Assembly: GCF_000219625.1 (NCBI RefSeq) | Contig: NC_018211.1 | Coordinates: forward strand, 1,798,001 to 1,862,000 | DNA length: 64,000 bases | Reading direction: 5' to 3' | DNA from: Zymoseptoria tritici IPO323 | Taxonomy: Eukaryota > Ascomycota > Dothideomycetes > Mycosphaerellales > Mycosphaerellaceae | In this document: piece by piece, positions 1 to 64,000 of the stretch | Numbering within the stretch: position 1 is the stretch's first letter | Layout: each line of letters opens with the position of its first letter | The notes under the pieces: model-generated | Told to the model about the DNA's origin: nothing | What the model saw: only the letters and a program-made list of their open reading frames with translations | The model's database searches: none | Position numbers and translations under genes: made by a program

Positions 1-1286
1 CCGCCGCGGACGGAGTAAGCAGACGCCTAGACCTAGAAGATAGGGACTACTCGGGACGGTAGATTAATAAAAGCGACAGTGCTCCTATATTAGACACTCT
101 TCGGCACTAACTAGGTCTGTCCGAGGGAATAACGGCCGAATCTAGCCCCGTTCGGTCTATAATAGTAGTTATAACCTACTATCTACAGCTCGCTAGGACC
201 TACTATAGTAAAACGTACATAATAGCGAGTACTCTAATAGAAGAATTATTAGACTCCCCGCTAATTAATATAATACGCGAAAGCCTAAAACATAACCCTA
301 TAGCATCGATAGTCGAACTAGCTATAAATAACCCGGATCCGCCGGAATAGACCTAAAGGTAGGCTATATAAGGCGAATTCCTCTTTTACGAACGGAAACT
401 ATACGTGCCTACGGGCCTAGTACGCCTAGTAGCGCTCCGCTAGTGCTATAACGATCCCCTAGCTAGCTACTTTAGTTTTAAACGGACCTTAGAGCTGTTA
501 TAATAGTCGTTCTACTAGCTAGATATAAGAAAATACGTTAAGGACTATATAAATAGCTACTAGACATACGATAGGGCGAAGCTACAGCGACATAGCCTAT
601 ATAGAGAACTCTATATAGAAACTCTACTAAACGGGCCCTAGGAGGACCTAACATTAGATTTTATTACTAATCTGCCCCTAAGTACGTTTATAGGGTATAT
701 ATACGACTTAATCCTCGTCGTTATAGATAGGTAGTCTAAAATAGCCTACTACATTCCCGTATAGAAAGATATTAATGCTAAAACCCTCGTAGAGGTCTTC
801 CTAAGAGAAATCTTCTGCCTTTACGGAACTCCTAAGTTAATTACGTCCGACAGAGGACTAATCCTTATATCTAAGTTCTAGAGCACGCTTTGCTACTACC
901 TTAGGGTCCGAAGGGGCCTAAGTACTATATATTACCCCTAAACGGACGGCTAGACGGAGCGTTAGAACTAAACGCTAGAGCAATACCTACGAGTATACTA
1001 CAACTACGAACAGGACGACTAGGTACAGATGCTGTCGGTAGCTAAATTCTCTTACAACAATAGCGTTTATGCGACAACAGGGGTAACACTATTCTAAGTA
1101 TATAACGTTCGCGATCTAATTGCCGCTAGATAGCCCGACCTACCCTAATTAGAGGGCAAAGCTCCTAGTGCGGCGGAAATAGCGTATAGAGTAATCGGCC
1201 TATAGAAAACGCTATATAAAAGACTAGCTACGTTATAGAAGAGATACGTACGATACTACAATACTCGCAAAACTACGAAAACATAT
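1..1286 (+). pseudogene. Gypsy element A, pol (RNase H end and integrase), left part
   Basis: This is the tail of a Ty3/Gypsy polyprotein that enters from outside the window. Reading through RIP-made stops, the start matches the end of the RNase H region of element C. An integrase core follows, with recognisable blocks around LDFITNLP, the aspartate in VVIDR, and ITSDRG, then a YNNS-containing block near 1050. TAG and TAA codons replace expected Gln and Trp codons throughout, so it cannot be translated. The frame stops at 1286 where element B has inserted and resumes at 15,911. The family assignment is firm; the left end lies outside the window. Confidence 0.85.
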
Positions 1287-1615
1287 TATAAGGACACCCT
1301 TACGATAACGTCTCCTACCTGTCCTAACCTGGACTATCCTAGCACTACAGATTACCGGTGCTATCTTATCTAGCCTAGACTAGGACATCCTATAGAGGGA
1401 CGAACCTTATAGGCGTACGACGGCCCCCGAGCGGACGTTAGACTACGACCGGTGCCTAGTCTAGGCGGAGGGACGTATTTAGCAATACGAAGGGCGGGTA
1501 TATAGCCTCGGGGGACGCTCTCGTCTATTCCCTTCCTTATCGAATCGACTTGTTATATTCTATAAACATTTGTTTTCGGTATAAGCCTACATTCCCTCTT
1601 AAGGTGTTTCTAACA
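1287..1615 (+). repeat. 5' LTR of Gypsy element B
   Basis: It is 329 bp and matches 15,577-15,905 almost base for base. It starts TATAAGGACACC where the right copy starts TGTAAGGACACC, and ends CTAACA. The differences between the copies that I can see are mainly C/T and G/A, as RIP would give. The duplication CATAT abuts its left edge. Confidence 0.9.
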
Positions 1616-1639
1616 TTCGATTCGATTAAAAACAACCGT

Positions 1640-2850
1640 ACAACTATACCGAAAACTACCGATATAGCTCTAAAGGTTACCCGTCGTTAGGACGATTCCC
1701 TTCCTAATACCTCCGCCCGATAATAGGCGAGCGCTTCCTCTACGGAGCTATTAGCTACGCCTACTAGTTAGCTATAGGACGTCGACCTTCTTAACTAGCC
1801 TAGATCAGGAGAGACCGTAGAAGAAAGGGCTACCCGGGAGTACGACAACGAAGTCGCCCGCGCTACCTTCGAGTTCTTAACCCTTTAGTAGAAGATTAAG
1901 GAACTCCGTACTAAACTAGACTATCCTACGCTAGAAGGGAACCTAAGGACGGCTACCCTCCGCTATCTTTTCTCCGAACCTAACTAGTATACTAAGACAA
2001 GGGATAACCTCCCTAAGTTAAAGGAGCTACTAGTCTTCGAGGGCAAGTCGCGTACGAGCTACGACGACTAGGTCCGAGCCCTTAAAAGAGCCTTTAGACG
2101 ATACGAAGGATTCGCCGAACGGGAAGACCGCAAGGTCGACTTTGCTACTAACTATATAGGAAAGCTCTAGTAAGACTACTAAGAACGCTACGTCGACGGC
2201 CTTAACGACTATTCTAAGCTAACCTAGTCTATAATAAAGGAGGTTATACTTAACTTAATAAGTATAGAGACCGAACAGCGCGAGAAGGCCTACGAGAAGC
2301 TAAAAAAGGTTACCCTAGGTAACCGCACGCCGGAAGAACTCCTTAAGGAGCTAAAGACACTCTAGAAGGAGCTCGATAAAAGGCACGATAGCAAGAAGAT
2401 CCTTAGGTTCTATAGCGCCCTTTAATAGACCCTTCGTAACCGCCTCTCGAACTACCCTACTATCCTACTAAACCTAGTAGACGCCGAGGAGAGGGCTAAA
2501 AAGGCCTACCGTACTAACGAGGGCTCTAAATAAGAGGCTCGTAAGAGGTAGGCTACTAAAAGGACCGCTAAGTAGGCGAAGAAGCGCCCTAGCGACGGCT
2601 CTACTACTCCGGACGGTAAGAAGGTAAGGACTAGCAATAGCGAATAGAACCCGAAGGCCCCCTCTAAGGCTACGTACTACGGATACTAATAGGTCGGGCA
2701 TATCCGCCGCGACTATACTAACTAGTACCTATAGAAGGATTCGGGGAAAGAGACGCCCCCTAAGTAGACGCTATTGCTTAGGTAGGCTAAGTCCTCTATA
2801 ATAAGGATTAGCGGCGCTCGGCTAAGCTAGGAAAGCGCCGCGCCTAGTAA
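1640..2850 (+). pseudogene. Gypsy element B gag
   Basis: Degenerate gag of element B. The long helical capsid-like part (around 1840-2500) is charged and matches the corresponding part of element C gag. Near 2665-2715 a zinc-knuckle remnant reads YYGY..VGHIRRDY, the CCHC motif with cysteines changed to tyrosine by RIP (TGC to TAC). Many TAG stops stand where Gln or Trp are expected. The start codon is not visible because ATG has become ATA across this region. The gag to protease boundary is approximate. Confidence 0.75.
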
Positions 2851-3520
2851 GGGCGCCTAATTAGCGTCGAGTTAACGCTAAACGGCCTAGGGGAGTCTAG
2901 AAAGGTCCGGGGCCTAATTAATAGCGGCGCCTAGGACAACTTCTACGATTTTATACTAGCAAAGGAAATAGGGTAGACAGTTTCCGAGCTATCTACCTAG
3001 ATAAAGTACCTAACTCTAAATAGCTAAAGCCTATAGGTCTTTAGAGAAACGAGAAACTCTTATAAGGCTGTAGACACCTCTAGTAAGGCGTAGGGGTGCG
3101 TAGATACGTTTAAGGTAGGACGTATCTACGGTTTCGAAGTCGTACTCGGCATACCCTAGCTCGAGAAGTATAACCTAGGTATTAACTTCGCTCTAAAGAA
3201 GGTCTTCTAGAGGTAGAAACCTCGAAAGCGTTAAGCGATAGCGGTAGTGTCCCCGGATAGGTTCTACCGGGAGTGTCTTAGTAAAGTCGAGGTAGCTCTT
3301 TACGTTATATCGATCTAAGAGGTCGAGGACGGACTCGAACTAGACTAGAATAGTGTCCGAACGGCGTACTCTAACTTCTCTAACGTCTTTTCGGAGGAGT
3401 TAGCTAGCGAGTTAGCACCGCATAGACCGTACGATCTTAGGATCGACCTAGTTAAAGGAGCAAAGGTCCTATTTAGCTCTATATACGCTCTATTAGAGGT
3501 AGAGATAGATACGATGCGCA
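2850..3520 (+). pseudogene. Gypsy element B pol, protease part before the element C insertion
   Basis: This stretch continues the frame of element B after gag and resembles 5150-5830 of element C. A retropepsin-like block is recognisable around 2905-2960, where a D-S-G type motif reads as SGA or SAA. The frame is cut at 3520 by element C (TSD GCGCA, 3516-3520) and continues into reverse transcriptase at 10,477. RIP stops are frequent. Confidence 0.6.
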
Positions 3521-3898
3521 TGTGAGGATCCCCTCACGTGAGTGCAGTCTGGCCTCATCTCCCCTAAGCTGGGCTAACCTAGTTTCGAAGAACACAACAA
3601 CGAGCTATCCTAGTTACGAAGAGCGCAACAGCGTACGGATTAAGGCAGTCCGATCTAGCTTGCCTCTTAATACCTAACGATAAGGATCGAAGGGCTACGA
3701 AGGGACAGACGATCCCGCTTATAACGAGAGAAGTAAAGGATAGGGGAATAGAACCTAGTAGTAGCTGTGTATATAGCGAAGGAGGCTCTCCTCCTCTATT
3801 CCCTCCTTTAACGAATCGAGTCGTTACATTCTAAAACCTATTGTTCGATACTTCCCTACTTTAGTCTTTCCCTGCCTTATTACGAGGCAATCCTAATA
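3521..3898 (+). repeat. 5' LTR of Gypsy element C
   Basis: It starts TGTGAGGATCCCC and ends CCTAATA; the partner copy starts TGTAAGGATCCCC and ends CCTAACA. The mismatches I see are transitions, consistent with RIP after insertion. Confidence 0.9.
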
Positions 3899-3924
3899 CG
3901 CGATTCGTTTAAACTTACGTACTA

Positions 3925-5160
3925 CGGTATCGAACCCCTAATCGACATAGCACCTAAGGCCACTCGCAGACGCGAGGAATCTCCTTCCGACACCTCCGCT
4001 CGCTAGCAGGGTGCTACACTAGCCGCTAAGTCCGACGCGGACGCCGCCGCCCGCTAGCTAAGCGCTACCTCTATCGCGGAAACCGTGGACGATGCCGGAA
4101 CGACCTAGGAAGGCACCGACTCGACTACTTAGGCTAACCTAGTTTAAGGGGACGTACTAACCCGTAAGAAACGGAACTAGGAAGCCCGGGCGGAATACGA
4201 ATTCCTCGAACTCTAGCAAAAGATTAAGGAACTCCGGAGCGAACTAGCCTTATATAGCCTAATTACCCTAAGAAGGGAGAAACTTGCTAAACTCTTCGCA
4301 GAAACGGACTATTTCGACAAGAATAAGAACAGCCTCCCTAAGTCTAAGGAACTACTTGTATTCGAAGGGAAGACCTATACTAATTACGAAGACTAGCTCC
4401 GCGCGGTAGAACGTAACTTCCGTAGACACTATAGATTCTCTAACCGGGAGGACCGAAAGGTCGACTACGCCGCCGACTATATAGGCAAGCTCTAACAAGA
4501 CTACTAGGAGCGCTACGTAGATTAGCTCGACAGCTAGACTACGCTAACCTAGACTATAATAAAGGGAGTTATGCTTAACTCTATAGGGACAGAGGCGGAA
4601 CGCCGCGAGAAGGCCTACGAACAATTGCGGAAGGCCTCCCTCGGAGACTATACCCCCGACTAGCTCCTCGAAGAGCTAAAGATCCTTTAGAAGGAGTTAG
4701 AAGAAGAGAACGAGGAGCGCAAGATCTTTAACTTTAAGGCCTCCTTACTATGGAACTCCCGCTCCCGCCTCTCTAACTACCCGGCTCCGGCTACTACGCT
4801 TATTAAGGCCTAAGAGAGGGTTAACAAAACCTATAGGATTATCGAGGGTTAGAAGCAGGAGTTAAGGGACAACCCGGGCCGTAGAAGAGGCAAGGGCAAC
4901 TAAAAGAGACGCAGAAGTAACAGTGTCGACGACTAGGACTCTAAGAAGTCTAAGCCGGAGGACGGATCGGACTAGAGGGGCCTATCTAAGGCTACTTACT
5001 ACGGTTACTGCTAGGTCGGGCACATTAAGCGCGATTACCCTAACCCTTCCTTCTAGAAGGACTCGGAAAAAGAGGCGCCCCCTAAGTAGACGCTACTGCC
5101 TTAGTAGGCTAGGTTCTCTATACTAAGGAGCAGCGTAGGATAGCGGAGCCGGGTCGGCGC
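3925..5160 (+). pseudogene. Gypsy element C gag
   Basis: Degenerate gag. After an Ala/Thr-rich N-terminal part comes a charged, helical capsid-like region (about 4150-4700) with a clear block around ELLVFEGK and NREDRKVDYAADYIGKL. A zinc-knuckle remnant lies near 4990-5040 (YYGYC..VGHIKRDY). Most stops are TAG in place of Gln or Trp. It lines up along its length with the gag of element B. Gag packages the element RNA into cytoplasmic particles. Confidence 0.8.
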
Positions 5161-8100
5161 CGTTATAAGCATAGGCGCCTTATCGAAGTCACGCTAACCT
5201 TAAATAGTCTAGGGAGGACTAGAACGGTCGCGGGACTAATCGACAGCGGCGCGCAGGATAACTTCTATAACTCCTTATTAGCAAAGGACATAGACTAGGT
5301 TATCTAGGAGCCGCCCGCTAGGGTCGCGTACAAGACGCTAAACGGGCAAAGCCTTTAGGTCCTTAGCGAAACGCGGAGCTTATATAAGGCCCGGGACGAC
5401 TTAGGACGAATGTACGGATGCGTCGACACCTTTAGAGTAGGGCGCATCTATAGCTATAAGGTCGTCTTAGGGATGCCTTAGCTCGAGAAATACAATCCAA
5501 ATGTAGATTTCACCCTAAAAAGGGTTAACTAGAGAACGAAGCCCCGAAAACGACAGGCGATAGCCGTCGTTAGGCTAGAGAGGTTCTACAGGGAGTGCCT
5601 TAGCGAAGTAAACGCGGCACTTTATGTTATAACGATCTAGGACGCGTCGGAAGAAGCTAGTCCGGGTTAGGGGGGCGTTCCGAGCGCCTACTCTAACTTC
5701 GCGGATGTCTTCTCGGAGGAACTCGTAGGCGAGTTAGCTCCCTACGGTCTATATAATCTAAAGATCGAGCTAGTAGAAGGAGGAAAGGTCCCCTTTAGTC
5801 TAATGTATACCCTATCCGAGGCAGAGATAGAGGCTATACGGACCTAGCTACCCGAACACCTAAAGAACGGGTTTATCAGGCGGTCGACGTCGTCGGCTAG
5901 TGCTCTAGTCCTCTTCGCACAGAAGAAGGATAGTACCCTCCGCCTATATGTCGACTACCGCGGTCTAAACGCGGTAACAGTTAAGAACAGGGGGGGTCTA
6001 CCTCTTATTAGCGAGTCCCTCGACTAGCTAGCCGGTGCTAGGTACTTTACTAAGGTCGACCTGCGCTATACGTACTATCGGGTGCGTATTAGGGAAGGCG
6101 ACGAGTAGAAGACGGCATTCCGGACTAGGTACGGCTATTTTGAATATATAGTAATGCTATTCGGGCTTTGCAATGCCCCGGCAGTGTTCCAGAACTTTAT
6201 TAATAGCGTCCTAGTGGGACTAGTTAATGTCTTCTGCGTTATATACCTTAACGACATCCTAATTTACTCTAGAACGCTTAAAGAGTACGAGGATTATGTC
6301 CGGCAGGTCTTAGAACGGCTACGACGGCACAAGCTGTACGCTAACCTGGCTAAATGCGAGTTCTACAAAAGCTAGGTCGAATACCTAGGCTACGTAGTTA
6401 CCCAGGATAGGCTGCGGATCGACCTAGAACGCATTAAATCGGTCTAGGAGTAGCTAGTCCCTGCGTCTATCTACAATATAAGGGTCTTTATTAGTTTTGC
6501 TAACTACTACCGACGCTTTATTAAGGGCTTCTCGCAGCTAGCGGCCGCCCTAAACCGCTACACTAAAGGCAAGAAGGCGGCGAACTAGCGCCGAAGAGAG
6601 CGTGCTTATCTCGAATTAGACGATAGGGCGATCTAGTCCTTCTATAAGCTACGCCGCAAGTTCGCAGAAGAGCCCGTTCTGCGCTACTATAACCTAGAGC
6701 TCCCCTGTTAGGTAGAGACTAACGCATCGGGGGAAGTAATATTAGGCATCCTATCCTAGCCTTATAACGAGGGGGGCAAACTGTAGTAGTTCCCGGTCGC
6801 CTACTTCTTAAGGAAGATAATTGCGGCAGAAAGGAACTACGGAACAGAAGATAGCGAGCTCCTCGCTGTAGTAGACTCCTTTAAACACTTTAGGCACTAC
6901 CTCGAAGGCGCCTGCTACTAAGTAGAGTTGCTAACCGACTATGCGAACCTTTAGACCCTTATAACGACGAAGACCCTCTCGAGGAGGCAAGTTAGATAGG
7001 CTAAATAGCTGTCGTAGATCGATTTTAGGACTACGTATAGGCCGGGTAAGGCGAATAGCGCCGCCGACGCACTTAGCAGGAGACTAGACCTTACTAAGGA
7101 GTCGCATTCGGGCTAATAGGCTACCGAGGAGGAAGCAGACGCTAGCGTCCGCCTCTTCCGAAAGGTATTTGTACCGCCGACAGGGCAGGATAGCCTAGTC
7201 CGGTACGTCGGGGCAGCGGTAAGGACCCCGAACCTTCTAGAGCGGCTTAAGAAAGCCCTTAGTAAGGACCCTACCTATAAGAGGATAGTCTAGGAGAAGG
7301 CTGTCGCCGAGCCTGCCTTCTAGGCGGAGAGGTAGTCCCTAGAAGAGGGCGTTACGTACATAAATAGTAAGGCATACGTGCTAGAAGGCGCTATAAGGCT
7401 CTAGCTACTCTAGGAATGCTACGACGACCCCCTCTCCGGACATTTTAGCTTTATAAGGACCCTAGAGTTGCTTTAGCGTAGTTTCTACTAGCCTAGGATG
7501 CGGAAGTATATTAAGGAGTTCGTAAGGACTTGCTAGGCATGCGAAAGAGCGAAGCTACGAAGGCACAAACCGTACGGCCTACTACACCCCGAACCCCCTT
7601 CGCTAACTCCCTAGGCCGATATTACGCTGGATTTTATTACTAACCTCCCGCCGAGCAAGTTCCTAAGCTAGTCTTACGACTGCATACTAGTAGTAGTAGA
7701 CCGCTATACTAAGATAGTCTATTACGTGCTATGCCGGAAAACGATTACGTTAGCTAACCTCGCTAAACTTATAATAAGAGAGGTTGTCCGCCTCTATAGC
7801 TAGCCGGCTACGATTACGTCCGACCGCGGGCTAATCCTTACCTCTAAATTCTAGAGCACCTTCTGCTACTACCTTGGGGTACGCTAGAAGCTGAGTACGG
7901 CGTTCTATCCGTAGACGGATAGTTAGACGGAAAGGTAGAACTAGACACTAGAGTAGTATTTACAAACGTACTATAACTATAAGTAGGATAACTAGGCCTC
8001 TCTGCTGTCGACAGCGGAATTCGCCTATAATAATAGTATATATACGGCAACCGGGCTAACGCCGTTCCAAGCATACACAACGAGGGACCTACGAAGGTCC

Positions 8101-8703
8101 TACTAGCCTAGAATGCGCTAGAAAGATAGCGAGGCGCTAAAGGCTATCTAACTCGCGGAGTAGATAATTACTAACCAGAAGAAGATGCGCGAAAGACTAG
8201 CTAAGACGAAGAAACAGATAGCTAAGTAGGCGAACAAGCATAGGAAGGACGTCTCCTTTAACGTAGGTAACGAAGTCTACCTAAACACGAAGAACATTAA
8301 GTCTATACGGCCGTTACCTAAGCTCGACTATAAGTACATCGGACTATATAAGGTTAAGGTAATAGTTAACTATGTAATATATATACTCGACCTCCCTAGC
8401 TCGCTAAGCATCTACCCTACCTTCTACGTCTCGCTCCTTAAGAAGTCTATCCCGGACTACTCTGGCCGCAAATAGGATAAAATAAAGCGGTACGACGTAG
8501 GGGATAGGGACGAATAGGAGGTAGAAGACATCTTAGATAAAAAAGAGGACAACCTGCACAACTTTAGTTACCTAATTAAGTAGAAGGGCTTCGGGGAGTA
8601 CAAGAACTCCTAGGAGCCTAAATACAATATAAGCCCGGCGGCAATAAGAGCATTCCGCCGCAAGATAGGCCAGAAGGAGCTAAAAAGGCATAGGAAGATA
8701 TAA
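5160..8703 (+). pseudogene. Gypsy element C pol: protease, RT, RNase H, integrase, chromodomain
   Basis: A nearly continuous pol frame broken by RIP stops. Reverse transcriptase is clear from 5860 ([13 protein letters not shown], then FGLCNAPAVFQ at 6160); the catalytic box near 6240 reads YLND, a D-to-N change of the usual YLDD. RNase H follows (about 6700-7080), then a zinc-binding and integrase core (7400-8100; LDFITNLPPS, VVVDRYTK, ITSDRG) and a chromodomain at 8510-8660 (SYLIK.KGFGEYKNS.EP). The frame ends at a stop near 8702. It would convert element RNA to DNA and insert it in chromatin, but this copy is dead. Confidence 0.88.
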
Positions 8704-8859
8704 GAAAAATCCCGAGGATTTCTAAGGGACTTAGACAAAATTATTTGAATTTGAAAATTCGAAGGGCGGAATCGGCTTTATTCTAGTCTAATCTAGTCTA
8801 AGTTAACTAACTCTGCGCTATTTAACAACTATCTAGGCCCCGCTATAGTCTTAATATGC

Positions 8860-9819
8860 TATGTCGACGTTATCTATTATACCCCTAGTCCCGGAAGACC
8901 TACGCCCGCTATTCTAGTCTAGAATAGCTTAATTAAAGTCGGAGTCGCTCTAGTTCGGGTCCTCTACCTTACTACGGTCCTTAGCGGTTATCGGAAAGAC
9001 TATCTTGCGCAACTGTCCCTTCTTTAGAGCCTAGTCGCTTATAACAATGTAGTTAAACGCCTCTAAGGCAGTGCTAACCGCGATTAGGCGATCCTCGGCC
9101 TCCTTAGTACGCTTACGGTCCGACTTGCGGCCGCGTACGTCTATTAAGCGGCGCTTCTTACTAGGGGTGCTACTAGACTGCTACAAAGAATATTAGTAAG
9201 GGCTAGATTAAGCTAGGGATAGTATATACAGCCTTCGCTAAGATCGCACTAGCCGAGCGGTCCCTCTTAGGCACCTTCTGTCTAGTATCCTCCTAGGTAG
9301 TAGTGCTAGGGTACTAGGAGAGACCGTCCTCGCTACGGAAACTGCTATCTAACTTCCTGTTTAACTATCCTAATTAGCTGCTAGTCCAGAACATACTAGA
9401 AAGGGACACTTACGCCTCTACAGAGCCTGTAAAACACAGGACACGATCTAGCAAGTCTTCCTTCTTAGCCTTAGACTAGGTAGCGCGGCCGTAGACGGTG
9501 TCGATGTCCTGCTTAATAGCTTTCTAGGCGGGCTCCTGGTCGACTAGCATCTAAGTAGGACAGTTAGCGACAGAACACGCTAGAATTAACTAAACCGACC
9601 TACCTAAAGACAATCCGCATTCTTGCTAGTTAGGCATCCGGAACACTTAGCTAGGATGTTGCTAGGTAGGGGCTTCTCTGCCGCAATCTAGCAGATCTTA
9701 GACAGGTCCTAGCCCTCCTTAACGCTAGAGAGGCATAACGAGCACGGATTCTCGTTCTACCTGCTAGCTTGGACTTTCTTATAGTACTTGTCGCGAAGAT
9801 AGTAGAGTGCGCCGGACAT
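8860..9819 (-). pseudogene. Antisense accessory ORF of Gypsy element C, cysteine-rich
   Basis: An ORF on the strand opposite gag-pol, between pol and the 3' LTR. An ATG survives at 9819 (MSGALYYLRDKYYKKV). Reading through RIP stops gives about 320 codons. Near the start is NPCSLCLSSVKEG, then AKCSGCLTSKNADC, a cysteine pattern that looks metal-binding; a basic patch (SKKRRLIDVRG) and an acidic end follow. The same protein, divergent, sits at the same place in elements B and A, which argues it was translated and selected. I do not recognise a named domain and assign no function; a nucleic-acid-binding or regulatory role is only a guess. Confidence 0.65.
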
Positions 9820-10098
9820 TGTGCTAGTCTAGTCGCAATGTTAGCTAATCTAGCGCTAATCTAGACCGTTCTAGAGCTAGCTGCTAGTACTTACTTTTAG
9901 TAGGTGTTTGTAAGAAGAGAAGAATTCGAGGGCGAGAAAGAGTGGTATATACGCGAGGGACCTACTTTTATTTCCTAATCGGGATACCGAGCAGCTGGCC
10001 TAGCAACGTTAGCAGTTGGTAAATTAAACCTACAGCTAAACGCTACTAAAGATTCGCGTACGTAACTAAGGTTAGTTGCACCGGGGGGAGGGGGGCAA

Positions 10099-10476
10099 TG
10101 TAAGGATCCCCTTACGTAAGCGCAGTCTGGCCTTATCTCCCCTAAGCTGGGCTAACCTAGTTTCGAAGAACACAACAACGAGCTATCCTAGTTACGAAGA
10201 GCGTAACAGCGTACGGATTAAGGTAGTCCGATCTAGCTTGCCTCTTAATGCCTAACGATAAGGATCGAAGGGCTACGAAGGGACAGACGATCCCGCTTAT
10301 AACGAGAGAAGTAAAGGATAGGGGAATAGAACCTAGCAGTAGCTGTGTATATAGCGAAGGAGGCTCTCCTCCTCTATTCCCTCCTTTAACGAATCGAGTC
10401 GTTACATTCTAAAACCTATTGTTCGATACTTCCCTACTTCAGTCTTTCCCTGCCTTATTACGAGGCAATCCTAACA
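10099..10476 (+). repeat. 3' LTR of Gypsy element C
   Basis: The 378-bp partner of 3521-3898. It is preceded by a purine-rich tract ending GGGGGCAA and followed by the TSD GCGCA. Confidence 0.92.
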
Positions 10477-13031
10477 GCGCAAGTAGCTCCCTAAACATCT
10501 AAAGAGTAGCTTTATTCGCCGCTCGACATCCTCGGCGGGCGCGCTAATCCTCTTCGCGAGGAAAAAGGATAATATACTCCGCCTCTATATCGACTACCGC
10601 GGCCTAAATACGGTTACGGTAAAGAACAGGGGGGGTCTTCCCCTAATTTCCGAGTTAATAGACTAGCTAGCCGGCGCTAGGTACTTTACGAAGATAGACC
10701 TCCGCTACGCGTACTACCGTGTCCGTATCTAGGAAGGCGACGAGTAGAAGATAGCCTTCCGGACTAGATACGGCTATTTCGAATATACCGTAATGCCCTT
10801 CGGGCTCTACAATACCCCTGCGGTGTTCTAAAACTTTATTAATAGCGTATTAGTAGGGCTAATCGACGTGTCCTACGTCGTTTACCTCGACGACATCCTT
10901 ATATACTCTAAAACGGTAGGGGAGCACGAGGGCTACGTCCGGGAGGTGCTAGAGCGCCTCCGGAAACATAAGTTATACGCTAACTTATCTAAGTACAATT
11001 TCTATAAGGACCGCGTCGACTACCTCGGGTACGTTATTATACGTAATAGGCTAGAGATCGACCTAGAACGGGTTAGATCGGTTTAGGAGTAGCTACTTCC
11101 CTAGTTAATATATAATATTAGGGTCTTTATCGGCTTCGCAAACTACTATAGGCGCTTTATTAAGGGTTTCTTACGCCTCGCTACGGCACTTAACCGCTAT
11201 ACGGAGGGGAAAAAGGTAGTAAATTAACGTAAGAAGGAACGAGCGTACTTAGAGCTCGACGAGTAAGCTATGCTTTCCTTTAACGAATTACGGAAAAGGT
11301 TCTCGGAAGCTCCTATCCTACGCTATTTTAACCTAGAACTACCCTATAGGGTAGAAACCGACGCCTTAGGCGAGGCAATCTCGGGCATCCTAAGCTAACT
11401 ATACGAAGACTACGGCAAAACGTAGTAGTTCCCTATATTATACTTCTTACGAAAGATAATCGCGGTAGAACGGAACTACGTTACGGAAGACGCTAAGCTA
11501 TTAGTAGTCGTAGACTCCTTTACGCACTTTAGATAATACCTAGAAGGAGCTCGATACTAGGTTAAACTACTAACGGATTATACAAACCTACAAACTCTTA
11601 TAACGACTAAGACCTTATCTAGGCGGTAGGTTAGATAGGCCGAGTAGTTATCGCAGATCGACTTTAGGACTATTTATAGACCCGGCAAGGCTAATAGGGC
11701 GGCGGATGTACTAAGTAGAAGGCCCGACCTAACAGACAAGGACTACTCTAGACGGTAGGCTACAGACGAAGAGTCGTCTATAAGCTTACGGCTCTTCTAG
11801 ACGGCATTCTAACCGCATCTAGACTATAATAGATTAGTAAGGCACGTAGGGGTAGTAAAGGACGCCCTAGACCTAAAAACGCGCCTAAAACGCGCCCTCT
11901 TAAAAGATCCGATCTTTAATAGGATTAACGAGGTAAAGGACTAAGCGGAACCTACTTTCTAGGTAGATCGATAGACTAACGAGGATAGAGTCGCGTATAT
12001 AGACGGTAAGGCCTACGTACCTAAAGGAAGTATAAGACTCTAACTGCTCTAAGAATGCTACGACGACCCTATAGTAGGGCACTTCGGCTTCTCTCGAACG
12101 CTCGAACTTCTACAAAGGAGTTTCTACTAGCCTAAAATAAGGAAATACGTTAAGGACTACATACGAACGTATTAAGTATATAGTAGGTTAAAGCTACGGC
12201 GGCACAAACCTTACGGATTATTGTACGCAGAGCTACTATCGCTTACACTATAGGAGGATGTAACGCTAGACTTTATAACGGACCTGCTACCTAGTATGCT
12301 TCTAGGCTAGGCTTACGACTTAATCCTAGTAATCGTAGACAGATGCACTAAAATAGTCTATTATGCGCTATATAAGAAGACGATTACCGTAGTAGAGCTC
12401 GTAGAGGTGTTTATAAGGGAAGTCGTACGACTCTATAGCGCACTAGCTACGATTACGTCGGATCGAGGGCCTATCCTAACCTTAAAATTCTAGAGTACGT
12501 TCTGTTTCTGCCTTAGCATACGCCGAAAACTAAGCATAGCGTTCTACCCTTAAACAGACGGGCAAATAGAGCGCTAAAACCAGACGCTAGAATAGTATCT
12601 TCGCATATACTATAACTATAAACAGGATAACTAGGCCTCCCTACTTTCTACTGCGGAATTCTCGTATAATAATAGCGTACACTCCGTAATAGGGGTTACG
12701 CTATTCTAGGCGTATACTATACGGGACCCTCGACGGTGCTACTAGCCTAGACTACGCTAGAATAGACGAGAAGCCCTATTCGCTGCACAACTTGCGGACC
12801 GCGTTATCTCTAACTAGAAGAAACTACGGGTTAGACTAGCTAAAACAAAGAAGCAAATAGCTAAGTAGGCGAACGAGCATAGGAAGGATATCTCCTTTAA
12901 CGTCGGAGACGAAGTCTACCTTAACATACGTAACATTAGGTTATTAAGACCTTCGGCGAAGCTCGATTACAAATATATTAGACCTTATAAGGTAAAAGCG
13001 GTTATTAACCGCGTCGCATATACGCTCGATC
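10477..13031 (+). pseudogene. Gypsy element B pol: RT, RNase H, integrase, up to the SINE
   Basis: Continuation of the element B polyprotein after element C. Reverse transcriptase is easy to read ([15 protein letters not shown] near 10,585) with an intact YLDD box near 10,885. RNase H follows, with a TLSRR-type end by about 11,740. The integrase core shows LDFITDLLPS near 12,268, VIVDRCTK near 12,330 and ITSDRG near 12,455. The frame then reaches the C-terminal integrase part (FNVGDEVYL near 12,900) and is cut by the SINE inserted after 13,031. Stops are RIP-type. Confidence 0.87.
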
Positions 13032-13111
13032 GGTCGGCGACGAGGAACACCTGTACGTGGTGCCGGCTACGAACCTACGACGACATCGTCGTCGTAGACC
13101 TAAGTTTCCTC
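13032..13111 (+). ncRNA. HDV-like self-cleaving ribozyme, SINE copy 1
   Basis: It has the same layout as the copy at 18,655 with two visible changes. The third base of P1 is T instead of C, which still pairs as a G-U wobble. The J4/2 strand reads CCTAAG instead of GCCAAG. P2 (GAGGAA with TTCCTC), P3 (ACC with GGT) and the P4 hairpin are unchanged. Activity is inferred. Confidence 0.65.
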
Positions 13112-13876
13112 CGGAGGATTGGAGAGGCCGTCGATCCCTCTTCCCTTACAAAAACAACACGACCTGGAGGTACACCTCCCCTCGAAACACAAGCTACAGA
13201 ACAACAGCACGATTCGAACGAATAGCTCTCTACGCTACGAACAAGAAGAAGAAGAAGAAGAAGAGGCAGTCTACTCTGTCCTATACGCGCACCTCCTCGA
13301 AATCCGAATCGAAATCGTATGTCCCTTCTCTAGTAGAGACGTCGTTGCCCTCGAAAGGAAGCATACATGCACTTTAAAGAGCTAGAACTCGGTAGAATCT
13401 ACAACTCTGCGATCAACCTGCGTAGCTGTATACGTTTAGAAGCGGCATACAGTTCTACAAAGGCATATTAAGGACAAGAGAAGACAGCGGGTTAGATAGC
13501 TGCTTGCGTAGCTGCTTGCGCAGCTACGTCGCTCCTGCACTGCTTTTTGCACTGCAATGCATTTCCTCTCTCTTTCGAATTCGCAGCGTGCGTACGAAGC
13601 GGAAGGATCCGCTGAAAATTCTGCAAAAAGCTTGGCGCGAAAATTCTGCAGCCTTAGGCCGCAGCAACACTTGTTTGATTTCCTTTGTCTCGCATTTGTT
13701 TAAAGTCCTTTAGCATTGCCTTAGGCACGGGGTTTCCCCTAAGGTTAAAGAATACCGAAGAATTTGATTATAAATAGATCTACTGCCTTGCCCTTAGGGC
13801 AAGGCCGTCCTACATAGTCTTAGACTCCGAAAGGACGTAAATGGAACAAACAAACAAACAAACAAACAAACAACAA
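13032..13876 (+). mobile_element. SINE copy 1, with HDV-like ribozyme head and (CAAA)n tail
   Basis: A non-autonomous retroposon of 845 bp inside element B pol. It is flanked by the 13-bp duplication tatacgctcgatc (13,019-13,031 and 13,877-13,889) and ends in a CAAA tail. Its head begins GGTCGGC and folds like those at 18,655 and 41,987. The 3' part (about 13,700-13,850) matches the LINE end at 33,375-33,530. The sequence still holds many CA and TG dinucleotides while its host has few, so it probably arrived after RIP of element B. The short ORFs in it (for example 13,057-13,377) have no coding character that I can see. Confidence 0.88.
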
Positions 13877-13889
13877 TATACGCTCGATC

Positions 13890-14210
13890 TACTAGACTTA
13901 CTAAAGATCTACCTAACCTTCTATGTTTCTCTACTAGAACTATCTATCCCGGACTAGTTTAGTCGTAAATAGGATAGGATAATGCGATACGACGTAGGAG
14001 AGGACAACGAATACGAAGTCGAGGCTATTCTAGCCGAACGTATAGACGAACTAAACAATCGGGAGTACCTTATTAAGTAGAAAGATTACGACTAGTCCGA
14101 GAACTCCTAGGAAGTAGTAGTTAACATTAGCCCGGCAGCAATACGGGCCTACCGGCGCAGAATAGGCTAGAAAGGACTAACTACGCGCGGTAAATTCTAG
14201 AAAAAACGCT
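13890..14210 (+). pseudogene. Gypsy element B pol, chromodomain end
   Basis: After the SINE the frame resumes and runs through a chromodomain (about 14,015-14,165; EYLIK.KDYD.SENS.E, then ISPAAIRAYRRRIG), closely matching the end of element C pol. Chromodomains of this kind direct integration toward modified histones in chromoviruses. The aromatic and Trp positions have been turned into stops. Confidence 0.75.
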
Positions 14211-14369
14211 AACCCCCTTAGTTAATTTTTAATCCTTTTTTTCCTTTATAGTATTAGACTTTAACATTTTTAATAATTCTAGGGATTTTATTTAGGCGTT
14301 AAGGTTTTCCATTCTAGACTATTCTAGCCTACGTTAAGCTATTCTGCGCTATTATAACTTAAAAGGGCC

Positions 14370-15341
14370 TTATTACTCTACGTAATAGCGTTATTTATTA
14401 TACCTTATATACTACTAGAGCTAACTAGACTAAACCGGCTTAATTATCGCTATCCTCGTCCGAAGCGTCCTCTCTACGCTCCTAAGCGGCCGTAGTGCGT
14501 ACTAAAGCCTTTAACACCTTCCTATTAGTCTTTCCCGTACCCCTAGCGTACGTATTAAACCTCTTTAGGGCCTTGCTGTTGCGATATAAGGCAGTCTTGT
14601 ACTTGTTAAGCTTTTCTGTTAACGACTAGACCGTAATAGCGCCCTTTAGATTAATTAGGCGGCTTCTCTTAGACCTCGGGGTCCCGGCAGCAGCCTACTC
14701 CTACATCCTAGCGTTAGCATAGTCCAAAATGCGCTAGAACGGTATACTTACGGCCTTCTCTATATAAGTAGCGGCCGACCTGTCCCGCTTCTTAACCTTT
14801 TAGCCCGACGTGTCCTACTCGCCGGTACCCTAGTACAAAGTAAGACCCTCCGGGCCGCGAACGCTGTTTCTAAGCTCCCTAAGGCGCTAATAGTTAGCAT
14901 ACTAGTCTAAAATAAGCTAGAACGGCATATATAACTTAATCGAACTAGTAAATAGGAGCACCTTGCTCCTTAACTTCTTCTTATTGTCCGCGTTCGCTAC
15001 CGGATTAGCATACTCTACTTAAATCTAGGTATTAATAGTGTCCTACTCGTCCTTACGGGCCGGAGGGAGCTATTTAGGGTTAGCCTAGATCTAAAAGACT
15101 CTAGAATAGTCTAGAAATATCCTACCTAGAAGTAATCGGCGTTTCTATTGTCTAGATAGCCGGCGCATTTAGCAGTAATGCCCTTAATAGGCTTCTCTAA
15201 CGCTAACTAGTACAGTTTAGTTAAGTCTTTGTTCTACTTAATATCTTTAATATAATTAAAGTACGGATTGTAGTTAAAAGTCCTGTTACGGACCTTTCTA
15301 GTATAATCGTTGCGTACGAGGGCCGCGGCGGCGGAAGATAT
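14370..15341 (-). pseudogene. Antisense accessory ORF of Gypsy element B
   Basis: Counterpart of the antisense ORF of element C, in the same place. The presumed start at 15,341 is ATA (a RIPed ATG) followed by SSAAAALVRND. The block NPYFNYIKDIK and then AKCAGYLDNRNADYF match the two cysteine blocks in element C, with two cysteines now tyrosine. It ends in a basic stretch (SKRSRLINLKGAITV) and an acidic tail (ERREDASDEDSDN) as in element C. No function can be named. Its conservation in position, orientation and pattern is what supports it. Confidence 0.62.
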
Positions 15342-15576
15342 AGTGTGTCTGCGCTAATGTTAGCCTTGCTAGACCTAAACTAGACTATACTAGCACTACC
15401 CTAGATTACTTACTTTTAGTAGTTAGTAAAGAAGAGAGAAAGTTTAGAAGAAGAATTAAATTAATATAGCGACGCTATAGACCCGCAAATCCTTCCAGAT
15501 TAGGACATCTAGTAGCTAACAGCTTATAAATTTTCTACCGCAACTAAGGTTAGTTGCAGAGAGGGGAGGGGGGCAA

Positions 15577-15905
15577 TGTAAGGACACCCTTACGATAACG
15601 TCTCCTACCTATCCTAACCTAGACTATCCTAGCACTACAGATTACCGGTGCTATCTTATCTAGCCTAGACTAGGATATCCTATAGAGGGACGAACCTTAT
15701 AGGCGTACGACGGCCCCCGAGCGGACGTTAGACTACGACCGGTGCCTAGTCTAGGCGGAGGGACGTATTTAGCAACACGAAGGGCGGGTATATAGCCTCG
15801 GGGGACGCTCTCGTCTATTCCCTTCCTTATCGAATCGACTCGTTATATTCTACAAACATTTGTTTTCGGTGCAAGCCTACATTCCCTCTTAAGGTGTTTC
15901 TAATA
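15577..15905 (+). repeat. 3' LTR of Gypsy element B
   Basis: The 329-bp partner of 1287-1615. It starts TGTAAGGACACC and is followed by the target duplication CATAT. A purine tract (GAGAGGGGAGGGGGGC) precedes it. Confidence 0.9.
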
Positions 15906-15910
15906 CATAT

Positions 15911-16350
15911 AAGGTTAGCGACCGTATATACCTCTCTACTTAATATTTAAAGTCTATCCGGCTATCGGAAAAGCTCGATTATAAGTATGTCGGCCTATAT
16001 AGGATTAAGCGAGTCGTAAACGACGTCGCGTATACGCTAGAACTGCCGGAAACGATAAACATCTATCCTATGTTCTATATCTCCCTACTAGAGGAGGAAA
16101 AACCTACTAAAATTACCGAACGGGCCTAGAATAGCCTAAAGAAGATCCGATTAGAGGAACCCGACGTTTACGTAGTAGACAAGATCCTAAAGCGTAAGAA
16201 ACAATACGGTAGATAGATATATAGGATCGCGTAGAAGGGCTAGCCCGCGTCTAAAAACACTTAGGAACCTACGACTTATATTAGCCCTACTACGATAAGA
16301 GCATTTAATAGAAGCACGAGAGGTACTAAGGGCGGTAGACTAGCACGATA
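15911..16350 (+). pseudogene. Gypsy element A pol, integrase C-terminus and chromodomain, right part
   Basis: The frame cut at 1286 continues here. KLDYKYVGLYRIKRVVND matches the integrase tail of elements B and C, and a chromodomain follows at about 16,165-16,310 (YVVDKILKRKKQYGR, then EPTTYISPTTIRAF). Continuity across 1286/15,911, with a 5-bp duplication, is what shows that B inserted in A. RIP stops are frequent and the true end of the frame is uncertain. Confidence 0.8.
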
Positions 16351-16689
16351 GATATACAAACGCGTTATTAGTTACTATTAAGGCCCAAAAGACACTAGTT
16401 AACACTACATAGACTCCTTAGTCCGGTTCCTAGTTACCTAAAAATTTTCTCTACCTTAGAAGAATTTTACGAATCTAGTAAAATCCTAGGGGGGGAAAGT
16501 AGGGGCTAAACGGGCCCCTAAGGACGATATTATTATATAACGAGAGACAATCGAGCATAGTAAAGTTATTTTAATTCTATCTAATCTATAAGTCGCTAAG
16601 TCGTAGCAAAAAGAAACAACCCGGGCGTTACCGCGCCTATTAGTCCTAAAACGAGCCTAAAAGAGGCTAAAAGAGATAAAAGAAACACA

Positions 16690-17690
16690 AAAAAGCGCTT
16701 ATATGCTTATTCCTTAGGCTTAAGGTCCCTAGAGAGGTCGTACTCGGTCGGACGGAGTACTCCCTCTACAACGGAGGCCTTCGAGCCCTTCTTAGCGCCT
16801 ATATAGGTATAGATAGTATCTAGAGCGGCCGAAAGGGCCCGAACGCGACGCCTTAGGCGGTCCTCGGTAGTTCCTTAGGCTAGAATAAGTCGCTTACGGG
16901 GGGTGTTAGGCACGTCTTTACCCTATTAGGGTTAGTAAGGCACTTTTAGGTAAGAAGGGACCTAAATACTTATAAGCTCCCTCTTTCGCTTTATAGCCTC
17001 CTTAGCGAGCAACTTCTCGCGCTTTCTAAGCATAAGCGGTCCCTTCTAGTCGAATTCGGCCTTGCCTTAGTATAGATAGAGGCTATTAATACCGGTAAAG
17101 GAGTTAAAGCGCCTAAAAGGGGGTTAACGGAGCTAAACAGACCCGAACTAACTACATATACCCCTAAATGCGTACGTAGACCGCCTTGTAGGCCGAACAA
17201 GCCGCCGCAGCTATCGCTCCGGTACTATCGGCGGCAATAGCGGCCCTGCGGAGCTTATTAGCCCTCGTAATGTCGCCTTTAACTAGTTCCGGCATCTTTT
17301 GACTACATTAGCCCCCGAAAGCCCCCTTTTAACCCTGTATATACATACCTAGAAACAATCGCGGTTAGAGCAATTATAACACTTTAGGTAATATTCGTCC
17401 TTATTATTAGTTGCCTACTTGTCCGGCGATTCGCGCGCAAAGAGGTAGAACTAGGCTAAATCGGCCTTATTTAAGGGCTTGCTAAGGTAGTTAACGCACG
17501 GATTGCCCTTAAAGATGCCGTTAGCGGCGAATTGCTTACGTTAGGTCGCGATAGAGGCGGGTTGCGCTATAACGGGCTCGTTCGGTCGCGGATAGGGTCG
17601 TTTAGTAAGAATAGCGGTTTTTTGATAAAATTCGCGGTCGTCCGGTAGAAGATAGGGCTAGAAGGGAACTAAACGCTATGTTAGTACTAT
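16690..17690 (-). pseudogene. Antisense accessory ORF of Gypsy element A
   Basis: Third instance of the antisense ORF, between the chromodomain and the LTR-like end of element A. On the minus strand NPCVNYLSKPLNKADLA and then KCYNCSNRDCF match the two cysteine blocks of the ORFs in B and C. The downstream part reads NTPRKRLILA and LRRRVRALSAALDTIYTYIG, matching the basic stretch there. At least one frameshift seems to separate the two halves. The start is not clear. The extent is approximate. Confidence 0.55.
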
Positions 17691-17940
17691 ATAGGCTATA
17701 AATGCCCCTTAAGGGGGCACTTTTAGACCTATTTAGCTATCGGATAGGGTTAAGTTACACTTACTAAGTCTATATAAGGTTATTAAAGAAGAGAAGAATT
17801 CGAGGGATCCGAGCCTAGGTTTTAAAGCCGCAGTAGACCCCGATTAAGGCCTTAGGCTATTAAACTTAGCAAACACTAAAAAGAATTTACTCGAGGTAAA
17901 ACCGTTTAGAGCGCGACGCTCTACGTAAGGAGGAGGGCTA

Positions 17941-18185
17941 TATTATATCTGCCTCTACCGAATACCGACAATTGGCATCTAATCCCCTACCTTAGCGGCA
18001 TATATACCCCTACTAAGGCCTTTTAAGCTCGTTTAAGCTAGATTACGCCTATATAATTAATACGACCGCTCGAGGTATAAGGATACGTAGAATCTCCTCC
18101 TTCTAAGAGAGTATCGAATCGAGTCTGTTCTAAAGTAATTTATACTACTACTCTATTCTTAACTGCACCTTTTATATAAATAGCC
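17941..18185 (+). repeat. LTR-like segment, probably the 3' LTR of Gypsy element A
   Basis: After a purine-rich tract (about 17,925-17,937) a segment begins TATTATATCTGCC, which would be TGTTATATCTGCC before RIP, and runs to about 18,180. No second copy lies in the window, so LTR status rests on position alone. It could instead belong to the left side of element D, whose own right LTR-like segment (26,634-26,946) does not resemble it. Confidence 0.4.
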
Positions 18186-18654
18186 TACTCCCGCCGCCCC
18201 GGTATCGACGACGACTTACTAACCTTTTCCTATACGCCTTCCGAATACGTATCTATACTCCTTACTTCCTATTTCCCTATTTGCGATACTAAGCTATATA
18301 TCGCTATTACGATATCTTCTAATAATACTCCTAATAACGGCCCGGACGGACCCTCCCGTCGTAGCTATCTTAATACTCCCTCGGAGATTCTCCGTAATAC
18401 CCTAAGTACCGGCGAGGCTTCCGGAACTAATAGCCCTATCTAGGTACCTTCTAATGCTCGCGCCTTCCGCGATAGTAATAGGATTCTAGTAGCTCGCTTT
18501 GCGACTAATTCGACTAAAGGGTCGACTAATAAGGCTCTCCCTTAAGCCGAAGGGATTGCTACTATAGCGACCTATAGTATAGTTCCCGCTCCCTAGCCTA
18601 CTAATATAAACATCGCAGATCTTGTTACTACCCTTACTATAGCTACTTATAATA

Positions 18655-18734
18655 GGCCGGCGACGAGGAACACCTGTACGTGGTGCCGGCTACGAACCTA
18701 CGACGACATCGTCGTCGTAGAGCCAAGTTTCCTC
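18655..18734 (+). ncRNA. HDV-like self-cleaving ribozyme, SINE copy 2
   Basis: The first 80 nt fold as the nested double pseudoknot of HDV-like ribozymes. P1 pairs 18,655-18,661 (GGCCGGC) with 18,685-18,691 (GCCGGCT), including the usual G-U first pair. P2 pairs 18,665-18,670 with 18,729-18,734 (GAGGAA, TTCCTC). P3 is 3 bp (18,672-18,674 with 18,682-18,684) closing a 7-nt L3 loop. A P1.1 of GT in L3 with AC after P1 is possible. P4 is a perfect 10-bp hairpin (18,698-18,720). J4/2 reads AGCCAAGT, where 18,723 is the likely catalytic cytosine. Cleavage would fall just before 18,655, the exact element boundary set by the TSD. Activity is inferred from structure. Confidence 0.82.
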
Positions 18735-19104
18735 CGGAGGATTGGAGAGGCCGTCGATCCCTCTTCCCTTACAAAAACAACACGACCTGGAGGTACACCT
18801 CCCCTCGAAACACAAGCTACAACAGAACAACAGCACGATTCAAACGAATAGCCCTCTACGTTACGAACGAGAAGAAGCAGTCTACTCTGCCCTATACGCG
18901 TACCTCCTCGAAATCCGAATCGAAATCGCATGTCCCTTCTCTAGAGACTTCGTCGCCCTCGAAGGAAGTATACATGCACTTTAAAGAGCTGGAACTCGGT
19001 GGAATCTACAACTCTGCGATTAACCTACGTTGTCGTAGATAGAACTACTACTACGATACTACAAAGGCATATTAAGGACAAGAGAAGGCAGCGAGTTAGA
19101 CAGC

Positions 19105-19178
19105 TGCTTTTGTAGTGCTTTTGCACGGCATTTTGCACTGCTTTTGCACGGCATTTTGCACTGCTTTTGCACTGCATT
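19105..19178 (+). repeat. Minisatellite inside SINE copy 2
   Basis: Repeats of a unit of about 23 bp built from CTTTTGCAC and GGCATTTTGCACTG. Copy 3 has fewer units, and copy 1 has only a degenerate trace. The number of repeats varies between SINE copies and partly explains their length differences. Confidence 0.7.
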
Positions 19179-21749
19179 TCGAATTCGCAGCGTGCGTGCG
19201 TGCGAAGCGGAAGGATCCGCTGAAAATTCTGCAAAAAGCTTGGCGCGAAAATTCTGCAGCCTTAGGCCGCAGCAACACTCGTTTGATTTCCTTTGTCTCG
19301 CATTTGTTTAAAGTCCTTTAGCATTGCCTTAGGCACGGGGTTTCCCCTAAGGTTAAAGAATACCGAAGAATTTGATTGTAAATAGATCTACTGCCTTGCC
19401 CTTAGGGCAAGGCCGTCCTACATAGTCTTGGACTCCGAAAGGACGTAAATGGAACAAACAAACAAACAAACAAACAAACAAGCTACTTATAATAATAGAG
19501 CCCCTACTTACCGTAGTCGCGTACCCTTCCCTAGAGAGCCTAGTGCTCTATCCTTCGACGGTAGGGATGCCTCGACTTTCTTCTAGACTATAGCCGACTT
19601 CTTCGATTCGTACTTTAAAGGATTACGTACTCCTAATAGGGAAAGGATCCGACTTACTACTTAACACTTAGTACCGGATGTTCGAGCTTAGCTCGAGAGT
19701 CTTTTAGGCTTCGACAGCGAAAACTACGAAGCTTTTAAGGAAGAGGCTCTTTCCTACTATCGGTACTATAATAGCTAGGTATATAAGTATAGCCTCCCTT
19801 TCCTCGAAGAGTTATACGTAAAGGAAAGAGTCTAGGATATCTCTAGATAGAAGGATAACCTACGTTAGTACGTTATAACGTTTAAAGCAGTCTCGAAAAG
19901 GATACCTCTTAAGTAGTATAACGAAGTCGCTCGATACTACCTCTTCCTTAAAGGCTTGCCCTCCGAGGTAGGGCAGGAAATTATAAATAAGCTCGAAGTA
20001 GACGTCTCGAACCTAGCCTCCTATACTTAGCTTCCTCTATTATACGATGCGACACTTAAGTACGTTATAAGCCGCATAGCTTACTAGGAGTTATACGGCA
20101 AGGGTAAGAGCTAGGTTACTAGCTAGCTTATTAACTAGACTAAGAAGAGGTATCCGAAGCTAGATATATTAAACAATAGAGTCTAGTCGTTACGCGTACT
20201 AAAAGAGAAGCTGCCGGACATAGAGGACCTGTCTAAAAAGCTTTCTAAGATAACTATTGCTAAGATTAAGCGTATAAGAGCTAAGAAAAGTATACGTATA
20301 GCTATTAATCTACCTAGAGACTTTCCGAAGTCTTATATAGCTACGCTATATACTAATAACATCCCTAATTCTCCCGAGTACTACTCGTACAATACTATTA
20401 GACCTAGACTAGTGCCTTATTAGTCGTCTAGTAGCTCGAACCCCTTCTACTAGGAAGCCTCTAAGTATATATGCTTTTATTACTTTAAACCCGGCTATAG
20501 TGTTTAAGAATATAAGTACATAAACTACCTCCTAAGTGCGGGCTAGACATACCGCGATAGTAAAAAGAAGTAGTATATCGGACGAGAAGGTAATGTTAAT
20601 AGACGAAAGGTGTAGTTTAGGAACTAGCCGGATTAGCCTAAGCTCCGGATAATAGCTCCCGCTATCGAGAAAGCATAGGGAAGGGCTATTACTTAGCCTA
20701 CCGATGCAAATCTCGAGGATGCTAAGAAGTACTAGCTAGCTTATAAACTACCTATAGCTACCTTTGCTCCTCGGATACGTATACCGAGTATACCTCTTAA
20801 CCCGGCACTTGTTCCTAGCCCTGTTCTACCGACCTTAAAATTAGCACCCTCGTTACTAGCTTAACCTAGTTACCTAGGCTAAGGCTTAGGTCCCCCTATA
20901 GGACCCGTACTAGCGACGAACATAAATAGAAACTAGTGCAATATCGTTGCTAGAAGTACGGTTCCTAATAATCTAGTATATATTAATAAGCGAGACCCTC
21001 GTGCCCCCTATATAAATTAGATCCGTACTAACTCTCTATCTACGAGCGCTGCGACTAGGCTAACGAGTACGACTAAGGGAAAGGAGCTAGCCGCTAAGCC
21101 GAGTAATAATACTAGCCGTGTTATAAAGCTAAAGAAGATAGTGTCTATTAAGATCGATGCCCGTAAGATCCCTAATATAGAAGAGTATATAAAGGTAGTC
21201 GAAGAAGGCTCGTAGTCGATATAGGGCACTCTTACTAGTAATAGTACATTTAATACCGGTAACTAGCCGTAGTCCGCAAACGATAGCTAGACCTAGGACC
21301 CTACTAGAAGTATAGATCTAGATCCTACCCCTCCTTCTTAGGGCTTCGTTAACCCCCCGCTACTAAAGAAAAAGAAGAACTAGAAGCCTACTACGACTAG
21401 AAAGGGTGCGTAGAGAAGGGATATTTACCTTCGAGAGCGGCTTAATATAGAAAAAGTACTACTCGACAGGATACTAGCGTAGCCGTCTAATATCCCTATT
21501 AGGGAGCTTCTCGCTACCTTGCCTATAGTAGCTAGGGGACTTCTTAAGCGCTATGCTCGGAACTAAGAAGACTTCGTAATAGCTACTAAGGAAGCCGGGC
21601 TATCGATTATCGTTAAGGAGGACAATATTACTACTACTATAGCATACTAGTACGATATAGACGAGCCGCTTCGTTCTTACGGGGTACGAGTCGAGTTTAA
21701 ACTTAGTAGTGCTACCGCTAAGCACATCCTGCCCTCTAGATTCTATATA

Positions 21750-24700
21750 CGTAATAGGTTCGTAGAAGAGATAGAAGACGATAACCCTACTTTCCTCGGT
21801 CCTATAGTTAAGGAGCTATATGTTACGATGCCCCCGAGACTAATGTAGGATCTATACGAAGACCCTAAGGACGCGAGGTTGTCCTTTAACGACCGAGACT
21901 ATGTTATTGTACCCTCGCCCGTTATAGAATATATTATCGGTCTAAAACGATATAGGGAGCGTCGTACTATAATTAACGAGGGATCTAAAGGGAACATTAT
22001 AAGCTAGTCTACGGTAAAGCGAGTAGGTGTTAGTATACGCACCTGTCGGCTAATATAGATAAATACGGTTAGTAGCTATACGGATCTCCTAGGTATTATA
22101 GAGCGGGTACCGATCGAGGTTATAGGAGTTCTTACCTACTTATCGTTTCTTATTATACGGACTATACCTTTCCTTCTCGGCCGACTATAGACTAGACAGG
22201 TACGGCTTAGATCTATAAACTACGACGACGGGTCCCTTAAGTATATAATCGCGATACCGGATAGAACGACGATTACCTTTACTAGAGTTAAGGGATACGG
22301 AGATAGGTACGGTCCGACCGAGGTATTTTATACAACTAAGCCCGAGGAGTCGGGAAACGAGTAGGCTACTAATACCCCGGTAACGCGGTAGCATTATTTA
22401 ACTATCCGGAGGATTACTTATAGTCGTCCGGAACGAGACTACTAGTCGAAGTCGACCCGAAACCTTTCCTAGACCTTAGGTCTAGCAAATATTTCCTTAG
22501 TACCTAGGATAAAGTAAGGGCTTAGGAGGAGTTCCGGACTATTACCTCGACAAAATATACCCTTAATCCCTCGGATATAGTCTAGGAAACTACCTTATAA
22601 GCTCGAGTAGCGTCGCTACTTATTAAGTAGGCGGATATTCTCTAGTTAGATTACCTCTAGCGTAAAGCGGAATAGGAGGTAGGATCTACTCCGAATATAT
22701 ATACTATATATAAACGTAAGGCGGACAAGATTAGACCTATTAATAGTAGTATTTACGACACTAGTAGTAAGCCCCCTAGTAGTACTTTTAACTAGCGGCA
22801 GAGATGTCTTAAAAATAAGGCTAAACTTATACCGAGCACGTACTCCTAGGACAATAAGTACCTTATCCCTAAGTTTTCCGACATCGAGAAGGGTTCGAGA
22901 CTTACCCCTAAACGTATAAATAGCTTTAAGACTACGATCGAACTAAAGCCGAAAGAACTCGAGCTTTTTTATGCCTATCTCTTCCGACGAGAGAAGTCTC
23001 TTACTTAGGATTTCTTATATGTCGGTCGCCTTAACGAGGATGTTTCCCTACTAGTAGAGATCTGCACGATTCCGCATAAGGCCTAGTAGTATAAGAACTT
23101 CCCTATCCCCGTAGCCCTCGAGAAGGTAGTAATATAAATAGTTAGTAAGCGAGCCTATAATAGAGTAATCGAGCTATCCTATAGTATATACCGGAACCCC
23201 TAGTTTATCGTATAAAAGAAGCTAGATAACCTAAAGCTACTAAAAGCTAAGGACCCTATACCGGAAGGGGAGCGTATCTAGGAAAAGAAGGAGGAGAAGA
23301 AGTACCGACTTATTAACTTAGCTATAGAAGTAAACCGTATTACGCTAAGGGATACTAATATACTACCGGACGTAGACTCCTTTTCTGTAGACTTCGTAGA
23401 GTGCACTACTACCTCGCTTATAGACCTCTTCTCTAGATACGACTAAATACCCCTAGCCGAGTACTATCGGGACCTTACCTCCTTTTATATACTACTCGGG
23501 CTGTTTAGGTATATAGGGATTCCTATAGGCGGAACGAATTCGGTCGCTTAGTTCTAAGGGATTATAACTACTATCCTTTAGGAGCATATAAATTACCGAG
23601 CTCGCCCCTTTCTAGACGATATTAGAGTTAAAGGTCTACGCACTACGTACGATAACGAGGAAACCGAGCCTAGTATCCGACGTTAGGTTACTAAATATAT
23701 TACGAACCTTAACGTAGTCCTTACCGACATTAAGAGAGCCGGACTTACTATATTAGCTCTTAAGTCGCGATAGTTCTCGATAGGGGTACTAATTATTAGG
23801 TACGTTTGTAATGTATATAGCCGTTACCCTAATAAAGCACGAGTCGTTAAGATTACCGAGTAGCCTACTCTAGACAACCCTAAGGAGGTTCGAGTATTCC
23901 TAGGCGTAGTCGTATACTTCCGCATCTAGATTAAGAAGTATGCATAGGTGTTAGCTCCGCTATATAATCTACTAAAGCCTAATGTATGCTAGTATTAGAC
24001 CGCCGAGTATAACGTATCGATAGAGAAATTAAAGAAGGCTCTTATTACTATACCGGCTCTTAAGACTATTAACTACGTTTCGGGAGGATAGATTATCCTT
24101 ACTATTAATACATCCGGGGATAGGTTCGGAGTAGTCCTTATATAACGAGATGTCGACAACTATAAGACAAGACACCTATCTCGGTATAAAAGCAGCATCT
24201 AGAAGCCGAACGAGCGAAAGTTCGATATTAGGAAACTTAAGTGTCTCGGTATTTTAAAGGCATTAAAAAAGCTAAAGTACTATCTCTACGGTGTTTACTT
24301 CCTACTTAAGCTAGATACGAATACTCTAGTCTATTAGTTAAACCGACTACCGACCGACTTGCCTAACGTAGTAATAATAAGGTAGCTTTTATAGATACGA
24401 CTATTTAATTTTAATATAAAGTATGTTCCCGGCCGACTATATAGTGCTATAGATACGCTGTCTCGACGACCGCGTACTTAGTCCGATAATATCGACAAGG
24501 AGTATAAGTAGGACTACGAAGAAATAATTAATAGTACGCTATATGTAGTATACGCGAATCGTATCGAGGCCGAAGAGATTACCCCTACTCTAGAAGAGGA
24601 GCTCGTTCGAGATAGTATTAATAGCTTCCTCTTAGACTTCTACCGTAATATAATATACTACCTCCTAACCCTTCGACGACTAGTAGGAGTAAACAGGAAT

Positions 24701-25990
24701 AGCTAGCATACCTTTAAGAAACGGGCATCTCGCTACCTAGTTAGGGAGCGCTGCCTATAGTATTAGAAAAGAATTAACAAGCCGCTATATAGAGTTATCG
24801 ATAAGGAGCCCGAGCAGAAGTCGATTATCCGTACCCTCTATAGGGACCCTACCTCCGGCTATAGAGGGCGTAAAGGGACCTATATAAAGATCGCTTGCCG
24901 GTATTACTAGTAGGGACTATATAAGTAGGTCCGAGATTTCGTCGGAAAGTGCCCTAAGTGTCTTCTTCGATCGTCCGGATTAGCGAGTATATTAGAACTA
25001 CACCCGAGATATAATAGTTATATTAGTAAGTCGTAGTATATAGACGTCGTTTATATCGATAGCTCCGGAAGCATTATTATAGCTAGGGAGTCTCTCTCTA
25101 GATAGCCGGAAGGAAGGATCGTAAATAAGGAGTAGAATTAAGGTGTAAGCTTAAAATAGGTCGCGAAGTTTCTTTTTAAGGACGTCTTCTTACGTACTAG
25201 AGCCTATAACCGGATCTTCTTTAATAGAGGGCCTAAGAACTACGGCGATGTACCTAAACTGCTAGCTTAAATAGATATAAACCTTAGTCGTAAGTCCGCC
25301 TACTACCCTAAAGCGAACGGTCTAGTCGAGTATAGATATCCTAACATCCTAGACGTCCTCTTAAAGTGTACGTAGGGTAAGCTAAAGGGCTAGAGATCCT
25401 TTTTCTACGTAGCGCTATAGGCAGACTATACTACTATTCGTAGGTCTACGGGATATACGCCGGTAAGTCTTTTCTATATATTTAATGTCGTCCTACCTAT
25501 TAAGCTACGGTACGACACTTAGAAAACAATTAACTAGAAGACAGTTCGTACAACCGAAGACTTGCTAGCCGCTCGAGTAAGGTAGATCTTCTACTCTAAG
25601 AAGGATGTTAGAGAAGTTACCGCCCTATAGCGTAGGCTACAAGATGCCTAGAAGGAATACTAGGATATAAACTATAATGTCGATAATAAGCCGCTTAAGA
25701 AGGGGCAGCTCGTACTGTTAAAAAGAGGCGAGCGAAAGTCTACCTACGAGAAGCTATCCTTTCGATAGAAGGGGCCCTACCGAGTAATAAGTATAAGCCT
25801 AGACACCGGTACCTATAAGATTGTAGAGCTAGACGAGGCAGAGCTCTAAGGCATATAGTCTAGGGACATGCTTCGGGTAGTCCCTATAGACTACCTCGAG
25901 CATATTAATAAGCTCGAAAAGCTAATACGCGGGGACTTAAACCCTAAATAGCTTGCAAGTGTTAAGAGTAAGGATAAAGAGCCGGCATTA
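21750..25990 (+). pseudogene. Gypsy element D pol: protease, RT, RNase H, integrase
   Basis: Degenerate polyprotein. Reverse transcriptase is clear at about 23,300-23,660, with VDSFSVDFVECTTTSLIDLFS, LGLFRYIGIPIGGTNSVA, and FLDDI as the catalytic box near 23,612. RNase H follows (about 24,050-24,480, ending DTLSRRPRT). The integrase zinc-binding region and core run from about 24,800, with YYPKANGLVEY near 25,305. The final part has the GPYR and KLEKL features of an integrase C-terminal domain. RIP has placed TAG or TAA at most Trp and Gln codons. Protease limits are not clear. Confidence 0.8.
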
Positions 25991-26359
25991 CCTTAGGGCG
26001 ACGGCCCTGCCGCTAAATAGTATAGAGAACCGGCTCCCGGACCTCCGAACATCGTATAGGGGGTAAGGGAATCCTCGCTGTTACCGGAAGAACGATTATA
26101 GTACCTAAGAATCTAAGTGCGGCTATAATTCGCATTAAAATGTTTCCTAGACTAATAGTCTAGCAAACATAGCGACGTATACTCTCGGCTCCGCTCGCTC
26201 TCTCGGGTAGATATTATTATTACCTAAAGAGACATATATATTTCTTTATGTTAAAGGGAGCTCTTTTCGCCTATAATAAGACTCCCCCGGCACGACCTTA
26301 TCTCCGTCCTCGCCGCTATCTATCTAATAGACCGACACCGCTAAACTCTTCCGTACTAT

Positions 26360-26845
26360 AATTACTAGCGCATTTACGAAGGACGTTTACGAGCAAATTT
26401 ACGTACATAATTACGAGCGAGTAGCTATTATTATTGCCTCCTACCGGCAGACATCTTTTAAAGGCTAGTACTGCCGGATAGGCCTAGCTATTTGCTAGAC
26501 TATTTAGGAAAAGGGGTCTAGTAAACATTTACGAAGGATAGGACATTACCTAGGTGTCTCTGCTAGCTACGACTAATCTACTATTGTTTAGAGCGTACTA
26601 AATATACGTTCTCTACCCTAAAGGGGAGGGAGTTATAATTTACGAAGCTTAGTCGCCCTTTTTCTAGACAATTATGCACATTCTACTACAATTACGAGAC
26701 TACTAATACGAGCACCTATATACGCAATAATTACTAATATAACAATTACCGACATAACAATTATAGGCCTTTCCTAATAATTACGAGCTCTTCTAACAAT
26801 TACGAGCATATGTACGTATACAATTTACGAATAAGTAAGGGACCC
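26360..26845. repeat. Cluster of ATTACGAG/ATTTACGA motifs
   Basis: About a dozen copies of AATTACGAG or ATTTACGA-like words lie at irregular spacing from the end of element D pol into its presumed right LTR. They would be AATTGCGAG or ATTTGCGA before RIP. They could be regulatory repeats of the LTR or an old satellite. No gene is seen in this stretch. Confidence 0.5.
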
Positions 26846-26946
26846 GCTTTCTACCTACTCGCCCTACTTAATAGCCTTAATCTTCTCTACACCTCCGACT
26901 CCCCTATAATATCTACTATATCTTCTTTCTTTCCTATCTCCTTACA
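26634..26946 (+). repeat. Presumed 3' LTR of Gypsy element D
   Basis: It follows a purine tract (AAGGGGAGGG, 26,621-26,630), starts TATAATTTACG (TG before RIP) and ends CTTACA. The second LTR copy was not found, so the limits are inferred only from the purine tract and the terminal CA. Confidence 0.45.
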
Positions 26947-26965
26947 TCCCCCCCCTCGATATACT

Positions 26966-27054
26966 TACTAACCGAGCGTATTAGCGTAAAACAATACCGA
27001 GCGCGCTAAGCGTATATAATATATATACTAACCGAGCGTATTAGCGTAAAAACA
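26966..27054 (+). repeat. Direct repeat pair left of the LINE
   Basis: The 28-bp word beginning tactaaccgagcg at 26,966-26,993 recurs at 27,026-27,054 with one extra A. It lies just left of the LINE target site and may be part of the end region of the element that the LINE entered. Confidence 0.6.
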
Positions 27055-27116
27055 GCTTCGAAACGATACGAGCGCACCGAGCGCATATAACATACCTTAA
27101 TAACGAGCGCAACTAC

Positions 27117-27540
27117 ATCGACATCCGCACTTCCATTGCACACCCAATATTGACCTGATTATTACCAAACACGCACTATTCGAAAGCCCTTATCAAGGCC
27201 GTTCCAACGAACCCGCATTCACCCCGCTGCCCTTAAAACCTACGCCGCTACTAGAGTTCAAAGATTCACCTTGTTGCCCCCTTTGGGGTGCAAATTTTCT
27301 AAACTCCGGGATTTGGCCCCCACCTCCGAAACCTTATTCCGACCTTACCTCCCCTACACTCGGAATATTCCCTGTTTAGGGTATTGCATAAGAAAGGTTT
27401 ATAACCTATACTACAACACTTTAACACACTATAACACAACTAATACGCCGCCGATTCGGACGCCGTGTAGCCTGTTTAAAAGCCCTCGACGAGAGCTTTT
27501 ATTCTAGCTATTAAACGCCTGATTTAGTCGAATTTTAAAA
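27117..27540 (+). other. 5' region of the LINE, little touched by RIP
   Basis: CA and TG dinucleotides are frequent here (for example at 27,130-27,180 and 27,270-27,300), unlike the DNA on both sides. There is no coding frame I would trust: the 78-residue ORF at 27,271-27,507 is low complexity. It could be a LINE 5' UTR unique to this copy or a captured sequence. I see no HDV-like ribozyme here. Confidence 0.5.
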
Positions 27541-29110
27541 GAGCCAAAGGCTAAACAAGAGCAGTGTTCCTAGGATATATAAACATATATATACACATAT
27601 ACTTAGTTCTCTCTATACTAGAGTTACTAGTTGTCCTACGCCGCCGAGAGAGGAAGCTAAAGGAGCAGTATAGTTTAGTAAGGACAAATTTGCACCTCTA
27701 GGGATTAGAGTAGTAGTACTAGCTATATAGCTAGATACTCTATATAGAGTATAGGCCTACCTTTCCCTAGAGACAAAGGTTGTCCCGAACCTGCTACGAC
27801 TACCTGTAGAACGCCTTTAAAGCCTGCTATAAAGACGCACGTTACTGCAGGCTAGAGTACTTCCTAGAAGCAGAGGTATATTTATATATCTCTTCTCTCC
27901 TCTTTAAAGTATACCTTCTCCTATACTCCTACTTTATATAGTAGGGAGAAGAGTGCCCTAGTGTCGTAAGTAGGCTAGGACCCGAACGCGATTAGAAATA
28001 GAGACGAATAAGCAGCCCTCTCGGCGTAAGACTGCTAAGCCTCTTTTTAAATAACAATAACAACAACAAGACAATGTCTACCGAGACGGAAATAACAGAC
28101 GCAGGTACCCCTCAGACTCTAAAAGCTACAGCTAGAGGGGACGAGGAAGTTACATTTAAGTCTCTTAAAACCCTGCCGTCGCCGAAGGAATTACTAAAAA
28201 GAACCGGCATTCCTTTCCTACCTAGGAAAAGGCAAAACCCCTTCGAATTTAGTAGCTCCCCGACTCGTAGCCCTTCTCTCGGAAAGAAACAAACACTCTC
28301 TCGCACGCCCGCGAACGAGAAGATCCTACAAGCCCGACAGCTACTAGTCGAAGCGGCGGGGGATCTAGGCGGGTTTCTAGAAGAACAAACCCGGGTTCTC
28401 GACCTTCTTAAAGTCTTTCGGCACTTTACCGAGCGTATAGACTTTAGGACAACGTCCCAAATCCTCGCAAAGCAAGTCTCGAACCTAGAAACGATAATAA
28501 AGAAACTAGCAGTATAGGCGAAGAAGCCTACTTTCGCAGACGTTATTAAGGGAGATAGCGGATCCGCTACCTCTACCTCTACCTCCTCGACAATAAAGAC
28601 AATATAACAATAATAACAACAATAATAACAATAGTAGACGACCGTCTTCCGGAGGGCTAGTAAGCTAAAAGAACAAGTAGAACCGATGCCTCTTATCCTT
28701 GTACTAAAGGATAAAGAGAAGGAACTCGACTAGATTACAACCCGAGACAAAATTAACGACGCTCTTAAAGGCGAAGACTAAGAGCTAGCTGTCCTTACGA
28801 TAAAGAAATTATTTCGGGGTAATATTGTCCTAAACTTTGCAACAGAGAAAGCCCGCTAACGAACAATCGATAGCCTTACTAAGGTTACTAATATTGTAGG
28901 CGAGGCATAGGTAATAGAGGACTCTCTCTAGCATAAGGTCGTAGTCTACAGCGTCTCGACCGCGAACTTTAACACGCTAACGGGCCTACAGGACATTTAA
29001 CAAGAAATTAAGACCTTTAATAGAGGTCTTAAACTCGTAAGTACCCCGATTTAGCTAACAAACGAAGAGAGAAGAAGGACTCTTACTAGGGCGACAGTTC
29101 TAGTAGGTTT

Positions 29111-29954
29111 GTTTGTTTGTTTGTTTGTTTTGTTTGTTTGTTCCATTTACGTCCTTTCGGAGTCCAAGACTATGTAGGACGGCTTTGCCATAAAGGCAAA
29201 GCAGTAGATCTAGTTACAATCAAATTCTTTCGGTATTCTTTGACCTTAGGGGAAACCCCGTGCCTAAGGCAGGACCTACAAGCAGAATCTGCCGAAGGAC
29301 TTTAAAACAGCGCAAGACAAAGGAAATCAAACGAGTGTCGTTGTCTGCAGCCGGGGCTGCAGAATTTTCGCGCCAAGCTTTTTGCAGAATTTTCAGCGGA
29401 TCCTTCCGCTTCGCACGCACGCTGCAAATTCGAATTCGAAATGCAGTGCAAAAGCAGTACAAAATGCCGTGCAAAAGCAGTGCAAAATGCCGCGCAAAAG
29501 CACTGCATAAGCAGCTGTCTAACTCGCTGCCTTCTCTTATCCTTAATATGCCTTTGTAGTATCGTAGTAGCAGTTCTATCTACGACAACGTAGGTTAATC
29601 GCAGAGTTATAGATTCTACCGAGTTCCAGCTCTTTAAAGTGCATATATGCTTCCTTTCGAGGGCAACGAAGTCTTTAGAGAAGGGACATGCGATTTCGAT
29701 TCGGATTTTAAGGAGGTGCGCGTATAGGGCAGAGTGGACTGCTTCTTTCTTCTTCTCGTTCGTAGCGTAGAGGGCTATTCGTTCGAATCGTGCTATTGTT
29801 CTGTTGTAGCTCGTGTTTCGAGGCAGATTTCGAGAAGGATTTCGGGCGGATTTCGAGAGGTTTTCGAGGAGGTTTCTTCCAGACTGTCTTGGTTTCCCTT
29901 CCGAGGAAGGTACTTACGACGGCCACCGCGTGAAGGTGCAGTCTGTTCGGCCGT
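29111..29954 (-). mobile_element. SINE copy 4, reverse orientation, inside the LINE
   Basis: This copy lies on the minus strand with its tail at the left (TTTG repeats from about 29,107) and head at 29,954. The duplication cagttctagtaggttt flanks it (29,095-29,110 and 29,955-29,970); its left limit is blurred by the tail. The middle and 3' part match the other copies, but roughly the first 140 nt differ and carry a different version of the ribozyme. It interrupts ORF1 of the LINE that shares its 3' end. It still contains many CA/TG dinucleotides. Confidence 0.88.
29880..29954 (-). ncRNA. HDV-like self-cleaving ribozyme, variant head of SINE copy 4
   Basis: Sequence differs from the other heads but the fold is the same. 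P1 pairs ACGGCC (from 29,954) with GGCCGT. P2 is 7 bp, CAGACTG (29,945-29,939) with CAGTCTG (29,886-29,880). P3 is ACC with GGT, closing a 7-nt L3 (TTCACGC). P4 is CCTTCC-TC-GGAAGG (29,910-29,897). J4/2 reads GAAACCAAGA, keeping the CCAAG of copies 2 and 3. The 5' end again coincides with the TSD-defined start. P1.1 is less clear. Different stems pairing in the same places are strong support for a conserved structure; cleavage itself is inferred. Confidence 0.78.
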
Positions 29955-30109
29955 CAGTTCTAGTAGGTTTTGCTACTAAGGAGGAGGCAAAAAGGGCTAT
30001 TTAAAACCGTCTATACGTAGGTGCGGACAGCCTAAGAGTCGAGAAGGCGAAGGATCGTATATAATAGAAAGGGAGGCCCCTAGAACGTTTTATATGTTAG
30101 AACACTCTC

Positions 30110-33100
30110 TACGGATCTTCTACGTTAATCTTAACTAATCTATTAAGGCTACAGAGTCTACCTTAGACGTCGCGGTTAAGCAGAACGCTGACCTTCTACT
30201 AGTCTAGGAACCGTAGACTATAGAAGACCCGATAACAGGCTACAAAGAGACAAGATCTATCGCATACCGGGAGTACAACCAGCTATTCCTAACGACTACG
30301 GATTCGACGATCCGGCTAAGAACAATGCTATATATTAGCACAAGACTTAATGTTAATATCTCTCCTATTTTATTAGACGATAGTAACATACTTTCCTTTA
30401 TTATTTTAGACAAGAAGGGCAATAAGATCTAGATAGTTAATCTTTATAACGAGAAGGACCTTCGGGATACCGAGAACCCGCAAAACCGACGAATAACAGA
30501 GAGAAGCCTCTACTCTCTACGCAACACGTTCCTTCTAAACACTCTACTAGTAGGAGACTTTAACCTTAAATACCTGTCCTAGGATCTAAGGGGAAAGGAT
30601 ACTACTAGTGCCCGCGAATTTATAGAGTGGATAGAAGACTAGGGCTTTACTCTACGTAATACGATAGGTGTCGGGACCTTCTATAGGCCGCACCTAGACG
30701 CAGAGTCGGTCCTAGACCTTACGTTTACAAGAGGATCCTTATCTACGAAAGAAATCGACTAGAGAACGATTCCGACAGGCTTAGACTATAAGGCTATATC
30801 TATAGACCTTACTAGCGCGCAAGATCGAGCCTAACAGAAGAAAGTAGTTCTAGATATAGCTTCCGCAGATTAGGAACTGTTTACAGATCTCCTAATAAGC
30901 AAGGCGACGTCTATTAACTATACGAACTCCCTCGACGATATCGCAGACTCCTTTACCTCGTATATTACCGAATCGATGCGGGGAGCAATCCTAGAGAAAG
31001 TAGTACACGCCTACGCAAAACCTTAGTAGAATAGAGAGCTATGCACGCTACGCTGTATAATATCTAGAACATATAGACAGATCTTTACCTGCGGACGCAC
31101 GCCGACGCTAGACGAGAAAGAGGCGTATACGAAAGCGAGAAACGAGTACTTCTAAGCTATTAAAACAGCTAAGAAGAACTACTAGAACGCTTTCCTCGAA
31201 AAAGAAGACTCGAAATCTATCTTTAAAGCTATGTCCTATACTAGGAATAGCAGCCGAAGATAGATACCTATAATAAATAATAAAGATTCTTTCGAGGGGA
31301 AATGTAAGGCCTTCTCCGAAGCCTTATTTCCGCGCCCTCCTGCCGAGGAACCTCTACCTAGCCGTTAGGAAGCGTATACAGCCGGGGATTAGGGCTGGAC
31401 TACGCTAACCGAAGAGGAACTCGCTGCCGCCTATAGTACAAAGATAGTAAAAGGAAAAACGCCGGGCCTAGATAGTATTACGCAAGCTATTATTAGTAAA
31501 GTATATGGCGCTATTCCTATTACCTTTCTACGTATATACAGGAGGCTACTCGACAAAGGACACTACCCCCGATACTAGAAAGTTGCGACAGGCGCAGTTC
31601 TAGCAAAGCCGGGAAAACTAGACTATTCGGTCCCTAAGGCCTACTAAGTTATCTCTCTCCTAAACTACCTTAGTAAGATTAGCGAGAGAATACTCGCAAA
31701 ACGCCTAGGGATTATCGCAGAGACGAAGCCCCTTCTACACGACTCGCAGTTAGGAGGGCGAAAGAAGAAATCGGCTATTAATACGGTACTTCTCTTAACA
31801 AACGAAATCGAGGAGAATTAAAGAAAGAAAAAGAAGACTTCGGTTATCTTCCTCGACGTAAGAGGAGTATACGACTACATTACAAAGAACCGACTGTTAA
31901 AAATAATAATCTAGTTAAGGCTTCCGCATAGCCTTATACGTTAGGTTCAGTCGTTTATAAGCAATAGACGCTTACGAATAGTATTCGACGGACAGATATA
32001 GGAATTCTAGGACGTAGAGATCGGCGTTCCGCAAGGCAGCCTAATATCTCCTATCCTCTTTCTTATCTATACGCGCGACATATTCTTCTCGCTATAAGGA
32101 GTTACTCCTAGTTCCTACGTCGACGATATTAGACTATCTACCTCGTCTACGTCCCTTAAGAAGAACTCTAAGGTACTAAAATATAAGGCAAGAAGGCTAA
32201 TAGACCTAGGAAAGAAGAACTTAATTACTTTCGACCTAGCAAAGACAAACCTAGTACACTTCTCGAAAGGGAAAGGGTCCGATTGCCCGGTAATTCTTCT
32301 AAATAGCGATATTATTCGCCCGGCAAAGAAAGCGATAAGGTAGCTTAGGATTTAGCTAGACGCCGGTCTTACCTTTAAGGAGCATATTATAATAAGATCG
32401 GCACAAGCACAAGCGGCATTTTATCGATTAGAAAGACTAGCAAATACCGAACGCGGTTTATCTTCTATATCGTTAAGAAAGATCTACCTAGCCTACGTTA
32501 CTACAATAGCAGACTACGGGGCCCCGGTTTAGTAGCGGTCGAAAAAGAGCATAAAACCTCTAGTATCTCTATAAAGTAAAGCTTGTAGAAAGATCCTAGG
32601 CGTTTTCCGTACCGCCCTAAACGTCCCGTCCGAAGTAGAGTTAAATCTCTTCCCCCTAGATCTACGCCTAGAGAGATAGTTAATTTTATACTCTCTACGC
32701 GTAGCAAAGCTACCTAAAAACTACCCTATAAGACTCGCTATCTAAAGCGCGCCTTCGGATACGCGAGAAGTCCGATACGAGGACTTAAGAGAGATACTTC
32801 CGCAAAAACGATAGAGAACACAGATATAACTACTCTATTATCGACTCCGACAATATAAGCATTTCGTAGAACACGAGAGGGCTAACTACGCAAAAGACGA
32901 TCTCTTTAGCGTCTAGAAAACCCGATACGAAATAGCAAGACAACGGGAGATTAACAAGGTACCTAGGAATACAAATAGCTACCTTAGTCGATTTCTATAG
33001 AGCTCGCTAGGAAAACATAGAATAGGAGGAAGACACGCTTTAACTAGTGCCTTCTATACTATCCTATTAGGATACGGATACCTAAAGTCCTATCTCTATC

Positions 33101-33330
33101 GCTTTAGATACGTAACGACGCTAGACTGCCCTTACGGACGACGAGAAACAGCAGAACACCTCGTATGTAGCTGCCCTATCTACGATGTATTTAGGCTACT
33201 ACCGCTACGACAAGCACAATCTCTACTAGAAATAGTAGAAGATAAGGAACTCCGGAAACACCTTACTACCTTTCTCTCGGATATAAAGATTGCTTCTAGG
33301 TCCTAGTACCTAGCAAGAGGCGAAGACGAG
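30110..33330 (+). pseudogene. LINE ORF2: AP-endonuclease, reverse transcriptase, C-terminal Cys/His motif
   Basis: An endonuclease-like N-terminus is visible (ADLLLV.EP near 30,190; LVGDFNLKY near 30,550; LDYKAISIDL near 30,785). Reverse transcriptase follows: GKTPGLDSIT near 31,455, FLDVRGVYD near 31,850, GVPQGSLISPILF near 32,025 and the catalytic box YVDD near 32,120. Near 33,130 the C-terminal motif CPYGRRETAEHLVCSCPIY matches the zinc-finger-like end of Tad-type ORF2 proteins. In-frame TAG/TAA codons of RIP type break it. The protein would nick the target and prime reverse transcription from RNA 3' ends. Confidence 0.88.
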
Positions 33331-33374
33331 ACCGTCTAGCCTACACTCCTTTTACTTTTCCTTATTTGTCTTTC

Positions 33375-33550
33375 TTTAAAGTCCTTCGATACTAGCTAGC
33401 TACTATCCTAGGCACAGGTCTTTCCCTAAGGTTAAGAGATACGAGAGAACAACGATTGTACATAGATAGACTGCTGTCGCGAGACAGCCGTCCTACATAG
33501 TCATAGACTCCTACAGGACGTAAATAGAACAAACAAACAAACAAACAAAC
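33375..33550 (+). repeat. LINE 3' end shared with the SINE family
   Basis: It aligns with the last 170 nt or so of all SINE copies: TAAAGTCCTT, a GGCACRGGKYTTYCCCTAAGG block, a hairpin, GCCGTCCTACATAGTC, GGACGTAAATRGAACAAAC, then CAAA repeats. The hairpin stem differs in sequence (CTGTCGCGAGACAG here, TTGCCCTTAGGGCAA in the SINE) but pairs in both. That fits an RNA structure recognised by the LINE reverse transcriptase. Confidence 0.85.
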
Positions 33551-33569
33551 AACGAGCGCAACTACGTAT

Positions 33570-36430
33570 ACTACTACCGACATAGATAATATCCTAGCTC
33601 GCCTCTAGAGCGCACCCTTAATAAATAATAAAGAAATGCGTATAGCCTTCTCGACTACGTAGAACACTAGAGAGCTAGGAAAACTCGAGAGTCTCCTTAA
33701 GAGTATACTAGAAACAGACCGCGAGCGAGTAGTGTTAGATATCGTTAATACCTTAGAATTAGGATTAGAAAAAGTAGTAGAGTTTATAGTAGGTATATAG
33801 GATTTCGTATGGATAAACCGGGTCCCTATTACCTTAGGAACCGGGAAGATTACTAGATAGGATAGTATTACAGCTACTTATCCGAGGCTAGTATAGGCAG
33901 CTACGGATAGTAGGAAGACCCGTAACCGCAAGAAGGCTATTTACGAGGCCCTTATAAAAGAATAGGGATAGGAGGTAATAGATATAAACCCGGAACTAAG
34001 GCAATACGTATATAAATCCGAGAACATAGCAAAACAGATTCGAAGGCTACCTTCGAAGTATAGCACGTAGTCCGATAAGGGTACGATAGTAGCTATACTT
34101 ATTTTACGAGAATACATTCGTTAGTATAGTTAGGGCGTAGGATAGGGTTATTCGGATCCGAGAGGGACTAAGTATACTACTAAGGACTTCGATATAGTCG
34201 CTAAAGTAGGAGGAATCGATCGCCCTATATAAGAGTAGATTAATATCGTACGTAATACGTACAACCGGCGTATAGATAGTCGTAGGTAGATAGTGCCCTA
34301 TAAGCCTAAGGGAAAGGAGAAGGAAATTACGTCTAGATCTAATACTTAGAAGTAGATCGAAGTACCTCCCGCTATAAGTACGCGGTCTAAAACTAAGGAA
34401 AAGCTAGCTAATCTCGGTAGTCTTCCTATACGCGGTACCCCTTCCGAGAGTAGCTCCGTCCGCCCCTAAATACTATACTCTAGCAGATCTATTTCTAGCC
34501 CTAGTCTCGGAGGGAGTATCTACTCGACTCCTAATGTTCGCACTACGGGAAGGGCTCGCTTAGTAAGTTAGGCAGTAACTAAAACATAGATCGCTCTCGG
34601 CATCCCTATTACGGAACCTACGAACACGACCTATAATTATAAGGACGCCTTACCTTAAATTATCGCTACGATTAATAGCCTAAGGAAGCTTCTACTTTCG
34701 TAACGTCTTACTACCCCGAACTAGCTGTTTCGATGCCTATAGCTACTATATCCGGACAGTACGAAGCTAAAGGATAAGTATATATTCCTATACTACAATT
34801 ATGCGAGGGACCTACTTCGATACTTCGGAATTAAGGTAAAGACCGGGAATGTAATAGCAAAGAACAATACGCTCTTTAGACTTACTACCCTTAAGTACGA
34901 TACGTATAAGCTTAGCTAGCTAAAGACAGGTTCCGAGACGTATAAGATATAGTTTAAGGATGCTCGTCCGTCTCGACTATCGGACTTCCTTAGGCCGTAC
35001 CGCTTTAACAATAACGTCCTACGTAGAGAACTTGGCTAGCTTAACTTTAACGGCTTCTTTAACAAGGCTCGCTAAGCGATGTACTTAACAGCCGGTTAGG
35101 AGAACGAGTTTAAGAGAAATAGCACGCTTAACATTCCCCTCTTCGCGTAGATCGGACAGGATAAGGCCCTTTATAAGATTATCGATAAGGAAATAGATAT
35201 GTACTTATAGCATTAGCGCGAAATTAATAGCTAGCCTAACTACGGATAGCTTCGTACGATATGCTACTCTTAGATCTAGCAGCTTATCCGCTAGGACATT
35301 TTATACTAGCTACTATATGTTCTTTTACGAGGTAACTATAAGCACCGGCTAGTATCGTATCTATACTACGCTAAAAGCACTAAGAAGGGCGACAACACTA
35401 CCTTTAAGCACATCGACCTTACGGTTAGCCGTATAGTCGAGGAGAATCGCGGTATTAACTAGATTTAAGGTACGGTCTCCTTAATAGACGAGGGCAAGAA
35501 GGACTATATAGTGCTCGTTAAGAGGATGTACGAGAAGGAGATCTTTTAGGAATAGTACTAGTAGATAAAGTCTAACAACTACGCGGACGGAGTAGTATAG
35601 AAGATCGATAATATAGTGCTGCCGCAACACTTCCTAGATCGCTATAAGCTTAAGTAGGAACACGTTCCTTATAAGGCATTTAATATTCGCATTACGGTTC
35701 CGCATCTACTATATAGTGTCGACACTAAGGCAGAGACCGAGCGTCGAACGATTCTTCCCTAGTTCGTAGCTATATATATAGATAGTTCTCTTAAATGTGC
35801 CGAAGCTAGTAACTAGGAGATGCTACGCAAAGCTTATATAGACCTAACCGCCCCCGATAAGACACCCTCCGGGCTTATTAACAAGTACGGCAAGATTCCT
35901 TACGCCTTCCCTACGGCTATATCTTTAACACCTAACAACTATATCGCTACTACACTTGTTGCTTACGAGAAGTAGGAGAGCCCTAGAGTCGTCGTCGAAT
36001 TAGAGAAGCTTATACGCCTTAATATTGTCGATCTAAGGGCATAGATTAAGAAGTAGCGAGATGCGACTATAGCTCGAGTAAAGGCAAACTATAAGGACAT
36101 TAAGTACGCGGAGAGGAATACGTTCGGTAGCCGGTCGTACTACAACGCTAAGGACAAGTATCCGACCGACTTCTAGAAGCACTAGCCTCTACTAGCTAAA
36201 GTCGCGCCTAACGATATAGACGATAGGGAACGTAAGCTACTTAGGCAGGGAGATATAGATATTATAGTACCCTAGGAAGTCCCCGACTTACTTATCGGCA
36301 AGGATAGTAAGCGCGTACCTAGACGCGACATGTAGTAGGAGGATAGTACTTAGCGATAGGTTTATAGCCTTTACTAGACCTAAAATCCGTATCGGGTCTA
36401 GGAAACATTTAGTGCGAACAGGACATAAGG
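33570..36430 (+). pseudogene. Large degenerate ORF of unknown type
   Basis: A single frame about 950 codons long, interrupted only by RIP-type TAG/TAA codons, running from the LINE target site to about 36,430. I do not recognise a family. Visible blocks include a charged N-terminal part (ESLLKSILETDRERVVLDIV), a Ser/Pro-rich middle (about 34,330-34,560), and a long C-terminal domain with PLFA.IGQDKALYKIIDKEIDMY, VLPQHFLDRYKLK and APDKTPSGLINKYGKIPYAF. It does not look like reverse transcriptase or integrase. It shares a repeat-rich stretch with the Harbinger-like transposase to its right and could be that element's second protein, but that is only positional. Confidence 0.5.
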
Positions 36431-36663
36431 AGCGGCTGTTTTCTACACTAGCGCTTGTTTTAAGGTTCTTTTTTCTTTTTGTTGTTTCTTTTATTTTGTT
36501 TCTTTTGTTTTAGCTATAATGTATGTAATAGACATGCGTAGTAGGTACAAAACCCGAGGATAGGGATAGTCTACGTTAGCAATAAGTTAAAAAGGACGAC
36601 GCTAGTGCTAGATCTAGAGGGTTTTTACGCTTTAAGCGTGCACAATAGTATAGTTTAGGTTCT

Positions 36664-36688
36664 TATAGTGTCTAGGTTAGACACTATA
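36664..36688. repeat. Perfect hairpin, 10-bp stem
   Basis: TATAGTGTCT, loop AGGTT, AGACACTATA. It lies in the 570-nt gap between the unknown ORF and the Harbinger-like transposase (36,431-37,000), which otherwise shows only T-rich sequence near 36,470-36,510. It may be a transcription end or processing structure, or a fossil terminus. Confidence 0.6.
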
Positions 36689-36999
36689 GGAGGGGGACAG
36701 ATATAGTAGGGAATATCGCACTATTACGTGTAGTCTATATCTAGCTTTAGCTTCGTATGTAGGTCGGAGGATTATTAAGACATCGACCTACGGAGGAACA
36801 GGACACCGACTACTAGCACCTCCGGAAGGACCTTCGACACGTACACGAGGCCTAACAGTACAGAGCACTTAATACTACCTCTTTTGCCCCCCTACCTTTT
36901 ACTCTAATTGTATAGTTTACCGCCCTTTTTGCCCCCTATGCTACTCTATATGTCCGCACTGCTACTATCCGCGGGAGATCGGAACCTTTGGAAGTTCCC

Positions 37000-38250
37000 C
37001 CCTTATACTACTAATATCGCTAAGGTTATCGAGTATATCCTCCTCGCCCTCCGCATTATCGTCGCTATCGCCGTCGTCGCGTAAGTCTATTAGGAAGGGC
37101 TCCGAGTCTAGCGGCTAATTACCGCTTAAGAGGATAAAGTTATAAAGGACGAAGTAGTAGAGAATAAACCGCGTCTATTTACGGATACTATAACTAGAGT
37201 GTGCTCCTTAAGCGAGGATTAGGAAGCGCTTCTTAATAATACCGAAGACTCGCTCGACAACATTACGTAGTTATATATAGCGTAGATTATATAGCTCTTC
37301 CTTCGTCTTAGGCCGGCGCTACGCTACCCTCTACTTACGAATGTAATATCGCGTGCTCTCGTATAGTACGAGTAGTCGATTATTAAGCGTAGAGTATCTA
37401 CCGTCGGCGAGGAAGTATTTGCTAGGTAGTACGTCGAAGCTATCTTTATATACCTTCTTTAAGATAATACCGTCCGGCGTAGAGCCCTTATAACCGACTA
37501 TTATATACTAGAACACTATATCGAAGTTATAAGCGGCTATTACGTTCTATAAGATAAATCCCTTCCTACTATTCTATACCCCTCTAATATCCTTAGGTAG
37601 ATTTATCGGCAACAACGTGCTATCTAGCGCTCTAACTACATCCTTAAACTAGCTAAACTTACTATAGCTCGAGCAGCTTATGTCTTCCTTACTCTTCTTT
37701 ATTATCTTCTTATACGGCGGCGGTAGGTCTAGTTAATTCGGCATTCGGATGTACTCCTAGCTTATAAGATATATAATCTTACTAATGCGTTTAATAATAG
37801 TCGAGAACATAGCGTATAAGTATTAATACTACCTTCGGAGCTAACGAATCAATAGGTTATAGGCTAGGAAATCGAGGAATATTACCGCCTACTCGGCGAC
37901 TAATATACTACTAGCTCGTTCTCCTCCTACTCTACGAGCCTCTAATTCCTTTACGAACTTCCTTAATACCGGTTGCCGTATACGAGTAGTATAGTAATAA
38001 TACTCTTCCGGTCTATATAAGTACTTAAATGCCTCCTTTGTACCGGTAGTTAGATCTACGAGTGTCTCGATAACACCGGAGGGTCTATACTAGCGAAGGC
38101 GTCGATCTATTAGAAGGAGTATAGTCGTAAGAGTAAGGGCAATAGTAGCGGCAACACTAACAACGACTGTAGATTAGAGCGGATCTATAGCGTTTAAAGA
38201 GGTAGTATATAACACGAGCAAGGAACGCGTAAATAATACGACATAAGGTA
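37000..38250 (-). pseudogene. PIF/Harbinger-type transposase (DDE superfamily endonuclease), degenerate
   Basis: On the minus strand a RIP-broken frame reads, from about 37,650 downward: VRALDSTLLPINLPKDIRGV, then NSRKGFIL and NVIAAYNFDIVF, then VGYKGSTPDG, then KYFLADGRYSTLNNRLL, then ELYNLRY and RNVVERVFGIIKKRF. This is the DDE_Tnp_4 core of Harbinger transposases: the first D in ALD(G/S)T, the second in the LAD(G)GY block and the E in VVERVFG. Upstream (37,750-38,150) a helix-rich N-terminal region is visible. The element would cut and paste itself with 3-bp duplications, but I could not identify its terminal repeats. Confidence 0.8.
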
Positions 38251-38342
38251 AGTAATAGCTAAGACGGTAATATCCGTAAGACTCTACATTAATAACGGAA
38301 GCGTTTACTTACGAGCTCGTTATTGCTCTAAAAGGAAAAGGA

Positions 38343-38425
38343 GGTTATTAAATAACTCATTTTGATTAATAACCTATTAACAGCCTCTAGGTATACGCAC
38401 CCTAAAGTTTTTGACCTGCGTATAC
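38343..38425. repeat. Palindromes at the transposon/host junction
   Basis: Two inverted repeats lie at the edge where RIP stops: GGTTATTAA (38,343-38,351) with TTAATAACC (38,366-38,374), and GTATACGCA (38,391-38,399) with TGCGTATAC (38,417-38,425). They probably mark the right end of the Harbinger-like element or a small element beside it. Confidence 0.5.
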
Positions 38426-38824
38426 AATGAGCGCCAGAATATGTTCTGGATGTCCGTGGGTCGAGCGTGTATCGATGGCCTCAAGTGCAATCATATTGAC
38501 ATCAGGACAAGGACAAGCTTGTTGCTTTGGGAGATCCTCTGTGAAATTCCACAGCGGATAGTCAGCGCATGGATTTGGGTCGCTCACCTTCAGGCTATAG
38601 GGTATGTCCAGGAAGGGCTGGTTCCTAACCTTGCAGGCACAGACTTCGGGGCAGAAGCGTGGAAAACAATAAAATGAGCGCACCTTGTCAACGACCCTGC
38701 GCACGTTCTGTTTGGGAAGGCGTCGCGCGGAATTGCCAATGCTACCCTCAGGGGCAGAAAGTGATTGCTTGGTGACATGTTCGCCCCCTGGCGACCATAC
38801 CGACAACTCCGGACCAATGCACAT
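38402..38824 (-). CDS. Hypothetical cysteine-containing protein beside the transposon junction
   Basis: An ORF of 140 residues with a true ATG at 38,824 in DNA free of RIP. It has no family I recognise. The C-terminal half is cysteine-bearing (FCPEVCACK, NPCADYPLWNFTEDL, QACPCPDV), which resembles an exon of a secreted protein, but no signal peptide starts it. It ends at a TAG exactly at the boundary with RIPed transposon DNA, so the true 3' end may have been cut by the insertion. It may be an internal exon of a disrupted gene, or chance. Confidence 0.3.
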   Translation of the reverse strand: MCIGPELSVWSPGGEHVTKQSLSAPEGSIGNSARRLPKQNVRRVVDKVRSFYCFPRFCPEVCACKVRNQPFLDIPYSLKVSDPNPCADYPLWNFTEDLPKQQACPCPDVNMIALEAIDTRSTHGHPEHILALIVYAGQKL

Positions 38825-40073
38825 TATTCAGGAGTCGACAAGGTCATCACCAGACTCTGGCCTAGATTTAGTGTTTATAAATAGGACGATCTTAATCTCC
38901 TACACACTCGCTAGCCAATGTCCTGATCCTATGTTTAAAGCATAAGTTAGTCTCTACGCTCTAACGAGTGTAAACCGATCTAAGTAGGAGACAAAGGTCG
39001 ATCCCTTCCGTTAGCAATCTGTCGGTGCTTTAAACTCGAGCGTGCGCCATCTTTGTATAGCGCGATAACGCATAGCAGTGCGTTAGCAGGCTAAGGAGGC
39101 TATTTAAAATTCTAGCGGATAATTCGTCCACCTTCTGATAGTCAGACCACAAACCTCGTGTAAGATTCGAACAGGGCACACCAGCGTATTCCTAGGCTGC
39201 CAAAAAATCCCGCAAACAGGCCATCAACATCTATTAACGCTGAACGACTGGACAGTGCGTAGCAGAATTCTATAGTAGCTATACTACGGTAGGGGCTATG
39301 CCTGACCGTTCTCTCGTATTATGATTTATGTTCCTGTTATCAAACTACTATAAGGGACAGGTATAGGATGTCTCGTAATTAATAAAGCAACACGCGAATC
39401 CGAAGCGATGCTAGCACGCTACCACAATCTCGAACTAACGTAGGAATAAGGAACCGAGGTAAGCACGAGAGTAGTAGCCAATGCATTCTTTTAAGGATGT
39501 CGCAAATTGTCCGGTAGCTAGAGCAGTAAGCAGGAAAGCTTCGGTGTCGTGGTGAGAAGAGCAGGGGCCGAAACGACTGCCCTGGGGTTTTCTCGGTCCT
39601 GCGTGACATATCCTTCAAGGTTCCGTCGACAACAAGCACTCGGGGAGCGTCCGCACACGATACTGACCAATTTTTACGGACCTTTGGTCTGCGATGTTGG
39701 AATTATCGTGCGGAGCTTGAGTCAATTACCCTGCATCAAATGTCCGGCACTAATTGATGCTTCGTCCACTGCAACCCAACGCGCTCACGTGATGGACTTC
39801 CCGCTTCGCACCACACTTCAACATGCCCTTCAAAGCGGACCGACATGACCGACCATCATCGTTCCGTGGCCCTGCCAGCTAGCTCAAGGTAGACCGTACG
39901 GCGATCATCGCATAACAACGTCAATCCTAGCTTCAACCTGGTCGCGAGCTGCTTACAGCGGTTCCCTAAGATTGTGTGAACATGGGAAAAACAGCCAAGC
40001 TGAATAGCGAGCGGAATGTGCGACCCAGCGGAGTTGACGAGTGAATGCAAAGACGAAGCAGACAATCTGGATA
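38825..40073. other. Host intergenic DNA, no gene seen
   Basis: Ordinary base composition except 38,860-39,500, which looks mildly RIPed. A loose inverted repeat lies at about 38,895-38,990 (CTCCTAC with GTAGGAG, CACTCG with CGAGTG). The ORFs here are short, without motifs, and overlap each other on both strands. Confidence 0.5.
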
Positions 40074-40167
40074 TCCGAGGTTTTCCTAACGCAGCCACCT
40101 CTAGCAAGCTAGAGGGATTCGGCCAAACGTTTAATTCACTTTTTGGTGTTAACCACACGTTAAATTT
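40074..40167 (+). repeat. Left terminal inverted repeat of the Fot1-like element
   Basis: It pairs with 43,907-43,998. It contains an internal palindrome CCTCTAGCAAGCTAGAGG. The matching site in the right repeat is a different palindrome, CCCCTCCCAAGGAGGGG. Confidence 0.82.
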
Positions 40168-40217
40168 CACAACAATATTGCAATACTCCCGACCACCTGC
40201 TCTTAACTGTTATAACA

Positions 40218-41980
40218 TGCCAAAACGCGTCCGCTAAGCCCTACAGAGGCAATATGATCGCGATAAGGCATTAGTAACGCGTGTTTGTAACCTATACTAC
40301 GCCTTCGTCGCGAAGGAGGCACGTAAGCCTAACCTCTTAGCGCTCTACTGAGAGCACAAGGCTACTTATATCTACGAGCGGATTACTAAGCGACTAAAAG
40401 GGCGTAGTACGCTCTACGAACGACCGATAAACTACTACAACCTAGACGAGTCTTAGGATAAGGCACTAGCTACTTACTACCGCGAGCGCGACCGTATAGC
40501 TATGTTCCTTCCGGTCCCTATAATTGCACGAGTCGGCGAGGACATAATTAACCGTACGAGATCCGATACTTAGCGTCGAACGCTCTTTCTACCGTATCGG
40601 TTTATAGCGAGGTATAAGCTAAAGAAGGTAAGGAGCAAGAGCATCGAGTTATAGCGTAAAGAGGCTTACTAGCCTAAGGCGATAAGAGCGTAGTTTAAAG
40701 GATACAACGCGATACTTAAGGAGTATAGAATTAAGCCTACTAATACGTAGAACTTCGACGAGACTAGCTATAGGATTAGCATCGGAGGTAGTAAATAGGT
40801 AGTTACAATAGATACGAAGAGAAGGGCATAGTTAGCTAATAACCTTAATCGCTAGTATATTATAGTCGTAGAGACTATAAGCGCCTTTAGCTATATAATA
40901 GATCTATACCTTATTGCTAGTAGCAAGGTAATCTAAGAGAAGTAGTTTAAAGGGTTTCCGGACGATAGTAATGCCTCTATTAGCATTACCGAGAGCGGTT
41001 ATATAAACGACGAACGAGCTATAGACTACATTAAGTATTTCGAGGAGCTAACACGCCCTTAGAATCTAGTAGAATAGCGGCTCTTGCTCTATAACAACTA
41101 CGGCTCTTATACGTTTAAGGAGCTAATCGTATATGCCTTAGAGCATAGGATCGAACTCTATAGACTTCTACCGCATACCTCTTATTTTATATAGCCGCTC
41201 GATGTTGTGCTCTTTTAGCCCTTTAAACACTACTATCGAGAAGCGGTAATTAATACTATAAGGAGCGGCTATAGTAAGTTTATAATTGCTTAGTTTATCG
41301 AGGCTCTTACCGACATTAGAAGTAAGACATTTACGACTTATAACGTCCGTAAGGCCTTTAAGAGCAGCGGCATAATGCTAGTTAACATAGAGGTTCCTTA
41401 TAGCTTCCTTCGTAAGAGATATAGCACCGAGGATAAAGAGTATCGACTAAGAATAGAAGAGCTAGTTAATAAGGAGTACTAGCATTAGAAGACTGCTAAG
41501 GACGATATAGATATATAGCTTAATACTACCGACAATAGTAGGGCATATAATAGACCTAACTACCGCGAGTAGACGGTCGACGACGCACTAAACGATATTA
41601 GTACGCCGCTACGTACACCGACTCTAGAGCTTCCTACTACGACATTAACTGTCTTATAGACACCGCGCTTACTCTACGACTAATTTACCGCCTTTAAGAA
41701 GCGACGACTCTATCGGCAAGAGCACGACGAGCTTCTATTTAGCTTATTACCGACGCGGCAACTTATCGCCGCGATTAAGACGTCTACTAAGGTATAAGTA
41801 TATAAAGGAGCAGAATTCAAGAGCGCGTTTAGTTAGACTAAGGCGGCTTAGAGAGTAATATAACGCTCGAAGGCGCAACCGAATCGCTACCTTAAGGGTA
41901 GCTTAATTAAGGCGTCTGCCGTACGAGCGATATAGAAGTAACGCGATACTAACAAGGTAGCAATAGCGCGGTTAACGCTA
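40218..41980 (+). pseudogene. Fot1/pogo-type transposase, degenerate
   Basis: The ATG at 40,218 (MPKRVR) is kept, then RIP stops accumulate. The first part has helix-turn-helix character (KPNLLALY, YIYERITKR). The DDE_1 core is clear: the first D in NFDETSYRI near 40,750, the second region degraded from DNHGSH to YNNYGSYTF near 41,093, and the PPHT-type end reading LLPHTSYFI.PLDVVLF near 41,170 followed by FKHYYREAV. The C-terminal part is charged. It would catalyse cut-and-paste transposition into TA sites; the second catalytic D is now N and the frame is broken, so this copy is inactive. Confidence 0.82.
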
Positions 41981-41986
41981 TAATAC

Positions 41987-42066
41987 GGCCGGCGACGAGG
42001 AACACCTGTACGTGGTGCCGGCTACGAACCTACGACGACATCGTCGTCGTAGAGCCAAGTTTCCTC
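41987..42066 (+). ncRNA. HDV-like self-cleaving ribozyme, SINE copy 3
   Basis: As far as I can read, the same as the copy at 18,655 in all pairing elements (P1 GGCCGGC with GCCGGCT, P2 GAGGAA with TTCCTC, the P4 hairpin, and J4/2 AGCCAAGT). The 5' end coincides with the end of the target duplication. Confidence 0.8.
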
Positions 42067-42795
42067 CGGAGGATTGGAGAGGCCGTCGATCCCTCTTCCC
42101 TTACAAAAACAATACGACCTGGAGGTACACCTCCCCTCGAAATACAAGCTACAACAGAACAACAGCACGATTCGAACGAATAGCCCTCTACGTTACGAAC
42201 GAGAAGAAGCAGTCCACTCTGCCCTATACGCGCACCTCCTCGAAATCCGAATCGAAATCGCATGTCCCTTCTCTAGAGACTTCGTCGCCCTCGAAGGAAG
42301 CATATATGCACTTTAAAGAGCTGGAACTCGGTAGAATCCACAACTCTGCGATTAACCTGCGTTGTCGTAGATAGAACTGCTACTACGATACTACAAAGGC
42401 ATATTAAGGATAAGAGAAGGCAGCGAGTTAGACAGCTGCTTTTGTAGTGCTTTTGCACGGCATTTTGCACTGCTTTTGCACTGCATTTCGAATTCGCAGC
42501 GTGCGTGCGTGCGAAGCGGAAGGATCCGCTGAAAATTCTGCAAAAAGCTTAGCGCGAAAATTCTATAGCCTTAGGCCGCAGCAACACTCGTTTGATTTCC
42601 TTTGTCTCGCATTTGTTTAAAGTCCTTTAGCATTGCCTTAGGCACGGGGTTTCCCCTAAGGTCAAAGAATATCGAAGAATTTAATTGTAAATAGATCTAC
42701 TGCCTTGCCCTTAGGGCAAGGCTGTCCTACATAGTCTTGGACTCCGAAAGGACGTAAATGGAACAAACAAAAAAAACAAACAAACAAACAAACAA
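41987..42795 (+). mobile_element. SINE copy 3, in the Fot1-like element
   Basis: 809 bp flanked by the 14-bp duplication taacgctataatac (41,973-41,986 and 42,796-42,809). The head begins GGCCGGC exactly after the duplication. It is nearly identical to copy 2 but has fewer units in the internal minisatellite and an impure tail (one run of A where CAAA is expected near 42,770). The presence of the same SINE in LTR, LINE and DNA transposons shows there is no strong preference for one host element. Confidence 0.9.
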
Positions 42796-42799
42796 TAAC

Positions 42800-43660
42800 G
42801 CTATAATACGAGACTCGTGTTGCTTACGAGCGCTAGATCCGCTATACGAAGAAGAAACGCGGTAAACTAAGGGTTGTATTTAGAGGTAGGGGTAAGACTA
42901 AACCTCCGGTGTTGTAGGCTCTTTACGCTCTCGAGATTAAGAGTAAGGCGACGGCGGCATTTACTATCTACGTAGACGGTAAAGACAGGCGGTGTAGACC
43001 GAATATAGACTCCTTATGTCGGTGGAGTAGACTAACAACAACACTACTACCTTAGCGGCGTATATTTAAGCTGCCCTTACTCGTATAGCGCGAGCTCGAT
43101 GCTAACGAGAGCCTTAAGACGACAGGCGATCCGGACTCTAGAGCTAACGCCGGACGCTTACTCGTAAAGCTAGTACTATTATATTAACGTATAGAGGATA
43201 AAGTAGACGGCGTTATAACGACGACATAGCTCGTTAACGAGAGCGTAGTAGCACTACCGAGCAGAGCTAATATAAGCTATCGATATAGGCTCGAGCCGGA
43301 CGACCGACACTACGAGGAAGAAGCACCGCTACTTAGTAAACAAGCGTTTAAGGAGGTATATCTATTAATCCTATAATAACCTTAACGAGCGGTAAAGGCT
43401 CTACGACGATTATAAGCCTTACAATTATAGGGCTCGCAACAACGAGACTTATAGTTAGCTATAGTATCACTAGCACCCTTACGAGCGTCCTTACAACCGT
43501 CCTTACTACTACCGGTGCTACACATTAGACTGGATCCTCGGCTGTTCGACTAAGAACGACTACGCACATCTCTTACTCGCGCAAACGACTCGCACAGAGG
43601 CTAGAAACGCCAAAACCGGTGTCAAACGGTCGACTAATAAGAAGGTAGAGAATACTATGT
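42800..43660 (+). pseudogene. Second degenerate coding stretch of the Fot1-like element
   Basis: After the SINE a frame with RIP stops continues (KKKRGKLRVVFRGRGKTKPP, FTIYVDGKDRRCRPNID, SLCRWSRLTTTLLP) to about 43,660, where RIP ends. It may be the C-terminal part of the transposase protein or a separate ORF. The frame changes more than once and I cannot identify a domain. Confidence 0.4.
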
Positions 43661-43680
43661 AATGCTGACCAAGCAGCGGC

Positions 43681-43735
43681 GGTAGAAGGGCTGGTGGTGG
43701 AAGGGCTGGTGGTGGAAGGGCTGGTGGAAGGGGGT
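43681..43735 (+). repeat. G-rich minisatellite
   Basis: About three copies of a 15-bp unit, GAAGGGCTGGTGGTG, near the right end of the Fot1-like element, in DNA free of RIP. Confidence 0.75.
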
Positions 43736-43906
43736 ATACAGACACGTGACAGACGATATATCAGCTCTCAGTGCATTACAGACTGCCGGCGTAGCCTCTA
43801 GACTGACCAAACAACACCTCCAAGTGCCCTATACTACCCCAAGAGCGATAACATAACCCCCTCGGTCAGTTTCGCTGTTGGTAGGTATCCTGCAAGTCCA
43901 GAGTCC

Positions 43907-43998
43907 AATTTAACGTGTAGTTGACACCAAAAGCTAGATTTAACGTTTGGCCGAGCCCCCCTCCTTGGGAGGGGTTGAGAGAGTCACGAAACCCCGGA
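43907..43998 (-). repeat. Right terminal inverted repeat of the Fot1-like element
   Basis: Inverted partner of 40,074-40,167, ending CCCCGGA before the TA duplication (43,999-44,000). It is clearly alignable with the left repeat but not identical. Confidence 0.82.
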
Positions 43999-44000
43999 TA

Positions 44001-44827
44001 CTGTACGATTTTGGAGCACAGGAGACACTCTCACCGTTCGAGACAAAAGAGCAAAATCTGGCTGGGTGTTACAGGGCCCGATGCGAGAGACGGGCATCGT
44101 CAGCTGACGGTGAGAACCCCAGTGACCAGCGGAGCGCTGTTCGACAAGGTGGTACGAGATGGTACGAGTTGAGATGCCCCGCCAGGCCCGCGGTGCAGTC
44201 ATCGACTTGCGGTCATTTCCTCCTACCGTGTCAGGCTGAAAGGGTGCCGGATAGATTGTACTGCACGACTCCTTCATGTCATGCGAGAGTCAGTAGTTTC
44301 CGTTGGCGAAATGTGAGGAACAGGCTCGTGGCGGACTTGCTCCCGAATCTCGCGATCATTCTTTCATTGCGTATTGTGCGACTTGTCAAAAATCTGTCCT
44401 TGGAACCCTCGATCAAGCAGTCCTTCACCACAATCGCCACCGGCGTGAGCTTAGTTTTTGGCAGGAGAGTTTGCTGGTTTGCGAGTCGCTGTACGGAATC
44501 TGCAAGTCGTTGCACAGAGCGCCAAATGAAAGCTGGGCTCTCTCAACAGTCCATTACGGGCTCCTCCAGTGTTGGTCACTCTCATCAGACAGGCGGAAGA
44601 AGTCGGCAAGTTCTCAAGGACAACCCAAGCAACCTGCCACAAAGTTCAAGGATTGAAGATTGATGCGCAGGCGGTGTCATGCATCGATTACATTGTGGTC
44701 GAAAATTCTATCAATGCCCTCCATGAACCGCCAGCAGACCATTTTGCACTCTCAAGACGTGAGCAGCGCATTCACCACCACCGCCATCGTAGCACACATC
44801 TTCACAAAGCGCGCTCGGTAGCCATAT
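44001..44827. other. Host DNA with a duplicated defensin promoter and a decayed copy
   Basis: No intact gene seen. The stretch 44,450-44,725 aligns with 45,250-45,485, the upstream region of the defensin-like gene. Matching blocks include CAGACAGGCGGAAG (44,587 and 45,357) and GGTCGAAAATT against TGTCGAAAACTT. On the minus strand, where the intact gene has CAAAAAC, 17 nt and then AAGCTC just inside its start, this copy has CAAAAACTAAGCTC: the interval carrying the start codon is missing. The ORF at 43,947-44,663 crosses the transposon end and is not credible. Confidence 0.55.
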
Positions 44828-45228
44828 TCAAGAGCACTGGCAGGTACCGCTGCTGTCGCTGCGAGTGGGATGCATGGTTAGCAAAATCATCACATGCATC
44901 ATGTTCGCAAACGTCGGGAAAAGGACTGACCAGTAGCCGCTGATCTGGTACGTGTCGAAGCAGTGGTGGTTGCACTTGTCGTTGTCGTTGTTCGGTCCGC
45001 AGTAGTTGTCGTAAGTCTAGTGGCAAGGACCTGTTAGTGCAAAGCAAGTAAAGTGGATGGCAATGTTGACGATCGTACTGGGTTTGGTGGGACGACGACC
45101 TAGCAGCGAAGACGTGTTAGTGCGATGCAAATGGAATGGTTGGGACGGAGGGAGGGGCATACCTCGTCTGCTGCGGTCAGAGATGTCATGATAGTGACGA
45201 GAAGAGCGGCGAAGGTAGAGAGCTTCAT
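44828..45228 (-). CDS. Small secreted CSalphabeta defensin-like peptide (plectasin type)
   Basis: Four exons on the minus strand: 45,228-45,163, 45,099-45,079, 45,016-44,931 and 44,858-44,828; 67 residues. All introns are GT-AG with branch points (CACTAAC twice, then TGCTAAC). Residues 1 to about 19 are a signal peptide (MKLSTFAALLVTIM). The mature part holds six cysteines spaced C-x8-C-x3-C-x9-C-x5-C-x-C. The Cx3C, the GYC and the final CxC are the hallmarks of the CSalphabeta fold of fungal, insect and mollusc defensins. It should act outside the cell, possibly as an antibacterial or host-interaction peptide; this is inferred from family. Exon 2 is only 21 nt and in phase, so it could be skipped. 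No pro-domain with a clear dibasic site is seen. Confidence 0.8.
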
Positions 45229-45322
45229 GTTAGTTGGCTCCGTTTTTGACGAGCTAGTTCGTCTTGTGGTGTTGCGAGTCGTTGTGAAATGAAGACAGTG
45301 GAAAGTGGCAGCTGACGGAGGG

Positions 45323-45329
45323 CTTTATA
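45323..45329 (-). promoter_or_regulatory. TATA box of the defensin-like gene
   Basis: TATAAAG on the minus strand, about 95 bp upstream of the start codon at 45,228, inside the duplicated upstream block. Confidence 0.55.
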
Positions 45330-45642
45330 ATGCTGTTGCTCGTCAGTGGTCACCGTCAGACAGGCGGAAGTTGTCGGCAAGCTCTCACAGAAGGACCTTG
45401 TAGTCCCAATGTCGTGATCCAAGGATGTACAGACTGTGTCCTGCATACGCTAGTAGTACATACTGTCGAAAACTTAATCGAAGCCTTTTTGAGGCAGTGA
45501 TTGAAGACTTTGAGCCTTGACATCGGCTCGGACAGGTCGGCGACTGGGTTCAACGGCTGGCTGCTAATCCTTGCCTTGGGGCTTAGACCTGTCACCTGTA
45601 AGATGGGGTGATGCGGTGTCATGCGCATACTGCCGTATGAGC

Positions 45643-46306
45643 TCATTGTTGGAACTTTGTCGATACCAATTTTAGCCAACAAGGACGAACAAATCGAGAT
45701 GTGGCTCGGATCATCCTGCCATCGGCCTCAACTGTAGCTAGGTTCCCATGTCTAATTCTGACTGCACTAGCAACCGCTGTTGCGATGGTCGTGGGCGGAG
45801 TCGATGTCAGCACAGCACGTAAAGAATGTCGTGGGAGAGTCTCACCAACGACCGCAGATCGAGAGTCGTTGTGGTAGTAATTGAAGCATGCCACAAAGTT
45901 GGAGCCTGGTTTGCAGCAGATGCCTGTGGTATATCCGCATACGCATATTAGCAAGTTCCCGAAGAGTACATGAAAGGGAATGAAGGTCGTGGAACTACCG
46001 CGCTACAGTGTGTGAACGCAACAGATTCTTCGCCTCGTTTGCGACCATGATAGCATCCGTACATGTCCGCTTGAAGGTGACTGCGGCGCTCCCTGCTCGG
46101 AACAACGGACTAGGAACAGCACTTCGCAAATGCCTGCTCGGATCGAATAAATTTTGTGCCCGGACCCGGAAGCATTGGACCACTTCCTGGTAAGATCGGA
46201 CTGTTGACCTCCGGCCTGGTCTCAACAGTGACCACTTCGATCCGTTTGCATGCCGTAGAAGTGCAACGACGCCCACGGCAAAAGACACGAGCGTGACGAG
46301 CTTCAT
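45643..46306 (-). CDS. Probable cysteine-rich secreted protein, exon structure unresolved
   Basis: An ATG at 46,306 opens a signal-peptide-like stretch (MKLVTLVSFAVGVVALL). Further along on the minus strand a branch point (TTGCTAAT) and acceptor (ATACCACAG) lead into an exon reading ICCKPGSNFVACFNYYHN. It ends at a GTGAGA donor near 45,845, and a last exon runs from about 45,765 to a TGA at 45,643-45,645 (IRHGNLATVEADGRM and on). Introns between the signal exon and the cysteine exon are not certain; one possible donor near 46,040 gives an in-frame junction. It lies next to, and in the same direction as, the defensin-like gene, and may be a second small secreted protein. I do not recognise its family. 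Confidence 0.4.
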
Positions 46307-46616
46307 GGTCAGACTTGATTTGCGCATTCTCGAATCGTTCTTGCGCCTGGATGAAGAGGCAGATGGGTAATCTTGCGGGCAATAAGCCTTGTCCTTGGAC
46401 TTTTGCCGGGCTATTGGCAGACCTGCTCCGCTGGCAACATCCCGAGTCATATCCAGTAATGCTGGCATAGTCGCCGACACTCAGGGTGTGGAGGTCGAAC
46501 GGCTTGCGATCAGAAAATCTACCGATGGCCGGTTTGGATCGTTATCGGCCACGATTTCTACCTTTTCATTGAGATGCGAGCCGTAGCGAGCAACGGTACA
46601 CGCTCGCCATCGCGAT

Positions 46617-46889
46617 TCAGCTGTATGCTACCTTTGCCAGTGCATATGCCAAGAAAAGATCCCCATCGCAGCCACCGTGTCCATGGACGAAGGTGATCGA
46701 ACTCATGTTGGATGATTGGTCCCGATGTATGCCTAGACTCTCGAGGATTTCGGATTGGCGATGGAGCGGAACTTGCGATGGAGGACAGGCCAAAAGATCA
46801 ACCATCTTGATCAAATCCGGACAGTCCACAAACACTTCTTCTTTGCCAATCTCACTGCCTACGCCACGGAGTTTGGCAAGATCCGGCAT
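46617..46889 (-). CDS. Hypothetical ORF, possibly an exon
   Basis: 90 residues from ATG at 46,889. The composition looks coding (GSEIGKEEVFVDCPDLIKM, then FVHGHGGCDGDLFLAYALAK). The frame is open upstream to a TAG at 46,971-46,973, preceded by a pyrimidine-rich stretch that could be an acceptor, so it may be the last exon of a spliced gene reaching past 47,100. No family recognised. Confidence 0.3.
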   Translation of the reverse strand: MPDLAKLRGVGSEIGKEEVFVDCPDLIKMVDLLACPPSQVPLHRQSEILESLGIHRDQSSNMSSITFVHGHGGCDGDLFLAYALAKVAYS

Positions 46890-47605
46890 TGCCGAGCCGC
46901 TCGGGACAGGGACGAAACCGCTACTGCAACGCTCCAGACCTGACAGTGGATCAAGTACCGGCAGGATGTCCTATTGCCCAGAGAGAGCAAAAACGAGCAA
47001 ATATGTCTCCCAGGAGGTACATCTGACGGCAGGCATTCGCCGACGTGGATGCGCGGTGCATCCGGTACCGCAATGTCTGCAGCTACATGTGTTCAAATCC
47101 ACAGAAACAACGGAAGGACGCGAGAGAGGGCATTGACGGTATTTGAGTACGCCAGTTCGGCCTCTGCACAAGAGAGCAACCAGGTACGACATCGTTCTTC
47201 GCTGGCTCGTCTGCAGAACAGAAGTTGAATGGTAGTATGCGAATTTCGGCGACTGAAGTGCTGTGCACACAGTACATTCGGATCGGTAGTGATCAAGCCT
47301 TCTCGATCGTTGCGTGCGGCCGGATGGTCGACTGGCTGATGGAAAGGTCTCAGTCCTTATGCGTGCAGAAACGACTGCGAATCCCGACAAGAGAAGTAGC
47401 GTCACCGTCGATTGCGTTTCTCCGCTATTGGAGAGTCAACTGGCCCGGCGGTCGCTGGCTTGGAATCCAGCTCCAGCCAGTCAATCGAATGTGCAACAAG
47501 GATCTGCAATAATGATGTATCCTACCTTATACCACATCTCAGGTGCGGGAGCAACAAGTGTTGGGCGAGTATTTCTGGTTGAGTCGATCTTTCTGACGAG
47601 CAGTC

Positions 47606-48058
47606 TCACCGCCCCCAGTGCCATCGTGAAAAATACATTCGATATTCCCTGGTCAACTCCGGGCGCTTCACGAAAGTCCTGCTAGTCTTATCAGCGTGCA
47701 ATGGAAAGACTCCAAAAGTTTGCTCGCACCACTCGCTTTTCTCCGAGTCATAATGAGCAAGATATACGTCAAGTGGCAGAAGCGATACATCGATAGAGCC
47801 ATCCCGCTCCTCGTCAACACCGACATCAGTCAGGAACCACGCCTTCGTGTCGTTCAAGGAGTCGAAGCCAGGAAGGACATGGATGAAGTCGATATCGTGA
47901 GGAGACGTGGAAGGATCTGTTCTCGCAGGCCGGTTCAATTGTAGCTCGCAGAAGATGGCCCATATCTTCCAAGGTCGTGCGTTTGGGTCGCCAGGAATCT
48001 GCTCGACGTGAGCACGGATGAGGACTCGTCTGCGGCCTTCCACGGCGATATCGTCCAT
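47606..48058 (-). CDS. Hypothetical protein of 150 residues
   Basis: A true ATG at 48,058 starts MDDIAVEGRRRVLIRAHVE. The middle has the balanced composition of a real globular protein (RPWKIWAIFCELQLN, DIDFIHVLPGFDSLNDTKAW, SLLPLDVYLAHYDSE). No domain, signal peptide or membrane segment is recognised. It may have upstream exons. It is the best-looking single ORF between the secreted-protein genes and the NmrA-like gene. Confidence 0.4.
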   Translation of the reverse strand: MDDIAVEGRRRVLIRAHVEQIPGDPNARPWKIWAIFCELQLNRPARTDPSTSPHDIDFIHVLPGFDSLNDTKAWFLTDVGVDEERDGSIDVSLLPLDVYLAHYDSEKSEWCEQTFGVFPLHADKTSRTFVKRPELTREYRMYFSRWHWGR

Positions 48059-49405
48059 GGCGCCGAGGTGGTGCTGTCAAGTGGTGAGATCCTCGTCCAC
48101 GAAGACTGGCATCTCCATGGCGTCTGTCTGCGTGATCTTCCAGGCAGGTCTCTTAGTCGGGGTCGACAGGAATATGGGAGCGGAACAACGATCCAATGGC
48201 CGTTCCCAAGTCGTTGTCGGAGAACAAGGTTGACACCTGAGGCAGGAGCAGTCCTTCTACCAAACATTAGAGTTCGACCACGCGTAAAAGTCTATTCCGA
48301 CAACGGCCAGCATTTTCCGGCGTGTGCACCACACGCCGGCGGAGTCGCACCGTACCATCGCAACACCCGAATGCAGTGCCACCATCGATGAGAAGTTGTA
48401 TGCGAGATTTGGCAAGAACAGGAGATGTGCCGGAGATGCACAATCATGGAGTCTTCGAGACAGCTGGCATGACCCCACGTCCGCCGCTCCTCCTCATCTC
48501 ATCACGGTGCTCGCAGTCACGCGCACACGCGAAAGACTTTTCTGCTTGCTTAGTGCTTGATGTAGCGCAGTGATTGGTGGTGTGTTATGTAACGAGTCGG
48601 CCGGCCAGTGGGCATTGAGTTTTCCGGCTATGGATGGATTGTGTAGTGCGGCTTGGCATGATTTCGGATGAGGAACTGATTCCTCTACTGCCCGGTAGAA
48701 ACCCTGCAGTCGTTCTTACATGGTGTTTGACGAGCGCAGACTTGCCAAAGACGGGCAAAGGAAGGACTAGATCGAGGATTGGCGCTCCGATAAGCAGTCT
48801 CGGCTGGCGTTTCCGTCCCAGAACAGGCAATGCCGGGTCAACCTCGAATCACCTGAGAGCAATAATCTCATCACACACTCCACATGCGTATCATCATCCA
48901 CAGCGATCTCGCATTTCTCCATACATGACAGCCTTGCGGAAGATCCTGTCGTGTTCGCCGGCTCGCCTATGCTCAGGCGAAAGCTCGCTTATGTACGCAA
49001 TAGGCGATCCTGTTGGGGAAACAAGGCAAAGATGCAGCCATGACGGCGCCGGGCTGCAGCTGATCTATATCGCTCGATTGGCAGCGAATGAGGCCATTTA
49101 TGATGATGAGGATGGTGGAGTTCATGAGCGGAAGAGTGGACTACATCACCCTGGTCAATGTGTCTCCGAACTCCGAAGGCCACCCCGCGTTGCGAAAATC
49201 CAAACGACACCTCGCGACATTTCGAGACGTCGCCCAGCCCAGTCAAGCTGACTTATCCTCCGTATAATATTATGGTCGACAAAAGCAAGGTTCTCGTGTA
49301 GCACAGGATGCTTATGTCGGACAACACTTCCCTTGTTCTTCTTGCTCCCAACGGAGGCAGAGTCTAGACCGGGAACATCATCGGCGAACTGTTCATCTCA
49401 GAGCC
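48059..49405. other. No gene supported
   Basis: An ORF of 205 residues on the plus strand (48,634-49,251) starts with ATG but its composition (many Arg, Ser, His) and lack of any motif suggest chance. ORFs on the other strand overlap it. Composition is normal for host DNA. Confidence 0.4.
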
Positions 49406-49925
49406 TCATACAAGGTCTCCATGAAAGAGCATCGTGTCATCACAACAAAGCATCGCACCATTCAAGTCATCAGCCGGGTTGGACATGAAAATGAGCAGCA
49501 GACCAGCGCATCTCTCTTCCCGTTGGCGCGCTACGGTATAGACTTCTCCGCGATTATGTAACTTTTTGATGGTGGTTGGGGTCCACGATGTCGAATTGTC
49601 TTCATCGTGTGGACGCGTTCCATCATCGCTCATCACGGTGCTGAGGACGTATACTATATACAGAGTACCCTCGTACTTTCTGGAAGATACAGCCGTCGTC
49701 GTAGATCGGATCCTGATTATCGAATGTTGAAGAACTGTCTGCCTTGAACCTTGCTTGCCAGGGCTGAGAGCAGCCCTGTTCTGTATCCTCACGCCTGCTT
49801 ACAGGAACAATTGTCGTCTTCTGGGCATCCTCAAACGTCGGGCGGACGCCCGAGTGCGTGTCGGCCGGCGGCGAGAAGATTCGGCGAGACGAGAGGGTGT
49901 GTATACCATGAATGGTTACGGGCAA
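49406..49925 (-). CDS. Possible two-exon gene, hypothetical
   Basis: Two minus-strand frames look coding and follow each other. Up to about 49,690 one reads FSPPADTHSGVRPTFEDAQ and ADSSSTFDNQDPIYDDGCI. After a GTAC-rich stretch another reads TRPHDEDNSTSWTPTTIKKL and IFMSNPADDLNGAMLCCDD to a stop at 49,406. A short intron near 49,680-49,635 would join them but would be only about 40 nt. No start codon is fixed and no family is recognised. Confidence 0.25.
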
Positions 49926-50786
49926 TTCTAGTGTGTCACTTGTCTGACCGTATTTTCGGTTCGCTTTGCCACGCGCCCGCCGTCCGCCGCATGGCCGTCT
50001 GACGGCACCCGACGAGAATTACCTGACAACAACTGAAACTGCGTGTACCACTGTGCAGCTGCTTGATCTTCGCCTTTCCTTCCTGACATCGTTCCTCACC
50101 ACTATCGGCACTCCCGTTCCATCGCATCCACTGCGTCGGTTTCGGCCTCGCCCGAAACTCGCTCTTTGTATCGACGCCCACTACAGACCATCTCCGCAAC
50201 CCACGACTCATCTCGAACCATATACCGACCCGTTGTACGTCTAGACATCTAGTCTGCACCCGCCGCGACACACGTCCGAGCCGTGCCGCCCTGCCACCTC
50301 CGCGCCGCCCGGCAACGTACCGAGATCTTCATCGGAGACCTCTCTCCACCGCCGAGCACTAAAGAAAGCTACTTGCATTTTCGATCCTCTTTGCCGGACC
50401 TCACTCTTCTGAGAACCGACTTCGAAATCCACCCACTACCGGCATTGCACCGCACGACTGCTATCGTATCGGTTACCACGAGCGGATACCTTTCTGGATC
50501 GTGCCTCGTGTCAGATCCGCCAGTCGCCTCTTCCCCACCATTGACCATCCTGCGGCGGAATTGGCCTTGCTGGAATCGCTCTGCCATTCAGGTTCTTCTT
50601 GCCAATCAACCTTGACCTTGTCTTCGCCGTGAGGATCCATCGCGTTGGGAAACAGCCTCTCAATCCTCCCATCCGGTCGACCATCACACCCAAGCTGAAC
50701 ATCACTCCATCGTTTCCTGTACCTTCTCCGGCTTCAACTCTACATCGAATCACCGCCTCAATCCCTCCCTCCCACCCCACCCCTGC
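49926..50786. other. Upstream region of the NmrA-like gene
   Basis: No gene supported. The stretch from about 50,000 is C-rich and pyrimidine-rich on the plus strand up to the ATG, as in many fungal promoters and 5' UTRs. ORFs here are short and without motifs. Confidence 0.45.
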
Positions 50787-52111
50787 ATGCAAAATCCTGT
50801 AATGCTACCCACCAAGACCATCGCCACCATCAACTCGACCGGTCGGCAGGCCGCATCCTTCATCCGCGCCGCGTCTGCCGTCGGCTGGAACGTCCGCGCC
50901 CAAGTCCGCAAAAACGAAGGCCTCGTCGCCGAAGAACTCGGCCTCCTCCCGAACGTCGAGCTCATCGAAGGAGATCTCGTCGGACCGGAACGAAATGCTC
51001 TCCTCGCGAAACTCTTCACGGGCGCGAAGATTGCGTTCATCAACACGACGCATTGGGGCGATGAGGTGGCGATAGGGAAGGCCTGTGCGGACGCCGCGAA
51101 GAAGGCGGGGATCTCGCATTATGTCTATTCGAGCATGCCGGATCATTCGTCGTTTGGAGAGGATTGGAGGGCGTTGCCGATGTGGTCGACGAAATTTGCG
51201 ATTGAGAATTATGTACGGCAGATTGGGATTCCGGCGACGTTTGTTTATACTGGGTGAGTGGAAGGACCGATGTGATTGTGAAGGAGTGACATGCTAACAT
51301 ACAGCTTCCAGCATTTACAACAACAACTTCACATCACAGCCCATACCTTTATTCCAGGTAAGCTTTGTCCTCCACACATCCATTGATCTGGAACTAACAT
51401 CTCGCAGATGGAACTTCAAGACGACGGCAGCTTCATCTGGCAAGCACCATTCCACCCCAACGACCCTCTTCCGTGGCTAGACGCCGAGCACGACGTCGGT
51501 CCCGCTCTCCTCCAAATCTTCAAAATGGGCGCCAACCACTGGAAAGGTCAAAGGCAAGTCTTTACCATCCACGAAGCCAGCCAGTAAATCTACGGACTAA
51601 CAAATTCTGCAGAGTAACCCTCGCCTTCGAAAAACTAACCCCCCTCCAACTGTGCGCCCGCTTCTCCCGCGGCGTGGGTCGTCCAGTCCGCTACGTCCAC
51701 GGCCCCATCACCTTCCCCGTCCCCGTCCCCTCCGGCTACAAAGAACACCTCGACATCCTGCAATCCGTACTCGGGGAAGCGCGAGCTCCCTACTTCGGTC
51801 CCGCACTGGAGTACCCCCGCGAAGGACGCGGAATCTGGGAAGGATGGAGAGGCATTGAGGAGTATGCGAGGGAAGTATTTCCGATTGAGGAGTATGCGAA
51901 TGGAATGCGGTGGATGGAGGAGGATGGTACGGGTGGGGGCACGGGGTGGACGACGCCGAGTGAGGTTGAAGGGGAGGATGGTGCGGGAGGGAGGAGCAGG
52001 CCGATCACGCCGGCGAATGGATTGGGAGGGTTGCCGGCGCATATGGGGGCCTATACGCCGAAGAGTCATCCTGAGGGCGGGCAGGGGAATTTCTTTGTGG
52101 GGAGTTGTTAG
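50787..52111 (+). CDS. NmrA-like NAD(P)-binding family protein
   Basis: Four exons: 50,787-51,253, 51,312-51,357, 51,408-51,553 and 51,613-52,111; 385 residues. Introns 1 and 2 are GT-AG; intron 3 begins GC (AG|GCAAGT) and ends CAG. The N-terminus (TIATINSTGRQAASFIRAA) is the NmrA variant of the Rossmann glycine loop. Further family blocks are VRAQVRKNEG, ELIEGDLVG, GAKIAFINTTHW, HYVYSSMPDHS, and GIYNNNF across the first splice. A Gly/Pro-rich tail of about 60 residues ends it. Proteins of this family bind NAD(P) and often act as redox sensors or corepressors rather than enzymes; the role here is not fixed. A second ATG at 50,802 could be the start. Confidence 0.85.
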
Positions 52112-52253
52112 GTTGGGAGAGTGGGAAGGGGATTTGGGTGGATCTTTGCGGTTTAGGGTGGTGCATTGGAAAAGGCGCGACGGTGGGAAAAGGATAGGAA
52201 AAAGCGAACCACCCCAGAATCTTAAAAGTATGATTGGTTTATTCCGTAGCGTT

Positions 52254-53756
52254 TCACGGACCAAAGTAACCACTGGTGATGACATGCGGCTCAGGCCCTC
52301 CATTTCTGAGAAAGTCATACAAAAGATCCCGATGCACCAAAAGATCCGGCTGATAGATATTTCCCATACCGACGTGTTTTAATCGACCATCGTCCGCGTC
52401 ACGAGTTAATAGGGAGGCTTCGAAACCGAAGCTTTTGAAGGAGCGGAACATGCCTGCGACGCGGCGGAAAACACTCGTCCACCTTCCGTGGGTGAGAAGC
52501 GGGCACTTCACGCAAAACTCGGAGACTGTGGCACAGCATTTGGTAACAAATCGCACGAGTTTGTCCTCTGTGCATTCAAAACCGAAAAGGTCGATGGATT
52601 GTAGATTCGGCCAAAGGCGGTCGGGTATTATGGCGTTCAACGACACCCAGGGACCGTTGTAATAGGTGTTTGGACACCGGACTTGGAGAACTCGTGGGTC
52701 TGTTGCGTGGGCCAGAAAGTCGGCTACTCCGCCGCGATTGAGACCTTCAATAATTTGGGCTTCGTCGTACTCGTCGGCTACAGCCGCTGGAAAGAGCGTC
52801 GCCGCGACAGTCTCTTCGTCGTCGTGTGGGATCCGCTTGTGTAGGCCATGTACGTCGAACTCGCCTTGGAGTTTCAGAGTGATGAAGGCCGTATTTCGGA
52901 CCGCATGGTAGATGCCATTCATCACCGCCTCTTACTGGCGAAAGAAGTGATTGGACGACGGGTCCACGCGCAGCTGGGCGATGCGCGTTTGTGTATTTGC
53001 GGCCGCGAGCAGCGTTTGGGTCAAGACTTGATCGTTCGAGTGGAGGCTGGGAGTACCGAATGCGCGTATCAGGCCCTGTTCAAAATGTCTGTTGTAGACC
53101 GTGGGCTCCCAGTCAAAACCGGAACCGTAACATCCAGGCGGCTGTACAATGGAGACACTGTTTCCAACAGACGGACAGGCTTTGAAGAGTCTGTACATGA
53201 ACCCGTGCATGGCGCCTTGCTGTAGCAGTGCGACTTGGAATCCCGCTTCGTTCAGGTACGAGCTGTAGGCCTTGTCCAGTTCATCGCTGCTGTACCGAGC
53301 GGCCTCGCGCTGCAGAAGCTCTGCCGTCGATTCTCTTAGAGCCTTCATTCTCGCTTTGATAGGAGGGTCATCGCTGTCTTCGCTGTAATGATCCGGCGGG
53401 CAGTCCATTTGGTTATGCTCAATAGCTTCACTCAAGGTCGTGAGCCTTCTCATCTGGTCCCAATGCTCTCTGTCTCTAACGGGCAAGAGTCAATCGGTAT
53501 TTATCTCCACGGAGCGGGCACCTTTTCCCAGCACCGGATTGCGCTCGACGATGGCCAGCATCATGTCCATGCCCGCTCGGCGAAGGTGGCACTGTAGCTC
53601 TTCTGCCAGGCCCGAATCGTCCTCGGCAATTTCCTTGATAGTATGTGAAAGCAGGCGTAGGCTGTAAATATCGCCACCGCGAACATGAGAGAAGATCAAG
53701 AGCCACAGTTCTGGTGGAAGGACGGCTGGCATTGTGTTCGACAAATCTTGATCCAT
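52254..53756 (-). pseudogene. F-box-like protein gene with two in-frame stops
   Basis: One frame of 501 codons, ATG at 53,756 and TAG at the end, interrupted by TGA at 53,490-53,492 and TAA at 52,932-52,934. Residues 10-40 (LPPELWLLIFSHVRGGDIYSLRLLSHTIKEIA) have the F-box-like pattern; the rest is an LRR-like or unknown region (WPNLQSIDLFGF, VRFVTKCCATVSEF). Both stops may lie in short introns: TAA is part of a good donor (CCA|GTAAGA), and GT/AG pairs surround the TGA, but no pair I tried was fully convincing. It is either a spliced gene or a recent pseudogene. F-box proteins recruit substrates to SCF ubiquitin ligases. It converges on the NmrA-like gene. Confidence 0.55.
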
Positions 53757-54112
53757 ATTTGTTCCGTAGTTGACGGTGTTCTTACAGAAAGAGCGACAAA
53801 GAGACGGGTTGCGTGTTCAGGACTTTCAGCGGTAGAGTCAGCCGCCGGCATTGGTGCGGATCAAGCAGGGATCAATGTGGCCAGCAGACCATGTCCATGA
53901 AATACAGTTCCTGCTATTTTGGGATCACTCTCCAAACTGTATAACATGCAATCGAGTCGACTCCAAAGATCCTTTCGCTGAAGGCCAGGTCCAAAGACGT
54001 CTTGCCCAGCCGACAGGCACGGCTTACATGCGAGATGCGATGGTCTGCTTTGTCGAGCTGTGTGGATCTGCGAGCTTTGGATGGAATGCCTGATCGCCTT
54101 GTACATCAGCTA

Positions 54113-57100
54113 TCATTTCTTTTCGCCCTTCTCCTTTACCTCAGCGCCCTTCTCAGTGGCCTTCTCCACCGCCTTCTCCTCCTCACTATCAGCACCATCA
54201 GCATCGAACATCACCTCTCCCTTCTCCTCCACCTTCTTGACCTCCGGGGCCTTGACCTTGACCTTTTCCTCCGCCTTAACCTTCTCATCCGCCACCTTAA
54301 TCTTCTCCTCAACAGCCTTGGCTTTTCCTTCAAGCACGCCCTCCACCGCTCTCCCAACCAAGCTCTCAAATCCCTCCACCTTCCCCAACCTCTCCCCAAA
54401 AACCTTCCCATCACCCCTCAACCTCTCCGCTCCCTGCCTCGTATTCACGACCACTTTGCTGTAAGCAGCAACCCACTGCTCCCTGTATCCCTCGAAGATC
54501 CTCCGCATAATCATGCCCACCTCAACATCCGGCAAATGCCTCGACAGAACACGGTGCAGGGTGAGCGTTTCCTTTGTCAAGGTTTCAACATACGGCGACG
54601 GTTCGCCTGCAGTGCCAGTCGTGGGAGGAGCGTCGAAATTGATAGCGCTCATAGCTTTGACGTGCGCGTTGGAGCGGGAAGTCATGATTTCTACGAGCTT
54701 GTCCTGAATGCCGGACTGATGGTCTTGATACAGTCGTTTGAGTTTATCGAATTCCTGCAGCACATTATTCGGGCTCGGAGCCGCAGCACCGACAGCGGGA
54801 CTTTGCGACCCAGCGGCGGGCAGATGTCGTCGGATCGCTTCGCGAATGTAGGGGATCAGCTCGATCACAAATGATAGAGCTTGAGATGCAAGGGCGAGAT
54901 GTTTGGTTGTGATGTTCTTGAGACCCGCGGACCGGGTTGCGCCGGCACCGAGGATGAGTTGGCAGGCGCGGGAGTTGAAAGTGCGGAGGAGATCGAGGAG
55001 GGAGTTTGCGATTGCGGGAGTGAGGGAGGGGAGGGAAGAGGTTAGGGAGAGGAGGGTATCCAGTGGCGAGAGGAGGGAGAGGGCGCTGCGGACGAGAATA
55101 AAGCGAGTGGAGTTGATGTGGGCGGGTTTGGCGGTCGTTTTGTTACCGTTCGTTGCGGGTGGGATGGAGACTGTGCCGTTGGTGGAGGCTGGAATGTCTT
55201 GCCACAGAGGAGTGGTTGATGTGTTCCATTCTGCTGGGTCGTGGGTCATGGACGTGAGGACGCGTTGGAGGAGAGTGTCGTGATGGTCGGCGAAGTCTTC
55301 GGCGTTCCAGATGTCGTTGTCGAGGACGGAGGCGATGCGTTCAGTTTCGGATGTGCCGAGAACTTGCACGAAGCCGGATATCTGCGCGTTGATGATCCCC
55401 TTGAGCACGTTCCCGCCGCGACCACTCACGGCTTCGCACTCATCCGCAAACACACGGTTGAGAGTGAAGTAGCGAAGGAAGAGCTCTTTGGAAACACGAA
55501 TCGATTGCTCGTTCCGGACTTTGAGCACCCTTGTGATCTGCGTTTGTGCAGTGTCGACAGCAACGCCGAGCAGGCTTGACATGTCCAATGCTTGAGATAG
55601 CTCTTCCTGAACGGTCACTTTTGGGGGAGGTACGGGTAGCCCGTTCGACATCTGCTCATCCACGGAACGTGTAGAGACTCGTATGGGCGACTTTGGCTCA
55701 GGGGCCTGCATGCTGCTCGTCACATCGAGCAGTATCTTTGTCTGAGTAGATACACGTCTCAATGCCTCAGAGACAGACGTGTAGATATTGATGAACAGCT
55801 TCTCCGCATCCTCGGGATCCAAAGCACGCAAATTTCTCGCAAGAATACTGCTCTTCTCCTGCTGCGTCAATTGATTTCCGCCTCTGGTGGATGTCGAGAC
55901 CATGCTGTCCGCGTCGTCATCGCTGCTGCTAGGAAGGTATCTCCGAATGATGGCTTTCATCTCCTTGTTCACAGCCTCTCGATAGCCAGCTGTCGCCGGT
56001 GCGGTGTGACCAGCACGAGCCAGACCCTTCAATGCAACCAGTAGTTCTTTTCGAAATTGCTCGTTCGTTTCCATGTAGACGGGCTGTATGCCCCGCTGCC
56101 TCGACATTCGCTTTAATGTATCGCTCGAAGGTACCTTTTCAACATGCTGTCGTATATCTTCCATGAGTATGCTTGTAAAACGCTGGGCAAATCCAGTTCC
56201 AATGCGAAGTTGTAATTCCTGCAGTCCGGTGTCCAAGCCTTGCAATGCTTTCAGCGGACGCAAGTCGATCAGCTCTTGATCTTCCTCGCCCTTTTCAGCT
56301 TGCCCGCAGACCAAATTTCCTACTCGGTCCATCTGATCTGCCGCTTCATCGTAGGAACCTGCATCCACCAGCCCGTCGGCTTTCCTGACGTTCTCGACCA
56401 CACGCTGGACTTGTGCAGTCGCTTTGCCCAGCTTACGAACGTTCTCTCTCCTTCGTCGTTTTGCCGCGACCTCTAAGCCAGACAGTGCGACCTCCTTGTC
56501 CAACCGTCGAAGATCCTCTCGCAGACTCTGTATCTTAGCCACACTCTCTTCTGCTTCAGTCTGGAGCTCTTTCAGCGACCCCAATGCCGCAAAGAATCCG
56601 CTACTCGCCGTGCTGATGCTGTTGATCAGATGAACCTCCACTGTGTCCATATACCAGCTCATCTTCTCTTGCAGAATTGCATTCGTGGCCAGTGCTTTTC
56701 TCGGAGGTAGTGTTGTGCCATTGGGAGCCTTTTGCTCAACAGCGGGAGTACCTGGCGGTGGTCGTATAATCTCGGCTCGTTCTGATACCACATCGAAAGT
56801 TCGCGGATTTTCCAGGTGGAAGTCCTCGTCGAAATAGACAGTAGGTATGGTCGATAAAGGTGTCGGTTCATTGCGGTTCCGCCTGACCTGACCTGAACCT
56901 CTCCTCCTTGTCGGACTGTCAATGGGCGACAAGAGTGACACGGAGGACTGTCGGGAGAACGTAGGAGGTGCTGACGCATCTCTGCTTATCCTCCTCTCCA
57001 GCGCCTCTGCAAACCGATCCGTCTTCTCCAACTCCTTGTCCTTCTTCATCCAAGCTGGCTGATCTGGCTCCGCTCGACCACGCTGGAAACTCTCGAATAG

Positions 57101-57523
57101 CGGGCCAATCTTGGCAAGATAGTCTCGGAAGTTCTCTGGTGGCACGTGAGGCACGTTGGTCAGGGTGACAGGAGGGATATCTCGAGTCGTCGGCGCTTTG
57201 TATCCTCCAGATGCTGTCGCTGAAGCTTGGGTATGCGGCAACATTCCCGTTCGCATGATCGGCGGTTGCAAAAGAGTCGAGATGGCATTCTGACTGCTCT
57301 CCCTCACGCTACTGCCTCGCCGTTGTTGCATGTCCAGACTCCCACCTATTGATCCCACGGATTGTACGCTGGCTGTACTTCCTCTTCGCGGCTGATAACG
57401 GCCCGAGGACTGGCGAGAGAAAGCATCGTGAGGAAACGGGAATGCGGAACGGGTTGCAGAGGGAGAGGGCGTGTCCGTTGGGCTATCGATGAACACGCTC
57501 GGGGAGTGTATCGGTGAGGACAT
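54113..57523 (-). CDS. VPS54: VPS54, GARP complex subunit
   Basis: A single exon of 1136 residues; ATG at 57,523 in good context, TAA or TAG end at 54,113. Residues 1-215 are Ser/Pro-rich and disordered. About 225-520 match the Vps54 N-terminal region (TVYFDEDFHLENPRTFDVV, then a coiled coil at about 315-400). About 640-760 is a helical middle. About 840-1050 is the Vps54 C-terminal domain (TKHLALASQALSFVIELIPYIREAIRRH; LYQDHQSGIQDKLVEIM). The last 70 residues are a Lys/Glu-rich repeat tail. VPS54 with VPS51-53 tethers endosome-derived vesicles at the trans-Golgi. Length is at the upper end for fungi. It is divergent from MCM5. Confidence 0.92.
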   Translation of the reverse strand: MSSPIHSPSVFIDSPTDTPSPSATRSAFPFPHDAFSRQSSGRYQPRRGSTASVQSVGSIGGSLDMQQRRGSSVRESSQNAISTLLQPPIMRTGMLPHTQASATASGGYKAPTTRDIPPVTLTNVPHVPPENFRDYLAKIGPLFESFQRGRAEPDQPAWMKKDKELEKTDRFAEALERRISRDASAPPTFSRQSSVSLLSPIDSPTRRRGSGQVRRNRNEPTPLSTIPTVYFDEDFHLENPRTFDVVSERAEIIRPPPGTPAVEQKAPNGTTLPPRKALATNAILQEKMSWYMDTVEVHLINSISTASSGFFAALGSLKELQTEAEESVAKIQSLREDLRRLDKEVALSGLEVAAKRRRRENVRKLGKATAQVQRVVENVRKADGLVDAGSYDEAADQMDRVGNLVCGQAEKGEEDQELIDLRPLKALQGLDTGLQELQLRIGTGFAQRFTSILMEDIRQHVEKVPSSDTLKRMSRQRGIQPVYMETNEQFRKELLVALKGLARAGHTAPATAGYREAVNKEMKAIIRRYLPSSSDDDADSMVSTSTRGGNQLTQQEKSSILARNLRALDPEDAEKLFINIYTSVSEALRRVSTQTKILLDVTSSMQAPEPKSPIRVSTRSVDEQMSNGLPVPPPKVTVQEELSQALDMSSLLGVAVDTAQTQITRVLKVRNEQSIRVSKELFLRYFTLNRVFADECEAVSGRGGNVLKGIINAQISGFVQVLGTSETERIASVLDNDIWNAEDFADHHDTLLQRVLTSMTHDPAEWNTSTTPLWQDIPASTNGTVSIPPATNGNKTTAKPAHINSTRFILVRSALSLLSPLDTLLSLTSSLPSLTPAIANSLLDLLRTFNSRACQLILGAGATRSAGLKNITTKHLALASQALSFVIELIPYIREAIRRHLPAAGSQSPAVGAAAPSPNNVLQEFDKLKRLYQDHQSGIQDKLVEIMTSRSNAHVKAMSAINFDAPPTTGTAGEPSPYVETLTKETLTLHRVLSRHLPDVEVGMIMRRIFEGYREQWVAAYSKVVVNTRQGAERLRGDGKVFGERLGKVEGFESLVGRAVEGVLEGKAKAVEEKIKVADEKVKAEEKVKVKAPEVKKVEEKGEVMFDADGADSEEEKAVEKATEKGAEVKEKGEKK

Positions 57524-58071
57524 CGTACTGCGCTGCCCTGGAGTTGTGAATGGACCTCATGAGGTGACGGTAGGGATTGGATGATGCGGCGGTACGTGGA
57601 GGGGTGTAGACTTCGTCGGCGAGACCTGTACCTATATGGGATGTCGTTGTTGTTTCGATTATATGAATCTCGCTATTGACGAAGCTGACGGAGCTTGGAG
57701 GTTCTGCGGCCCGAACTGCCCGATGTTCCGACCATGCGACCTCTCTACGCGTGTTTTGCAGTGGCAGAAGTCGTGGCATTAGCATGCGATCTCGAATTGG
57801 TGAATTGAAGGGGTTCAGAGCGGCTCTTGACCCATTTGAACAGGCAATTCGAGGCATTTGAAGGCTCATGCTGAACTTCCATACTACATCGAGATCATCC
57901 TCTGTTAAGTTGCTGCCAATACATCCTCTTGGAGACTTCAATTCTCGACGAAGACTTTCGGCCAGTCTGTCTCGAAAGTAACGCGCTTCGCGTCGACCAT
58001 TTCCTCTCGCGGTTCCTCTCAGATTCTCCCCACCAGACATCCTCTCTATCACCACACACACACCGCACAAC
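57524..58071. promoter_or_regulatory. Shared intergenic region between VPS54 and MCM5
   Basis: 548 bp between the two start codons, so it must hold both promoters. Its right end is C-rich with CACACACACACCGCACAAC just before the MCM5 ATG. The minus-strand ORF at 57,483-58,142 covers both starts and has no motif; I take it as chance. Confidence 0.5.
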
Positions 58072-60379
58072 ATGGATAGGCAATCTACGTATACCCTCAG
58101 TCTGTTCGGCGAGAGCAATGGAGACGGCGATTCCAGCAACAAGCAAATTCAGAAAGAGCTCGTTGCGTTTGTACTGGACTTTCACCTGGACAATGTCTTC
58201 ATCTACCGGTATGGGCAAGAAAGAGCGGCACAGGTTTGGACAATGCTGACTCCGTCGCAGAGATCAAATCAGAGAAAATGTGCTGTCAAAGCAGTACTAC
58301 TGCGACATCGACATCGCCCACCTCATAGCATACAATGAAGAGCTGGCGAACAAGCTGAACAACGAGCCGGGTGATATGATCCCTATCGTGAGGACAACCG
58401 ACCTGATCGCCGGAGCACAGCAACCCTAACACATCATCTCACAGTTCGAAGCGGCTCTCAAAACATGCACACAACGCATCCTCTACCCATCACGCAGCGA
58501 AGAAGACCTCCGACTCGCCAAAGCTCTCCCCGAGCACCAACTCCTTATTCACTCCTCCGTCTCGCAAACCTCAATCCGCGGGCTCACTGCGACCAACGTT
58601 TCCCACCTCGTTCGAATTCCCGGCATCGTCATCGGCGCCAGCACACTCAGCTCAAAGGCAACGAGCATCCACATGCAATGCAGAAACTGCCAGCACGAAC
58701 AAAACATGCCCATCACATCTGGCTTCACAGGAATGTCGTTACCACGAACTTGCGGGAGAATGAAGGGCCCAGAAGATGGCGAAAAGTGTCCCCTCGACCC
58801 ATACTTTGTCGTACACGAGAAGTCACAATTCATCGACCAGCAAGTGCTGAAGCTGCAGGAGGCGCCGGATGATGTGCCTGTTGGTGAACTCCCAAGACAC
58901 ATTCTCGTCAGCGCGGATCGATATCTTGCAAACCGAGTGGTCCCGGGTACAAGATGTGTGGTAATGGGAGTATTCAGCATCTACAACAACCAGAAGAACA
59001 ATAAAGGCGGCGCAGTCGCCATCAGAAACCCATACCTTCGAGCAGTCGGGCTACAGACAGACCGTTCGAGCAACCAGTCCAGCGGGATGGGCATTCAATT
59101 CAGCGAAGAGGAGGAGCAAGAGTTCCTGGAAATGTCTCGACGACCTGATCTCTACCAACTCTTCGCCGACTGTGTGGCACCATCAATTTACGGCAATGCG
59201 GACATCAAGAAAGCCATCACATGTCTGCTTATGGGCGGTAGTAAGAAGATTCTTCCCGACGGCATGAAGCTTCGCGGAGACATCAACGTTCTCCTCCTCG
59301 GTGATCCTGGAACAGCCAAATCCCAACTTCTCAAGTTCGTCGAAAAGTGCGCACCCATCGCGGTCTACACCTCTGGCAAAGGATCCTCAGCAGCCGGTCT
59401 TACGGCCTCCGTCCAACGCGACACCACAACCCGGGAGTTCTATCTCGAAGGTGGAGCTATGGTCCTTGCAGACGGCGGCGTAGTCTGCATCGACGAATTC
59501 GACAAGATGCGCGACGAAGACCGCGTCGCCATCCACGAAGCAATGGAACAACAAACCATCTCGATCGCCAAAGCCGGCATCACCACCATCCTCAACGCCC
59601 GCACATCCGTCCTCGCAGCCGCCAACCCCATCTTCGGCCGCTACGACGACCTCAAAACTCCGGGTGAGAACATCGACTTCCAAACCACCATCCTCTCCCG
59701 TTTCGACCTTATCTTCATCGTCCGCGACGACCACGACCGCAATCGCGACGAGACCATCGCCCGCCACGTCATGGGCATCCACATGGGCAACGCGGGCGTG
59801 ACAGCACAGACGACCGCCGAGATCCCCGTCGAGAAAATGAAACGCTACATCTCCTACGCCAAATCCCGCTGCGCGCCACGCCTGTCTCCCGAAGCGGCGG
59901 AGAAGCTCTCCTCTCACTTCGTTTCCATCCGTCGCCAAGTTGCCCGCGCCGAAGCGGACGCCAACCAACGCAGTTCCATCCCCATCACCGTCCGCCAACT
60001 CGAATCACTAATCCGTATCTCCGAGTCCCTCGCGAAGATAGAACTGCAACCCATAGCGACGGAGAAACACGTCGACGAAGCGATCCGGTTGTTCCTCGGA
60101 TCGACGATGGATGCCGTGATGAGTGCGGGCGGAGACACGAGTGCGTTGGGCATGGGCGGGAACCGCGAACTGGTGGAGGAAGTGCACAAAGTTGAGGAAG
60201 AGTTGAGAAGACGGCTGCCGATCGGGTATACGAGTAGTCTGGCTACGTTGCGGAGGGAGTTCGTGGAGAGAAAGGGGTATAGTGAGCAAGGCCTCAATCG
60301 GGCGTTGCAGGTTCTGTCAAGGCGGGAGAGTGTACAGTTTCGGAGAGGAGGGACGTTGGTTCATCGGAGTGGATACTAG
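58072..60379 (+). CDS. MCM5: MCM5, replicative helicase subunit
   Basis: Three exons: 58,072-58,208, 58,261-58,387 and 58,445-60,379; 732 residues, close to the 734 of human MCM5. Both introns are GT-AG (52 and 57 nt). The N-terminal domain carries a C4 zinc finger (Cys 167, 170, 191, 203). The AAA+ core shows Walker A GDPGTAKS (374-381), Walker B VCIDEFDK (435-442) and the arginine-finger motif SRFD (506-509). The C-terminus ends with a winged-helix-like region. Mcm5 is part of the Mcm2-7 ring that unwinds DNA at replication forks. The block [20 protein letters not shown] and the FIYRDQIREN junction confirm both splices. Confidence 0.95.
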
Positions 60380-61050
60380 AAGAGGATGATATGGGACACC
60401 GACGGAAAGAGCAGGTTTGAGATGAGCTGAACAGGGCGTTTTGGGTGTGAATCTGCATGATTACGATGGGTCTGTTGGCGTTTTTCTTGCATTGAAAGCT
60501 GATGTTCGAGTTCATAGTCCGACAACACAACAAAGTCAATTGATGCCTCAGCCGCACCAAATTTATCAGGCCCCTTTCGTTGGCACCAAGTTCTTCCGAT
60601 CCACGGGACATCTCTTCATTATCGAAAATCTCTCAATCGCAATCGCCGGTACCACGGCCTCGTCAGACGCCTCGTGATCGCCGGCCTCGCGATTCGCCGA
60701 TTCTGACTCTTCCAGCGCATACCACGTCTCTTACTTAGAGTGCGAGTCAACAGCCTATAGAGAATCCAGGTTTCCGGCAGCGCTGAACCGTTGCGCCGCA
60801 CTCTCACCAACGACTTACCAGCGGTCGCTCATTTTCGAGCCGTGGTTGGAGTAGGCAGTAATTCCGGCTTTTGCTACGGTGTTCATTCCACCCTCATAAG
60901 TGTTCATTCCACCCTCATAAGTATCGGATGGACATCCATCCACCATTCCCTCTTCAACAAGTTTTGCTTTTCACACTTACTATTGTACCCTTCGCACAAA
61001 TCTTGCTGTCGCACTACAGTGACAATAAGGGGCAGCTCACTCGCAGTCCA
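60380..61050. other. Intergenic region downstream of MCM5
   Basis: No gene supported. It holds a perfect tandem duplication of 21 bp (60,880-60,921) upstream of the next gene. The ORFs at 60,441 and 60,294-60,611 show no coding features. Confidence 0.5.
60880..60921 (+). repeat. 21-bp perfect tandem duplication
   Basis: The unit TGTTCATTCCACCCTCATAAG is present twice without change, in the promoter or 5' UTR of the following F-box-like gene. If the gene started further upstream than 60,928, the duplication could fall in coding sequence. Confidence 0.9.
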
Positions 61051-62452
61051 ATGGCATCGGCGGCTGGTGACAACATAATGTCAGGGATCAACATATCGAA
61101 GGAGATCACATGTCAGGTTGGTATTCCCGTATACTCCTCGCGGAACCCCATCTCTTGCTAACGAGGATTTTCAGATTGTGGATAATTTGATGGGCCCCCG
61201 GCCAGATTCACGTTACAACTGGCCTGTCGAGGCGCTTGCAGACATCTCCTCGACTGTCAGGCAGGATTTGGCACACGCGCGACTGATTAACAAAGCCTTC
61301 TGCGATTGCGTAACGCCGCTACTATTCCGGGACATCAAAGCATATTTCCCATATCCATCACCAGAGCTCAAGCCCTCCGTCTGGGCCAAGGATATCCTCA
61401 AACTCAGCTCCAGCCGCGTGGCTGGCCATGTGAAGAGGCTAGAGATCGGGTTCCTGTCATGGCCAAGAACGACTGACCCGCCAGAGTTCTTCCTCGAAGA
61501 AGTCTTGCTGGAAGCTCTTTATGCTATACCAGCTCTGGTATCTGCATGTCGAGGACTTCGCATTCTGAAAATCGAAGGTTCCCCTCGCGATCGGGACGAT
61601 GCTCCCGTGCTCAGCCAATTGCATCGTCGAATGTTCAATCAATGCATCGACCAAGTCTTCCGGATCTTGAGTCAAGGCAATGATTACACGGGACCAAAAG
61701 CTATTCTGATGTCACTCCCTCTCGCCCACGACTACGGCCAAAGATATTCGAGATCTCTAGAGTTCCATTCTGGCACATATACAAACCCCCTAACCCAGGT
61801 TCTGGAGTCCATTCATCGTCTGGAGGTGACCATTTCGGATGTCACTGGGTCCGGCGGCCAACGCTATTGGCCTAGATCCGAGTCTGCCGGGCACGCAAGA
61901 CACCCCAATATCAGACACCAAAGCGAGCTCTGGGAGTTCATCGGCCTGGCGAAGCAACTCCGAGTGCTAACGATACAGTGCTCGCACGTATTGAATTTCG
62001 ACAATTTCCCCGTTGATGGACTGCAACACCTCCGCGAGCTTGGATTGATAAGGGTGTCGATGTCAGAAACCCAATGGAGCAAATTGCTCGATCGAACCCG
62101 TTCGTCCTTGAAGGCCATGGAACTTACTCTCGTCGATCTGACTTCCGGGACTTGGGAATCATGCCTTCTTCAACTATGCACCATGTCTCACCTCGACCAC
62201 TTCTTTATCGACTCTTGCGGCTACACAGCGAATGGAGCGTCCAGTCAGCATGCGCTTGGTTTACTGCCAGCTCCTGACGAACAGACGAACATCGAGACGA
62301 TGCATTTCACGGACGAAAACGCCCTTGGCCACGTACAGCGACACGTGAATGCTGTGAGGCAGGCAGCTGGCATGGACTTGTATGACGAAACCTACTATCG
62401 GTACCTTTCCTCTCGGAGCCTGGAGGAAGAGGGAAGATTACGCATATCGTAA
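61051..62452 (+). CDS. F-box-like protein with an LRR-type region
   Basis: Two exons: 61,051-61,116 and 61,175-62,452; 447 residues. The intron has donor GTTGGT, branch point TTGCTAAC and acceptor TTTTCAG, and it joins MASAAGDNIMSG to VDNLMGPRPDSR in phase. About residues 35-75 (WPVEALADISSTVRQDLAHARLINK, FCDCVTPLLFRDI) match the F-box-like start of many ascomycete proteins. Later leucine-rich blocks (LRVLTIQCSHVLNF, LRELGLIRVSM, LKAMELTLVDL) suggest an LRR substrate-binding part. The probable role is a substrate adaptor of an SCF ubiquitin ligase. An in-frame ATG at 60,928 would add 41 residues including a hydrophobic stretch (VLLFTLTIVPFAQILL). Confidence 0.7.
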
Positions 62453-63434
62453 AGCTCTCGGCATGCCTACCTAGTCTTTCGACTGGAGCACATGACGGGA
62501 TGTGTGACGAAGCTTGGAGACCTTCACAATGGACTTGAGCGGTGGGGAGACTTCAGGACTCGATACGGACGGCTCAGTCGAGCCTGGATGTCGCTCTGAG
62601 GAACGTGCAGGATGCAACTCTTGATCGATTTATTGATCGCTTCTTTAATGCCTCAGGCATCAAAGTGCTGTTGACTTTCTTTGCAGCAGGACCGAGCGAG
62701 GCGTACAGTAATTCTTCAACATCTAGTACTCAACATCACCCTCGTCCTTTCAGAGTCTACCATCACAACGCTTCAAATGGACCAAACGTGCAGCACCGCC
62801 ATTGAGCAAAAATACCTACGTGGCATCTTACCAGCGAATCATGGTCGACGTCTGAAGCTTGAGCTGCAGCGCTTCGCATCTCTTGCGCGTTGTGCATGAA
62901 GGCGAAGAAAGTTTGTTTGCTCGAGCTCTTTCTGGTGCCTTGCATCTATGCAATGCATCCCGAGAACGCCGCTGAAACGTTCGCTCGCATAAGCAAAGAC
63001 GTCTTGTTAACGTCCTGCTACGTGGCACGTTGAGCTCAATGTTCCTCGCCGCCCAGCGCGGATGAGCAGCAGGTCAAATTTGTGTGTGCGTCGAGCATTG
63101 GACATGCCGTGCGTAGCAATGCAGCTACGCGGATCGAGGTCGAGGATCTCGGGATTTGACACCGCGTCGAGCGAGTTGTGAAGCTGTCCGGCCAGTCATG
63201 GAACCTGAGCACGAATCCTCGCAGGTTGCGTTGGCAGCTCGTACCTAGCGGAAGGTTCGTGCGTTGTTTGTGTCCTCTGCAGCTTTGCTTGCGATCACTC
63301 CGAACTTCGCCTGACGGTATTCGACCCAGCTTGCTGCATCTGCTACACATCTCGGTTCATCTGAGCTCTTCTCTTCGTGCCAGAGACTTTCCTCTAGGTT
63401 CATTCGAGGTGGAAAGTAGACTTTCGGTCTCGAC
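62453..63434. other. No gene recognised
   Basis: Normal host composition. ORFs of 60-100 residues overlap on both strands with no motifs. The one at 62,542-62,805 begins SIRTAQSSLDVALRNVQDATLDRF-like helical sequence but with a non-canonical start. Confidence 0.4.
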
Positions 63435-63792
63435 GTGGTCGGACGGCTTCCTTTCCGGCTGCCAGCTCGCTGCACGCTGCATGCTACATGCATTATGCAA
63501 GTGGGGAGGTTGCGGACGCACATTGGCGATCTGTCGAGAAAGTTTGATGTGTGTGCATTCGACCACTCAGACTGTCTGTTCGTGCCTGACGGAAGCGGTA
63601 TACTTTCTCGCTGGGATTCGTCCTGGGAGCGGTGGGTACATGGCCTGGTGAGTGTTGCTTGAACGGGTTGCTCAACTTACATAGGTCTTCCAGGCTCCTG
63701 AGTGCTCCGTCGAGGCTGTCATGGCCTCACCAGGCGGTCGAGCATGGTGTTCTCGCTCGACAGTCTGTGGCGTCGATGCGAGGGACTCTTGA
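63435..63792 (+). CDS. Possible 3' exons of an unrecognised gene
   Basis: A frame reading RKFDVCAFDHSDCLFVPD and SRWDSSWERWVHGL is followed at 63,648 by a strong donor (GTGAGT). A possible acceptor (CTTCCAG, ending 63,693) continues the frame as APECSVEAVMASPGGRAW to a TGA at 63,790-63,792. The intron would be 46 nt. No start codon is fixed, and no family is recognised. It could be chance. Confidence 0.22.
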
Positions 63793-64000
63793 TAATTTCG
63801 GGATGTTCTAAAGAAGATGTCGTATTGATTCTTCGACTCTCGGAAGCAACAGCGGCGCAGAGCGAGAACGAAGCACCACTGCATTGCGTTTATCGATCGA
63901 TGGAGCACTATTGAGTGACAATGCCTCTGGATGCACGAGCAAATCTGTCCGAACGGTTTCGACTCCATCAACTGATGACAGGTCGGTCCTCTTTGTAGGC

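Follow-up and report, generated by a model that had tools for sequence, protein, structure and literature searches.

Two unrelated HDV-like ribozyme heads on a dispersed SINE-like retroelement family of Zymoseptoria tritici

In Drosophila, the SIDEs, R2/R1 hybrids included, begin with an active HDV-like ribozyme and have the 3' end of a LINE (PMC3414825). The elements of Zymoseptoria tritici described here are likewise short and non-autonomous; they start exactly with an HDV-like ribozyme fold and share their 3' end with a LINE. As in the R2/R1 hybrids, which show 14-bp duplications at the R1 site, the ribozyme is foreign to the LINE that presumably mobilises them (PMC3414825). The Drosophila SIDEs, however, occupy fixed sites in the rDNA and derive from known LINEs, whereas the present family is dispersed and fungal, and has a long body and two unrelated heads. 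The Pr77 head of trypanosomatids is found both on LINEs and on short elements (L1Tc/NARTc, RIME, SIDER), and several of these heads were shown to cleave (PMC4035085). The Pr77 elements resemble ours in having an HDV-like ribozyme at the 5' end of short elements, but there the autonomous LINE has the same head, which is also a promoter, whereas the partner LINE here is without it (PMC4035085).

In fungi, 230 HDV variants from 26 species were described in 2017, and two of them cleave as two-piece constructs (PMC5640933). In these variants P2 and P3 are separated by an extra nucleotide, mostly C, and an E loop replaces part of P4; the paper describes their gene associations as widely variable, and its main text does not contain the stem "transpos" (PMC5640933). 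The extra P2-P3 nucleotide is also present in both heads described here, A and B. An E loop seems to be present in head B and is absent from head A, and the first pair, typically C-G in the published variants, is G-U in head A and G-C in head B (PMC5640933). The SINEs of Aspergillus fumigatus are also short fungal retroelements with target duplications, but they are tRNA- or 5S-related (PMC5063351), whereas ARAGORN found no tRNA in our window, the whole stretch of 64,000 nucleotides that was analysed. Hammerhead retrozymes are non-autonomous retroelements with a self-cleaving ribozyme too, but of another class, and are described as spreading via circular RNAs (PMC4918200, PMC7229834). The paper on the Z. 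tritici TE library has one SINE family, and the word "ribozyme" is absent from its main text.

The window contains three plus-strand copies with head A and one minus-strand copy with head B (Table 1). The first-pass annotation had placed the starts of the three plus-strand copies at the G that would follow an HDV-type cleavage site, and their target duplications bear this out, since each left duplication ends one base before this G (G1). One G is ambiguous in the duplication TAACGCTATAATAC. The minus-strand copy had gone unreported; the head at its own 5' end is unrelated in sequence but shares the fold. The bodies contain an 11/23-nt tandem array of the TTTTGCACTGC type (19104-19179, 29439-29514 and 42436-42488), which has several TTTT runs and varies in length between copies.

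Table 1. Features of the window (positions in the 64,000-nt stretch)
Feature	Position	Strand	Remarks
Head-A SINE-like element	18655-19480	+	826 nt, (AACA)n tail at end; target duplications
Left target duplication of this element, AGCTACTTATAATA	18641-18654	+	right copy 19481-19494
Second head-A copy	13032-13875	+	head 13032-13111; duplication ATATACGCTCGATC at 13018-13031 and 13876-13889
Third head-A copy	41987-42795	+	head 41987-42066; duplication TAACGCTATAATAC at 41973-41986 and 42796-42809
Fourth copy, with head B	29108-29955	-	duplication 29096-29107 and 29956-29967; descriptor match, empty site
3' region common to the element and the LINE 3' end	19275-19480	+	73-79% identity, up to about 200 nt
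Presumed partner LINE, one copy	27116-33549	+	split by the head-B element 29108-29955; blastn
MCM5 reading frame	58673-60379		100% identity over 568 aa to Zymoseptoria tritici protein
Head A, HDV-like ribozyme fold	18655-18734	+	pairs counted on heads; descriptor match; RF02682 lead from 18655
Head A P1	18655-18661/18685-18691	+	7 bp, G-U first pair
Head A P2	18665-18670/18729-18734	+	6 bp
Head A P3	18672-18674/18682-18684	+	3 bp, closes 7-nt L3
Head A L3	18675-18681	+	UGUACGU
Head A P1.1	18676-18677/18692-18693	+	two pairs
Head A P4	18698-18706/18712-18720	+	9 bp
Head A J4/2, CCAAG	18723-18727	+
Head B, second HDV-like ribozyme fold	29880-29955	-	descriptor; RF02682 and RF01787 leads; pair comparison; unrelated to head A in P1, P2 and P4

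Every part that had been assigned to the 80-nt head A, from the 7-bp P1 with its G-U first pair through P2, the 3-bp P3 with its 7-nt loop and P4 to the CCAAG of J4/2, is present, as are two P1.1 pairs that had not been named and a single C between P2 and P3. The positions that we take to define the HDV motif are the catalytic C and CNRA in J4/2 and the U and G at the ends of L3. All are occupied as expected: CNAAG stands before P2 in 95 of the 95 A heads found in the genome, the first U and the G of L3 are invariant, and head B has the same bases. A descriptor of the HDV fold, written before head B was read, was run on the window, 15 LINE loci and dinucleotide shuffles. A search with such a P1-P2-P3-P4 descriptor had been proposed as a check, and it recovered all three reported heads and one further match at 29955 (-); each of these four window matches is the 5' end of an element. 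The shuffles (8.7 Mb, both strands) gave 2 matches, neither of them with both P1.1 pairs.

No Rfam family reached its gathering score in the window. In a permissive scan, RF02682 (HDV-F-prausnitzii) was the best of 4227 families for head A (20.4 bits, E 0.097, cut-off 44), and the alignment covers the whole model from the first base of the element (18655). RF02682 was also best for head B (16.2 bits, E 0.4, cut-off 44), again over the whole model and from 29955, and drz-agam-1 was among the further leads at 13.8 bits, below its cut-off. Because 20.4 and 16.2 bits lie below 44, the heads are labelled "HDV-like" and are placed outside Rfam family membership. Whole-genome searches with RF02682 and RF00094 gave no match, but the control genomes were equally silent, so these negatives carry no weight either way. 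Plain folding, which cannot show pseudoknots, gave a low energy for head A (z -3.1) and an unremarkable one for head B (z -1.8; 11 of 200 shuffles fold at least as well). The covariance model R2, built from head A, recovers the three A heads of the window and misses head B; head B is therefore supported by the descriptor match, the Rfam leads below threshold and the comparison of the two heads.

In head B, P1 is GACGGCC...GGCCGUC with a G-C first pair and P2 is CAGACUG...CAGUCUG. P3 is the same as in head A, L3 is UUCACGC, P4 is short and J4/2 has CCAAG. One of the two P1.1 pairs is present, and a single C separates P2 and P3 when P2 is taken as 7 bp. The AGUA before and GAA after P4 presumably form the E-loop motif, which head A lacks. 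Over the 16 pairs of P1, P2 and P3, the two heads differ by seven two-sided changes, all in P1 and P2, and one one-sided change; eight pairs are the same and none is broken. The 13 P1 and P2 pairs of head B were retained in 1 of 2,000,000 shuffles. When two elements of the window were compared by blastn, no likeness was seen before nt 149 of A and 133 of B, and 89% identity thereafter. Since the likeness starts only behind the heads, one body carries two ribozyme modules. The presence of a second, unrelated head with the same predicted fold is independent support for the HDV-like reading.

The genome (39,686,251 bases in 21 contigs) was searched with a 35-nt pattern taken from head-A positions 11-45 only, allowing up to three mismatches. 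It matched at 95 places, of which 66 are exact and the other 29 have a single mismatch, and the reversed control gave none. All 95 starts were read. Genome-wide copies with 5' ends away from the predicted base had been named as the outcome that would speak against the ribozyme; G1 is the start in 94 of the 95. The exception, L047, has lost about two bases, judged by its target duplication. A 35-nt body pattern matched at 94 places and head A lay 75, 81 or 83 nt upstream of every one (94 of 94), so the head count is not a product of choosing intact heads. The SINE near-body follows 94 of the 95 A heads. In the last, L103 (G000:C7:2580265-2581515), head A runs straight into an inverted SINE 3' end, an inversion of twin-priming-like appearance. 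One head-A copy, L020 (G000:C9:18738-19920), lies within telomere-type (ACCCTA)n about 19 kb into contig 9.

A 35-nt pattern of head B matched at 172 places, and together the two types amount to about 267 heads. The flank gives way to GACGGCC at 36 of 36 B junctions (16 heads with flanks and 20 further junctions). Because the search for the 16 used their first 13 bases, and the 20 were picked up by a match beginning at base 1, the evidence for the B 5' end is that the flanks differ. Twenty-one B places, including that of the window, are identical over 120 nt, and the spread of B is therefore recent. A body motif occurs at 213 places; among the 100 listed, 58 coincide with no place in the A list or among the 40 scored B places, and the 15 of these 58 that were fetched all carry head B. 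A generic core pattern matched at 258 places (control 1; 100 of the 258 listed), about the sum of A and B, which makes a third large head type with this core unlikely. Two generic-core matches, at G000:C2:750942-751000 and C4:2467654-2467711, have a spacing unlike that of either head.

Target duplications, counted when 10 nt or more were repeated behind the A/C-rich tail, were found in 52 of 60 long head-A copies and not in the other 8. Their length is 13-14 nt in 47 of the 52. The left duplication ends one base before G1 in 50 of 52, with one to three shared bases allowed where the target itself reads G, GG or GGC; the two exceptions are L047 and a copy in telomere repeats, where the boundary is undefined. 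Empty sites were examined in two nested cases. When the LINE flanks of the head-B element of the window are joined and one 12-nt duplication is removed, the result matches 14 LINE copies with no gap across the joint; the first G is ambiguous because the target also reads G. For L022, which lies inside another SINE, the empty site is gap-free over 83 nt against one SINE copy; against another there are 11 gaps. The target supplies the G at the 5' junction in 20 of 51 head-A copies, somewhat more than a quarter. This count leaves out the telomere copy and the copies without duplication, and L047 is not among the 20. The excess is perhaps a small microhomology effect.

With good confidence, we regard this as a non-autonomous SINE-like family that joins a self-cleaving HDV-like 5' module to a 3' module like that of an APE-type LINE and is freed from read-through RNA. 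The sequences themselves show the fold and its constraint, the exact 5' ends, the 3' end common with the LINE and the two types of head; from these we infer cleavage, read-through transcription and use of the LINE machinery, in the following order: i) the element, most likely having no Pol III promoter, would be transcribed inside longer read-through RNAs; ii) the ribozyme would fold during synthesis and cut just 5' of G1; iii) cleavage would release an RNA with a defined 5'-OH end; iv) the LINE protein would recognise the shared 3' end and the (AACA)n tail and copy the RNA into a nicked target; and v) reverse transcription would reach the cut end, giving full-length copies that start at G1 between 13-14 nt duplications. 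Such an element can probably cut its own start from any RNA that runs through it.

The 3' module resembles the end of a LINE family. The last 150-200 nt of the SINE-like element are 73-79% identical to the 3' end of this family, the last ~60 nt are nearly the same, and both have the AACA tail. By blastn, a LINE copy matches the window in two pieces, 91.7% and 94.0% identical. In one copy, ORF2 (1142 aa) has APE endonuclease and RT domains and no RNase H, which many relatives carry; the named relatives are fungal (Sclerotinia, Monilinia). An APE-type LINE that shares its 3' end with the SINE-like element is likely its partner. The suggestion of mobilisation by a Tad-like LINE thus stands as far as a LINE partner is concerned, while "Tad-like" is a provisional label based on the APE and RT domains and the fungal relatives. 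A second, unrelated LINE-like RT family is represented by L070 and L074 (G000:C9:12500-18900 and C17:38400-44800), about 96% alike, and one of its copies directly precedes the telomere-repeat SINE of contig 9. Many genomic RT matches with a 480-nt footprint have in-frame stops, mostly TAG, as would arise from C-to-T change of CAG (RIP-like).

The partner LINE starts with CATCGACATCC. It was considered as the carrier of the ribozyme and rejected for the copies read: none of the 13 copies whose start was read has an HDV-like head, and one LINE 5' end that was scanned against Rfam gave no match. These data bear on the origin of the heads. Their source might be an autonomous LINE, now lost or located elsewhere, that had this ribozyme too, and the element would be its internally deleted derivative or hybrid, that is, a SIDE. 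The R2/R1 hybrids of Drosophila, which combine the ribozyme of R2 with the 3' end of R1, set a precedent (PMC3414825). Here, however, the 13 LINE copies all begin with another sequence, the descriptor finds no match in the 15 LINE loci, no A head other than that of L103, which is joined to an inverted SINE 3' end, lies off the SINE near-body, and the generic-core count, with 100 of its 258 places listed, leaves little beyond A and B. As for the two ends of a SIDE, the 3' end is common with a LINE, and the 5' end is common with no autonomous LINE among the 13 LINE 5' ends. We consider this origin unlikely, though worth keeping in mind; it is compatible with our favoured explanation because it concerns where the element came from and not how it works.

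The first-pass annotation had called the element a SINE that could do without an internal promoter. The B box is matched at best with one mismatch (A 546, B 540). The A-box consensus is matched with one mismatch at A 403, B 3 and B 395, and exactly at B 766, downstream of the B-box position. None of the A-box-like matches lies ahead of a B box at the usual spacing. TTTT runs, six in each of the two elements, would be apt to terminate Pol III transcription. The A/B-box search thus recognised no Pol III promoter in elements A and B, and the statement on the promoter holds for the Pol III boxes, which were the scope of that search. Because no Pol III promoter was recognised and because of the TTTT runs, the element is termed SINE-like and not a strict SINE: it is short, has target duplications and shares its 3' end with a LINE, and the internal Pol III promoter is the property of a SINE that it does not show.

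A promoter might nevertheless act from the head. The ribozyme would then be real, but the 5' end would be set mainly by an internal promoter at G1, and cleavage would be secondary or would trim upstream starts. A start site at G1 would yield the same 5' ends, and Pr77 is described as a promoter in DNA and a ribozyme in RNA (PMC4035085). Against this, the constraint on the heads follows the bases and pairs of the ribozyme, and heads A and B share almost nothing else; nor was a Pol III promoter recognised. The junctions within this one genome also differ. LINE 5' junctions with a duplication are sloppy, with 1-13 extra bases in 5 of 11, whereas those of the SINE are exact, the telomere copy being the single one of 52 with any extra bases (Fisher p 3.6e-4). 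The difference is in keeping with a SINE-like RNA whose end is defined by a cut, and a promoter-set 5' end is improbable.

The constraint is seen within the A copies themselves. Across 60 copies, head positions 1-45 differ pairwise by 0.018 on average and positions 67-80 by 0.037, compared with 0.138 in both P4 and body positions 81-600. The catalytic core is almost invariant, with about one eighth of the diversity of the body in the same copies, while P4 and the body drift. Among the 95 A heads, variation is found in P4 with its loop, at the N of CNRA, at the last pyrimidine of L3, at one base of J1/2, at a C/U that faces G in P1, and at column 28 in P3; changes at columns 1, 22 and 68 are rare. 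Two P4 pairs, 46-64 and 48-62, show two-sided changes, and a subfamily of 19 copies has a P4 of 6 bp, not 9 bp. Both P1.1 pairs are present in 94 of 95 heads, one head breaking a P1.1 pair; the third P3 pair is broken in 7 of 95, and single P4 pairs are broken in single heads. Covariation among the first 15 distinct heads is weak, with one two-sided pair change that 316 of 500 shuffles match. The argument is carried by the 95-head table, the comparison of A with B and the diversity profile.

The few heads with a broken pair could be taken to mean that the heads are decayed ribozymes carried along as mere passengers. The low diversity of the core relative to the body, the CNAAG that is intact in all A heads and the recent spread of the identical B places argue against decay, and we hold this very improbable. 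A chance hairpin at the start of an ordinary SINE, for which the Rfam scores below the cut-offs might be cited, deserves practically no credence when 64 kb of window gave twice as many descriptor matches as 8.7 Mb of shuffles, all at element 5' ends, and two unrelated heads have one fold.

The first-pass annotation had also considered a fungal SINE headed by an HDV-like ribozyme to be out of the ordinary. We found no earlier report of one in the open PMC literature, that is, apart from subscription papers and preprints. The claim survives for a fungal ribozyme-headed SINE-like family, and it is narrowed in that fungal HDV-like ribozymes and ribozyme-headed short retroelements were both already published. 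What is new, as read from the genome, is a dispersed fungal SINE-like family with two apparently exchangeable HDV-like heads and a presumed partner LINE without one.

Returning to the self-cleaving 5' module, a bolder extension is quite possible, though we advance it tentatively. With two unrelated heads on one body and a LINE without ribozyme, the family may have traded its own promoter for a swappable self-cleaving 5' cassette, and the scattered fungal HDV-like ribozymes already published, with gene associations that seemed random, may largely be such heads. The ribozyme here appears separated from the autonomous partner. Because one genome provides about 267 heads of two types together with a LINE as control, the setting of retroelement 5' ends by ribozymes becomes directly testable. 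The family also suggests a possible role for orphan fungal HDV-like ribozymes, and a short element of this kind could use any transcribed site as a source for its spread and would need no Pol III promoter.
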